From NCBI GenBank assembly GCA_945946765.1, contig CAMEWS010000011.1, positions 1 to 46,863 of the forward strand: a DNA stretch of 46,863 bases, written 5' to 3'. Of the stretch, positions 1-46,863 are shown in pieces (positions within the stretch are counted from its first letter, which is position 1; each line of letters opens with the position of its first letter). Below the pieces are notes generated by a model. The model saw only the letters and a list, made by a program, of their open reading frames with translations, was not told the origin of the DNA and searched no databases. The position numbers and the translations under genes were made by a program. This stretch comes from an uncultured Clostridia bacterium. GTDB lineage: Bacteria; Cyanobacteriota; Vampirovibrionia; Gastranaerophilales; Gastranaerophilaceae.

Positions 1-75
1 TTCTTTGGTTCGTTTCTTTTCTTTTGCCACGCCACCCAAAAGAAAAGAAATGAACGTAAAAAAGATTCACTATGC
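1..75. repeat. Dispersed long-hairpin repeat, copy 1 (cut by window edge)
   Basis: Two arms of the type TTTCTTTTCTTTTG and CAAAAGAAAAGAAA surround a short GC-rich loop, followed by TGAACGTAAAAAAGATT and an 'ACTATGC' tail. The same layout recurs at 16570-16665. No coding potential is visible; the function is unknown. Confidence 0.6.
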
Positions 76-547
76 AAGTCAGTCAAATTCTACACCCTGT
101 TTTTTATACCACAGCCGCACTAGTCACTATTTACTAATCATTACAACTATGATGTTTTAAGCTTATCCGTGACGCCATTTTTCAGGCTTCGCCACAGCTC
201 AGCCGAAAAAGAAGGCAAATCCGCTCTTGGATTATTGGCGTTCACAAGGTTAAGTATTCCGTTTCAAATTTTTATACTAAAAATTTTCCACTTCATCAAC
301 CTTGTTCACATGGGCACTGGGTGCTAAGCACACGGCGTGCCCGCACAAAATCCGCAAAAAAAAGCAAAGCTTTTGGCTTTGCTGTAAAATAGCGTCACTA
401 AGGAGTTTAAGATGTTGTTAAGAATTTTTGTAATACAAAAATTCTTAACATTTTTTGAAAAGTGAGCAGAATACGACCACAATCAGCCAATGGCACTTGC
501 TTCACCCAATTAAGCTTTAAGAAGAATTGGCGGTCTTCTCAAGCTTT
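76..547. other. Non-coding intergenic region
   Basis: No convincing gene lies here. The stretch is locally richer in G and C than the flanking genes and contains repeat-like segments with 'gcttcgcc' and 'tgacgcca' words. There is a small hairpin, GCAAAGC/GCTTTGC with a TTTTG loop, at 364-382, and a longer terminator-like hairpin at 417-449. Confidence 0.5.
417..457. terminator. Perfect 15-bp hairpin with T-run
   Basis: GTTAAGAATTTTTGT (417-431) is exactly complementary to 435-449 across a 3-nt loop and is followed by ATTTTTTG. It looks like a rho-independent terminator on the plus strand. It could also serve the sigma-factor gene ending at 548 on the minus strand, since the stem is symmetric. 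Confidence 0.55.
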
Positions 548-1546
548 TTAATTCAAATAATCTTTTAAATACAAAATCTCATTTTTGTCTTTAAGTTTTT
601 TTAATGCAATGTTTTCTATTTGTCTTATTCGTTCTTTAGAAAACCCCATATTTTTCCCGATTTCTTCGAGTGTTTTTTTGCTGTTGCCGTTTAAACCGAA
701 TCTGTTTATCAAAATATGTTTTTCTCTTTGGTTTAAAAATTCAAGCATATTCATAACATCTTTGTTCAAAAAAATTTGCTGAACTTTAGAATCAGGTGTG
801 CGATAACTTTCATCCGCAACATAATCTTCAAGAACAAGATCTTCGGCAATAGGAGTATCAAGGCTTACAGGGTCTTTAAAAATTGCATTTTTAATGTTTT
901 CCGCTTTTTTAACAGAAATCCCTAATTGTTTACTTATCTCCTCAATACTCGGTTCTCTATGGAATTGTTGCGAAAGCTGTAAAACTGTTTTTTTATACAG
1001 GCGTATTTTGTCGGTCATATGCACCGGTATTCTTATTGTTCGAGAATGGTTTGAAATAGCTCGCACAATTGACTGTTTTATCCACCATGTTGCATAAGTA
1101 CTGAATTTAAAACCTTTGGTGTAATCAAATTTTTCAGCAGCCTTCATCAAACCGAGTGAACCTTCTTGCACCAAATCCATAAACAAAACACCCTGACCAA
1201 TGTATTTTTTTGCAATGCTCACCACCAGCCTAAGGTTTGCTTGAACCAGTTTTTTCTTTGCAATTTCGGCGAGTTTCGTTTTTCCTTCTTTGATAATTTT
1301 ACCAAGTTCTTGTTCTTCAGAAGTTTTTAAAAGCTTTATTCTTCCTATATCTTTTAAGTAGTTTTGTAATATATCATTTTGTTTTACTATCGTGCTAAAA
1401 GTTTCTATTGGCTCAATGCTCACCTCTTCGCTTTCATATTTTGCGTTTTGAATATTTTCCTCAACTGTTTCGGTTAATAATTTATTGTCATTATCTATAT
1501 TTCTACACAGCGGATATAACGCAAAATCTTGCGCTGTATTGTTCAT
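548..1546 (-). CDS. RNA polymerase sigma factor, RpoD-like (sigma-70 group 1/2)
   Basis: This protein recruits RNA polymerase to promoters. Region 1.2 is near residues 58-75 ([13 protein letters not shown]). Region 2 is the clearest part, with [24 protein letters not shown] and [13 protein letters not shown], the last including the -10 recognition and melting aromatic residues. Region 3 follows and region 4 ends in the helix-turn-helix SKERIRQIE. At 332 residues it lacks the long region 1.1 and non-conserved insert of many housekeeping RpoD proteins. It may therefore be the primary factor in compact form or a group 2 paralogue, so I give no symbol. An XRE regulator gene is transcribed divergently 140 bp away. 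Confidence 0.9.
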
Positions 1547-1637
1547 TTCTGACTTCCTCTACTCTTTTTTATAAATCTTTTTTATGATTTATTAGACCAC
1601 ATTGCAAAAAAAATGTTCCCGATAATTTTATTCTGGG

Positions 1638-1651
1638 TTACGCAAGCGTAA
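1638..1651. promoter_or_regulatory. Inverted repeat, candidate operator
   Basis: TTACGC-AA-GCGTAA is a perfect 6-bp inverted repeat just upstream of the XRE gene, directly followed by TATATACAAT. Its position between two divergent genes suits an autoregulatory operator. That role is inference. Confidence 0.4.
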
Positions 1652-1686
1652 TATATACAATGCTTTATTGCTTTATATTTACGTAT

Positions 1687-1938
1687 ATGGAACAAGGTGA
1701 AAAAGAGATAATAAAATTATTGGGAAGTTATCTTAAAACGTTAAGAGAGAATAAGAAAAAATCTCTTAACATGTTTGCGTACGAAAACGACATGACAACA
1801 GCAACCGTAAGTCGTGTCGAAAACGGTCTTGTTGATTTAAAATTTACAACGTTAATAAAATATGCCCGTGCATTGGAAATGCCATTAGAGGATATCCTTA
1901 TGCAGTTAGATATTGATTATACAAATGAAGAAGATTAA
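1687..1938 (+). CDS. Small XRE-family HTH regulator
   Basis: This is an 83-residue Cro/C1-type DNA-binding protein. LGSYLKTLREN opens the fold, MFAYENDMTTATVSRVENG is the helix-turn-helix with recognition helix, and LEMPLEDILMQLD closes it. The reading frame is open from an ATG at 1660, but that would add the hydrophobic stretch MLYCFIFTY, which is unlike a soluble regulator, so I prefer ATG 1687. Neither start has a clear Shine-Dalgarno sequence. It is divergent from the sigma-factor gene and may control it or itself through the inverted repeat at 1638-1651. The target is unknown. Confidence 0.75.
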   Translation: MEQGEKEIIKLLGSYLKTLRENKKKSLNMFAYENDMTTATVSRVENGLVDLKFTTLIKYARALEMPLEDILMQLDIDYTNEED

Positions 1939-1998
1939 AGAGGATTGGTTTTAAATATTTCATTTGCTGTTAAAACAGAAGCGGATATTAATAAAATA

Positions 1999-2784
1999 TC
2001 AAACTTTTTTAGGCATATTATTTTTTAATTCTTGCCAATGTTCATAATCTTCTTGAGTAGGTACAAATTTTTCCAGCTCAGGGGCATTATTAAACGGACT
2101 TTTATAATTTCCGTTAGGAAAGAATATGTATTGATTATACAAATCATCCCGTATAGTAATCCAATGACTGTCATTTTGGGCGTAACGGTTATTTTTAAAT
2201 TCATCTATGACCTTTAAAAATTTTGTTTTTGCGACAATTTCATTTTTTGATGCAGGCTGGTCATCGGCTCTAAGTTTTCGGTAATACTTATATTCCTGCA
2301 AATAAATTTTGGCTTCTGTTTCCAATTCAATCGGTGCTTTTTCATAGTTTACGGGCGCTTTTTTATTGCATTGTTCAATGTATTTAACCGCCAATTTTAT
2401 ATTAGTCAAATTATCAGGGATATTACTAATATTTTCAGCTCTCAAGTACCAATAATTTGCATTATTTCTTTCTGATGATTCCAATTTTTTGAAAGTTTTT
2501 TCAGCTTCTTCATATTGTTTTGCATTATATTGAGCAGATGAAAGTCTATACAATGTTTGAACATCCTCAGGATTTATCTTTTCAGCTTCTTTAAGCGTAT
2601 CAATTGTTTTTTCATCTTCACCAAAAAACACATGCTCGTCAGCTTTTTCAATTGCTTCATCGTATTTTTTTTGTTCTTCCTGTGTAAGTTTTGCGGATTT
2701 GTCAGATATATGTTCTATAAATATACCTACAGGTATTATCATTAATGTAATAAATAATATTAAAATGTATTTTTTATATTCCAT
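1999..2784 (-). CDS. Membrane-anchored TPR protein, last gene of the flagellar operon
   Basis: The protein has 261 residues. An N-terminal hydrophobic segment (about residues 5-24) is a signal anchor or signal peptide. Residues about 40-150 contain TPR-type helices (DEAIEKADEHVFFGED, KINPEDVQTLYRLSSAQYNAKQYEEAEKTF). The C-terminal half is charged and has no motif I recognise. The gene starts 9 bp after the fliI stop and is on the same strand, so it is probably cotranscribed. It sits where fliJ often lies, but it is not a FliJ-like coiled coil. A role in flagellar assembly is only suggested by position. Confidence 0.7.
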   Translation of the reverse strand: MEYKKYILILFITLMIIPVGIFIEHISDKSAKLTQEEQKKYDEAIEKADEHVFFGEDEKTIDTLKEAEKINPEDVQTLYRLSSAQYNAKQYEEAEKTFKKLESSERNNANYWYLRAENISNIPDNLTNIKLAVKYIEQCNKKAPVNYEKAPIELETEAKIYLQEYKYYRKLRADDQPASKNEIVAKTKFLKVIDEFKNNRYAQNDSHWITIRDDLYNQYIFFPNGNYKSPFNNAPELEKFVPTQEDYEHWQELKNNMPKKV

Positions 2785-2793
2785 AATTCGTCC

Positions 2794-4113
2794 TTATAAA
2801 CTTATCTGACTGCCAAGCTGCATTAATGCTTCAATCGTATTTTCATACTCTGTTTTTTCATCGGTTTTTTGTTGCAAAAACTGATTAATCATAGGCATAT
2901 ATTTTATTGCCTGATCAGTGACAGGGTCTGCACCACTAACATATGCCCCGATATTAATCAAATCTTCATTCTTTTTGTATGCGGCAAGTAATGTTCTTAT
3001 TTTTCCGGCGGCACTTACGTGGTCTTTTGAAGTAACTTCTTTCATAACACGGCTTACGCTTTGCAAAACATCAACCGCAGGATAATGGTTCTTGTGTGCC
3101 AATTCACGAGAAAGCATAATGTGTCCGTCCAGAATACTTCTTGCCGTATCGGAAATCGGCTCGTTAAAGTCATCCCCTTCTACAAGGACTGTATAAAGCC
3201 CTGTAATTGTACCATATTCATTGCTTCCGGCACGTTCCAAAAGCTTTGGCATAAGTGCAAAAACAGAAGGCGTATAACCTCTTGTTGCAGGGGGTTCACC
3301 TACTGCAAGCCCGACTTCCCTTTGCGCCATAGCAATACGGGTAACACTGTCAAGCATAAACAAAACGTCCTTGCCCTGATCTCTAAAATATTCCGCAATT
3401 GCCGTAGCAACAAAACCCGCTTTGATTTTTACAAGCGAAGGCTGTTCAGACGTTGCCACAACAACAATAGAACGCTTCATTCCCTCAGGTCCTAAAGTTG
3501 ACTCAATAAATTCACGCACCTCACGTCCACGTTCCCCAATCAAAGCAATAACGTTAAGGTCAGCATTAGTGTTTTTTGCCATCATCGCAAGCGTAGTAGA
3601 TTTACCTACCCCTGAACCCGCAAATACACCAAGCCTTTGCCCTTTACCTGCCGTAATAAATCCGTCTATTGCCCGAATCCCCAACGATATCGGAGTTCTG
3701 ATTAACTGTCTGTTTAAAGGATTTATAATATCTGCTTGAGTTGAATACAAAGATTGCGAATTAATCTCGCCAAGATTGTCGATAGGTCTGCCAAGACCGT
3801 CTAAAACCCTTCCCAAAAGCTGAGGTCCGACTTTTATTTTCATTGAAGAACCTGTGTTAATAACAACCGCTCCGGGCATCAAACCCTCCATAGACCCCAA
3901 CGGCATAAGAAGGATTTTTTGTGTCTTAAAGCCTACAACCTCTGCCCAAATAGGTTCTGCATCAAGTTTGTTATATATATAGCATAAATCACCTATGCTT
4001 GCTTTTGGACCGTCAGCCTCAATAATCAGACCGATAATCTGTATAACCTTGCCGACTTCCTGCATGGTTTCCGTTTGCTGTATTGTGTTTTTATATCTCG
4101 TCAGGCTTATCAT
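2794..4113 (-). CDS. fliI: Flagellar export ATPase FliI
   Basis: FliI is the hexameric ATPase of the flagellar type III export gate, related to F1-beta. The 439-residue length is normal. The Walker A motif AGSGVGKS is at about residues 165-172. Walker B with following residues (DVLFMLDSVTRIAMAQRE) and GEPPATRGYTPSVFALMPKL are typical of FliI/YscN. The gene overlaps the 3' end of fliH by 23 bp, indicating translational coupling. Order fliF-fliG-fliH-fliI on the minus strand is a classical flagellar operon. The SctN/YscN alternative is unlikely because fliG lies next to it. Confidence 0.95.
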   Translation of the reverse strand: MISLTRYKNTIQQTETMQEVGKVIQIIGLIIEADGPKASIGDLCYIYNKLDAEPIWAEVVGFKTQKILLMPLGSMEGLMPGAVVINTGSSMKIKVGPQLLGRVLDGLGRPIDNLGEINSQSLYSTQADIINPLNRQLIRTPISLGIRAIDGFITAGKGQRLGVFAGSGVGKSTTLAMMAKNTNADLNVIALIGERGREVREFIESTLGPEGMKRSIVVVATSEQPSLVKIKAGFVATAIAEYFRDQGKDVLFMLDSVTRIAMAQREVGLAVGEPPATRGYTPSVFALMPKLLERAGSNEYGTITGLYTVLVEGDDFNEPISDTARSILDGHIMLSRELAHKNHYPAVDVLQSVSRVMKEVTSKDHVSAAGKIRTLLAAYKKNEDLINIGAYVSGADPVTDQAIKYMPMINQFLQQKTDEKTEYENTIEALMQLGSQISL

Positions 4114-4936
4114 TGGTCAACTCATCAACAGTATAAGATATTTCTTCAATATTATCTTGAGGTTCAACATCTTCAAGTTCTTTTGCAAGCTCCGTTTCAG
4201 AAGTTGAATTTAAGCTGTCAAACAACTTATGCGCCAATTGTTCAATTTGCGCACTAACTCTGGCATCTATTCTTGAACCGACGGATTCTACAATTGTACC
4301 GTCCGGCGAAATAGAAGAATCTTCAATAATTTTCACACTTTCTAATGTATGAACAGCATTTTTTATATCTTCTGAAATAGCATAAATTTTTTCCGCCATT
4401 TCAGGGTTAACAATTACAGTAACATTTTCTTTTTCTTTTAGGTGTGAAATTGCGTCTATTATTGTATTTTCCAAAACTTCGTCACGTTGTATTATGTTAG
4501 TTTTACATATTTTTTGAGAAATTTCCAAAACAAGCTCTAAAATATCCTTATGCAAAGATTTTATGATTCTGTTTTTAATTTCAAATCTGCATTTTGCAAA
4601 ATTATTGATATTATAAATTAAATCCTCCATGTCGGAAATAATTCTTTCGCTGCCGTCTTGATAACCTTCATCGTAACCTTTACGCCGCCACTCAGCAGTG
4701 ATTTCATCTTGCGAAGCCCTTGCTTGCTCTTGCGCCTGTGCAATCATTTGCTGTGCTTGTTCTTGAGCTTGGGCAAGTATCACCTGAGCCTGCTTTTTTG
4801 CTTCTAAAACAATAGAATCTGCAATCAAACCTGCATCAGAAATTTCTTTGTTAAGACTGGTTTTGCCCTCAGCATTTAGCACAAAAGAACTGCCAAAATT
4901 GATGTTTTTACCTTCAATCCTACTCAATGTATTCAT
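4091..4936 (-). CDS. fliH: Flagellar export regulator FliH
   Basis: FliH is the stator-like partner that binds FliI and docks it at the export gate. A long Ala/Gln-rich helix (KKQAQVILAQAQEQAQQMI, repeated AQEQA) precedes the conserved C-terminal part with KSLHKDILELVLEIS and VIVNPE, as in FliH/V-type E subunits. The start is uncertain. A GTG at 4951 has no Shine-Dalgarno sequence, ATG 4936 has TGAGG directly against it, and a TTG at 4927 would have that TGAGG at 9 nt. I list the ATG. The gene overlaps fliG upstream and fliI downstream. Confidence 0.85.
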   Translation of the reverse strand: MNTLSRIEGKNINFGSSFVLNAEGKTSLNKEISDAGLIADSIVLEAKKQAQVILAQAQEQAQQMIAQAQEQARASQDEITAEWRRKGYDEGYQDGSERIISDMEDLIYNINNFAKCRFEIKNRIIKSLHKDILELVLEISQKICKTNIIQRDEVLENTIIDAISHLKEKENVTVIVNPEMAEKIYAISEDIKNAVHTLESVKIIEDSSISPDGTIVESVGSRIDARVSAQIEQLAHKLFDSLNSTSETELAKELEDVEPQDNIEEISYTVDELTNDKPDEI

Positions 4937-5942
4937 CCTCAGCAGTATCACGTGTTATAACAATTTCACCTGCAGATTCCAATGCACGAATAATACCAAC
5001 AATTTTTGTTTGTTTTTCCTGAACTTCTTTGGCTCTAACAGGTCCCATATACTCAAGTTCTTCTTTAAGCATTGCTTGAGCACGCTCTGACATATTGTTA
5101 TAAATTTTGTCTTTAATTTCTTCTCTAACACCTTTTAAAGAAATTGCAAGGTCTTTGGTTTCAACCTCACGTATAATTCTTTGAATTGCATTATCTTTAA
5201 GTTGTAAGATATCTTCAAATACGAACATCAACTCTCTTACACCTTCTGCAAGTTCCAAGTTTTTGATTTCTAAATATTCCAATACATTCTTTTCCGTAGC
5301 ACGGTCAGAACGGTTCAAAATACTAGCCAATGCGCCAACACCACCGGCTTTGGAAAAATCTTGCGCAACAACAGATGAAAATTTCCCTTCTACAATTTTT
5401 TCAATTTCTGAAATAATTTCCGGATTTGTCGAACTCATATCAGCAATTTTAAATGCCACCTGTGCTTGAACTTCAGGCGGAAGGCTGTTCAATACTTTTG
5501 CGGAATTTTCAGGTTTTAAATATGCCAAAATAAGCGCAATCAATTGTGGATTTTCATTTTGAAAAGAAGTTGCAAGTTGTGAAGGGTCGGCATCATTAAA
5601 AAATTGAAATGGGTTTGTTGTCAAAAGATTAACCAAACGACCAAGCATATTTTGAGCCTGTTCAGCACCATAAGCTTTTTCCAACAAAGTCCTTGCATAA
5701 TTTGTACCGCCGGAAGACAAATAATCACTTGCCAAAAAAAGTGAATGGAATTCTTCCATAACCCGATTTAAAATATCCGGCGGAACTTTATTCAAACTTG
5801 CAATATCAAAAGTAATTTGCTCCAAAATGTCATCTTCTTTGATATTTTTTAAAATTTCGGAAGCAGTGGCAGGACCCAGCGCAATTAATAACGCTGCAAC
5901 TTTTTGTCTTTGTGTCATTGCTTCATAGGTTAGTTCTGCCAT
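4920..5942 (-). CDS. fliG: Flagellar motor switch protein FliG
   Basis: FliG is the rotor ring protein that contacts the MS ring (N-terminus), FliM (middle) and the MotA stator (C-terminus). The 340-residue length is normal. The N-terminal domain includes KVAALLIALGP, the middle domain has FKIADMSSTNPEII, and the C-terminal torque domain has MFVFEDILQLKD followed by the charged helix IREVETKDLAISLKG. It starts 6 bp after fliF. A working rotor protein implies the flagellum is, or recently was, functional; the stator and filament genes are outside this window. Confidence 0.96.
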   Translation of the reverse strand: MAELTYEAMTQRQKVAALLIALGPATASEILKNIKEDDILEQITFDIASLNKVPPDILNRVMEEFHSLFLASDYLSSGGTNYARTLLEKAYGAEQAQNMLGRLVNLLTTNPFQFFNDADPSQLATSFQNENPQLIALILAYLKPENSAKVLNSLPPEVQAQVAFKIADMSSTNPEIISEIEKIVEGKFSSVVAQDFSKAGGVGALASILNRSDRATEKNVLEYLEIKNLELAEGVRELMFVFEDILQLKDNAIQRIIREVETKDLAISLKGVREEIKDKIYNNMSERAQAMLKEELEYMGPVRAKEVQEKQTKIVGIIRALESAGEIVITRDTAEDEYIE

Positions 5943-5948
5943 ATTTTA

Positions 5949-7535
5949 TTAATCCTTAATATACGAAATAAGTATTTTTGCTGCTTCAGTCGGATCTGAC
6001 ATAATTGTATCGGTCAAATCAGTTTTTAATTTGTCAAGTTCAGGGTTAAGTTTTGCTTCGATTTGAGGCAACGATTCAACTTCAAACTTGTCAATCAAGT
6101 TATCGGTAATAGTTTGTTGCTGTTGTTCCTGATAAGAAGTATCAAATTCATCAACAATATCACCTGTTTTTCCAAATAATGAACGGAATACAAACAAAGC
6201 AACCACACCAAGAATAAGAATTACCATCATAGGTACAACTTTGTTTACAACCATTTCTTGAGTTTGCTGTGACTTAAATTCTTTTGCTTCTTTTTCAACT
6301 GCGGCTTGAACATTTTCTTTAGCCGAAAACTCAAGACTTGTCACATTAATAACATCCCCACGATTCATATCTGCACCACTTGCAGAAGCTATAAGATTTG
6401 TCAGTTCTTCTTTTTCTTCCGCAGTCAAAATCTTATTAACCGCAACTGCAACTGTCATTCTTTTTACTGACCCCGGAGCATAAATTATTTGTTTAACTTC
6501 TTTAGATACACTGTAATTTGCAGAAGTTTTTTCTTTTTGATAATTGAGATTTTTTGTAGTACCGTTTTGCGGATTGACGGGCGGAGGATTGTTTGTTCCC
6601 GTAGCAATTCCCGAAGTATTAGGGTTTGGATTTTCGTAATTTTCCGTTTCCGTTTGTGAAGAAGTCAACACACCTTGCTGACTGTCACCTACAGGCAGAT
6701 AACTTTCAATTGTAGAACGTGTTGAATTAAAATCTATATCTGCACTAACCTGAACAGAAGCGTTGTCAGGTCCTACAATTTTATCCAAAACATCTTGAAT
6801 TTTCTTCGCTGTTTGATTTTCAAAGTTGGTTTTGTAACTTTCAATATCATTGGAATTTTTTTCAATATCATCAGACAAATTGTTACCGCTTTGATCAGTA
6901 ATAAAAACTTTTTCCGGTATCAATCTCGGTATAGCATAAGCAACAAGGTTCTTAATTGCTTTAATTTGAGAAGTTTTTAACTTGTATCCCGGTTCTAAAA
7001 TTAGCATAACAGACGCTGTCGGAGCATCGTCTTTATCTTGAAAAACAGAACGTTCGGGGTCTGCAATTTGTACTCTTGCTTTTCTCACACCACTCATTTT
7101 TTCAATAGAACGGGTAAGCTCACCTTGATAAATTCTCTGTTTTGTTAACTTATTTTTAAAATCTGTAGAACCCAGCTGCATTGCATCTAAAAGCTCAAAG
7201 CCCGGAGAAGAATCTTGAATTAGATTATTTTCAGCAACGTAAATCCTTAATTCGTCTTGCAATTCTTGAGGAACCATAACGGTTTTTTTGTCGGAAGAAA
7301 GTTTAAAAGCATAACCGCTTTTTTTCAAGCTTTCAGATACAGCCGCAGCATCTTGCGGTGACAAATCAGAGTATAAAACAGACCAATTAGGCTCCATAGC
7401 TTTCATTATAAAAAAGGAACTTGCAAAAAGTGTTATTGCACTAAGAATAACAATCCCCATTTTTTGTGTTGTATCCAGACCATTCCACAGCCTGCTCAAA
7501 TCATCTATAAAAAGTTTAAAATAATTATTCTCCAA
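5949..7535 (-). CDS. fliF: Flagellar MS-ring protein FliF
   Basis: FliF forms the membrane MS ring on which the flagellum is built. The 528-residue protein has two membrane segments (about residues 27-46 and 435-455) enclosing the periplasmic region with GFELLDAMQLG, KQRIYQGELTRSIEKM and VRKARVQIADPERSVF. The C-terminal tail that binds FliG is acidic. The start codon is TTG, supported by AGGGG seven bases upstream. It is the first gene of the minus-strand flagellar operon; the 590-bp region upstream has a large palindrome at 7812-7848 that may regulate it. Confidence 0.95.
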   Translation of the reverse strand: MENNYFKLFIDDLSRLWNGLDTTQKMGIVILSAITLFASSFFIMKAMEPNWSVLYSDLSPQDAAAVSESLKKSGYAFKLSSDKKTVMVPQELQDELRIYVAENNLIQDSSPGFELLDAMQLGSTDFKNKLTKQRIYQGELTRSIEKMSGVRKARVQIADPERSVFQDKDDAPTASVMLILEPGYKLKTSQIKAIKNLVAYAIPRLIPEKVFITDQSGNNLSDDIEKNSNDIESYKTNFENQTAKKIQDVLDKIVGPDNASVQVSADIDFNSTRSTIESYLPVGDSQQGVLTSSQTETENYENPNPNTSGIATGTNNPPPVNPQNGTTKNLNYQKEKTSANYSVSKEVKQIIYAPGSVKRMTVAVAVNKILTAEEKEELTNLIASASGADMNRGDVINVTSLEFSAKENVQAAVEKEAKEFKSQQTQEMVVNKVVPMMVILILGVVALFVFRSLFGKTGDIVDEFDTSYQEQQQQTITDNLIDKFEVESLPQIEAKLNPELDKLKTDLTDTIMSDPTEAAKILISYIKD

Positions 7536-7811
7536 TGGTTTCCCCTCAGTCTGATTTTATAGCCAATTAACTCGACTACACTTTAACCTGCATAATAAAC
7601 AAGTCTGTTTTTATCTAAAAGCCCTAGTTAAAAGAGCTTGTAGGTTTGTTCCGTTGTCTTAAAGCCATACTTTATAGGACAATATAGAATACACCCATAA
7701 TAAAATATAGACTATTTTTTACAAGTGTTCAAATTTGTTAATTTACGTTAATTTACGTCCTTCTCCACCCTTTCAAAAAGCAAATATTTACATTTCTTAA
7801 TCATACCAAAA

Positions 7812-7848
7812 ATCATGTAAACATGTGCTATGACATGGTTTACATGAT
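7812..7848. promoter_or_regulatory. Large interrupted palindrome between fliF and the 8123 gene
   Basis: ATCATGTAAACATGT (7812-7826) is the inverse complement of 7833-7848 apart from one extra base, with a 6-nt centre. There is no T-run, so it resembles a dimeric-regulator operator more than a terminator. It lies between two divergent transcription units, one of them the flagellar operon. Nearby, GTTAATTTAC is repeated in tandem at about 7737-7756. Confidence 0.45.
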
Positions 7849-7965
7849 GCCAAACCTCTCAAAGCATGTCATCGTCTGAATTACGGATTTATACAAACCT
7901 TGTAATTCAAGCATTTCAAGAAAAAAGACATGTGCAATAAATCTTAATAATTGGTCATGATTGGC

Positions 7966-7993
7966 TTGTAAAAAGGGTTTTTGTCTATATAAT
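7966..7993 (+). promoter_or_regulatory. Sigma-70 promoter for the 8123 gene
   Basis: TTGTAA (7966-7971) and TATAAT (7988-7993) are separated by 16 bp. Transcription would start near 8000 and give a leader of about 120 nt before the GTG start at 8123. Confidence 0.6.
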
Positions 7994-7999
7994 AAAAAC

Positions 8000-8122
8000 A
8001 GGGAAACGATTTATGCTCAATACAGCAGTATTTAAGGGCATAAGTCAAATAAAAGGATTGGGGATTCCATTTTTTTTAAAAATCCTATACAAAACTTAGG
8101 AGACTTTTCGGGAGGAAGATTA
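8000..8122 (+). promoter_or_regulatory. Structured 5' leader of the 8123 gene
   Basis: The leader can form a stem TTATGC(8011-8016)/GCATAA(8038-8043) continued by AATAC(8019-8023)/GTATT(8028-8032). Further down, AGGATT and AATCCT can pair around 8055-8090. The strong GGAGG at 8111-8115 sits outside these helices. I recognise no riboswitch family. Confidence 0.35.
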
Positions 8123-8341
8123 GTGCTTAGAAGCAGAGACATGGGTAGATCTATAGCTGTAAGAAGATGGACCAACACAGCTCTTGAATGTTACAAAAGA
8201 GGTTGTGTTTGCGAAGGTTGTTTTTACACCGACTTTTTTAACGGAACATCTCAAAAATGCCAAATGAAAGCATCTGTTTTGGAATTGGTTAGAGTATTAG
8301 GCAAACCTGATGTAGATATTCCACAAGTATTGTCGGAATAA
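8123..8341 (+). CDS. Small Cys-containing conserved-looking protein
   Basis: This is a 72-residue soluble protein. The start is GTG, chosen because a full GGAGG lies 7 nt upstream. Four cysteines are in the order CYKRGCVCEGC, with a fifth in KCQMKASVLELVR. The Cys spacing could bind a metal, and the C-terminal half (QMKASVLELVRVLGKP) looks like a helical DNA- or protein-binding segment. A second small Cys protein follows 90 bp later on the same strand. I do not recognise the family. The long leader and strong ribosome-binding site argue that it is a real, regulated gene. Confidence 0.7.
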   Translation: MLRSRDMGRSIAVRRWTNTALECYKRGCVCEGCFYTDFFNGTSQKCQMKASVLELVRVLGKPDVDIPQVLSE

Positions 8342-8431
8342 TTATATCAATTATAATATTTAATGAATGATAAAAACTATTAATTCATAAGTATCATCAC
8401 CAACACTCATTCAATAAATAATCGGAGTCAA

Positions 8432-8629
8432 TTGTCTAAAATTATGTATGAAAATCCGTCTACCAAAAATTTTGTAGGAGTAATGTTTAGCTGTTGCGGC
8501 GTTTATGGAAGATTGTATAAAAACAAAGAAGGCACGGCATATGTAGGACGCTGCCCAAAGTGTTTAAAACCTGTAAGACTTAAAATTGGTGAAGGCGGGA
8601 CAAGTTCCAGATTTTTTTACGCAGGGTAA
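8432..8629 (+). CDS. Small zinc-ribbon-like protein
   Basis: This 65-residue protein has two Cys pairs, SCCGVYGRLY and RCPKCLKPVRLKIG, spaced like a zinc ribbon or rubredoxin-type knuckle. It ends in the Gly/Ser-rich GEGGTSSRFFYAG. The likely start is TTG 8432 with GGAG 4 nt upstream; the first in-frame ATG (8444) would leave that GGAG 16 nt away. It follows the other small Cys protein on the same strand and may be coexpressed with it. No function can be assigned. Confidence 0.65.
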   Translation: MSKIMYENPSTKNFVGVMFSCCGVYGRLYKNKEGTAYVGRCPKCLKPVRLKIGEGGTSSRFFYAG

Positions 8630-8833
8630 CCAATTTTGTTTCGCACCTATTCAACTTTTCAAAATATTACCGAAAAATTCAATAATTTTAAATTAATTGT
8701 CGTATTTTATTTATCCCAAAAGTAATATATAATACACTATAAGTTGTATTTTAAAGAAATGTAAAAATATCGAGAATACAGCTAAAGTTTTGGCTAAAAA
8801 ATGTCGAAATAAATAGAGTATTATGGTGTATGT

Positions 8834-9955
8834 ATGAACAATTTTACTTTATTAAAAGAAGATACTTTTGAGAACAGTCTCGGAGAAATTCTTCAATTAA
8901 ACCCCAAAACTGAAAAACACACTATTTTATTAGTTGACGATGAAGTAAACAATCTGCAACTTTTGCGCCGCACACTTCATCATGACTATAATATACTAAC
9001 CGCATCCAACGGGAAAGAAGCGCTTGAAATAGTGGAAGGAAAAGGCAACGAAATTGCCTTAATTGTCAGCGACCAAAAAATGCCGGAAATGGAAGGAACA
9101 GAATTTTTAAAAAGAACCTCCGAATATTATCCCGATATTGTTAAAATTTTACTCACAGGACACCTTGATGTGGATGCGATTGTGGACTCCATCAACGATT
9201 GTCACCTGTATCAGTATATCGTCAAACCGTTTGACCCCGAAGAATTAAAGCTGACAATAGAAACAGGCATTAAAAAGTTTGATTTGGTTAATAATAAAAC
9301 CGTTATTTTAAAAGATTTAAGAGAACTTTTTTATAAAACGATAAAACTCATTGCTTCCGCACTTGATGCCAAAGACCCGTACACCCATGGTCATTCGTTG
9401 AGAGTAACAATGTATTCGTTAATACTGGCAAAAAAGCTGAATCTTGATGATACAACGCTTGAAGAAATAGAAACAGCGGGATTGTTGCACGATATAGGCA
9501 AAATAGGAATTCCGCAACGTATTCTTTGTAAACCCGGAAAACTGACTGATGAAGAATACGAAGTAATGAAATCACACCCTGCACAAGCCGAAAAAATGCT
9601 TATGGGCATAAAAAAATTGACTGTTGTTTCAAACTGGCTGCGTGCACACCATGAACGCTGGGACGGTCAAGGTTATCCTTATGGCTTAAAAGGTGAAGAA
9701 ATACCTATTTCAGGCAGAATCATTGCTCTTGCCGACACTTATGATGCAATGACCTCTACTCGCTCGTATAGAAAAGCATTGTCACACGAAACTGCAATAG
9801 ATGAGATTCAACGTTGTTCAGGAACGCAATTTGACCCTGTTTTGACAAATTTATTTATAAGTTGCTCAGAAGAACTTCGTGCAGCAAAAGAAGACCCCAA
9901 CACTTATTATCCAAAATACAGCTATTTACAAAAAATGATTAATGAAACGCGCTAA
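8834..9955 (+). CDS. Response regulator with HD-GYP c-di-GMP phosphodiesterase domain
   Basis: A phosphorylation-controlled enzyme expected to hydrolyse cyclic di-GMP. Residues about 29-150 are a receiver domain with acidic pair DD (35-36), phospho-acceptor D80 in VSDQKMP, LLTGH and YIVKPF. Residues about 165-360 are an HD-GYP domain with HGHSLRV, HDIGKIGIP (H219, D220), HHERWDGQGYP containing the GYP signature, and ALADTYDAMTSTRSYRKA. All metal-binding motifs look intact. No membrane segment is present, so it is cytoplasmic. A TATAAT at 8728-8733 is a possible -10 box. Its position near flagellar genes fits control of motility, but no partner kinase is seen. Confidence 0.93.
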   Translation: MNNFTLLKEDTFENSLGEILQLNPKTEKHTILLVDDEVNNLQLLRRTLHHDYNILTASNGKEALEIVEGKGNEIALIVSDQKMPEMEGTEFLKRTSEYYPDIVKILLTGHLDVDAIVDSINDCHLYQYIVKPFDPEELKLTIETGIKKFDLVNNKTVILKDLRELFYKTIKLIASALDAKDPYTHGHSLRVTMYSLILAKKLNLDDTTLEEIETAGLLHDIGKIGIPQRILCKPGKLTDEEYEVMKSHPAQAEKMLMGIKKLTVVSNWLRAHHERWDGQGYPYGLKGEEIPISGRIIALADTYDAMTSTRSYRKALSHETAIDEIQRCSGTQFDPVLTNLFISCSEELRAAKEDPNTYYPKYSYLQKMINETR

Positions 9956-9959
9956 ACAT

Positions 9960-10440
9960 ATTCGCAATTCAACCCTGTCACACTGAACTTCGGAATCGCC
10001 ACATCCTTGCGATTAATTTTGTCATGCTGAATTTAGTTCAGAATCTGACCAACTATGCAATTTTGTAAGATACTGAACATAGCAATATCGTTGCCTCTTA
10101 CAACACTTAGTGCATCAAAATGACACATTTTATAAACTCGGGTTTACATTTGTTAACATTTTTCTACAAAAGTAGCAAATTATATTTTGCTAAGATTTCA
10201 TGCATGTGTAAACTCCTCTATAAACTCCGTAATACTAATTCTATCCATCTCGGCTTAATCTGAACAGAAAAAGCCGATTTTTTTTGCGGATTTGTACAAT
10301 TTCCAAATAACCGTGACCCTGAACTTGTTTGACAAGGGAACCAAGTTCGGAATGACAATAAATAGTAAGCAACTTTACTTGAGATTGTTTCAGGTGACAG
10401 ATTGTCATGACACCCGTGGCTTTTAGCTTCGCAATGACAA
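9960..10440. repeat. Dispersed non-coding repeats
   Basis: The gap holds fragments of a family with words such as GTCATGCTGAATTTAGTTC, CCCTGAACTTG and AAGTTCGGAATGACAAT, several in inverted orientation. Related fragments occur at 16250-16460, 45480-45640 and after 46790. A short frame read through this stretch is an accident of the repeats. Apart from the terminator at 10250-10285 I see no gene. Confidence 0.6.
10250..10285 (+). terminator. Rho-independent terminator
   Basis: TCGGCTT (10250-10256) pairs with AAGCCGA (10271-10277) and is followed by eight T residues. It would end plus-strand transcription from the HD-GYP gene before it runs into scpA. Confidence 0.7.
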
Positions 10441-10442
10441 AA

Positions 10443-11306
10443 TTATACCAATTTATTTTTATACGGTACGGCATACAATTCGCCGTAAAATTCTTCCTGA
10501 TACACGTCAATATCAGCCTCAGGGTCAGCTGTTAAAAACAACAAAGCAATATAAGCCGAAATCTTATCCAAGCCCAACAGCGTAAGTGTTGTAAGCTCTA
10601 CTTTGTCTTGAGTTTCAAAAATCTTTTTAAGGTTTTCGTGCAAAACCTCAACGCTTTTTTCGATATATTCATCGTGAGCAAGGTTTACAATATCATCGGG
10701 AGTAAGCCTTGCATAAGAACGGACACGTCTTTTTGCACGTTCGTGAGCATTTTTCAATGCTTGTTTCCTGTCCAATTCCTCATAAAACTGCAGTTGTTTA
10801 ATAAGGTCTTTCAAATTAACCGTACGGCTTCTATTCAAACGGATACTCGTACGTCTTTGCAGTACCTCGTCCAAAGAAACAACGTTGTTTGTGTTGATTT
10901 CACTATCATCCCAACCGTCGTCTTCAAGTCCAAACTCATCAACTTGTTCTTCTTCATTTAGACCTTCAATTTGGTTTACGTCAATACCTTCCAAAACATT
11001 GGATTTTAAGCGTAAAAGTATTGCGGCAAAAAGCAACGTTCTGCCCGTAAGACGCAAGTTTTGAGCCTTCATTTGAAAAAGATGTGTAAGATATTTATCC
11101 GTAACATCAACAATATCAACATTCCAAGGGTCAATTTTGCCTGTTTTTGCCATGTTTACAAGAATTTCAATCCCGTCAACCTGTTCTGCGGCAACCGACG
11201 GAGTTTGAGAAATTATATTAATTTCTTCCAACGTTCTTGCCCCCGCAACAGTGTTTTGATTTGTGTAAAATTCGTTATTTATGTTTGTTTGTAATGGCTC
11301 TGACAT
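10443..11306 (-). CDS. scpA: Segregation and condensation protein ScpA
   Basis: ScpA is the kleisin that bridges the heads of the Smc dimer in chromosome condensation. The 287-residue protein has the typical core GIEILVNMAKTGKIDPWNVDI and FAAILLRLKSNVL. The C-terminal winged-helix part contains LTTLTLLGLDKISAYIALLFL. The first 40 residues are extra and the middle is acidic. The gene begins 24 bp after smc on the same strand, so they are cotranscribed, which fits the Smc-ScpA-ScpB complex. No scpB is in this window. Confidence 0.92.
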   Translation of the reverse strand: MSEPLQTNINNEFYTNQNTVAGARTLEEINIISQTPSVAAEQVDGIEILVNMAKTGKIDPWNVDIVDVTDKYLTHLFQMKAQNLRLTGRTLLFAAILLRLKSNVLEGIDVNQIEGLNEEEQVDEFGLEDDGWDDSEINTNNVVSLDEVLQRRTSIRLNRSRTVNLKDLIKQLQFYEELDRKQALKNAHERAKRRVRSYARLTPDDIVNLAHDEYIEKSVEVLHENLKKIFETQDKVELTTLTLLGLDKISAYIALLFLTADPEADIDVYQEEFYGELYAVPYKNKLV

Positions 11307-11330
11307 TAATTAAAATCCTGATTCCCCAGA

Positions 11331-14300
11331 CTAATCCCTTAGTTTTACGCCTGTTACTCTGGTTATACCTTTTTCCTTTTGAGTTACCCCGATAGTCCTA
11401 TTAGCTGATTCTATCATAGGTTTACGGTGACTAACTACTACAAATTGCGTATTTTCTGCTTGAGTTTTTACCATATCGGCAAGTTTTTCCACATTGATAC
11501 CGTCAAGATTTGCATCAACCTCGTCAAATGCATAGAAAGGCGCAGGCAAATAACGTTGTATAGCAAACACAAACGCCAAGGCGGTAAGCGATTTTTCCCC
11601 GCCCGACATAAGATTGAGTCTGGTTTTTTCCTTATCTCTCGGCTGTGCTTCAATAGACATACCGCCGGAGAATGGCTGCTCCTGATTGTCCAAAACCAGT
11701 GTACCTTCACCCTCTGACAGCCTGTGAAAAATTTCTTTAAAGTTATCGTTTATGTTGTTGTATGTATTCATAAACGTATCTTTTTTAAGATTTTCATAAC
11801 CTTGCATTCTGTCTAAAATCTGATTTTTTTCATTCGACAATGTTTCAATTTTTGTTTTAAGTTCGTTTTGACGCTCGGAAACTTCATCATAAGACTTGAT
11901 AGCACGCATGTTAACATCGCCCAAGTCATCCATTCTCTTTTGCAAACGCTGAATTTTAGCAGTAATTTCTTCAACCGATATTTCAATTTCAACAAGATTT
12001 GAAATATCTACACCGTTTTCTTTTAATTCTTCCTTAACAAGCTCTAACTGAGGCTCAAGCTCACGTCTGCGAGCTTTAAAGGCTTCAATTTGTTCGGAAA
12101 CTTTTTCAATATTTAAAACAATAAGATTTTTTTCTTTATCAAGTTCAAGATATTGCGCATTAACAGCATCACGTTCTGTTTGCAATTCAATAAGTGTTTC
12201 CCCAAGCTCCTTGATTTTTGCATCAAGAACTTCTATCTGCGCTTTAAGTTCAACAATCTCTGCTTTGTATTTAACTTTGTCTTGCTCATAAATTTCATTG
12301 TCAGAACCAAGTTTTGCAATTTCCTTTGTTTTTGTATCAATTACATCATCATGGAAAACAATTGTTCTATTAAAACCGTCTATTTCGTTGTGTGCACGTA
12401 AAATGGCTGAATCAATTGCTTTTATTGCGTTTTCTTTTTCTTCTGTAAGCTTTTTAAGATTTTGAAGCTCCTCAGGTGTCATTTTTGCTTCAATTTCTTT
12501 AATCTGTTCATCAAGTTTGAGTACCTGTTCGTTGTACGCAACGAGTTTTTGCTCCATTTCATCGAGTTCTTTTTCGATTTTTGCAGCTCTCGGTTCAGCT
12601 TGCGTAAGATATTCCTGCTTTTCTTTGATATTATTCTCGTTAGAATCCGCTTGTGCTACAAGGTTTTGAAGCTCCATTTTCGCTTTGTTGTACTCGGTCA
12701 TTGAGTTTGAATAAGAAATTCTAACCTTATCGAGTTTGAGCTCAAGTTCTTCTTTTTTCTTGTTCAATTCTGCATATGTTTTTTCAAAACCTTGCAATCT
12801 TTCTTTAAATTTTGCAAGCTCATCATCTTGTGTTTGACTGAATTTTAAGCCAGAACGTTTTTGTGAACCGCCCGAAATTGAACCTGATTTTTCAAACAAC
12901 TCACCTGTCAAAGTAACCATTCTGTACTGACCGATAAGCTTGCGGGCACTGTTATAATCTTCCACAACAAGGGTTTCGCCCAAAGCGTGAAAGAAAACAT
13001 TTAAATATTCATCATCAAAATCAATAAGGTTGATTGCAAAATCCACAACTCCTTTGTCTTTTGGCAGTCTTAAAGAACGAGGCGCTTTATTGATTTTATT
13101 TAACGGCAAAAACGTTGCCCTGCCGGCATTTGCACTTTTTAAAACCTCAATGGCAACTCTTGCAACTTCGTCATCATCAACAACAACGTTTGCCATTCTG
13201 CCGCCCATTGCAACTTCAAGCGCAGTAGAATATTCTTTGTCTACTTGACCCAATTGTGCAAGCGTAGCGTGAACACCTTTGATTTTTGCATTTAAAACAG
13301 TATCAACCGCCCTACCGAAGTTTACATCTTCAAATGCTTGCTTTTGTGCCTCCATTTGAGATATTTTGCGATAAGCCGTTTGCATGTTGTATTGAACATC
13401 ATTTAACTCGTTTTTGGTTTTATCAAGTTCATACAGGGTTTTTTCCTGAATTGTTTTAAAGTCTTGCAGCTCTTTACCAAGTTCTTCTACCAAAACTTCA
13501 ACACGGTCTTTGTTTCCTGCAAAATTTTGTTTAAAGTCTTCAAACTCGGCTATTTTTGTTTTTGCATCTTCAATAGCTTTTACGATATTGTTTAATTCTG
13601 CCTTAAGCGGAGCTTGTGCCTGAATAATTTTAGTTTCTTCGTCTTTAATTGATTCCAACTGTGAGCGAAGTTCGTTACGCTGTGCAACGTATTTGTCCGC
13701 ACTTTGGTTAAGCCCTGCCACTTCTTGAAGCGTTTTCATCAAGTCTTCTTGTTTTAGTGCTTTTTCATCTTCAAGGTTTTTGATTTCCTGATTTTTAGCT
13801 TCAATATTGGCTTGCGTTTGTTCTTTTTTCTTTTTAAGGTCTTCTATGCCGTTTTTGGCATTTTCAATGGTTTTTAGGTTGTCTTGAATCCCTTTGTCCG
13901 CAATTACAATAGCAGATTCTTTTCTATCCACCTGACCTTTAAGTTCTTCAACCTGTTTTTTTACCTCGATTTGTTCTGCTTCGCCTTTTTCTTTTACAAG
14001 GTCTGAAAGCTCATCCAGTTTTGCTTTTACTTTTAAAAGTTCTGTATCTTGTTTTTTAAGTCTGTTTTCTTCTTCTTTTTTCTTTTTGTTAGCATCAAGA
14101 ATACTTTCATGCGTGCGTTCAAGATTCTTTTTGATATCAAAGTATTTTACCGTAGTAATTTTGGATTCAAGGTCGATTTTTTCATCACGCAGTTTTTGGT
14201 ATTTTAGCGCAACTTCTCTTTCCGCTTTAAGAGTTTCCAACCTTGTTTCGACTTCGGACAAAATTAAAAGCGAATTTTGAACACGTGATTCAACCGTACC

Positions 14301-14828
14301 AAGCTCGTTTTGTGCCTGTTCTATACGACGGTCAAAATCAGCAACCCCAGCAATTTCATCAATAATTTTTCTTCTCTCAACGTCAGAACAGTTCGTAATA
14401 GACATAACGTCATTTTGCATAATTACGTTATAACTGTTAGGAGTAATGTTGTATTTTTCCAAAATTGAATGAACATCAGTAAGCGTAACAATTTTGTCAT
14501 TCAAATAATAGATAGAATTGTAACCCTGAGAAGACTTTTTGATTTTACGTGCAACGCTGAACTCTTTTTCTTCATTTCCATCCGGAGCAAAAGTAACTTT
14601 TACTATTGCTTCGTTTCTGCGTGTATGTGTAGAAATAAGCTGAGAAATCTTTTCTGCACGTAAAGTACGAGAAGTAGACAAACCAAGAGCAAACAACACA
14701 CTGTCAATAATGTTGCTTTTACCCGAACCGTTAGGACCCGAAATAGTGGTAAAACCTTTTAAAAACGGTATGGTGAGTTTGTTTGCAAAAGATTTGAAGT
14801 TATCTATTTCTACTTCTTTAATGTACAT
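11331..14828 (-). CDS. smc: Chromosome partition protein Smc
   Basis: Smc is the ATPase that extrudes and organises chromosomal DNA. The 1165-residue length is normal. Walker A GPNGSGKSN is at residues 31-39. Two long coiled coils flank a hinge at about residues 500-660 (KGVHATLAQLGQVD, MGGRMANVVVDDD, TLTGELFEKSGSISGG). The C-terminal signature LMSGGEKSLTALAF and Walker B FYAFDEVDANLDG complete the head. It is the first gene of the smc-scpA pair. The hinge type points to Smc and not the MukB or Rad50 families. Confidence 0.97.
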   Translation of the reverse strand: MYIKEVEIDNFKSFANKLTIPFLKGFTTISGPNGSGKSNIIDSVLFALGLSTSRTLRAEKISQLISTHTRRNEAIVKVTFAPDGNEEKEFSVARKIKKSSQGYNSIYYLNDKIVTLTDVHSILEKYNITPNSYNVIMQNDVMSITNCSDVERRKIIDEIAGVADFDRRIEQAQNELGTVESRVQNSLLILSEVETRLETLKAEREVALKYQKLRDEKIDLESKITTVKYFDIKKNLERTHESILDANKKKKEEENRLKKQDTELLKVKAKLDELSDLVKEKGEAEQIEVKKQVEELKGQVDRKESAIVIADKGIQDNLKTIENAKNGIEDLKKKKEQTQANIEAKNQEIKNLEDEKALKQEDLMKTLQEVAGLNQSADKYVAQRNELRSQLESIKDEETKIIQAQAPLKAELNNIVKAIEDAKTKIAEFEDFKQNFAGNKDRVEVLVEELGKELQDFKTIQEKTLYELDKTKNELNDVQYNMQTAYRKISQMEAQKQAFEDVNFGRAVDTVLNAKIKGVHATLAQLGQVDKEYSTALEVAMGGRMANVVVDDDEVARVAIEVLKSANAGRATFLPLNKINKAPRSLRLPKDKGVVDFAINLIDFDDEYLNVFFHALGETLVVEDYNSARKLIGQYRMVTLTGELFEKSGSISGGSQKRSGLKFSQTQDDELAKFKERLQGFEKTYAELNKKKEELELKLDKVRISYSNSMTEYNKAKMELQNLVAQADSNENNIKEKQEYLTQAEPRAAKIEKELDEMEQKLVAYNEQVLKLDEQIKEIEAKMTPEELQNLKKLTEEKENAIKAIDSAILRAHNEIDGFNRTIVFHDDVIDTKTKEIAKLGSDNEIYEQDKVKYKAEIVELKAQIEVLDAKIKELGETLIELQTERDAVNAQYLELDKEKNLIVLNIEKVSEQIEAFKARRRELEPQLELVKEELKENGVDISNLVEIEISVEEITAKIQRLQKRMDDLGDVNMRAIKSYDEVSERQNELKTKIETLSNEKNQILDRMQGYENLKKDTFMNTYNNINDNFKEIFHRLSEGEGTLVLDNQEQPFSGGMSIEAQPRDKEKTRLNLMSGGEKSLTALAFVFAIQRYLPAPFYAFDEVDANLDGINVEKLADMVKTQAENTQFVVVSHRKPMIESANRTIGVTQKEKGITRVTGVKLRD

Positions 14829-14971
14829 TAACTTAATCTTATCCCAAGTATCTAGCTAGACATACGTGTACTTATTTTCTTATAAAATCGGGTTTTAGTC
14901 AAAAAATTTAATTATGTAAATATTTTGTTATTGTACACACGTGACTTGAAATTTCAATCTGAACAAAACTA

Positions 14972-16120
14972 TTACTTGACTATTGCAGCAAATTCTCGTT
15001 TTTGTTCTTGTTCTTTTTTCCTTTTACGTCTTCTCATCAAGTCAACAAATGCTTCCAAACGAGTAATATAGCCTGCTTTACCCGATTGTTCGTCCATAAT
15101 TAAGGGCAAGATAGGAATTTCGCAATTTTCCCTCATTGCGGGGAAAAAGTTTTGTGACATAATTTCGGGCATACAAGTGAACGGGCTTATGTGGATAATA
15201 CCGTCTTTTCCGTTTTGATTAGCAAATACAATATCTGACACACATTCCAAAGAATCACCGCCAATATCTCTTTTTAAATAAGGAGCAGCAAGCCTGAATG
15301 AGCGTTCAAGGTGGGTTTCACCTTTAACAAACATTTTGGGAATAATAGCATCTCTTAAAAAGCTTGAGATTGTAAGTGTACGTCTTGTTTGTACACCCAT
15401 TTTGCCAAGTTCTCTTTCAATATTTTGGTTAGAAAACGGGTCTTGAACCATATAAATTTCGCCCGTTAAATCCACGTGAAGAACATCTCTTTTCGGGTCA
15501 ATTTCTACTTTTTTTATCAAAGCTTTTGCTTCTTTTTCCGCTTTTTTCAATTCACCGTAATGATTTGCCTCATAAATTAGCTTCATACCCTTGCGAAAAG
15601 CTTTTTCCGCATCACCGACTTTTATTTCTCTTGCACGATAGTAAGAAAGCAAATTTTCCATTCTGTCTGCCGCAAAAACTTTGCGAAAAGCAAAAACAAT
15701 AGCTCTGATAATAGTTATAGGGTTTTTTACACCGGTTAATTCCGTAAGGAATTTGAACATACCTTTAATTCCGTCATATAGCTGAAGCTCTATGTAATTG
15801 GCGTGATAACCCATATCTTCTAAAGTATTTTGAATTCCGGCACCGTATTCGCCCAAACGGCATATTCCGGGAGAAGAAATCATGGCGACGTAATCTGCCC
15901 CGCCTTCAATTGCTTCAATAAAGTTGCCTAAAATAAGTTTGTAGGGCAAACAAATTGACTCGGGGCTGTTTTTTGTCCCCAAAGAAAGTGTTCTTTTGCT
16001 TGAATATGGTGGAATATAAGGCTCTACACCCAATCTTCTTAATGCCGAACCCCACGCAACATAAATATTTCCCATATGAGGAAATGCAACTTTAATTTTT
16101 TCTTTAGATTTCTTTGCCAT
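14972..16120 (-). CDS. 2-hydroxyacyl-CoA dehydratase/activase-related protein (DUF2229/COG3581-like)
   Basis: This 382-residue cytoplasmic protein resembles the family related to the 2-hydroxyglutaryl-CoA dehydratase components. Recognisable stretches are KVAFPHMGNIYVAWGSALRR, SPESICLPYKLILGNFIEA, SSPGICRLGEYG and the late HISPFTCMPEIM. Conserved cysteines in ESICLPYK, GICRLG and FTCMPE could hold an iron-sulfur cluster. The usual ATPase activase domain is not fused here, and no acyl-CoA pathway genes adjoin it, so the reaction is unknown. The end of the protein is highly basic (MRRRKRKKEQEQK). It stands alone between smc and a repeat region. Confidence 0.75.
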   Translation of the reverse strand: MAKKSKEKIKVAFPHMGNIYVAWGSALRRLGVEPYIPPYSSKRTLSLGTKNSPESICLPYKLILGNFIEAIEGGADYVAMISSPGICRLGEYGAGIQNTLEDMGYHANYIELQLYDGIKGMFKFLTELTGVKNPITIIRAIVFAFRKVFAADRMENLLSYYRAREIKVGDAEKAFRKGMKLIYEANHYGELKKAEKEAKALIKKVEIDPKRDVLHVDLTGEIYMVQDPFSNQNIERELGKMGVQTRRTLTISSFLRDAIIPKMFVKGETHLERSFRLAAPYLKRDIGGDSLECVSDIVFANQNGKDGIIHISPFTCMPEIMSQNFFPAMRENCEIPILPLIMDEQSGKAGYITRLEAFVDLMRRRKRKKEQEQKREFAAIVK

Positions 16121-16569
16121 TCTCTTCCTTACGCCTTTAAGTCTTATTTTTTACAATAATTATATATTAAAGGGAAATTTTTTTCAGATTATTCTTTCTT
16201 ATTAATAATTTTTCTTAATAAAATAGTTTTTGTAATTGCTGTGCAAGTGAAACGAGCATGGCAATTCATAACGCCATTGCTGCGAAGCAAAAATCATGAT
16301 TTAGCACTACAATCCCGCACCTGAAGCAATCTCATGCCAAGGTGGTTTACCATTTCAAAGATTGCTTCGTGTGTTAAATCCTTAATCACCGCCATGCCAA
16401 TCGCTAGCAATGACAATGTTTTCACGCCGAAGGCGTAGTACGGCTTTGCCGTTGTGATTTTGATTAAGCACAGTTTATTTTTAAAATAAATTTTGACAGC
16501 CTGAAATGAAATGGAATGGATGCAAAATTTGTTTTGAAAATATTTACTGTGCTTTTTGATAATGCCGAG
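16121..16569. other. Intergenic region with repeat fragments
   Basis: No gene is supported. Between about 16250 and 16460 there are pieces of the 'gattgcttcg...gcaatgacaa' kind, typical of non-coding dispersed repeats, including caatgacaatg and gaagcaatctcatg. A minus-strand frame across 16294-16629 runs through these repeats and the hairpin repeat beside them and does not look like protein. Confidence 0.55.
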
Positions 16570-16665
16570 TTTCTTTCTTTTGGTTCGTTTTCTTTCTTTG
16601 CCTGCAAAACAAAGAAAGAAAATGAACATAAGAAAAAAGATTAACTATGCTAGTTGGTCAATTTT
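16570..16665. repeat. Dispersed long-hairpin repeat, copy 2
   Basis: TTTGGTTCGTTTTCTTTCTTT and AAAGAAAGAAAATGAAC form the arms of a long hairpin around a GCCTGCAAAA centre, followed by AAAAAGATTAACTATGC. It matches the layout and much of the sequence of positions 1-75. Confidence 0.65.
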
Positions 16666-16740
16666 GGTGCGTAAAAACGCACCCTTGCTAACCTACTTTA
16701 CAATTGCAGGTTAAATTTACTAATCCAACAAATTTTAATC

Positions 16741-19700
16741 CTATCCGACCTTAATGTCATTCAACTGACAAAATGCCTTAAAAGAAGCAAAATCTTTGGT
16801 TACTTCCGCTTTAATATTCGGAAGTTGCATTGACTCAATAAGAGAAAGTGTTTTTTTGTATGTAGTAATTGCATTTTGTGCATAATTTGCTTTGTTTTGC
16901 GGTTTTAATGAGACCATTTCTTCCAAATATTTTGCATATAACTGATACAATGAAACTTTTAGTAATTGTAAATCGTACTGTTGAACTATCATTAAAGCTT
17001 TTTCAATATACATTTTAGACGCTTCCATATCCCCCTTTATCAGGTAAATTTCTGCAATAAGTTTTTTGTACAGCACCATAAAATAGTAATTAGAAATTTT
17101 TGGATTTTTAGCAACATCCAGTGCTTTTTGCGCTATATCAAGAGCTTTGTCGCTGCCTTCTGTTACAAGTGAAAGCTTTGCAATAAAGTACCAACAAAGC
17201 AGTGCGCCGATAGCTATTTTTTCTCTTGCAAAAATTGTGACCTGCTCATTATAAATATTCATGGCTTTTGACAAATTGCCTTCTTCCTGTAAAACTTTAC
17301 CAAGAAAGATTTTTAACATATTTTTAATGAGCACATCATTGTAATTGTTTGCAAAAGTAACAACAGAATATAAATCTTCTTTTATATTTGTCCATTCTTT
17401 TTTAAAGAGTTTGTTTAAAATATTGATAAAATTCCACATAGAAATTATATCCGGCTCAACAAATTCTTTTGAAGTTTGTTGAGTAAACGTAATTAATATG
17501 TCATCAGATTCTTTAATCCTACCTGTAACACTGTATGCAAGAGCTTTTGCAAGTTGTAACTTTTGCAAGTAATTTTTGTTTGCAACATTATTCTTTTTAA
17601 CAATATCATCAATAACTTTAAGAATTTCGAAACATTTGCTGTTACCCTGAGAAATCAATGCCATTGCAACAATATAGTTACATTCCAGCCAAGTTTCATA
17701 AATAATTTCCATCGATATTCCATTAGTAGGAATAACCTCAGACAATGCTTGCTCAACAACAGGAATAATCTCATTACTTGCAAGATTGTAAATTTCTTCC
17801 GCATTGCCTATGCTAAACATTGCTTTTAATTTTTTATATTTTACGAGAGCACAACTCAACTTATTTTCAGGATTTTCAATAATTCCTAGAACAGTATCAA
17901 CAGCCTCAATTACTCCGTTATAATTTCCCATAAGCGAACAACTGCGTGACAAATATCCGGATAATTCAATAACTTTAGGACGATTACCAACGTTTAAAGC
18001 ATTGCTTATAGCATTTGACAAATATGGAATAGCTTCAGACGGACGTGATTCGTAAAGCAATTTTCCAAGACGCTCTTGAATGTTATTTACTATAACTTCG
18101 TTATTATCAGGAGTAATTTCTCCCGCAATTTTTAAACATTGTTTTTGAGATAATGTCCATAAATGTTCGTCACCCAAATATGAACAAAGTTTTGTATTTT
18201 CCGTCCAAATATTTAAGGCAAGAAGTTTTTGGTTTAAATTTTGTGCAATCAATGCTTTTAGGGCATTGCTTGAAAGTGTAAAGGTATTTATCACATCAAA
18301 GATTTTTTCATTCAACATGCAAAAGTCTTTGTTTTGCTTTGCCTGTTCATAAACAAATTTCCATAACAACGTATTTTTAAATTCATATATATTATTGTTA
18401 AACGGAGTTATATAAGCATAATTTGTTAAAAGTTTAACAACATTTTGGAATTCATCATTTTTAAATTTCATAATAATTTCCAAAAGTTTTATATTAAATT
18501 TATTACCCATAATTGCTGCGGTACAAAGTGTTCTGTAACAAATCGGGAATTGTTTTTGCAAATGTTTAAGTCGTAATGACAAAATTTCGTATAAATTTTT
18601 AGGCAAATTTCCTTCAAGTTTTGTTTGTTTATATTTAATTATGTTATTTTCCGTAGAAAAAGCTTTATGCTCATTAAATAAAATAAACATTTGCTCAAAA
18701 TAAGCACTGTTTCCTTTTGAATACTCATATAAAGTTTCAAACAAGGCTTCCGGAAAAGGATTTGTTCCATTAAGGAACATTTTTACAAGGCTGTTTGCAT
18801 CAGATTCTGTAAGTGGAGCAAGCTTAACATCGGCATACTCATTAGCAGCAAGTTTTTCGGAATAAAAATATCCTTGAGTAATTCTACTGTCTTTGTACGT
18901 AATAACAAGTTTTATATTTTCACTTAAATTACCTTGTTCCACAAAATAAGAAAGGAATGCATAAGATGCACCGTCAATCATGTCAAAATCATCAATAACA
19001 ATAACCAGTTTTACTTTTTTGGAAAGTTCTATAAGAAATTTTTCAAGCATAGCAAAAGTGGTATCTTTATTTAAAAGAATATCTTCAAAATTTGCAGTTA
19101 CAGTCGGGTATAAAAAGTTAAACAAATTGAATATTTCTTGTTGTGAAAAAAACGGCAATGTTGCACTCAACATTTCTTTTGCCTGTTTTAAAAATTCTTC
19201 TGACATGTTAGAAAAATTAGGCATGTTAAAGAAAGTAAGTATCATTTCCTGAAAAATACCGTAAGGACTTATTTGTGAATTTGCACTACATTCTCCCCAA
19301 AGCCAAACGATATTGTTACCTTTTAAATCCTCAAAAAGGTATTTTAAAACTGTTGATTTACCATAACCTTCAGGTGCACTAAAACCTATAATTTTTTTAG
19401 AATTATCTTTAATTGCACGCACAATCATATTTTTGCATTTCATTTGGTCATGCGCTTCAATTTCTATCGAGGCTAAATCTTCAGGTTCATTATATTCTTG
19501 AACTTCTTCTGTTTCTTTGATTTGAGATTGTTCTTGTTCTGCATTTGTTTCAGCAGTTTCTTCTGCCGTCACAACTTTTTCTTCTGTACCTTGAGATTCC
19601 GCTAATTCACCATTTTCTGCAATTTCGACTTGTACAGCATCTGCATTTATTACAGGTTCTGCAACAATATTTTCTTTTTCAAGATTTTTTGTTAATAAAT

Positions 19701-20223
19701 CAGAAGAATTTTCCGTAAGTGCAAGTAAATCGTCAAAAGAATCTTGTGATTTTTGTTCAAGAATTTGTTCATGACTTAAAGATAAATCAGACAAGTCCAC
19801 ATTAAATACCGCAGGCAACGGACCGCTTTGTGCCACGACATTTAATTCTTCCAACGGTAATTTAGCTTGAGCAACCGTTTTTGCTATCAATTCATGCTCA
19901 TCAGGTTGTTTTTCAATAATAACTTCAGCTTGTTCAATTTTTTTTATTTCAATGTCAGAATTTTCAACATCAGACAGAGTAATTGTACCTGCTTCAATTT
20001 CAAATTTTGTATGGCATTTTCTACATTCTTTAGCATCAGGCAAATTTACTGCATTACATTCCGGACAGTATTTTAAAAGTTGCAAACCACATCTGCTGCA
20101 ATACTCAGCAGTAACAGGATTTTTAGTTTTACAAACAGGACAAACTGTTTGCACCTTTGTATTGCAAAAATTACATCTTAAAAGATTATCTGCTATTTCT
20201 TTTTTGCATTTAAAACAACGCAT
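16741..20223 (-). CDS. Zinc-ribbon/AAA-type ATPase/TPR regulatory protein
   Basis: This large protein (1160 residues) has three parts. Residues 1-75 hold several CxxC zinc-ribbon knuckles (CFKCKKEI, CNFCNTK, CPVCKTKN, CSRCG, CPECNAV, CRKCHTKF). Residues about 80-260 are acidic and disordered. Residues about 270-560 are an ATPase with Walker A PEGYGKST near 283-291 and Walker B LVIVIDDFDMIDG. The rest is helical TPR-like repeats. The layout resembles the STAND/MalT-type ATPases of the adenylate-cyclase and LuxR regulators, but there is no output DNA-binding or cyclase domain. It follows the sigma factor gene by 64 bp on the same strand, suggesting one operon and perhaps a role in that signalling pathway. 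Confidence 0.75.
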   Translation of the reverse strand: MRCFKCKKEIADNLLRCNFCNTKVQTVCPVCKTKNPVTAEYCSRCGLQLLKYCPECNAVNLPDAKECRKCHTKFEIEAGTITLSDVENSDIEIKKIEQAEVIIEKQPDEHELIAKTVAQAKLPLEELNVVAQSGPLPAVFNVDLSDLSLSHEQILEQKSQDSFDDLLALTENSSDLLTKNLEKENIVAEPVINADAVQVEIAENGELAESQGTEEKVVTAEETAETNAEQEQSQIKETEEVQEYNEPEDLASIEIEAHDQMKCKNMIVRAIKDNSKKIIGFSAPEGYGKSTVLKYLFEDLKGNNIVWLWGECSANSQISPYGIFQEMILTFFNMPNFSNMSEEFLKQAKEMLSATLPFFSQQEIFNLFNFLYPTVTANFEDILLNKDTTFAMLEKFLIELSKKVKLVIVIDDFDMIDGASYAFLSYFVEQGNLSENIKLVITYKDSRITQGYFYSEKLAANEYADVKLAPLTESDANSLVKMFLNGTNPFPEALFETLYEYSKGNSAYFEQMFILFNEHKAFSTENNIIKYKQTKLEGNLPKNLYEILSLRLKHLQKQFPICYRTLCTAAIMGNKFNIKLLEIIMKFKNDEFQNVVKLLTNYAYITPFNNNIYEFKNTLLWKFVYEQAKQNKDFCMLNEKIFDVINTFTLSSNALKALIAQNLNQKLLALNIWTENTKLCSYLGDEHLWTLSQKQCLKIAGEITPDNNEVIVNNIQERLGKLLYESRPSEAIPYLSNAISNALNVGNRPKVIELSGYLSRSCSLMGNYNGVIEAVDTVLGIIENPENKLSCALVKYKKLKAMFSIGNAEEIYNLASNEIIPVVEQALSEVIPTNGISMEIIYETWLECNYIVAMALISQGNSKCFEILKVIDDIVKKNNVANKNYLQKLQLAKALAYSVTGRIKESDDILITFTQQTSKEFVEPDIISMWNFINILNKLFKKEWTNIKEDLYSVVTFANNYNDVLIKNMLKIFLGKVLQEEGNLSKAMNIYNEQVTIFAREKIAIGALLCWYFIAKLSLVTEGSDKALDIAQKALDVAKNPKISNYYFMVLYKKLIAEIYLIKGDMEASKMYIEKALMIVQQYDLQLLKVSLYQLYAKYLEEMVSLKPQNKANYAQNAITTYKKTLSLIESMQLPNIKAEVTKDFASFKAFCQLNDIKVG

Positions 20224-20287
20224 GGTAAACCTATCATATTACAAAAGAAATCCAAATAACATTTATCTTTAAAAATTATTCATTAAA

Positions 20288-20857
20288 TTAAAAATGGGTT
20301 TTAACAATTTGAGAAAGTTCAAAAAGCCTTTTACTAACTTCGGCTTGAGAAATATTAATTTCTTCTGCAATTTCCCTTTGTTTTAATTCTTTAATATATC
20401 TAAGATAAAATATTTTAAGATATTCTTTTGCGGGATTATTTTTCTGAGCAACAAGAACAATATCAACAATTTTTTGAAGCAAATCTTTTCTTACAATTTT
20501 TTCTTCAAAAGAATCTTTGGGGTCGGGCAACTCATATACAAAAACTTCTGATTTTGATTGTGCAGGATTAACTAATATATCAGCCGTACTGACATATTTA
20601 TTTTCTCTACGTCTAACCCTGCCGTTTTCTTTAAGCACATTAAGTATAGCTGTATTTGCAACTTTTGCAATATAGCTTTCCAAACCTTTTGGCTCAACTG
20701 TTTCAAATAAAGAATATGACCTTTTATAAGTTTCTGAGCAAAAATCATCTAATAAATCTTCATTGCCTTTAAATTTATTATTAGATTTAACAAGTTTTTC
20801 TATAAGTATTCTTTGTTCGTTTAATGTTCCCAATTTTATAATCCTACTAATCAACAT
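20288..20857 (-). CDS. ECF-like sigma factor
   Basis: This 189-residue protein is a small sigma-70 family member. Region 2 is represented by LDDFCSETYKRSYSLFE and GLESYIAKVANTAILNVL followed by the basic GRVRRRENK. Region 4 is LKIFYLRYIKELKQREIAEEINISQAEVSKRLFE in two helices, the second a recognition helix. It is divergent from standard ECF factors. It starts 18 bp after the anti-sigma-like gene and overlaps nothing, so the two are cotranscribed, with the inhibitor gene first. Confidence 0.75.
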   Translation of the reverse strand: MLISRIIKLGTLNEQRILIEKLVKSNNKFKGNEDLLDDFCSETYKRSYSLFETVEPKGLESYIAKVANTAILNVLKENGRVRRRENKYVSTADILVNPAQSKSEVFVYELPDPKDSFEEKIVRKDLLQKIVDIVLVAQKNNPAKEYLKIFYLRYIKELKQREIAEEINISQAEVSKRLFELSQIVKTHF

Positions 20858-20875
20858 TTATATAATATCATAGAA

Positions 20876-23641
20876 TTAAAAATTTATAATTAACGTTAAG
20901 AAATAATCGGAATTGTGATTCTTAATTTTTGGAACACTAATATATTTTAAAGTATTTTTTATACTCTTAGAAATTTCTTCATCAATTTTGTCCGAACCGC
21001 TGGATTCCAATATTTGCAAACCTTTCATGCTATTGTCAGGAGCAATTGTAAGTGAAACTTTTACAATATTATTGAACACAACATCAGCAGAATTTGCCAA
21101 ATCATTTTGTAAATTCATTTGAATATTTTTACCTGCCGTTTGTAAATATTCTTTAACAGAAGGATCTAATGCAAGTTTTTCACTTATTTGCCAAGACAGT
21201 TTAGTAATAGTTATTGCTGCAGGTTTGTCAGAAAAAGAATTTGTCATAGACCTGTTTATATCTTGCGAAACACCCTGATTTTCTTCTTTGTTTTGAGAAG
21301 TCGAATTTGCGGAATCAAAAAATGTATCATTTGCTGCCATATCATTATTATTCGATGCTTTTTGATGATTAACAAAAAACATTCCACCGCCTGCCGCCAT
21401 TAATACAACAAGCAAGCCTGTCAAAACAGCTATCCTTTTGGTTTTCTTCATTGTTTCTTCACTCAAAGGTTCTTTTGCAAGCTCGAACTCTTGAGACTTT
21501 TCCCCGTTTTTATCCGTTTTTTCATTGTTTTCAAACAAAGATTCTATGTTTTCATTAGCTTGAATATCTTCTTGTTTAGGTTCTTTATTTTGATGTTCTT
21601 CAATAAGTTGTGCAGATTCTTGAGCAAGTTCATCAATTTCTGCAGTTGTTTTTTGTACTTCATCTGTTGAATCATCATCTGACAACAATGCCATTAAATC
21701 GGCATCCAGAAGATTTTGCAATTCCGCATTTTCAGTAGAAACCGGCTGTTCTTGTGTAACAGGTCTTTCAACATTTTCAACTACATTATCAGTAACATAA
21801 TCATCGGACACAACCGAAGTATCACCTTCATCAGTTATTTGTTCATAGTCAACAGAGGATTCTTCCTCATTTGTCTGTTCATCTGTCATAGCAGGTTCTT
21901 TATTGTCACTTTCTTCATCATAATTTAGTTCAAAAGGTTCTTGAACATACGGGTTTTTGCTTGATTCAACAACATGTTGGTCTTCATTTTCATTATCAAC
22001 TTCTTGAAGATGTTCATTGTTGTCTTCCAAATTAAGTTCAAATAAAGATTCTTGTTCAACCTTAGCTTCTTCTTTTATTGTTGTTTCAATATGTGATTCA
22101 TCTTCATGAAGGGGTTCTAATTCTGCTAATTCATTTATATCCAAAGATTCACTATCTTCCATAATCAATTCATAAGGTTCTGATATAAGTTCTTCTTCAT
22201 GAAGCTCTTGTAATTCTTCGTGTTCTTCAATATGTTCTATTTCCATATTTTCTTCGACTTTTGTTTCATTAACGGAATCTATTTCGGATAAAGGTTCTAA
22301 AGGCTCAATATCAGTAAGGGTTTCAGTTAAATTACCCGTAGATTTTGATTGTTCTTGCGGTTCAATCGGATTTTCTTCAAGCAATGCTAATGATTCTTCG
22401 TTTTCTTCTTGGATTTCGGCATGAGAATCAAATTTAGCATCTGTATCCTCCGCTAAAAGAAGTTCGGGTTCTTCCTGTTCATTTTTCAATTTTTCATTAT
22501 TATCTTCTGTTAACGGATATCCGTAACCTTGGTTTTCTTCCCAAATATCAACAGATTCTTCATTTTGTTTTTTTTCATTAGAATCGGAAAAAACAACATC
22601 CTCTAATTCTTCTATATTAGTAGTATTATTATCTTGCGAAATCTCCAAATTTACAGACGAAAGCATATCAGGATCAGGCAAATCAACAAGAGGCGAAACA
22701 GGAACAATCGTCGGTACGGTATCTGTTTCTAAAGCTACATCCTGTTTTGCTGATTCATCTCCATTTGCGGATAACTCAATTGATTCTTCCTGTTCTTCAG
22801 ATGCAAAGAATTCTTCTGGCGAATTTTCTTCTTCAATTTCTTCTATTGAAGCTTCTGTGTTTTCTTGCGCATTTTCAACAAGAGCCAAGTTTTCAAATTT
22901 AGCTTCATCAACTTCTTTTTTATTCCCTGAAAGAACGCTCAATGTACTGTCATTTAGTAATTCTTGATAGTTTCTTATTTGTGCCGTAATTGTATCAAAA
23001 TCATTAATATCACAAAAAGTTTCTCTGCATACAGGACAAGCAAGAACATGTTTTATAAAGAAGACTTTTTCACTTTCTGAAATTTCTCCATCCATAAACG
23101 GAACACATAGTTCTTTAATTTTTTCATGACAATTTGCGGAATATGGATGAATATTTAATGTTGAAGACTCTATCAACTCTTTTAAAACACTCATGGAATT
23201 GAGTATATTCACCGATAAAGTATAATATTCATTATCGGACGATGGCATTTGCAAACCTTCCGTAGGCACAAATCCCAAAAATTCAATTTTTTCTATTTTT
23301 TTGTCTAACTTAACAACTATATATGCAAGAGGCTGTACGCTATATTTTTCATGCAATTTAGGGATAGTAAAAGTTTGTCCGTCAAAAGAAATTCTAACAT
23401 CTAACCTAAAACCTTTTACATAAACATCTGCAACTTCAAAATCCTGTTCAAAAGAAGGTATTTTATAAAGGCTTATGCTTGTATCGGATTGCAAACCCTT
23501 ATTATCTAAATATTGCGCAGTAGCATTAGCCGCAACATTTAAAGCAAAAGCTCTTATTCTTGCTTTTTTGTCATTAATTTTACAAGCACTAATCTTTGCA
23601 CTTTCAATTATATTTTTATTCAAGTTAATAATTTCGCCCAT
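20876..23641 (-). CDS. Composite transmembrane anti-sigma-like protein with C-terminal TonB-like domain
   Basis: The protein has 921 residues. Residues 1-160 resemble the cyanobacterial DUF1822 family (VADVYVKGFRLDVRISFDG, LAYIVVKLDKKIEKIEFLGF); this is tentative. Next comes a zinc-binding anti-sigma motif, HVLACPVC (HxxxCxxC), preceded by ANCHEKIKELC. About 480 residues of Glu-rich low-complexity linker follow. A single membrane segment (IAVLTGLLVVLMAAGGGMFFV-like, near residues 735-757) leads to a periplasmic end resembling a TonB C-terminal domain (VVFNNIVKVSLTIAPDNSMKG...). The adjacent ECF-like sigma gene supports an anti-sigma role: the N-terminus would hold the sigma factor and the periplasmic end would sense the envelope. 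This is inference. Confidence 0.7.
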   Translation of the reverse strand: MGEIINLNKNIIESAKISACKINDKKARIRAFALNVAANATAQYLDNKGLQSDTSISLYKIPSFEQDFEVADVYVKGFRLDVRISFDGQTFTIPKLHEKYSVQPLAYIVVKLDKKIEKIEFLGFVPTEGLQMPSSDNEYYTLSVNILNSMSVLKELIESSTLNIHPYSANCHEKIKELCVPFMDGEISESEKVFFIKHVLACPVCRETFCDINDFDTITAQIRNYQELLNDSTLSVLSGNKKEVDEAKFENLALVENAQENTEASIEEIEEENSPEEFFASEEQEESIELSANGDESAKQDVALETDTVPTIVPVSPLVDLPDPDMLSSVNLEISQDNNTTNIEELEDVVFSDSNEKKQNEESVDIWEENQGYGYPLTEDNNEKLKNEQEEPELLLAEDTDAKFDSHAEIQEENEESLALLEENPIEPQEQSKSTGNLTETLTDIEPLEPLSEIDSVNETKVEENMEIEHIEEHEELQELHEEELISEPYELIMEDSESLDINELAELEPLHEDESHIETTIKEEAKVEQESLFELNLEDNNEHLQEVDNENEDQHVVESSKNPYVQEPFELNYDEESDNKEPAMTDEQTNEEESSVDYEQITDEGDTSVVSDDYVTDNVVENVERPVTQEQPVSTENAELQNLLDADLMALLSDDDSTDEVQKTTAEIDELAQESAQLIEEHQNKEPKQEDIQANENIESLFENNEKTDKNGEKSQEFELAKEPLSEETMKKTKRIAVLTGLLVVLMAAGGGMFFVNHQKASNNNDMAANDTFFDSANSTSQNKEENQGVSQDINRSMTNSFSDKPAAITITKLSWQISEKLALDPSVKEYLQTAGKNIQMNLQNDLANSADVVFNNIVKVSLTIAPDNSMKGLQILESSGSDKIDEEISKSIKNTLKYISVPKIKNHNSDYFLTLIINF

Positions 23642-23849
23642 TATAATTCTCCGTAATTTTGAAATCTGTTTTAAAATATCTGCTATTAATATTGATTACA
23701 ATTCAAAAAAAAATATTCCAAATCATACAAAAAAATGTTATAATGTAACAAAATGTTTCATGTTTTCTGTCAAGTTTTAGAATTTAAGCAACAAAATCCC
23801 TTAAAGCGTTTTATATTATCAGAAGTGTAAACAAATAGGAGTGAAAATT

Positions 23850-24251
23850 ATGTCGGTAGGTTTTTCAACAATCAGACCCATGGACCCTGCAACTATTTCA
23901 AGAGCACCGTCTTTTACAACAACAAACAATACACCAGCAGCAAGCAGCCCTATTGATAATGGCTCTGCTCCCAAAAAGAAAAGTCATTGGTTTTTAAAAA
24001 CTCTTGCAGCAGTTGTTGTAGTGGCTGCAGCATTAGGTTTGGGCAGAAAATATCTTCCTACGGTTTTTGATTCTGCCGCAACAATTGCAAACGATGCAAA
24101 ATGGCACGAAAAAGCAATCGGTTATACCAAAAAATATCTTGGTGTAGCAGGTGATTTTGTTATCAATTGTACAGGCAAAGTTGTAGATTATGCAAAACAA
24201 GGTTGGGAATTTATAGCAAATAAATTCAAAGGCGGAACAACAACTCCTTAA
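23850..24251 (+). CDS. Small single-pass membrane protein
   Basis: The protein has 133 residues. The frame is open from a GTG at 23841, but that GTG is part of the ribosome-binding site AGGAGTG (23837-23843). ATG 23850, 8 nt after AGGAG, is the better start. Residues about 1-45 are Ser/Thr/Pro-rich. KKKSHWFLKTLAAVVVVAAA then forms a membrane segment with a positive flank, and the rest is amphipathic (KWHEKAIGYTKKYLG, DYAKQGWEFIANKFKGG). No family is recognised. It is followed by a strong terminator, so it is monocistronic. Confidence 0.65.
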   Translation: MSVGFSTIRPMDPATISRAPSFTTTNNTPAASSPIDNGSAPKKKSHWFLKTLAAVVVVAAALGLGRKYLPTVFDSAATIANDAKWHEKAIGYTKKYLGVAGDFVINCTGKVVDYAKQGWEFIANKFKGGTTTP

Positions 24252-24338
24252 GTAACATCAGTACCTTAAAATTATCTCCACATATTTGTTATAATCACCT
24301 AAAACAGATAATTGGTATCAGTTGACATACAAAATAAA

Positions 24339-24378
24339 AAATAAACTCTTATGCTATCTTAATAAGAGTTTATTTTTT
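24339..24378. terminator. Strong 14-bp terminator hairpin
   Basis: AAATAAACTCTTAT (24339-24352) pairs perfectly with 24362-24375 across a 9-nt loop, in a run ending in TTTTTT. It separates the membrane protein gene from the structured RNA downstream. Confidence 0.75.
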
Positions 24379-24402
24379 GCATGAAATATATTATTATAAA
24401 TT

Positions 24403-24567
24403 TAGTATGTCCGAGAAAATTTCGTGATAAGGAGTACTCTGCCGAACAAAAGCTGCCGGTGGCAGGTTTTGAGAGAGGACGACGTGAACGAAATTTTTGA
24501 GTGGCTTATTGAAAAGGTGAGCACTTGGACGGCGATGAGAACTCGGCGGCGGTAAAGTGCGACACTA
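24403..24567 (+). ncRNA. Candidate structured non-coding RNA
   Basis: This ~165-nt stretch is much richer in G and C than the DNA around it, has no reading frame, and folds into nested helices. TAGT (24403-24406) plus GTC (24409-24411) pair with GACACTA (24561-24567). CGAG (24412-24415) pairs with CTCG (24542-24545). AAAATTTCGT (24416-24425) pairs with ACGAAATTTT (24488-24497). Inside, CAAAA-g-CTGCC (24447-24457) pairs with GGCAG-g-TTTTG (24461-24471), extended by CTCT/AGAG. In the 3' part AGTGGCT pairs with AGCACT. A TATAAA at 24395-24400 could be the -10 box. It lacks the landmark sequences of RNase P RNA, tmRNA and SRP RNA. It could be a free RNA or the leader of the 24631 gene. Confidence 0.6.
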
Positions 24568-24630
24568 GATTAGTTTAAACTCGGGATAATTCAACAATTA
24601 ACTAAAATCAATTACAAACAAGAGGTCTTA

Positions 24631-25299
24631 ATGTTCAGCAAGGATAAAATTATAGAAATTTTAAACGAAGAAGACTTGTACATAGACAATTTTCTATTGG
24701 AAGCTTTTATCAAAAACTGGAAAATTGAACCTATTTATGAAGACGCTCAAGGTGTTGAATTTTTTGACGAAATGGCTGTTGAAAAAATACGTAACGGAAT
24801 CAAACAAAAACAACCCAAGTGCGAAATCAACATTATGGACAAAGACGAGATAAAACCCGTTGATATGGCTGTGGAAGTTGCTGAAACGTTTGTTCCCGAC
24901 AAAGAATCTGTTGTTGAAGAAACTCACAATCAAAATCAAACCGACAATACTGACATTGTACCCGAATTACCTGTTTCTATTTTGAATGAAGTAAACAAAG
25001 AAGTTGAGAACGAACTTAAAAACGTTACACTTGATATTTCTAACCAAACACTTGCTGTATTAGCAGAATCTATTGCACGCAAAATCACTTATGATGTTGC
25101 AGACTTTATTAAAAAAACAGATTTTATGGAAGATGCAGTACAACTGGGCGAATACAAAAAAGACAACGAGCTTTTAATTAAAAAAGTTGAAGAAATAATT
25201 TCCGACAACAAAATTTTAATCAAACGAATAGAAGAACTTGAAAAAGAAAACCGTTCATTTGTAAAATTGTTCGGCAGTATTTATGTAAAAAATAATTGA
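24631..25299 (+). CDS. Coiled-coil protein of unknown function
   Basis: This 222-residue soluble protein starts at an ATG with AGAGG 6 nt upstream. Residues 1-70 are a compact acidic domain (FSKDKIIEILNEEDLYIDNFLLEAFIK). Residues 75-115 are a polar linker, and the C-terminus (about 165-215) is a coiled coil with ELLIKKVEEIISDNK and IEELEKENRSF. There is no membrane segment. It lies 63 bp downstream of the candidate structured RNA, which may act as its leader, and 50 bp upstream of the CCA-adding enzyme gene on the same strand. I do not recognise the family. Confidence 0.7.
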   Translation: MFSKDKIIEILNEEDLYIDNFLLEAFIKNWKIEPIYEDAQGVEFFDEMAVEKIRNGIKQKQPKCEINIMDKDEIKPVDMAVEVAETFVPDKESVVEETHNQNQTDNTDIVPELPVSILNEVNKEVENELKNVTLDISNQTLAVLAESIARKITYDVADFIKKTDFMEDAVQLGEYKKDNELLIKKVEEIISDNKILIKRIEELEKENRSFVKLFGSIYVKNN

Positions 25300-25349
25300 A
25301 TTTTCAAAGAGCTATTTTGAATTTGTTTTAGAATTAGTAAAACCCAAAA

Positions 25350-26567
25350 ATGAATACATCGATAAATCTTACAAAACAAATAGAATCACAGCTTTCAAAA
25401 GATATTACGGAAGCATTAAAATTGTGTTCGCAAACGGCATTTAAATATGAGTATAAAATTTATTTAATTGGCGGAGTTGTACGTGATTTATTTTTAAATA
25501 AACCCGTTAAAGACATTGATATTACCGTAGAAGGTGATGCCATAAAATTTTGTCATGAACTTATAAAAGAAAATATTTGCAAAATTACTCAGGTTCAAGA
25601 AAATTTAAAAACCGTAAAAGTAGTGTTTAATAACGGCGTAGAAATCGACTTTGCTTCGACACGTCAAGAATTTTATCCCAAAAGAGGACATTTACCCGTA
25701 GTTTCAAAAATCGGTTGTACGTTAGAAGAAGATGTTTTTAGACGGGATTTTACAATAAATTCTTTAGCAATTTCTTTAAATGAAAACCATTTTGGAGATG
25801 TTATCGACTATGTCGGTGGAATAAAAGATTTAGAACAAAAAATATTAAAGGTTTTGCACGACAACAGTTTTTATGAAGACCCTTCAAGAATTATTCGGGG
25901 ATTAAAATTTGCTGCTCGTTTTAACTTGCACAGGGACAAACACACCAGAGAACTTCAGGATAAATACTTGGAAACTCAATTGAGTGATGATATTTCATGG
26001 TCAAGAATTAAATCTGAGCTAAAACAAACTTTTTCTTTAAACATTGCACGTGCATTTGACATGTTTATTGCAAACAATACTTACAAACTTGTTAAAGCAA
26101 AACCCGTTGATGTTAAAGGACTAGAGATAAAAAATCTTGTGGACAAATTTAATCCTGAACATGTATGGCTTATGTATCTCGGCACGGTTTTAGAAGATGA
26201 AAAAATTATCGAAGCGTTATGCTTTACTCGTGCAGAAAAGAAGATTTTTACAGACAAATTTTATCTTTTAAATAATGACTTAAGCCTAATCAATACAAAT
26301 TATGATATTTACAAGTTTTTTGAAAACCGTTCTACGGAAGCTATTTTGATTTATTATCTATTAACGGACAGAAAAGAAGCTCTTATTTATTTGGAAAAAC
26401 TTGCGCCCACAAGAGTTGAACTTTGCGGAGAAGATTTAAAAAAATTCGGTGTCCCTGCAGGTAAAAAAATTGGCATTATGCTGGAAGAACTGCTAAAAAA
26501 CAAACTTAGCGGAAACATTAAAACCAAAGCCGATGAAGTAAAATTTGTTAAATCAAAAATGAAATAA
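25350..26567 (+). CDS. CCA tRNA nucleotidyltransferase / poly(A) polymerase family
   Basis: Class II nucleotidyltransferase (405 residues) that adds or repairs the 3'-CCA of tRNAs; some members only add A or CC. The catalytic head has GGVVRD (residues 41-46) and metal-binding DID (55-57). FRRDFTINSLA and PSRIIRGLKFAARF follow, as in the family. The C-terminal helical part is divergent. No HD domain is evident. The next gene is a tRNA-Gly that already encodes its CCA, so the enzyme there would act in repair. Whether it is a full CCA enzyme or an A-adding one cannot be judged by eye. Confidence 0.9.
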   Translation: MNTSINLTKQIESQLSKDITEALKLCSQTAFKYEYKIYLIGGVVRDLFLNKPVKDIDITVEGDAIKFCHELIKENICKITQVQENLKTVKVVFNNGVEIDFASTRQEFYPKRGHLPVVSKIGCTLEEDVFRRDFTINSLAISLNENHFGDVIDYVGGIKDLEQKILKVLHDNSFYEDPSRIIRGLKFAARFNLHRDKHTRELQDKYLETQLSDDISWSRIKSELKQTFSLNIARAFDMFIANNTYKLVKAKPVDVKGLEIKNLVDKFNPEHVWLMYLGTVLEDEKIIEALCFTRAEKKIFTDKFYLLNNDLSLINTNYDIYKFFENRSTEAILIYYLLTDRKEALIYLEKLAPTRVELCGEDLKKFGVPAGKKIGIMLEELLKNKLSGNIKTKADEVKFVKSKMK

Positions 26568-26575
26568 AAAAACAG

Positions 26576-26603
26576 TTGAAATTTAAAATTTGCCATGTAT
26601 AAT
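26576..26603 (+). promoter_or_regulatory. Promoter of tRNA-Gly
   Basis: TTGAAA (26576-26581) and TATAAT (26598-26603) are separated by 16 bp. Transcription would start near 26610, some 57 nt before the mature tRNA. Confidence 0.6.
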
Positions 26604-26666
26604 ATTTCATATAGTCAACAGGCTTTGAGCAGTATTAAAACAGCTTAATGTCTACATTTATAAAAT

Positions 26667-26741
26667 GCGAGAGTAGTTCAGTGGTAGAACACTTCCTTGC
26701 CAAGGAAGGGGTCGCGAGTTCGAGCCTCGTCTCTCGCTCCA
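26667..26741 (+). tRNA. tRNA-Gly (anticodon GCC)
   Basis: The cloverleaf is complete. GCGAGAG pairs with CTCTCGC in the acceptor stem, GTTC/GAAC in the D stem, CTTCC/GGAAG in the anticodon stem with loop TTGCCAA (anticodon GCC), and GCGAG/CTCGT in the T stem with loop TTCGAGC. The discriminator T and CCA are encoded. The 3' half from 26697 on is the integration site of the element that follows, so the tRNA is restored by the element's own copy of the core. Confidence 0.97.
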
Positions 26742-26746
26742 TTAAA
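26697..26746. repeat. attL core of the tRNA-Gly element
   Basis: This 50-bp sequence runs from the anticodon loop through CCA plus TTAAA. It recurs without a mismatch at 44792-44841, in the same orientation. The bases flanking each copy differ, which defines the limits of the att core. Confidence 0.92.
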
Positions 26747-26747
26747 C

Positions 26748-26770
26748 AGAGGGTTTCAGCCCTCTTTTTT
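26748..26770 (+). terminator. Terminator of tRNA-Gly, supplied by the element
   Basis: AGAGGG (26748-26753) pairs with CCCTCT (26760-26765), followed by T residues. It starts just after the att core, so it belongs to the element and replaces the host terminator now found beyond attR (44839-44864). Confidence 0.75.
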
Positions 26771-26784
26771 AATGCTTATTTTTT

Positions 26785-26806
26785 CCTTCGACTATATTTC
26801 GACGAC
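26785..26806. repeat. End repeat of the element, left copy
   Basis: This 22-bp sequence starts CCTTCGACTATATTT and ends GACGAC, with an internal direct repeat TTCGAC-n5-TTCGAC. It matches 44664-44685 with one difference, in the same orientation. The left copy lies 38 bp inside attL. It could be an arm-type binding site for the integrase. Confidence 0.6.
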
Positions 26807-26862
26807 TACATCAGGATTACAATTCTGTATAGATTTATCTATATAAATAAAAATCAATGTAA

Positions 26863-27891
26863 TTAATCACTGTAATTTTCAAGTGCTTCAATTGCTTTTA
26901 ATTTCCTTTCAGGTACAGGATGAGCATATCGTTGAGTAGTTTTTAAATCAGCGTGTCCTAAAATTTCTTTTACAACTACAAGGTCAATACCAGCTGCAAC
27001 CATTCTTGTGGCACTGGTGTGTCGTAATCCATGAAAAGTCAAATTCTTAATTTCGGCTTTTTTACATACATTACGAAAGGCTTTAGACAGATATTTATAA
27101 CCTGTTTGAGTAACAGGATTGGTGAAAACATAATCAGATATGGCGTTTTGTTTGAGTTCCTTAAAAATTGCCATTAGCTCATTACATATAGGTATCTTAC
27201 GAATTTTATTATTTTTAGTTTTTAAAAGATTGATACACCTGTTTTTTAAATCTACATTCAAGCTCCACCGTAACTCCATAATCTCACCCCGTCTCATACC
27301 TGTAAGTAAGGCACATTTAATAATCGGTCTGAGATAAGTAAAATCACCAGTACAGTTTTCAAGTAATCTTTCTTCTTCTTTTTTTGTTAAAAATCGCTCT
27401 TTTATGTTATCTACTTTTAAAGGTGTCAAATTGACTGCTAAACAGGGATTTTCTTTGACCATATTTTCTTTAATAGCAAGTGCAAACATTCTTCTTAAAA
27501 TCCCGACTTCTCTATTAATAGTCGCAGGTTTTACACCGTTTTCATCTTTTCTAAATTTTCTGTACTGTTCTATTTTCTTCGGTGTTATATCTTTTAACGG
27601 CGTATTTTTAAAGAAATTTTTTAAAATATTCACCTCTGACATATCATTTTTCCAGCCTGTTCTATTGTTTTTTGCGTATTCTATAAACATATCAACAATC
27701 ACAGAAAAAGGCTGTGTACCTTTATTTTCAACAAGGTCATATTTACCCTGTAACAGGTCTGATTTTATTCTAACTTCCGCCATTTCAGCAGTTTTTTTAT
27801 CAACAGCTTCAGGAATTGCTTTGTGATACTGTTGACCTTTAATAACAAATTTATAATACCAGCGACCGTTTTTATGTTTATAGACTGACAT
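26863..27891 (-). CDS. int: Tyrosine integrase of the tRNA-Gly element
   Basis: The enzyme recombines the att cores for integration and, with an excisionase, excision. Numbered from the chosen start it has 342 residues. An N-terminal arm-binding domain (SVYKHKNGRWYYKF) is followed by a SAM-like core-binding domain (about 58-150). The catalytic domain has R200 in TGMRRGE, H287 and R290 in HGLRHT, H313 in LGHADL and nucleophile Y322 in TQRYAHP. The frame is open from 27921, but GGAG 9 nt before ATG 27891 and a promoter at 27914-27943 fix the start there. The gene is next to attL, as expected for a tRNA-targeting integrase. Confidence 0.96.
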   Translation of the reverse strand: MSVYKHKNGRWYYKFVIKGQQYHKAIPEAVDKKTAEMAEVRIKSDLLQGKYDLVENKGTQPFSVIVDMFIEYAKNNRTGWKNDMSEVNILKNFFKNTPLKDITPKKIEQYRKFRKDENGVKPATINREVGILRRMFALAIKENMVKENPCLAVNLTPLKVDNIKERFLTKKEEERLLENCTGDFTYLRPIIKCALLTGMRRGEIMELRWSLNVDLKNRCINLLKTKNNKIRKIPICNELMAIFKELKQNAISDYVFTNPVTQTGYKYLSKAFRNVCKKAEIKNLTFHGLRHTSATRMVAAGIDLVVVKEILGHADLKTTQRYAHPVPERKLKAIEALENYSD

Positions 27892-27913
27892 TTTTATCTG
27901 CTCCTTTTGATTA

Positions 27914-27943
27914 ATTATCACGTCGTAAGAAGCTTAAAGTCAA
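27914..27943 (-). promoter_or_regulatory. Integrase promoter
   Basis: On the minus strand TTGACT (27943-27938) and GATAAT (27919-27914) are 18 bp apart. The transcript would begin near 27907, only about 15 nt before the integrase ATG. Confidence 0.55.
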
Positions 27944-28073
27944 CGCACGCAACACTTTCACCCATATAGATTTATTGAAATCAAACCAAAATAATAAAAA
28001 TTAATTTATTTCCATACAAATCTATGAGTAAAATTTAAAATTTACAGATTTTTACATATTTTATGGACCATTT

Positions 28074-28616
28074 TTATTCATCTGTGTTAGTTTTTAATTC
28101 TTCCACCAACCTTTGAAACAGAGGGTTATTACCTAAATTTTTTATAGTTATTCTTTTCCATTCATCTTCGGTTAATTCAGGTTCAGAAGAATTTGAAGAA
28201 GAAGTATTTTCTTTATTTATTAATATATTATTGTCATAAGCTACTTCGGGAATATTCCCTAAGCAGGTTTGAGAACTTCCATAAGTAACTTTGGGGACGA
28301 GGTTTAGATACCCTAAGCAGGTTAAAGTAAATTTGTAATGTATTCTCTTATTTATTTTTTCTTTTTTTAATATATTTTTAGTTTCTAACTCCTTTACAGC
28401 TTGAAATACTGATACTTCGCTTAAACCCGTACAGTCAGCGATAGTTTTTTGTGTCGGATACGCATAACCTAAATTCGGATTCCAAAAGTCAACAATACAC
28501 CTTAACACCAATCTTGAAGACATCATCAGGTTTATCTTTGAAAACATTCTGCTTGTTGTAATGAGTTTGTTTAATTCAAAACTACTTTTGTTTATCTTAA
28601 ATTCTGATTTCCTCAT
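28074..28616 (-). CDS. Winged-helix DNA-binding protein
   Basis: This 180-residue protein has a helix-turn-helix of the type seen in plasmid and phage replication proteins (YAYPTQKTIADCTGLSEVSVFQAVKELE), in a region rich in basic residues. The C-terminus is Ser-rich then acidic (SSSNSSEPELTEDEWKRI). The frame begins with TTG 28619 followed by ATG 28616; AAGG 7 nt upstream of the ATG supports 28616. It overlaps the 3' end of the methylase-like gene by 20 bp, so the two are coupled. Its role may be regulation or initiation of element replication. Confidence 0.7.
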   Translation of the reverse strand: MRKSEFKINKSSFELNKLITTSRMFSKINLMMSSRLVLRCIVDFWNPNLGYAYPTQKTIADCTGLSEVSVFQAVKELETKNILKKEKINKRIHYKFTLTCLGYLNLVPKVTYGSSQTCLGNIPEVAYDNNILINKENTSSSNSSEPELTEDEWKRITIKNLGNNPLFQRLVEELKTNTDE

Positions 28617-29337
28617 CAATTAGCCTTAATTGTACAGGTTCACCACTTTGTACTTCTTCAATTTCTTTAAATTCTTTGATCCGTCTATAAAACCCATTGA
28701 TAAAAAACATCGGCGTGTATAATGTTTCTTTTACTTTAAGTGTTAAACTGTCTCCAAGTTGGACTTTTGCGGCTATTCCTAACAAAGACAGCTGTAAATA
28801 AGCCATTTTAAAACATATTTCATCAATATCCGTTGCCTCTACATACAATTTCTGTTGAAAGTTTATTCCGTCCTCTTTCATACAATCCGCAAAAGCAATA
28901 ATCATTCCGCCACTACCACAACAAGGTTCGCACATTGTGATAAAATCTTTGTTTTCAATATCTACCTTTAGATTTATACAGTGTAATCTCCCCATTAGTT
29001 TGCTGACATGGTATGGTGTGAAAAATTGACCTTTTCTGTCTTCTCCAAGACCGTTCATATTAAACATTTCACCTAAAAAATCTTTCATTCCCATATCAAG
29101 TGAAATCAAAGTGTAAGCATTCATTGCTGCAAAGTAATCAAGCTGTTTTCTGGAATATTTTTTAGCCGTGTTTAAATATTTTTCTTCAATAATTTTTGAC
29201 CTATAAAAAGGTTGGGCTATTGAGTAAATTGATAATGTCAAAAAATCACTAAAAACCTCTGACACTGATTTTGAGGTATCAACCTCATGTAATAACCTGT
29301 TAAATTCTTTTGGTATGTTAACCCGTTTTTCTTTCAT
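28597..29337 (-). CDS. N6-adenine methylase-like protein lacking the catalytic motif
   Basis: This 246-residue protein has the HsdM-type features GQFFTPYHVSKLM (103-115) and SAM-binding EPCCGSGGM (137-145), with a following GDSLTL. The catalytic NPPF/NPPY motif that should come shortly after is absent; the sequence there reads ETLYTPMFFINGF. It may bind SAM or DNA without methylating. Similar short methylase-like proteins are common on integrative elements. It is the first gene of a pair with the winged-helix protein. The divergent gene at 29488 is separated by 150 bp. Confidence 0.75.
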   Translation of the reverse strand: MKEKRVNIPKEFNRLLHEVDTSKSVSEVFSDFLTLSIYSIAQPFYRSKIIEEKYLNTAKKYSRKQLDYFAAMNAYTLISLDMGMKDFLGEMFNMNGLGEDRKGQFFTPYHVSKLMGRLHCINLKVDIENKDFITMCEPCCGSGGMIIAFADCMKEDGINFQQKLYVEATDIDEICFKMAYLQLSLLGIAAKVQLGDSLTLKVKETLYTPMFFINGFYRRIKEFKEIEEVQSGEPVQLRLIDEEIRI

Positions 29338-29487
29338 CGCTCTTATCCTATTTTTATACCTTTAAAGATATATTCACCCGACAGGAAAGGAATATCACCG
29401 ATGAAACCAAAACTCTTTAACCCATAAAGATTCAGGTAATAGTGCTATTTTGGTTTGTTATGTCTACAAAAGTATTTAAGGTAAAAT

Positions 29488-29907
29488 ATGTTTATGAAAA
29501 AACTGTTTCTAATATTCATATCTTTAATATTTTTATCCTGCTGTTACTCAACCGCACAGACAACTCTGCACCCTATTGATAAAGCAGAACAAGACTGTAT
29601 ATCAAAAACTTCTGATACACAGGTGATGAATCAATGTAGTATAATTGCTCAAAAAGAATGGGAAAAGGAAATAAAAAAGACTTTGTCAGAGTTAAAATCT
29701 GTTTTGGACAAAGAAAGCTATAAAAGTTTAATTAATTCTCAAAATTCTTGGGAAAAATACAAAATTGATGAATTTCGTTCTATCGACAAAATGCTTGAAA
29801 ATAAGCAGGGTACAATGTATTTGAATGTAAATAAAGGTTTAAAAGTTGATATAGTTAAACAAAGAGCTTTGAAACTTCAAGAATATTTAAACACAGTAAA
29901 CGATTAA
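29488..29907 (+). CDS. LprI/DUF1311-like exported protein
   Basis: This 139-residue protein begins with a signal sequence (MKKLFLIFISLIFLSCC) whose FLSC could be a lipobox, so it may be a lipoprotein. The mature part matches the LprI-type fold: DKAEQDC, a Cys pair with MNQCS, and SQNSWEKYKIDEF. Some family members inhibit lysozyme. The start is either ATG 29488 or ATG 29494; AAGG at 29478-29481 fits the first. It is the first of a plus-strand group of exported proteins on the element. Confidence 0.75.
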   Translation: MFMKKLFLIFISLIFLSCCYSTAQTTLHPIDKAEQDCISKTSDTQVMNQCSIIAQKEWEKEIKKTLSELKSVLDKESYKSLINSQNSWEKYKIDEFRSIDKMLENKQGTMYLNVNKGLKVDIVKQRALKLQEYLNTVND

Positions 29908-30070
29908 TTCCAAAAGCGTAAGCATTTAAGACCATTTAATTATCACAAATGTTGATTATTCAGAAAAAATAGTACATAATATATTTGGCAGGTAATGCTT
30001 TTTAACAGGTTTGTTCAAATTGGAGCACGCCCACGTTATCAAAATTTAGGCATAGCTGTGTTTATTTTTA

Positions 30071-30100
30071 GGCAACGTATTACTTATCGTTGTCTTTTTT
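30071..30100 (+). terminator. Rho-independent terminator
   Basis: GGCAACG (30071-30077) pairs with CGTTGTC (30088-30094, one G-T pair) and is followed by six T residues. It would end transcription from the LprI-like gene. Confidence 0.65.
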
Positions 30101-30115
30101 CGCATAAAAATTTTT

Positions 30116-30136
30116 AGGAGGTGAATTGTTATGTAA
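30116..30136 (+). promoter_or_regulatory. Strong Shine-Dalgarno before an ATG-TAA minimal ORF
   Basis: AGGAGGTG (30116-30123) is 7 nt before ATG (30131), which is followed at once by TAA. The real gene start at 30166 has only a weak AGGG about 14 nt upstream. The pair may be a decoy or regulatory mini-ORF, or a decayed start. Confidence 0.35.
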
Positions 30137-30165
30137 ATAATAAAAAATAGGGTACAATTAAATCT

Positions 30166-30780
30166 ATGAAAAAACTGTTTTCTACATTTCTTATATTTTT
30201 TCTGCTGTCAAACAGTACTTTTGCTCTAGATTATTCAAAATACAATCTGTCTGATATAAATGCAATCAGAGAAGCAACAAAAGCTTATCAAAATGAATTT
30301 AAAGACAAAAAAGGCACAAAAGAAGCAGAAACTGAGTTTTTGAAATTCAGGGATTTTTATTATGAAGCTGTAGAAAAACAGAATATAAGAATTAAACTAA
30401 AGGAACCGGTAAAACTATATAGAAACTCATATTACTGGCAAGCAAGAAAATATACAAAAGACTACGCCGACAAAGGATTAAGAGTGGATTTTAATGGAGA
30501 GTTTTATATAACCGAAAATAATAAATACTTATACAAAAATTTCTGTTCTTATTTAAATGCGGATTGGTGTGAATTATTAAAGTTTTTGTCAAAACAAGAT
30601 ACAAAAAGAATCTTTTGGGATTCGGTTTATGTAATATCAAAAGACGAACTTGTAAAAATAATAAATTTTTATAAAAACTTTGATAAGAAATACCCTAATT
30701 TTGTATTAAATGATTCTATAAAATCTATAATAAAAGATTATGAAAAAGATTTAAAACGTTACCCTTATCTAACTGATTAA
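30166..30780 (+). CDS. Exported protein of unknown function
   Basis: This 204-residue protein has a clear signal peptide (MKKLFSTFLIFFLLSNSTFA, cleavage after TFA). The mature part is Tyr/Lys-rich and helical (YNLSDINAIREATKAYQNEF, FRDFYYEAVEKQN), with a central YRNSYYWQARKYTKDYADKG and two cysteines in NFCSYLNADWCELL that may form a disulfide. Its first residues resemble those of the LprI-like neighbour. The start has no good ribosome-binding site. I do not recognise it. Confidence 0.65.
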   Translation: MKKLFSTFLIFFLLSNSTFALDYSKYNLSDINAIREATKAYQNEFKDKKGTKEAETEFLKFRDFYYEAVEKQNIRIKLKEPVKLYRNSYYWQARKYTKDYADKGLRVDFNGEFYITENNKYLYKNFCSYLNADWCELLKFLSKQDTKRIFWDSVYVISKDELVKIINFYKNFDKKYPNFVLNDSIKSIIKDYEKDLKRYPYLTD

Positions 30781-30802
30781 TTTAAATCTTAATTAATCTT
30801 GC

Positions 30803-30828
30803 ACGCTAATTGAATCATCAATTAGCGT
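30803..30828. terminator. Perfect 11-bp hairpin after the 30166 gene
   Basis: ACGCTAATTGA (30803-30813) is exactly complementary to 30818-30828 across a 4-nt loop. The tail TATTGTCG is a poor T-run, so it could be a weak terminator or mRNA stabiliser between the two genes. Confidence 0.5.
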
Positions 30829-30861
30829 TATTGTCGTACAAAAATTTAAGGAGAAAACAAA

Positions 30862-31788
30862 ATGACAAATCAAAAAGAAATATGGACACCTGAACAGGTA
30901 GAAAAATATTTACAAAGTCTAAAATCAGGTTCAAAACGAAGATTGCCAAATAATGTATATGTCACAGAAAATTTTACTTGGAATGAAGTATTAAGAACTG
31001 ATGCAAGAAATATAGATATGCCGTCAAGACAAGTGTTGGAAAATTTAAAGACAAGTGCAAATGTATTACAAAATTACAGAAACAAAGTTGGTAAACCAAT
31101 AACAATCACATCAAGCTGGAGAACACCTACAGAGCAAAAAGCTTTAATAAACGCATATAAGGAAAAGAAAGCACAAAACAAATCTGCAGGCAGACCTTCA
31201 GAAACATCGTTGCACATGGAAGGATTAGCCTTGGATTTTATTGTTGATGGAGTAAAACCATTATCAGTGTATGAACATTTTGATAAAACTCTTATGGGAG
31301 AGTTAGAAAAAAGTCCTATATATACTCATGTAGGATTGCCTACATATTCAGAAAAGTACTTAAAAAACAACGGTATATTTAGTGAAAAACTTTATAAAAA
31401 ATTAGATGTCAATGAAATTACACTTACACCTTACGAACAATCAAAAGTTATTAAAAGATTAGATGCTTCTAGTTGGAAAACCATTCCTTCAAATTTTGAT
31501 GCCAAAGCAAATGTACAGGAGTTTAAAAACTTTAAAACAAAAACTCAAATACCCAAAACAAATACAACAACTTCAACATTCACTCAAACAAGACCTGCTC
31601 AAATTACAGCAGACAAAAGAACACCCGCTCAAAAGTTTGATGATGAAATCAGAACAAAATACCGCCTAATGCAGGAAGAAAGAAAAAGACGGTATCCTGT
31701 TTTTAGAAAAAGTAATGCTTCTCAAAGCAATTCATCAGGTAATGGTCGTTGGGTCACAATAAACGGTCATCATGTTTATATTGACTGA
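30862..31788 (+). CDS. Zn-dependent peptidase of the M15 family
   Basis: This 308-residue protein is likely a peptidoglycan peptide hydrolase. The M15 core is at residues about 33-160: FTWNEVLRTDARN, ITSSWRTPTEQ, and zinc ligands H118 and D125 in SLHMEGLALDF plus H156 in YTHVGLP. Residues 190-308 are a Thr/Gln/Arg-rich tail without a fold I know. There is no signal peptide, unlike the two genes before it, so export would need another route or lysis, as for phage endolysins. The start has AAGGAG 8 nt upstream. Confidence 0.85.
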   Translation: MTNQKEIWTPEQVEKYLQSLKSGSKRRLPNNVYVTENFTWNEVLRTDARNIDMPSRQVLENLKTSANVLQNYRNKVGKPITITSSWRTPTEQKALINAYKEKKAQNKSAGRPSETSLHMEGLALDFIVDGVKPLSVYEHFDKTLMGELEKSPIYTHVGLPTYSEKYLKNNGIFSEKLYKKLDVNEITLTPYEQSKVIKRLDASSWKTIPSNFDAKANVQEFKNFKTKTQIPKTNTTTSTFTQTRPAQITADKRTPAQKFDDEIRTKYRLMQEERKRRYPVFRKSNASQSNSSGNGRWVTINGHHVYID

Positions 31789-31807
31789 TTTTAGTTAATA
31801 ATAATAG

Positions 31808-31835
31808 GGCGGTGAAGAAACTTTCATCGCCTTAT
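31808..31835. terminator. Bidirectional terminator between convergent genes
   Basis: GGCGGTGAA (31808-31816) pairs with TTCATCGCC (31823-31831, one wobble pair) between the M15 gene on the plus strand and the serine recombinase on the minus strand. The following TTATTT is moderately T-rich. Confidence 0.6.
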
Positions 31836-31845
31836 TTATATGATT

Positions 31846-32439
31846 TTAAACAGTTTTAAGGTAGTTGTATAAGTTACCCACCGTAGTATCACACTCCCTC
31901 GCAATAACTGTTTTAGGTACGTTCAAACCCACTAAATACAGTATTTTTTCCCTGTAAACATCAAGCTTTGACTTTCCTTTCTTACCTTTTGGACGACCTA
32001 ACTTCACACCGCTTGCTTTCTTCGCCTGTAAAGCTTCTTTCGTTCTCAAACTGATTAAATCCCTCTCTAATTGAGCTACTAAAGCAAATATTGTCGAAGT
32101 TATAACCGCAGTAATACTTTTGTCATTACTCGCAAAATTTTCTTTTAACGAATACAAAACAAAACCTTTTTCTTTCGACAAATTCAGTATTTCCAGAATC
32201 TGTGTAATAGACCTCGCAAGCCTTGAAAACTCGGGTACAATCAATACATCATCAACACCCATTCTCTCAATCAATAACCCTAACTCACGCTTACGAAAAT
32301 GCAGCTTACCTGTAACTTTTTCCTCAATAAATTCAACATTCCCTAACCTTTTGTCATTGGCGAACTTCAAAATCTCAAGTTTGTTCTTTTCAGTGTCCTG
32401 TTCTAAAGTACTGACACGAAGATAAGCATAAACGGTCAT
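31846..32439 (-). CDS. Serine recombinase (resolvase/invertase family)
   Basis: This 197-residue enzyme has the nucleophile S10 in YLRVST. It also has EFSRLARS, LVAQLERDLISLRTKEAL and a C-terminal HTH (LGRPKGKKGKSK, NVPKTVIARECDTTVGNLYNYL). The frame is open from 32475, but AAAGGA 6-7 nt before the ATG at 32439 and the family's usual start favour the latter. It could resolve element multimers or invert a segment. No neighbouring transposase supports a transposon. Upstream lies a structured, palindromic stretch (32532-32614) that could be its recombination site. Confidence 0.92.
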   Translation of the reverse strand: MTVYAYLRVSTLEQDTEKNKLEILKFANDKRLGNVEFIEEKVTGKLHFRKRELGLLIERMGVDDVLIVPEFSRLARSITQILEILNLSKEKGFVLYSLKENFASNDKSITAVITSTIFALVAQLERDLISLRTKEALQAKKASGVKLGRPKGKKGKSKLDVYREKILYLVGLNVPKTVIARECDTTVGNLYNYLKTV

Positions 32440-32531
32440 AGGCTGTCCTTTCATTTTTTTAACGTGTAAAAACAAGGCAATTAAAAAATTAACTGCCTGT
32501 AAATGAAAAATATATATTATCCTATAATCTA

Positions 32532-32614
32532 GTGACGTTACCTCCGCCTCCTCAACGGAGCCGTAGTTAACTTACCTTTTCAAATGTCACTCACAATTTT
32601 TATATAAAAATTGT
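32532..32614. other. Nested inverted repeats and 22-bp palindrome upstream of the serine recombinase
   Basis: GTGAC (32532-32536) and GTCAC (32586-32590) enclose CTCCG (32542-32546)/CGGAG (32556-32560). Immediately after is a perfect 22-bp palindrome at 32593-32614 (ACAATTTTTAT and its complement). The whole is unusually structured for a short gap. It could be a res-like site, a small RNA or an operator. Confidence 0.4.
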
Positions 32615-32751
32615 TCGTTCCAATAAATACGTATAAATCTTATTTTTATTATATAAATCTATACACTAAAACTCACCCGTTTTTACTGAATGAATTCATA
32701 CAATGTAAACGAACGATTTAAATGTACTTTAATATATTATTTTACTTACTA

Positions 32752-35700
32752 TTATAAAGTTAAAAGCTTTATATCTGTCGCAATTCTACCTTTTGGAGTA
32801 AATGCAGGTATAAATGATACAGCCATATTTGTTTCCATGGCCAAACCATTATATTTTGAGCCAGGACACATAAACTCAGGATATTCTTCTGTATCAATAA
32901 TTGAACAACCCGATTTTACTGTTTTAACTCGACCATTTAGTCTAACAAAATTTTCAGGTTCTTTAATAAATGGTTTAAAATAAATTTGGTACAAATCAAT
33001 ACCTGAAGTATCACGTTTCATAAATTCGATAAATACATCTTTTGACTCTTTAAAATTTTTATTCATAAAAAGTACTCCGCCATACAATGAAATGAATCTA
33101 GGATCAGAATACCCGTATAATGTTGCCTGTTTCAAGATAGAAATAGCTTCGGCATAGCTACATCCTAAAGCAAGTACTGCATAGGTATATTCAATAAAAG
33201 CTCTATATTCACTATGATCAAGTGTTATTACCGGTTTTAATATATCGACAGCCTCTTGATAACGTTTATTTTGTCTATAAGCACGAGCTAATAAAAAACG
33301 CACAATCATACTATTTCCATTTTCTTTCAAGGCTTTTTCCAAGCAGTGTATTCGTGAAGATTGTTCATTTAAATAATCTTGAATTTTTGAAGATTCAATT
33401 AAAAGACTTTCTTTCTGCTTAACTTTCTTCAGTCCAATATTTATAACATTTTCAGCTTTGGCAATATAATCCATTTCTTCTTGTTCAGAATTTTTGGAAA
33501 TTAATTTAGCCCAATTTAAATACAATTGAGCTAATCCTTGATAACTATACTCATCTTTAGAATACATAGCTAGGGCTTGGTTAAAACAATCTTCACTTTG
33601 CAAAAGCCTTTTTCTTGCTATGTCCAATGGTACTTCTTTCATCATTTCTGATAGAATCAATCCTTTTGTATGATATAAAATTCTGGCACTTTTATTTATT
33701 GATAAGGATTCCTCTATTTGGCTTAATGCAAGGTTCATTTTATGGGCTCTTAAAAGCATTCTTGCGTAATGTTGTCTTACATATGGGTTATCAGGATCTT
33801 TATTTATTGCTCTATCAAAAAATTTGGTTTTGTCCTCAAGCGTTTTTAAAGAATCAATAAAATGGTCAGAACAAATAAATGCCTTAAATGCTAATTTGTC
33901 TACATTATAATACAAGTTCAAATTATCTAGTGCATCCTGAGTTATTTGTTGTTTTAAGGATTGTTCTCCGCATCTTTCCCATACTATTTGAGATATAATA
34001 CGATGTCTTGCCCTAAGCGCATATATTCCATTTTCCTCATCTAAACAATCATAAATCATTATTCCGTCTGTATTTGCATGAGTAAGTTCATATAATTCTT
34101 TTTCTTCAACATTTAAAATGTTAGCTAGTATACTTTGCCTTATATATGCACCATGTTGGTAAAAACAACAAACTGTTAAGTATGCTTTTTGAGAAAAATC
34201 ACTATTAATTCCACGAAATTCATCTTCAATAATTGCATCAAAACTTTTACCTTCAGTTGCCTCACGTATTGTAACCAATAATTCACTACTGTAGTTTTTC
34301 TTTATTGCCGCAATTTGCATTTCGTATGACAAATTTGCAAGATGATTTAATTCATCATTTTCGCGAAGTAGTGCAATTAATCTATCAATTTCTCCATCAC
34401 TTAAAGGTAATATTTCGAAAAAATCTGCTTGTAGTTTTGAACTAACTTGTTGCCATTCATTTTTTCTTTCACCTAAAATAAACATACAACTTTTCTTTGC
34501 ATCGTTATATTTTTTATATAATGTATTAATTATTTCAATATTATCTGCTGCGTTATCAATAAAAAATATAGCCTTATCATCTGATAGAGAGAGAGCATAT
34601 TCTATATCTCCTTCTCTTATGTCTTTAAATGGTTTATGAAAAAATATTCTACCGGCTTTATCACAAACCGCTCTTTTGGCCAAAACCATCATTAATGTAG
34701 TTACTCCATAGCCTGCTGAACCTAAAATTACAGAAACTTTAGGTCGCATTGATAAACTTGTGCAATAATCTAATATTGAGTCGTAAACATCATCTTCTAT
34801 ATCACGTGCGAAATAACCGGAATTACCAATAAGAGACCAATTCGGTTTTTCACCGCGTAAAAAATCAGAAATATTCGGTTTTTCATTAAACGGTGCATTA
34901 TTAATAAAATCCCAAGCAGATAACAAACGTAATACCGAAGTCGGATTTTTCTCAAATGCATTTTGTAAATCTGTTGGAATATTTTTAACCAATTCCTTTC
35001 TTTTAGTTGTATCTATATACGTATCTTTAAGGTCTTTGGAAATTTCTTCAACAAATTCAGTAAAAGTACATTTAATTGTTTCTATATTACTATCTTTCAA
35101 AATTGCAACATCAATTTCATTTGGAAATGGATCGATTCTATATGAATATGGTAATGAATTCGGTGTAAACTCTTCTCTAATTTCGGTAAATAACTGTTTC
35201 CAATTTGAATCATTATTTGAATATCCAATATACAGTATATTTGAAGTTGCAAAATGATATTTTAATTGTTCGAACATCATTTTTCTTTTTTCTGCGTATT
35301 TTGTATAATCTCTCTCAGTAAGTATTATATGTGGATCTTCATCAATAAACAGTGAACCATGCAGATAATATATTGGCACCTGAAATCTTGGATCAAAATC
35401 CATAAGATTTTGATTATAAGTTATATAATGTGGTTCTAAAGCCGGTTTTGAACAAGAATCAAAAGCTTGTTGGAGACAATTATCATAATTTGTTGTATAA
35501 ATAGCTTTCCATCTGACAGTCGGTATCCATTTATAAATATCATCCGGTTTCATTTTTGAAAATATTTGTTTAATATAAGTTTCAAGTTCAATACGACTTT
35601 TGTTTTTTATTTCAACATATTGTGAAACTTTAGCTAAATCCGAACAATCAATTCCTGGAGTAAACTTTTCTACTATTGATTTAGCTAACTCAATTCCTGT

Positions 35701-35814
35701 CGGTGCATTGCATCCATATTCATCGAACATATTCTTGCCTATACCTGAACCAATAAATAAAACACACTGTCCAGATTCCAAAGCTTGTTTCAGACCATAT
35801 GGAATTTCAATCAT
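32752..35814 (-). CDS. SIR2-STAND-TPR protein, probable antiphage NADase
   Basis: The protein has 1020 residues. Residues 1-210 are a SIR2-like NADase domain with GSG (22-24), N109 in TTNYDN and H152 in LHGS, the residues expected for NAD cleavage. Residues about 300-600 are a STAND-type NTPase region: P-loop GSAGYGVTT (365-373), where the lysine is replaced by V371, and Walker B AIFFIDNA. The rest is TPR-like repeats. This is the architecture of SIR2-containing Avs-type antiphage proteins, where the repeats sense phage and NAD loss kills or stalls the cell. The start has GGAGG 6 nt upstream. An XRE gene precedes it on the same strand. Whether ATP binding is retained without the lysine is unknown. 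Confidence 0.85.
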   Translation of the reverse strand: MIEIPYGLKQALESGQCVLFIGSGIGKNMFDEYGCNAPTGIELAKSIVEKFTPGIDCSDLAKVSQYVEIKNKSRIELETYIKQIFSKMKPDDIYKWIPTVRWKAIYTTNYDNCLQQAFDSCSKPALEPHYITYNQNLMDFDPRFQVPIYYLHGSLFIDEDPHIILTERDYTKYAEKRKMMFEQLKYHFATSNILYIGYSNNDSNWKQLFTEIREEFTPNSLPYSYRIDPFPNEIDVAILKDSNIETIKCTFTEFVEEISKDLKDTYIDTTKRKELVKNIPTDLQNAFEKNPTSVLRLLSAWDFINNAPFNEKPNISDFLRGEKPNWSLIGNSGYFARDIEDDVYDSILDYCTSLSMRPKVSVILGSAGYGVTTLMMVLAKRAVCDKAGRIFFHKPFKDIREGDIEYALSLSDDKAIFFIDNAADNIEIINTLYKKYNDAKKSCMFILGERKNEWQQVSSKLQADFFEILPLSDGEIDRLIALLRENDELNHLANLSYEMQIAAIKKNYSSELLVTIREATEGKSFDAIIEDEFRGINSDFSQKAYLTVCCFYQHGAYIRQSILANILNVEEKELYELTHANTDGIMIYDCLDEENGIYALRARHRIISQIVWERCGEQSLKQQITQDALDNLNLYYNVDKLAFKAFICSDHFIDSLKTLEDKTKFFDRAINKDPDNPYVRQHYARMLLRAHKMNLALSQIEESLSINKSARILYHTKGLILSEMMKEVPLDIARKRLLQSEDCFNQALAMYSKDEYSYQGLAQLYLNWAKLISKNSEQEEMDYIAKAENVINIGLKKVKQKESLLIESSKIQDYLNEQSSRIHCLEKALKENGNSMIVRFLLARAYRQNKRYQEAVDILKPVITLDHSEYRAFIEYTYAVLALGCSYAEAISILKQATLYGYSDPRFISLYGGVLFMNKNFKESKDVFIEFMKRDTSGIDLYQIYFKPFIKEPENFVRLNGRVKTVKSGCSIIDTEEYPEFMCPGSKYNGLAMETNMAVSFIPAFTPKGRIATDIKLLTL

Positions 35815-35894
35815 AAGGAGCCTCCATCAAAAAATATTTCATTATAACTTTACTACAAAAATAGAATGTAGAGAATAATATGGCATATACTGTT

Positions 35895-36215
35895 TTACTT
35901 CAAATACCCGAAAATTAGCTTGTGTATTCTTTGAACATCTTTTTCTGATGAGATTGAGAGTTCTGTGTTTATTTCTTTTATCAATTCTTCTTTTGTCTTT
36001 ACATGCCCGAAGTTAAATAAATCAGCCATTGTGACATTAAGAGCGTTTGCCAGTTTTTCAAGGTTTTCAAAACTCGTGAAGTAATACCCCGTTTCTATTC
36101 TGCTTATTGTCTGTAAATCCAGCCCAACCTTTTCAGCCAGTCTTTCCTGCGTAAGTTTTTTCCTCTCCCTGAGTTCTTTTATACGTTTTCCGAATACTTT
36201 GTTGCCCGATGACAT
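35895..36215 (-). CDS. XRE-family HTH regulator preceding the SIR2-STAND gene
   Basis: This 106-residue regulator has the Cro/C1-type helix-turn-helix KLTQERLAEKVGLDLQTISRIETG followed by FENLEKLANALNVTMADLF. The C-terminal 40 residues are charged and helical, suited to dimerisation. The start has AGGAG 5 nt upstream. It lies 80 bp upstream of the SIR2-STAND gene on the same strand, so it probably controls that gene as well as itself. The AT-rich 160-bp region to the divergent gene at 36376 would hold the operator. Confidence 0.85.
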   Translation of the reverse strand: MSSGNKVFGKRIKELRERKKLTQERLAEKVGLDLQTISRIETGYYFTSFENLEKLANALNVTMADLFNFGHVKTKEELIKEINTELSISSEKDVQRIHKLIFGYLK

Positions 36216-36375
36216 AACTGCTCCTTTTTATTCATGCTATCGGACAAACTGTTACACAAGAATATAGTCTACTGTATAAATATGATGTTTTATTATGCGT
36301 TATGTGTATAATTAAATAGTAAAACGTATAAAATATTGTTTGTTTTTGTTGTTTCCCTAATAGAAAGGTTTATAA

Positions 36376-36864
36376 ATGAAAAAAATACTTATCCCGTTAT
36401 TTATAACTCTACTGCTTCAAAAGGCTGTATTTGCTTACTATGAAGTTGAGATAGAGGGCTTGAATATGCCTTTGAGAAATTACAACACTGAATATCAAAA
36501 ACATACTCAACATCAAAAAACAACACAAATAAAATCCAAGAAACAGGCATGTCTTGATGAATTGAAATTGTTAAAGGTTGTTCTTTCTTATGATGATTTT
36601 TCCGCTCAAAAATCTAAACAGGCATGTGACGACTTATGTGGAAATATAAAACCCTGTTATATTATATTTCAACGAGTACAAAAAGGTCTAACAATTTCTG
36701 ATATTGGTTCAGATATTGAAAAATGTTATTACCAAACTATGGGGTATGACCAAAATACTGCATACAAACAACATCTCGAACGGGTGAAATGGAGAAAAGA
36801 AAATTTAAAAAACAGCGGTTATTATGAACAACAAAAACAGGTTTGTGAAAGTATGAGGAATTAA
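36376..36864 (+). CDS. Exported Cys-containing protein
   Basis: This 162-residue protein starts with a signal peptide (MKKILIPLFITLLLQKAVFA, cleavage after VFA). The mature part is polar, with Cys residues in KKQACLDELK, QACDDLCGNIKPCY and EKCYYQTMG, six or more in total, consistent with disulfides. It opens a plus-strand cluster of five closely spaced genes. AAAGG lies 7 nt before the ATG. No family is recognised. Confidence 0.6.
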   Translation: MKKILIPLFITLLLQKAVFAYYEVEIEGLNMPLRNYNTEYQKHTQHQKTTQIKSKKQACLDELKLLKVVLSYDDFSAQKSKQACDDLCGNIKPCYIIFQRVQKGLTISDIGSDIEKCYYQTMGYDQNTAYKQHLERVKWRKENLKNSGYYEQQKQVCESMRN

Positions 36865-36887
36865 AAATAAAAAGAAAGCGTGTAAAT

Positions 36888-37313
36888 ATGTATTGTCCAA
36901 AATGTGGTTTTGAGTGTACGGAAGCTGACAAATTTTGTAAAAATTGTGGCAATAGTATGATAAAATGTCCGTATTGTTATTCTGCAATCCCTAAACACAC
37001 AAAGAAATGTCCTAAGTGTGGTGAATGGTTAGTAAGAGATACACCTCTTGGTTGTTATACAATTTTATCCATAGTCGTTTTTTTTAGTTCTTTATGCATA
37101 TTTAACAGTATTGTACAAGACGGATTTACTGCGTTTTTAATATCATTAGCAATAGTCTTTGTTTTATGGATATATTTTATTCCTGCTTGGATTGCAGAAA
37201 TAAGAAACAATCCGTCAACAACAGCTATATTTGTTGTTAATTTATTTTTCGGTTGGAGTTTAATTGGTTGGGTAATTGCTTTAATTTGGGCGTTATCAGG
37301 TGGTAGAAGGTAA
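36888..37313 (+). CDS. Double zinc ribbon fused to superinfection-immunity membrane domain
   Basis: This 141-residue protein has an N-terminal double zinc ribbon (CPKCGFECTEADKFCKNCG, CPYCYSAI, CPKCGEW; residues 3-47). A hydrophobic part follows with about three membrane segments (53-85, 95-105 and 110-135). Its end, IPAWIAEIRNNPSTTAIF to FFGWSLIGWVIALIWAL, matches the superinfection-immunity protein family (Imm-type) known from phages and bacteria. Such proteins can block entry of DNA from a second phage. The zinc ribbon is an added domain facing the cytoplasm. The gene lies 23 bp after the previous one and 36 bp before the next, in the same direction. Confidence 0.8.
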   Translation: MYCPKCGFECTEADKFCKNCGNSMIKCPYCYSAIPKHTKKCPKCGEWLVRDTPLGCYTILSIVVFFSSLCIFNSIVQDGFTAFLISLAIVFVLWIYFIPAWIAEIRNNPSTTAIFVVNLFFGWSLIGWVIALIWALSGGRR

Positions 37314-37349
37314 TTTTAAAATATTAGCATAATAAGGAAAGATTTATAA

Positions 37350-38714
37350 ATGAAAAAACTTTTAAAAATACTATTCATTCTAACGGCTTTTATTATCAAT
37401 GCTCAAACAGGTTCTTGTAAAAGTAATTTGATAATACCCGCACAAAATACTACTCAAAATAATTACATTGAACAAAACAGTGATTTTAAAGCAGGAGTGA
37501 ACTTTATTTTAAATTCACAATATCAAGAAGCGATAAATTGTTTTGATACTTACTTAAATAATAATACATCTGTAAATCCTGATGTGTATTTTCACAAGGG
37601 TTATGCTTATATAGCAATGGGCGATAAAGAGAATGCGTATAATAATTTTCAACGTGTATTACTATATAATCCTAATAATATACATGCTCTTGTGAATTAT
37701 ATAAACATTAAATTTACATACAACCCGTCCGATGAAAATTTGATTAATGAAATCAACAGGGCTTTAAATATCATAAACCAGGGTAATTTTTCTCCTGAAT
37801 TTTTAACAAAAGATACTCAAACAAATACCATTTATATTTATTCTTCACAACCTAGCAAAATTAATACAGATAACACTTTCAAAAATTCTGTTATGAGTAA
37901 CCTTTATTATCTTGGGGCTATAATACGTTATCAAAATCAAAAATTAGAACAGTGTTTTATAAATGCAGAAAGGTCATATAAATTAGATTCAACTAATTTA
38001 AATTCACTGGATTTAATGAAAACTATATCTTTAAATGAACTTAATAATGGTGACTCAAGTGTTGCACTGAAATATATACAAAGAACAATAAATGCGTTAA
38101 ACAATAATACTAACACACAACAACAGAACTCATATATTGACTCTATATATCTAACATTATATGAGTGTCTTGGTAGTGCGCTTTTCAACCTTGAAAGATA
38201 TGATGAGTCAATAAGTGCATATACAAAGGCTTTAGAATATGCTCCTAAAAATTCAGAATTATATTTTTATCGTGCCGACGCTTTTTACAAAACAAATTAT
38301 ATAGGACGAGCCTTAAGTGATTTAGATAATGCAATAAAATACGACTACAAAAACGAAATGGCTTACCTTTTTAGAGCTGAAATCAAAACTGAAAAATTTG
38401 ACTATCAGGGAGCTATTGAGGATTATACAAAAGCACTTTATATAAATCCTAACGACGCTAATACTTTTTTCATGCGTGCGCTTGTTAAAGTCAAAAAACA
38501 AGATATTAATGGCGCACTCGCTGATTTTAATCAAGTTGTAAAATTAGCTCCCGATGATGCTGCAGCTTATTATAATCGTGCATTGATTTATAAGAGACAA
38601 AACAAACATTCACAGGCACTTTCTGAAATGACAAAAGCTAAAATCCTTTATAACAATATTGGCGATACTGAATTTTACAACAAAGCTATTAATTTTATAA
38701 ATCAATGGAGATAG
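37350..38714 (+). CDS. Exported TPR protein
   Basis: The 454-residue protein starts with a signal peptide (MKKLLKILFILTAFIINAQT). TPR motifs are clear at about residues 45-120 and again from about 265 to the end (ERYDESISAYTKALEYAPKNS, DYQGAIEDYTKALYINPNDA, DINGALADFNQVVKLAPDDA). The middle, about 130-260, is Asn-rich and less regular. It would act in the periplasm or at the cell surface as a protein scaffold. It is followed at 2 bp by the next gene of the cluster. AAGGAAAG precedes the start. Confidence 0.8.
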   Translation: MKKLLKILFILTAFIINAQTGSCKSNLIIPAQNTTQNNYIEQNSDFKAGVNFILNSQYQEAINCFDTYLNNNTSVNPDVYFHKGYAYIAMGDKENAYNNFQRVLLYNPNNIHALVNYINIKFTYNPSDENLINEINRALNIINQGNFSPEFLTKDTQTNTIYIYSSQPSKINTDNTFKNSVMSNLYYLGAIIRYQNQKLEQCFINAERSYKLDSTNLNSLDLMKTISLNELNNGDSSVALKYIQRTINALNNNTNTQQQNSYIDSIYLTLYECLGSALFNLERYDESISAYTKALEYAPKNSELYFYRADAFYKTNYIGRALSDLDNAIKYDYKNEMAYLFRAEIKTEKFDYQGAIEDYTKALYINPNDANTFFMRALVKVKKQDINGALADFNQVVKLAPDDAAAYYNRALIYKRQNKHSQALSEMTKAKILYNNIGDTEFYNKAINFINQWR

Positions 38715-38715
38715 T

Positions 38716-39708
38716 ATGCAGGATAATAAAAAGTTTTGTCCGAATTGTAGAAGCGAAATTAAACCTAATCAAAAATTTTGTACAGAATGCGGATTGAACT
38801 TACAAAATTTCAGAAAAAACAAAGGTTGGAGTAGATTTATTAAAGTTTTTTTTATGATTGTCTCACCTATATTTATTTTGGCAATAATTTCTTTGTATAC
38901 AATTGATAAAGAACTTTCTGTTTATAAAGACAATTGCGACTCTGCTCAATCAAAAAATGCTTTTACATTTGCATTAAAACAAAAATATAGTAATATCAAT
39001 AATCAAGAAATTTATATAAATACGTCATACACTATTTCATCAAACAATCATAATTACTTGTGTAAAGCGAATGTATCTACTCAAAACGGCAGTAATGTGG
39101 ATTTACAGTATCAATACAATACAAAAACCAAAGAAGCCACAAACCTCAAAATTTTGATACCTACCTGCAATGATTACAATGTTACAAACGATGTTTTAAA
39201 CGCATATCTTAAACACGCAAATTTCATGAAAGAAAATTCATACTACACAGAAGCCGATTACAAAAAATATAGGTATTCAAACAAATACAGCTTTACCAAA
39301 CTTTTTGAACTGCATTATAACCTGTACTTAGATATTACAGAAAAATCTTTTGCTGATGTTAAAACAATAGAGACAAAGAATAATAAAACTTCCTGTACAG
39401 GAAATGTTGTTTTGTCTGTCAAAGACAGAAGTTTTTATAAACTAATCTGTCCTGTGGATTATGATGTCAAACTCTGCGAAGATAGTTTAAATATTTGTTA
39501 CTCTTACAGTGTAAACACCTTTTATTGCAGAGAACAGGGAAGAAATGAAACGGCTTATAAAAAATATGAAGAAGCAAATAGACTTAAAAATCTAACACCT
39601 GATGTAAATACACAGGTAAAGAAAAATTACGGTAATAACCAATCTGACCAATTAAATAAACAAAAACAAAAAGAAAGAGAAAAAATAGAAAATGACCTGT
39701 TTAACTAA
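38716..39708 (+). CDS. Zinc-ribbon membrane protein with extracytoplasmic domain
   Basis: This 330-residue protein has a cytoplasmic zinc ribbon (CPNCRSEIKPNQKFCTECG, residues 8-26), one membrane segment (about 41-62) and a long extracytoplasmic domain with several cysteines. A Lys/Glu-rich C-terminal helix (QKQKEREKIENDLF) ends it. The start is 2 bp after the previous stop, with GGAG five nt upstream inside that gene, so translation is coupled. It shares the zinc-ribbon-plus-membrane plan with the immunity-like protein two genes earlier. Function unknown. Confidence 0.7.
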   Translation: MQDNKKFCPNCRSEIKPNQKFCTECGLNLQNFRKNKGWSRFIKVFFMIVSPIFILAIISLYTIDKELSVYKDNCDSAQSKNAFTFALKQKYSNINNQEIYINTSYTISSNNHNYLCKANVSTQNGSNVDLQYQYNTKTKEATNLKILIPTCNDYNVTNDVLNAYLKHANFMKENSYYTEADYKKYRYSNKYSFTKLFELHYNLYLDITEKSFADVKTIETKNNKTSCTGNVVLSVKDRSFYKLICPVDYDVKLCEDSLNICYSYSVNTFYCREQGRNETAYKKYEEANRLKNLTPDVNTQVKKNYGNNQSDQLNKQKQKEREKIENDLFN

Positions 39709-40414
39709 GATAAAAAGCTTCAAATTTATTATATTTTTATTATTTGTATTTTTTCCCATAACACAGGTACAAGCTAACACATGGGTGAAAATTAAAAATA
39801 GTAAAAATTTACCTTTATATATTGAAACGACTTTTATTGAGTACAATTACAACACCCAATCAGCGGTTTACACAATAAAATATCAGAATAAAAATCTGAT
39901 GAACTATATTTTGATTAAATCAGACTGTAAAAATTTTCTTGCAGGAATTGCGGATAATAAATCAGGGCTTGCTTTAAATTCAAAATATAGTTTTATATAT
40001 TCAACAGTATCTGCTCCTATGAAAAGTATAAAACATGGTACCCCCATTTATTATGCACATAATTATGTGTGTAAACAGTTAAGACAAGAAACTCTTCAAC
40101 AGAAAGATCAAATAAATACAAAAGAAGCTGATTTTGACTCGTACATAAAAGAATTACAAATAAAAATAAAACAAAACTGGGATCCGCCCAAAGGTACTGA
40201 AAGTAAAAGAGTAGTTGTAATATTTAAAATAGCCAGAGACGGCAGATTGATATCACACAGAGTCTATAAGTCGTCAGGACTGGCTGCAGCAGACAGAGCA
40301 GCAATGCACGCTGTAGAACTGACAGCTCCATTCAAACCATTACCCCCTGAATACAAAGGAGACAGCGTAGATATCCAATTTACATTTGACTGTAATGTAT
40401 TAAATAAATATTAA
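39692..40414 (+). CDS. Exported protein with TonB-type C-terminal domain
   Basis: The 240-residue protein has a signal sequence (FKFIIFLLFVFFPITQVQA, cleaved after VQA). An N-terminal beta-rich region resembles surface proteins (YIETTFIEYNYNTQSAVYTI). The C-terminal domain (about 150-237) matches the TonB C-terminal family: QIKIKQNWDPPKG, VVVIFKIARDGRLIS, SSGLAAADRAAMHAVE. It would work in the periplasm. It overlaps the previous gene by 17 bp, so it belongs to the same transcript, and its 3' end overlaps the convergent small gene at 40411. Confidence 0.8.
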   Translation: MTCLTKIKSFKFIIFLLFVFFPITQVQANTWVKIKNSKNLPLYIETTFIEYNYNTQSAVYTIKYQNKNLMNYILIKSDCKNFLAGIADNKSGLALNSKYSFIYSTVSAPMKSIKHGTPIYYAHNYVCKQLRQETLQQKDQINTKEADFDSYIKELQIKIKQNWDPPKGTESKRVVVIFKIARDGRLISHRVYKSSGLAAADRAAMHAVELTAPFKPLPPEYKGDSVDIQFTFDCNVLNKY

Positions 40415-40584
40415 AGGTCTAAAAACATTTTTAATTCTTTTAAAAGAATTTTTGTATAAACTTCGTTATTATTCTGTCTTGCGTTATCAAGACTTTTCTT
40501 GAGTGACTGCATGCGGTTACGGTGTCTTGTTTGTTCCTGATCAATTTGATTTTGTATATTTACAATAGCCTGACTGTTATCCAT
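40411..40584 (-). CDS. Small helical protein
   Basis: This 57-residue frame starts at ATG 40584 with AAAGGAG 8 nt upstream and ends at TAA 40413-40411. The product (MDNSQAIVNIQNQIDQEQTR..., ending in KELKMFLDL) is a Gln/Asn-rich charged helix with coiled-coil pattern and no membrane segment. Its ribosome-binding site, TAAAGGAGCAG, is the same type as those of the integrase and XRE genes of the element. It converges on the TonB-like gene with a 4-bp overlap. Function unknown. Confidence 0.6.
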   Translation of the reverse strand: MDNSQAIVNIQNQIDQEQTRHRNRMQSLKKSLDNARQNNNEVYTKILLKELKMFLDL

Positions 40585-40714
40585 TTAACCTGCTCCTTTA
40601 TTTTAATATAAAAACAGGCATAAACCTCAATTGCAAGCGAGTTATGAGAGGTTTTATGCTCTCTGTACAGGTTACTATATCTTTTGACATTTTTGTTTGT
40701 TAAAACTGCGTATA

Positions 40715-40741
40715 AAGAAACCCCGCCTTTTTCGACGGGGA
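40715..40741 (-). terminator. Terminator of the replication operon
   Basis: On the minus strand CCCCGTC (40741-40735) pairs with GGCGGGG (40728-40722) around a GAAAAA loop, followed by TTTCTTTAT. It lies 60 bp past the end of the DUF3987-like gene. Confidence 0.65.
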
Positions 40742-40800
40742 GGAGATTTTTAAGGAAAAATCTTTTTAAACTGTGTGAAATATCGAAAATTTATGAAATT

Positions 40801-42219
40801 TCAACTAACATAAACGTTTTCAGTGTTATCAACAGGGGAAATATGAGAAATTTTACTGTTTTCAATAGGTTGAACCTTGTCTTTTAACGTTATTTTCTGT
40901 CCGATGTTGTTGTGAAAGAAATTTGAAGTGATTGAAAAACCGTTCATATCAGCGATTTCTTTGACTACTGATACAATTTCGTCAAAGTCTTTGCGTAATA
41001 TTTTTCGACTAAAACCTATTTCAGAATAATATTTTGTGATGAGTTCAGTCTTGGCAAACGCTTTATTTTTATTCCGTTTTAAAAACTCAAAAAACTGCTG
41101 GTACTGGTCATATTTTTGCGGTGTGTAGTTGATAAACTTTTCAAGGTCAGTACTTAAGTATTCTACAGTCTCAATCGCTTGTTTTAAGTCTGTTTCTGTA
41201 ACAACATTTTCTGTCGGATGATTTAAAACCGCGTAGAGGGAAGCTATATTTAACGCCTTCAAGGGTCTGTCTTTTATCTCTTTTTGCAGGTGAGAATTTT
41301 CCATTGTTTCTGATTTTTGTAAACAATTCTGTTTGTATTGAACAAATATATTGTCATAGGCGGTATTGGTAACATTAAAAACGGTTTCATATTCAAGACA
41401 ATCAATAATGTCTTTAACCTCCTTTGAAAACCTTTCTGCTTTGTCTTTTGCGTGTTTTATCAAATTTCTTTCTGCTTTGAGAAACTGATTTTTAGGTAGT
41501 GTTGGTTGAAAAATCAAAAATGTCCTTCTTGCAAGTCCTGTCGCTAATAGAGCGTTAAAGTTTACGTTTGTATTGTTGAAAAAACGTTCAGGGTCAGAAA
41601 AGCCTAAAAAACTGATAGAGATGTTTTTAACAGCCTCACCTTGATTGTCAGCTTTAATAGACTTCCCTGCTATTTTTCCGTCATAACATCCTAAAAGATA
41701 ATACAACAGCTCAACCCCCTTACTGCCTGAAAAAATATATGCTAATTCAGAAACAAACAGAAATATTCCGCCAAAGTCTTTGATATTCAGAAAATCAGCT
41801 ATTTTTTTTAGTCCTTCTGGTGTTCCGTTTTGTGACTCCAATGCGATAGGAAATATTTTGTTAAGCTCTGATTTTGGTATTTTTTTTCCGCAGTACATAT
41901 GCTGTAACTTGTCATAATCTTTTTTATATTCAACTTTTGATTTTTCCCTGAACTCTTCAAAAATTGAGTTAAGAATAAAATTTTCTAGGTTTTTACAAGC
42001 GAGGTCTTTTCCCCCACCGCTTGGGAGAAAGACAAGGGCGAAAATATTCGTTATCCTTGTTCCAAAGCATGTGTTAAACCTTAAACGTTTATAGCTTAGA
42101 GCCTGCATAAACTTGACAATCGTTAATAACAATGCTGCTTTTGGGTACAGACTTGGCTGTAATGTCAACAGAAAATTTGTGATTTTTTCAATGATAATAG
42201 GTGTTTTTGGCATGTTCAT
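40801..42219 (-). CDS. DUF3987-like primase/helicase-type ATPase
   Basis: This 472-residue protein looks like the DUF3987 family found in plasmid, phage and integrative-element replication modules. Residues 1-60 are a helical lead-in. The P-loop is LPSGGGKDLACK (about residues 65-76), an unusual GGGKD form. The sequence continues with ESQNGTPEGLKK, FVSELAYIFSG, FLGFSDPERFF and ATGLARRTFLIF, and ends with a helical C-terminus. The start has GGAG 7 nt upstream. It begins 2 bp from the 42222 gene and is the last of three tightly coupled genes. A role in unwinding or priming element DNA is inference from the family. Confidence 0.7.
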   Translation of the reverse strand: MNMPKTPIIIEKITNFLLTLQPSLYPKAALLLTIVKFMQALSYKRLRFNTCFGTRITNIFALVFLPSGGGKDLACKNLENFILNSIFEEFREKSKVEYKKDYDKLQHMYCGKKIPKSELNKIFPIALESQNGTPEGLKKIADFLNIKDFGGIFLFVSELAYIFSGSKGVELLYYLLGCYDGKIAGKSIKADNQGEAVKNISISFLGFSDPERFFNNTNVNFNALLATGLARRTFLIFQPTLPKNQFLKAERNLIKHAKDKAERFSKEVKDIIDCLEYETVFNVTNTAYDNIFVQYKQNCLQKSETMENSHLQKEIKDRPLKALNIASLYAVLNHPTENVVTETDLKQAIETVEYLSTDLEKFINYTPQKYDQYQQFFEFLKRNKNKAFAKTELITKYYSEIGFSRKILRKDFDEIVSVVKEIADMNGFSITSNFFHNNIGQKITLKDKVQPIENSKISHISPVDNTENVYVS

Positions 42220-42221
42220 TT

Positions 42222-42461
42222 TTATTCTCCAATCTTTTTAATTAAATCCTGTACAATTTTTTGGTACCTGAAAAAATTCTTATTTTCTGATATTTTTTCT
42301 TTCAGTTCCCCTTTAAATGTGGCTATTACGGTATTAAGGGTACTGGGCGAGGAAAATTCACACTCGATTTTTAACATTTTTCTGATGACCTTAACATCAT
42401 CGTCAAAATTGGTCAAAATAGCCCTCATTCCAACTTTTTTCAAAAATTTTTGGATTTTCAT
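42222..42461 (-). CDS. Small protein of the replication operon
   Basis: This 79-residue protein is basic and helical (MKIQKFLKKVGMRAILTNF, LNTVIATFKGELKEKIS, YQKIVQDLIKKIGE). Its start overlaps the stop of the upstream initiator-like gene by one base, and its stop is 2 bp from the next start, so all three genes are translated together. It may be a DNA- or partner-binding accessory factor. No family is recognised. Confidence 0.6.
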   Translation of the reverse strand: MKIQKFLKKVGMRAILTNFDDDVKVIRKMLKIECEFSSPSTLNTVIATFKGELKEKISENKNFFRYQKIVQDLIKKIGE

Positions 42462-43219
42462 CAGAATACCTCTTTCCCAACTGTAAACCAGTCATACTCA
42501 TTGCTTGAGGTTATTTCACAAAATTTGTCTTTAACAGGATTTTTTTTTGAGTGAAGAATTTCTTTCAATCTAATTTTTTTACTGTTAGTTTTGAAAGCCT
42601 TTCTTATATCTTTAAAAGTTCCTAAATGACGCTCCAAACGAACAGTCTTTTTAATCTTTTCAATCGTTTCAATACCTATTTTTTCAATATATATCAGGTT
42701 TTTCGGTGACTTGTTTTGGATTATCTCTTTGTATTTCAGGTATATCGCCAAGCTGTCAGATATGCTTTTCGCATGAGGTTTTATGATTAATCCTGAGTTT
42801 TGGAATTGTAAAATTTTATTTTTGTGTTTTCTTTGAGTGGCTAAAAGCTCAATTGCTGTAAGGGTTTCAAGAGGATTTTCAACCTCAACATCCTTTGTCA
42901 CATCAAGGTAAAGCACCTGTGCGTCATCAACGGGTAAGCCGTTAAATCTTAAAATTCCCGTGTTTTCTACTTTTTCAAAGACCTGTTCGATATTATTTTT
43001 ATGTATTAAACCTAAAATTCCCTTGTCAGCTGTGATTTTTCCGCTGATATCTAAAAGGAATGAATTGTTCATATATGTGATTTCACGCAAGCCAACTATA
43101 TTTTTTAAAATTTCTTTTTTTACAGAAATCTTTTCGTTAACAGTGTAAAATGTTTCTTGATTTACCTCTGTAACCTTATTTTCAGGCACCAGTAAACGAA
43201 CTCTATCCAGAGTAATCAT
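42461..43219 (-). CDS. Candidate replication initiator (phage gene II/X-like, weak)
   Basis: This 252-residue protein begins MITLDRVRLLVPENK and has VLYLDVTKDVEVENP in the middle. A later stretch, AIYLKYKEI then VRLERHLGTFKDIRKAF, fits the general plan of gene II/X-type rolling-circle replication proteins (beta-strand, 'yDK.kE', 'lR.E.rl', 'ir..f'). I could not find the HUH metal motif or the catalytic Tyr with confidence. It is the first gene of an operon with a DUF3987-like ATPase, which supports a replication role. GGAG lies 7 nt before the ATG. Confidence 0.5.
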   Translation of the reverse strand: MITLDRVRLLVPENKVTEVNQETFYTVNEKISVKKEILKNIVGLREITYMNNSFLLDISGKITADKGILGLIHKNNIEQVFEKVENTGILRFNGLPVDDAQVLYLDVTKDVEVENPLETLTAIELLATQRKHKNKILQFQNSGLIIKPHAKSISDSLAIYLKYKEIIQNKSPKNLIYIEKIGIETIEKIKKTVRLERHLGTFKDIRKAFKTNSKKIRLKEILHSKKNPVKDKFCEITSSNEYDWFTVGKEVF

Positions 43220-43345
43220 TATTTTTCTCCTTATCTTACCTTATTCTTTGATTGTTTTTTGAATGATTGATTAGAATAGATATAAAGCAGGCGCTTACTT
43301 TATACCCTAATATCAATAGTGTTTTTTATATCGTTTTTTTGTTGT

Positions 43346-43534
43346 TTACACAAATCTACAGCCCTTAACAACCCATTTATCAAGTTCTGTCTTTAAAAAA
43401 ATGGTTCTCCTGCCTAATTTTCTGTAAATTTGCGTTGGTAAAACCTTTTTGCTTATCCAGGTATAAAGAGTATTCGTCTTTATTTTTAGATATTCTGCCG
43501 CCTCTGCGACACTTAAAAAATCTGAATTTGTCAT
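43346..43534 (-). CDS. Excisionase/MerR-like HTH protein
   Basis: This 62-residue protein is an HTH_17-type DNA-binding domain: FLSVAEAAEYLKIKTNTLYTWISKKVLPTQIYRKLGRRTIFLKTELDKWV. Such proteins serve as excision directionality factors or small activators. The start has GGAGG 4 nt upstream. It lies near attR at the other end of the element from the integrase, between the replication operon and the LuxR-type regulator. It could direct excision or activate replication genes. Confidence 0.85.
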   Translation of the reverse strand: MTNSDFLSVAEAAEYLKIKTNTLYTWISKKVLPTQIYRKLGRRTIFLKTELDKWVVKGCRFV

Positions 43535-43623
43535 TTAACCTCCTTGTCTAATTTTCCTTATTAAAGCAGCAAAGGAAATTCACAAGAAGAGAGTTGACAC
43601 CTCAATTTGCACCCCAAAAATTT

Positions 43624-44658
43624 TTAATTAATTACAATACGCGTTTTTAAAGCTTTTACAACATCTTTGAATCTTACTTGTTCTTCAATATTCAAAACAG
43701 CCTTAATTTTAGGTGCAAGTCTGTTTTTATAATTTTCTACAGATTTAACAGTAATCGCCATTTTTTGTGCAATTTCTTCATTTGAAAGGTCTTGTAAAGA
43801 CAATTGTAATGTTTCTTTTTCTCGTTTGGTAAGAGATGAACTGCGACAAAATTCCTCTAATAAAATTTCTTGATTTTTATAATTTTGACTTTCATTTTTT
43901 AAAACCAAAGATAAATTATCACAAATTTCTTTGACAGCAATAGCGATAAAATACACATTTAGTCCTTTAATTTCAGTATTTGATAAAATATAGTCTTTTA
44001 AGACGTAAAAACAAGCATAATCACCTATTTGTTCACTCAAATATGAAATTGATTTTTTGCAGTTTTCATACAGTGACTCGTCAAGATTTTTATACAATGA
44101 ATCCAGAACAGCACTAATGACAAGAAAGCTATTAAAAACTTTATGACCAAAAACTAATCCTTTAATAGATTCTTCGTATAAAGTTTCGTTGCGACTGTTT
44201 GTAAGTTCTTTATAAATAGCTTTGATATTTTTATCATTTTCTAACTTCATAAGAGGCAAAAGCTTATCGCCAGTTTTAATAGTTTTAATATTTTTATAAA
44301 GAATGCTTGTCAACGGACCATCTAATCTAAATATGTTTTCATTTGTATATACATAATCATAACCATCATATTTAAGAATACATTTATAATATTGATTTAT
44401 ATTTTTCCAGTGTTCTGTAAACTCATTTGATTTAAAAAAAAGTTGGCACTTGCTACTTCTATCTAATATTATTTTTTTAAATAAATCATTTGAAATCAGA
44501 AATTTATAAAAATCTTCAAAAAATTCTTCAAACACAGGCATTCTAGTATATGGTTCTTGTAAAAAATCATTGTAATTGTCATCACAAAGAGTCTCTATTT
44601 TTCTGTTGTATTCTTTTATTTCTAAAGAGAGTGTATCGATATCTAAAAAATTATTCAT
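43624..44658 (-). CDS. LuxR-type regulator of the element
   Basis: This 344-residue protein ends in a LuxR/NarL-type HTH (LTKREKETLQLSLQDLSNEEIAQKMAITVKSVENYKNRL, residues about 270-320). The first 260 residues are helical and Cys/Tyr-containing, with no sensor domain I recognise and no receiver aspartate pattern. It is the outermost gene beside attR. Its ribosome-binding region (GAAGGT) lies inside the 22-bp end repeat at 44664-44685, so anything bound there could also control this gene. It may regulate element excision or cargo. Confidence 0.8.
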   Translation of the reverse strand: MNNFLDIDTLSLEIKEYNRKIETLCDDNYNDFLQEPYTRMPVFEEFFEDFYKFLISNDLFKKIILDRSSKCQLFFKSNEFTEHWKNINQYYKCILKYDGYDYVYTNENIFRLDGPLTSILYKNIKTIKTGDKLLPLMKLENDKNIKAIYKELTNSRNETLYEESIKGLVFGHKVFNSFLVISAVLDSLYKNLDESLYENCKKSISYLSEQIGDYACFYVLKDYILSNTEIKGLNVYFIAIAVKEICDNLSLVLKNESQNYKNQEILLEEFCRSSSLTKREKETLQLSLQDLSNEEIAQKMAITVKSVENYKNRLAPKIKAVLNIEEQVRFKDVVKALKTRIVIN

Positions 44659-44663
44659 GCATA

Positions 44664-44685
44664 CCTTCGACTATATTTTGACGAC
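44664..44685. repeat. End repeat of the element, right copy
   Basis: It repeats the 26785-26806 sequence with one change (TTTTGACGAC for TTTCGACGAC). It lies 106 bp inside attR and immediately upstream of the LuxR-type gene. Confidence 0.6.
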
Positions 44686-44791
44686 CCCCGTCAAATTTTA
44701 TTGATTTTGATTAATTTACATGAAGCATAAAAGTACCGAAAAATAAAGAAAAATAGAAATCAATCGAAATAAAAAAAGTGTTCTAAAGCCG

Positions 44792-44841
44792 TTGCCAAGG
44801 AAGGGGTCGCGAGTTCGAGCCTCGTCTCTCGCTCCATTAAA
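44792..44841. repeat. attR core of the tRNA-Gly element
   Basis: Perfect second copy of 26697-26746 (tRNA-Gly 3' half plus TTAAA). It lacks the 5' half of a tRNA, so it is not a functional tRNA gene. It marks the host-side junction. Confidence 0.93.
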
Positions 44842-45283
44842 AGAACCATTATGGTTCTTTTTTTATACTTATTTTTAACATTTCGAACTCGCGACCAAGG
44901 TCGCTCCCTCTATTTGCTTTATTTTTTCTGTAAACATTCCTTGTATTTTTTCACGGAAAACGTGACATTTAGTCACCTTTTCCTGCTACGCAAACAGACA
45001 CAGTGAGCCTCGTCTCTCGCTCCATTAAAAAGAACCATTATGGTTCTTTTTTTATACTTATTTTTAACATTTCGAACTCGCGACCAAGGTCGCTCCCTCT
45101 ATTTGCTTTATTTTTTCTGTAAACATTCCTTGTATTTTTTCACGGAAAACGTGACATTTAGTCACCTTTTCCTGCTACGCAAACAGACACAGTGAGCCTC
45201 GTCTCTCGCTCCATTAAAAAGAACCATTATGGTTCTTTTTTTTATACTTATTTTAACATTTCGAACTCGAGACCAAGGTCGCT
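44817..45283. repeat. Tandem repeat carrying the tRNA-Gly tail
   Basis: Copies run 44817-45004 (188 bp), 45005-45193 (189 bp) and 45194-45283 (partial). Each begins with GAGCCTCGTCTCTCGCTCCA, the last 20 nt of the tRNA. Then comes a terminator hairpin (AAAAGAACC/GGTTCTTTT plus T-run; 44839-44864 in the first copy). A 14-nt inverted copy of the tRNA T-arm follows (44883-44896 in the first copy), and in the full copies a second hairpin (GGAAAACGTGAC/GTCACCTTTTCC, one mismatch). Copies 1 and 2 are almost identical. Confidence 0.9.
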
Positions 45284-45740
45284 GGGATTTAAAAGTTAAA
45301 TTTTGTAGGTTGGGCATACTTGCCCAACAACAGTAGATTTGAGATGGTTGGAAATCGATTGAGTAGCTTGATTCCAAAACGGTCAATCTATACTTTTCTT
45401 GGACTTAAGATAAATCTATTTTTGAAGTTATTGGTGTGGAAACCAAAATTTTTGTCATTCAGAGGGAGTATAACGGCAGATGAATCTCAAAAATTTTGTG
45501 TGACCCTGTCCTTACAAGGCGCAGCCGCAGTGCGGTATCTGTAGATTGTGCAGACCCTGTGGAAAACCAGACATTTTTCACAAAATCAAAGATTTTGGAA
45601 AAAGTAGTCAAACGAGTTCAGGGTGACGGAAAGTTGAAAATTTGTACTTTAAATTGTAAATTTTCTTTAACAAATAAGCAATTATAAAATTTTACAAGTC
45701 TTGTCTTAATAAACGTTACAAACAACAGATTTAATTTTAA
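45284..45740. other. Non-coding region with repeat fragments
   Basis: GTTGGGCA (45309-45316) and TGCCCAAC (45321-45328) form a perfect hairpin. From about 45455 to 45640 there are words of the dispersed family (GTCATTCAGAGGGAGTATAAC, TGTGACCCTGTCC, GAGTTCAGGGTGACGG). Short frames across this area look like translations of repeats. The last 80 bp is AT-rich and should hold the promoter of the 45741 gene. Confidence 0.55.
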
Positions 45741-46760
45741 ATGGAAATTTCATTAACAACATCTAAATATTTAGCAAATCCAAGTATCACTAAGACAAGC
45801 AACTTTAGAACATCTAAATATGTCAATCTTGCACCTTTAAAGAAAGATACAATATCATTTAGTGCCAAAATACCGCAAGACCTGATGTCGCTGCCGCCTG
45901 AAAAGATAGTAGCAGAATGCAAAAAAGCTCTCAAAGACGGAATTAAACTCGGAGAAGGTCAAGAAGCTATTGCATACAAAATAGAGAACTATCCTGCTTA
46001 TTGCTTAAGACGAGATAAAAAGCGTTCGGGTCCGCCTAAAAAGTTTAAATTTGATATATATTTAAATAAATATGATAAAGCAAACCACGTTGTTGCAAAG
46101 CTGGATGAAGGTACTCAACTTATGAAGTACATAAATGGGATTCCATTAAAAGTTATACAAGGAAAAGACACTCCTGATGGAATTATCGTAAAAAATGCAT
46201 CAAAAGGTCTTGTTGCAAATAATTTCAGCGAAAAACCTTTCCGCAAAGTTATTGAACAAATTGAAGATGCAAAAAGTAAAGGCATTACTTTTGACAGAAA
46301 AGGCGAAAATCTCCATGTTGACGTACTTAATCAAGAAATTACCGCTTTTGATTTCAGCCCGACTTTTAACGATATAGAGTATAATCCGATTGCATACATT
46401 TATTCTGCACTGGATGTTGATGGAACAGAATACGCCGCAAAAGTTTTCGGTAAACTATGTAAAGCATATGCAAATCGCATATTACAAGTACCTGTATCTA
46501 AATTAAACCTCGATACGCTTGATACTAATTTTTATCACAGAGGCTTTATGGATGATGCTTTTAATCTGTTTCCGGACAGAAAAATTCTTACAGAAACTCA
46601 AGAACGCATAGAAAATTTGATTAAAGAAAAACTTGATACGACTAATCCTAAAGAATATATGAAATATCTTGTTGATGATTTTAATGAATTTATTGATGAC
46701 AAAGTGATGACAATTAAGGGAAAATTCCCTTTTAGCACTAACTTTCCAAATGTTTATTAA
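45741..46760 (+). CDS. Divergent kinase-fold protein
   Basis: This 339-residue protein begins with a polar 45-residue leader ending in KKDTISFSAK, a motif type I associate with Gastranaerophilales proteins. Residues 69-80 (KLGEGQEAIAYK) resemble a glycine-rich ATP loop. FDRKGENLHVDVLNQEITAFDFSP-type sequence near residues 185-208 resembles the catalytic and metal-binding loops of aminoglycoside-phosphotransferase/protein-kinase folds, with D and N in similar order. The usual HRD and DFG are altered. It may be an active atypical kinase or a pseudokinase. No ribosome-binding site is clear. Confidence 0.6.
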   Translation: MEISLTTSKYLANPSITKTSNFRTSKYVNLAPLKKDTISFSAKIPQDLMSLPPEKIVAECKKALKDGIKLGEGQEAIAYKIENYPAYCLRRDKKRSGPPKKFKFDIYLNKYDKANHVVAKLDEGTQLMKYINGIPLKVIQGKDTPDGIIVKNASKGLVANNFSEKPFRKVIEQIEDAKSKGITFDRKGENLHVDVLNQEITAFDFSPTFNDIEYNPIAYIYSALDVDGTEYAAKVFGKLCKAYANRILQVPVSKLNLDTLDTNFYHRGFMDDAFNLFPDRKILTETQERIENLIKEKLDTTNPKEYMKYLVDDFNEFIDDKVMTIKGKFPFSTNFPNVY

Positions 46761-46863
46761 ATTATTTACATTTACAAAATCATAATTTTTATCATAAATA
46801 ATGTTGTTTGAGGCGGCTTCGCTTGTAGAAGTGTAACGGAGTGCGAATGACGCCAAGTCTGGC
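46761..46863. other. Intergenic end of window
   Basis: AT-rich, then a GC-richer tail from about 46810 (GGCGGCTTCGCTTG, AACGGAGTGCGAATGACG) that resembles the dispersed repeat family. It is cut by the window edge. Confidence 0.4.

What the first reader, a model, noticed from the sequence alone, without database searches (positions are those of the whole stretch)
24403..24567. GC-rich structured RNA candidate upstream of a coiled-coil gene
In AT-rich DNA this ~165-nt stretch stands out in composition, has no open frame, and forms nested helices by exact complementarity: 24403-24411/24561-24567, 24412-24415/24542-24545, 24416-24425/24488-24497 and an inner hairpin at 24437-24475. It sits right after a strong terminator and has a possible -10 box. 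It lacks landmark sequences of RNase P, tmRNA or SRP RNA, and I recognise no riboswitch. It could be a new small RNA or a cis-regulator of the 24631 gene.
Basis: partly seen in the sequence, partly recalled or inferred. Interest (0 to 1): 0.75.

Follow-up and report, generated by a model that had tools for sequence, protein, structure and literature searches.

The report
Mobile hairpin repeat, sometimes inside genes
The GC-rich folded stretch is one copy of a short mobile DNA repeat that has spread tens to over a hundred times through genomes of gut bacteria (Gastranaerophilales), mostly between genes but sometimes in frame inside ordinary enzymes, so it is a jumping repeat rather than a dedicated regulatory RNA.

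Summary
The stretch is real, strongly folded (z = -4.35) and matches no Rfam family, but it is not a stand-alone sRNA or a conserved leader of the 24631 gene. Window 24408-24575 is one copy of a dispersed mobile repeat found only in Gastranaerophilales. This genome has 12 copies, a relative at least 150. The genus neighbours whose promoter region for the 24631 gene was read lack it at this site. Three filled/empty site pairs between two sister genomes show precise insertion after an AT-rich target (WAAWWT), sharing at most an 'AT', with no terminal inverted repeats and no consistent duplication. Two hairpins are held by compensatory changes (helix 1: 100% paired, 7 of 10 pairs double-changed). 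The window copy carries, nested in hairpin 1, a 43-nt hairpin that is itself a separate repeat family. Copies are mostly intergenic, but 14 of 189 lie in frame inside ORFs, including dihydrolipoamide dehydrogenase, shikimate kinase, RsmG and Lgt, in both orientations, much like Rickettsia palindromic elements. The moving enzyme was not found: no IS110 or TnpB; RAYT and reverse transcriptase are patchy. RNA and single-stranded-DNA roles for the fold remain undistinguished. New variant of a known kind.

The parts
24408..24575 (+). Copy of the mobile hairpin repeat: 5' end TGTCCGAG, 3' end GACACTAGATTAG(TT)
   Evidence: 99% identical over exactly this span to C34:11484-11651 with unrelated flanks; same ends in 189 copies; covariance model hit, E = 4e-22
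24416..24425 (+). Helix 1, 5' arm (AAAATTTCGT)
   Evidence: pairs with 24488-24497; 7 of 10 pairs with changes on both sides across 21 diverse copies, 100% of cells paired
24488..24497 (+). Helix 1, 3' arm (ACGAAATTTT)
24426..24432 (+). Conserved loop sequence GATAAGG (partner side ACGTGA just before the 3' arm)
   Evidence: near invariant across copies from several genera
24436..24478 (+). Nested 43-nt hairpin module (ACTCTGCCGA...GAGAGG), a separate repeat family, inserted in the loop of helix 1
   Evidence: absent from most copies; 48 distinct occurrences in fetched DNA, 39 of them not recognised as inside this element
24516..24566 (+). Hairpin 2 (arms 24521-24526 / 24555-24560, outer GTG/CAC at 24517-24519 / 24563-24565)
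   Evidence: fold; 6 of 9 pairs with changes on both sides, 89.5% of cells paired
24387..24394 (+). Promoter -10-like TATATTAT of the downstream gene, upstream of the insertion
   Evidence: kept in same-genus orthologs that lack the insertion
24337..24379 (+). Terminator-like hairpin and T-run after the 23841-24251 ORF
   Evidence: read directly from the sequence
24631..25299 (+). Downstream conserved gene (222 aa, unnamed) whose 5' UTR received the insertion
   Evidence: orthologs in all 16 same-genus relatives searched
32522..32624 (-). Second, divergent copy in the window (hairpin 1 reduced to CAATTTTTATATAAAAATTG), about 47 nt upstream of a resolvase-like gene (31846-32475 -)
   Evidence: covariance model hit, E = 1.2e-11; sequence

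Best explanation
It is one insertion of a short (about 110-180 nt, up to about 450 nt when nested) non-autonomous mobile repeat of Gastranaerophilales. Shown: the unit has fixed ends, is spread through the genome with unrelated flanks, inserts precisely after an AT-rich target WAAWWT, and shares at most an 'AT' with the empty site. It keeps two hairpins by compensatory change and carries other hairpin repeats in its loops. Copies inside genes are in frame and stop-free almost without exception. Inferred: an enzyme supplied in trans recognises the hairpin-bearing ends, probably as single-stranded DNA in the manner of IS200/IS605 or REP elements, and pastes the unit into AT-rich targets. Selection then removes insertions that break genes, leaving intergenic copies and in-frame coding copies. 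In the window the unit landed between the promoter and the start codon of the 24631 gene, so it should be transcribed as part of that gene's 5' UTR without having evolved for that gene.
For: Copies: 12 in this genome, at least 150 in G019 with every scored candidate matching, 36 and 40 in G006 and G014, 15-98 in five genomes of other genera of the family. Identity stops at the unit's ends: 99% over 168 nt, then unrelated. Three filled/empty pairs between sister genomes G006 and G014. Missing at the orthologous promoter in the neighbours read, and an independent opposite-strand copy beside the same locus in G002. Target: A 91% at -5 and T 96% at -1 of 187 flanks. Covariation: helix 1 score 0.548 against a shuffled mean of 0.193, helix 2 0.414 against 0.196, 0 of 500 shuffles as high, slid controls far lower. 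In-frame coding copies: 14 by the looser test, and 8 in frame and open against 2 out of frame by the stricter one; Pfam matches lie on both sides of the insert or run across it. Nested modules. Only Gastranaerophilales or unnamed uncultured-bacterium bins hold it; 0 matches in viral contigs.
Against: No enzyme partner was found. Y1 transposase (RAYT-like) genes occur in only 3 of 8 genomes, and were not found in G005, G006 or G014, which carry copies. The RAYT of this genome is flanked by its own GTAG-type repeat. No copy carrying a transposase between the two ends was found. The genomes are mostly metagenome assemblies, so absence and copy number are uncertain. A transcript or an RNA role was not tested; wobble pairs (11 G-T/T-G against 3 A-C/C-A) weakly favour the plus strand being the folded one but do not separate RNA from single-stranded DNA.
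Confidence: 0.88

Rival explanations
1. A cis-regulatory leader or small RNA gene belonging to the 24631 gene.
For: Strong fold, strong covariation, and position between promoter and start codon.
Against: Orthologous promoter regions in the same-genus genomes read lack it. Copies lie beside unrelated genes, in divergent, convergent and antisense arrangements. Near-identical copies have unrelated flanks, and empty sites exist.
Confidence: 0.04
2. A REP-type repeat moved specifically by a RAYT (Y1, HUH) transposase.
For: Short, hairpin-bearing, mostly intergenic, high copy, no consistent target-site duplication; RAYT-like genes exist in G000, G008 and G019.
Against: RAYT genes not found in G005 (99% complete), G006 or G014 although sister genomes G006 and G014 differ in copies. 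The G000 RAYT is flanked by GTAGGTTGGGTGAAACCCAAC repeats in inverted order, not by this unit. No conserved GTAG or CGTC tag at the unit's hairpin feet.
Confidence: 0.25
3. A recombinase-type mover (serine, tyrosine or IS110 bridge-RNA) using the shared 'AT' as a crossover core.
For: In each of the three empty-site pairs an 'AT' can be placed at both junctions; the unit's length and two hairpins recall bridge RNAs (general knowledge).
Against: No IS110-type transposase (PF02371) in 8 genomes, with controls positive. The target is weak and AT-rich rather than a longer guided site. The left junction differs by two bases between genomes. Serine and tyrosine recombinases were not searched for systematically.
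Confidence: 0.1
4. A retro-copied RNA or an intron-like element removed from transcripts.
For: RNA-like covariation; copies inside genes.
Against: Reverse transcriptase (PF00078) found in only 2 of 8 genomes and not in G019, which has the most copies. Copies inside genes are in frame and open, 8 against 2 out of frame by the strict test, which splicing would not require.
Confidence: 0.04

Closest known systems
Rickettsia palindromic elements (RPE)
   Same: About 150 bp, hairpin-forming, many copies, inserted in frame in unrelated protein genes with a conserved peptide (described in PMC10969869).
   Different: Different phylum; sequence homology not tested. Most copies here are intergenic (47 of 49 in the G019 sample), whereas nearly half of RPEs are coding in the review; here empty sites, target preference and nested modules are documented.
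REP / REPIN / BIME elements with RAYT transposases (PMC2817692, PMC3116915, PMC3733652)
   Same: Short, palindromic, high copy, mostly intergenic, mosaic with other palindromes.
   Different: Longer (110-180 nt), two different hairpins with conserved loops, no GTAG/CGTC tag, not flanking the RAYT gene found in this genome.
MITEs, including BOX elements of pneumococcus
   Same: Non-autonomous, small, can provide reading frames (PMC10969869); BOX is also modular (general knowledge).
   Different: No terminal inverted repeats and no consistent target-site duplication.
IS200/IS605-type non-autonomous elements (general knowledge)
   Same: Hairpins near both ends, no target duplication, insertion 3' of a short AT-rich target.
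   Different: No parent element with matching ends found, no TnpB, and no Y1 gene found in some carriers.

Membership tests
Prokaryotic MITE in the strict sense | Terminal inverted repeats | tested here: not met
   Ends TGTCCGAG and CTAGATTAGAT are not inverted copies
Prokaryotic MITE in the strict sense | Target-site duplication | tested here: not met
   Three filled/empty pairs share an 'AT'; a longer overlap is possible in one or two only through ambiguity. Direct repeats across 187 copies are only slightly above shuffled
Non-autonomous mobile element (broad sense) | Precise insertion polymorphism, many copies, no coding for a mover | tested here: met
REP / RAYT system | GTAG or CGTC tag at one end of a 20-40 bp palindrome | tested here: not met
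   No conserved tag at hairpin feet; unit is 110-180 nt
REP / RAYT system | RAYT gene flanked by the repeat | tested here: not met
   In G000 the RAYT is flanked by a different GTAG repeat; in G019 the nearest unit is about 1 kb away
Rickettsia palindromic elements | Short hairpin repeat inserted in frame in unrelated coding genes | tested here: met
   14 of 189 copies by the looser test; in-frame excess; Pfam host domains
Rickettsia palindromic elements | Sequence homology to a described RPE family | not tested
   No RPE sequence set was searched; similarity is in behaviour only
Known structured RNA family (Rfam) | Covariance-model score above gathering threshold | tested here: not met
IS200/IS605-type element | Y1 transposase acting on the subterminal hairpins | tested here: inconclusive
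   Y1 genes in only 3 of 8 genomes, none linked to the unit's ends; activity not testable here
IS110 bridge-RNA element | IS110 (Transposase_20 domain) recombinase in the genome | tested here: not met
   0 of 8 genomes, controls positive
TnpB / omega-RNA system | TnpB-type nuclease in the genome | tested here: not met
   0 of 8 genomes, controls positive

The most novel reading that the evidence does not exclude
A mobile repeat family moved by an as yet unidentified enzyme, with no inverted ends and no target duplication, built from nested interchangeable hairpin repeats, whose 42-codon form can be read through in one frame on each strand and so can enter core enzymes without destroying them: an independent counterpart of Rickettsia palindromic elements that is recently active.
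Probability: 0.35. Interest if true: 0.75.

Novelty: new variant of a known kind. Interest (0 to 1): 0.58.

Why it matters
In-frame palindromic repeats in coding genes are known mainly from Rickettsia, and how they move and why proteins tolerate them is open. A second, apparently young system with empty sites, a defined target, a copy-number range from about 12 to over 150 and copies inside well-studied enzymes makes both questions testable. It also warns that folded, covarying, Rfam-negative stretches in these genomes can be mobile repeats rather than regulatory RNAs, and that gene models of these bacteria carry inserted peptides.

Tried and rejected
Rfam at gathering and permissive thresholds: nothing. 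Similar DNA in phage records and viral contigs: nothing. Search for an element carrying a gene between the two ends: the only long pair (L334, 3.1 kb) is an unrelated neighbour arrangement. The short 74-81 nt hits in G019 looked like ends of a larger element but are mostly copies cut by contig ends or model truncations. Target-site duplication: individual copies tempt (for example L104, L080), but the set as a whole hardly exceeds shuffled flanks. A closing helix TGTC/GACA joining the two ends was considered and dropped, because L361 (TGAC/GACA) breaks it. Bridge RNA, omega-RNA and reverse-transcription ideas were tested by looking for their enzymes and not supported. A promoter-box reading of the WAAWWT left flank was not pursued: recent copies differ there and the pattern fits a target preference.

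Full report
What was checked. The stretch 24403-24567 stands out in GC (about 47%) and folds far better than shuffled sequence (-56.4 kcal/mol, z = -4.35). No Rfam family matches it.

What it is. A search of the window's own genome found a second place 99% identical over 168 nt, plus diverged places. Aligned with flanks, the identity begins at TGTCCGAG and ends at GACACTAGATTAG(TT), with unrelated DNA on both sides. A DNA search of 146 genomes matched 26, in 5 of 84 genera, including 20 of 22 other same-genus genomes (only five candidates per genome were scored). A covariance model built from 20 copies found 12 copies here, at least 150 in G019 where all 150 scored candidates matched, 36 and 40 in the sister genomes G006 and G014, and 15 to 98 in five genomes of four other genera. 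A pattern scan of named genomes returned Candidatus Gastranaerophilales assemblies and unnamed uncultured-bacterium bins, and nothing among viral contigs.

It inserts. In the neighbours whose upstream region of the 24631 gene was read, the promoter is kept and the unit is absent; G002 has an independent copy on the other strand nearby. Between G006 and G014 three filled/empty pairs were aligned: L136 against L163 (TACAAAGAT|TGTCCGAG...CTAGATTAGAT|AAATC; empty TACAAAGATAAATC), L135 against L164 and L133 against L165. The junctions share an 'AT', with no longer duplication common to all. Across 187 flanks the base five before GTCC is A in 91% and the base just before it T in 96%.

It is folded under selection. 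In 21 diverse copies helix 1 is paired in 100% of cells, 7 of 10 pairs show changes on both sides, and the covariation score is 0.548 against 0.193 shuffled and at most 0.143 when slid. Helix 2 in 17 copies: 89.5% paired, 6 of 9 pairs with double changes, 0.414 against 0.196. The tool warns that shuffles ignore relatedness; the slid control keeps it. Wobble pairs on the plus strand outnumber A-C mismatches 11 to 3, a weak hint that the plus strand is the one that folds.

It is modular. The window copy and its twin carry a 43-nt hairpin (24436-24478) in the loop of helix 1 that other copies lack. That hairpin is itself a repeat: 48 distinct occurrences in the fetched DNA, 39 of them not recognised as inside this unit. 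Other copies carry insertions between the hairpins (the 181-nt type of G019) or in hairpin 2, some nested or in tandem.

Where copies sit. In 790 kb of G019, 47 of 49 assessed copies are intergenic though intergenic DNA is only about 12% of the sequence, in all four gene arrangements (17, 12, 10, 8; simple ORF calls). Of 189 unique copies, 14 lie within ORFs open for at least 50 codons on both sides. With a limit of 80 codons, 8 are in frame and open, 2 in frame with a stop and 2 out of frame; some of the latter four are units abutting gene ends. The 8 have lengths divisible by three, against 78 of 181 others. The common form reads CPRKIRDKEQSDVNEFLECHIEKVSSDGSKARGGNCDTRLD on one strand, and a related copy reads HNLVSPTFFDDSSSPKNWGSPFQGATQKFRSRSLSRNFLGQ on the other. 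Pfam places inserts within Pyr_redox_2, SKI, GidB, LGT and UbiA proteins. In shikimate kinase the insert falls between residues aligned to 67 and 69 of 2pt5 chain A, just before the ISTGGG stretch; in dihydrolipoamide dehydrogenase it falls between the parts aligned to 250 and 271 of 6uzi chain A. For L133 and L135 the sister genome has the gene without the insert.

What moves it. Not found. IS110 and TnpB families are absent from eight genomes. RAYT-like Y1 genes are in three, and the one in this genome is bracketed by a GTAG-type REP. Reverse transcriptase is in two and not in the most copy-rich genome. The absence of inverted ends and duplication, the hairpins near both ends and the AT-rich target make a single-strand (HUH-type) mechanism the most likely; this is inference.

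Comparison. By behaviour the closest kind is the Rickettsia palindromic element as summarised in PMC10969869: short, in frame in unrelated genes, with a conserved peptide. The unit fails the strict MITE features (inverted repeats, duplication) and the REP/RAYT features (tag, linkage). Paper searches naming Gastranaerophilales with repeats or insertion sequences returned nothing in the held library, which is not proof of novelty.

Limits. The genomes are largely metagenome assemblies; repeats can break or misjoin contigs, as the many contig ends inside units in G019 show. Copy numbers are lower bounds. No expression data were available.

Noticed in passing
window 32522-32624 (-): A second, divergent copy of the same repeat, with hairpin 1 replaced by a short perfect palindrome, just upstream of a resolvase-like gene.
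   Followed up: partly
window 24436-24478 and 48 distinct occurrences in fetched loci: A separate hairpin repeat family (ACTCTGCCGA...GAGAGG) whose stem sequence changes while its ends stay fixed; it is found nested in several other repeats.
   Followed up: partly
L194 (G000 C64), flanks of the ORF 1360-1914: RAYT-like gene bracketed by inverted GTAGGTTGGGTGAAACCCAAC repeats, a GTAG-type REP with its transposase; one exact GTAGGTTGGG also at window 45305-45314, which may be chance.
   Followed up: partly
L196 and L197 (G019 C11:41036 and 46594): Two Y1 transposase pseudogenes with one internal TAG each in G019, beside an intact gene on a small contig (L193).
   Followed up: no
L144 and L324: Tandem nested modules (AGCGGAATTCC...GGAATTTCAAGACAG repeated two to three times) inside one copy, giving units over 400 nt.
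   Followed up: no
G067 and G030 copies, e.g. L358, L359: In another genus the left hairpin is kept but the right half is different (...AGACAGCG...GGAGAACTGCTTTA), suggesting exchange of the right end.
   Followed up: no
window 26667-26741: tRNA-Gly (gcc) followed closely by an integrase-like gene on the opposite strand (26863-27921), a likely integration site of a genomic island.
   Followed up: no
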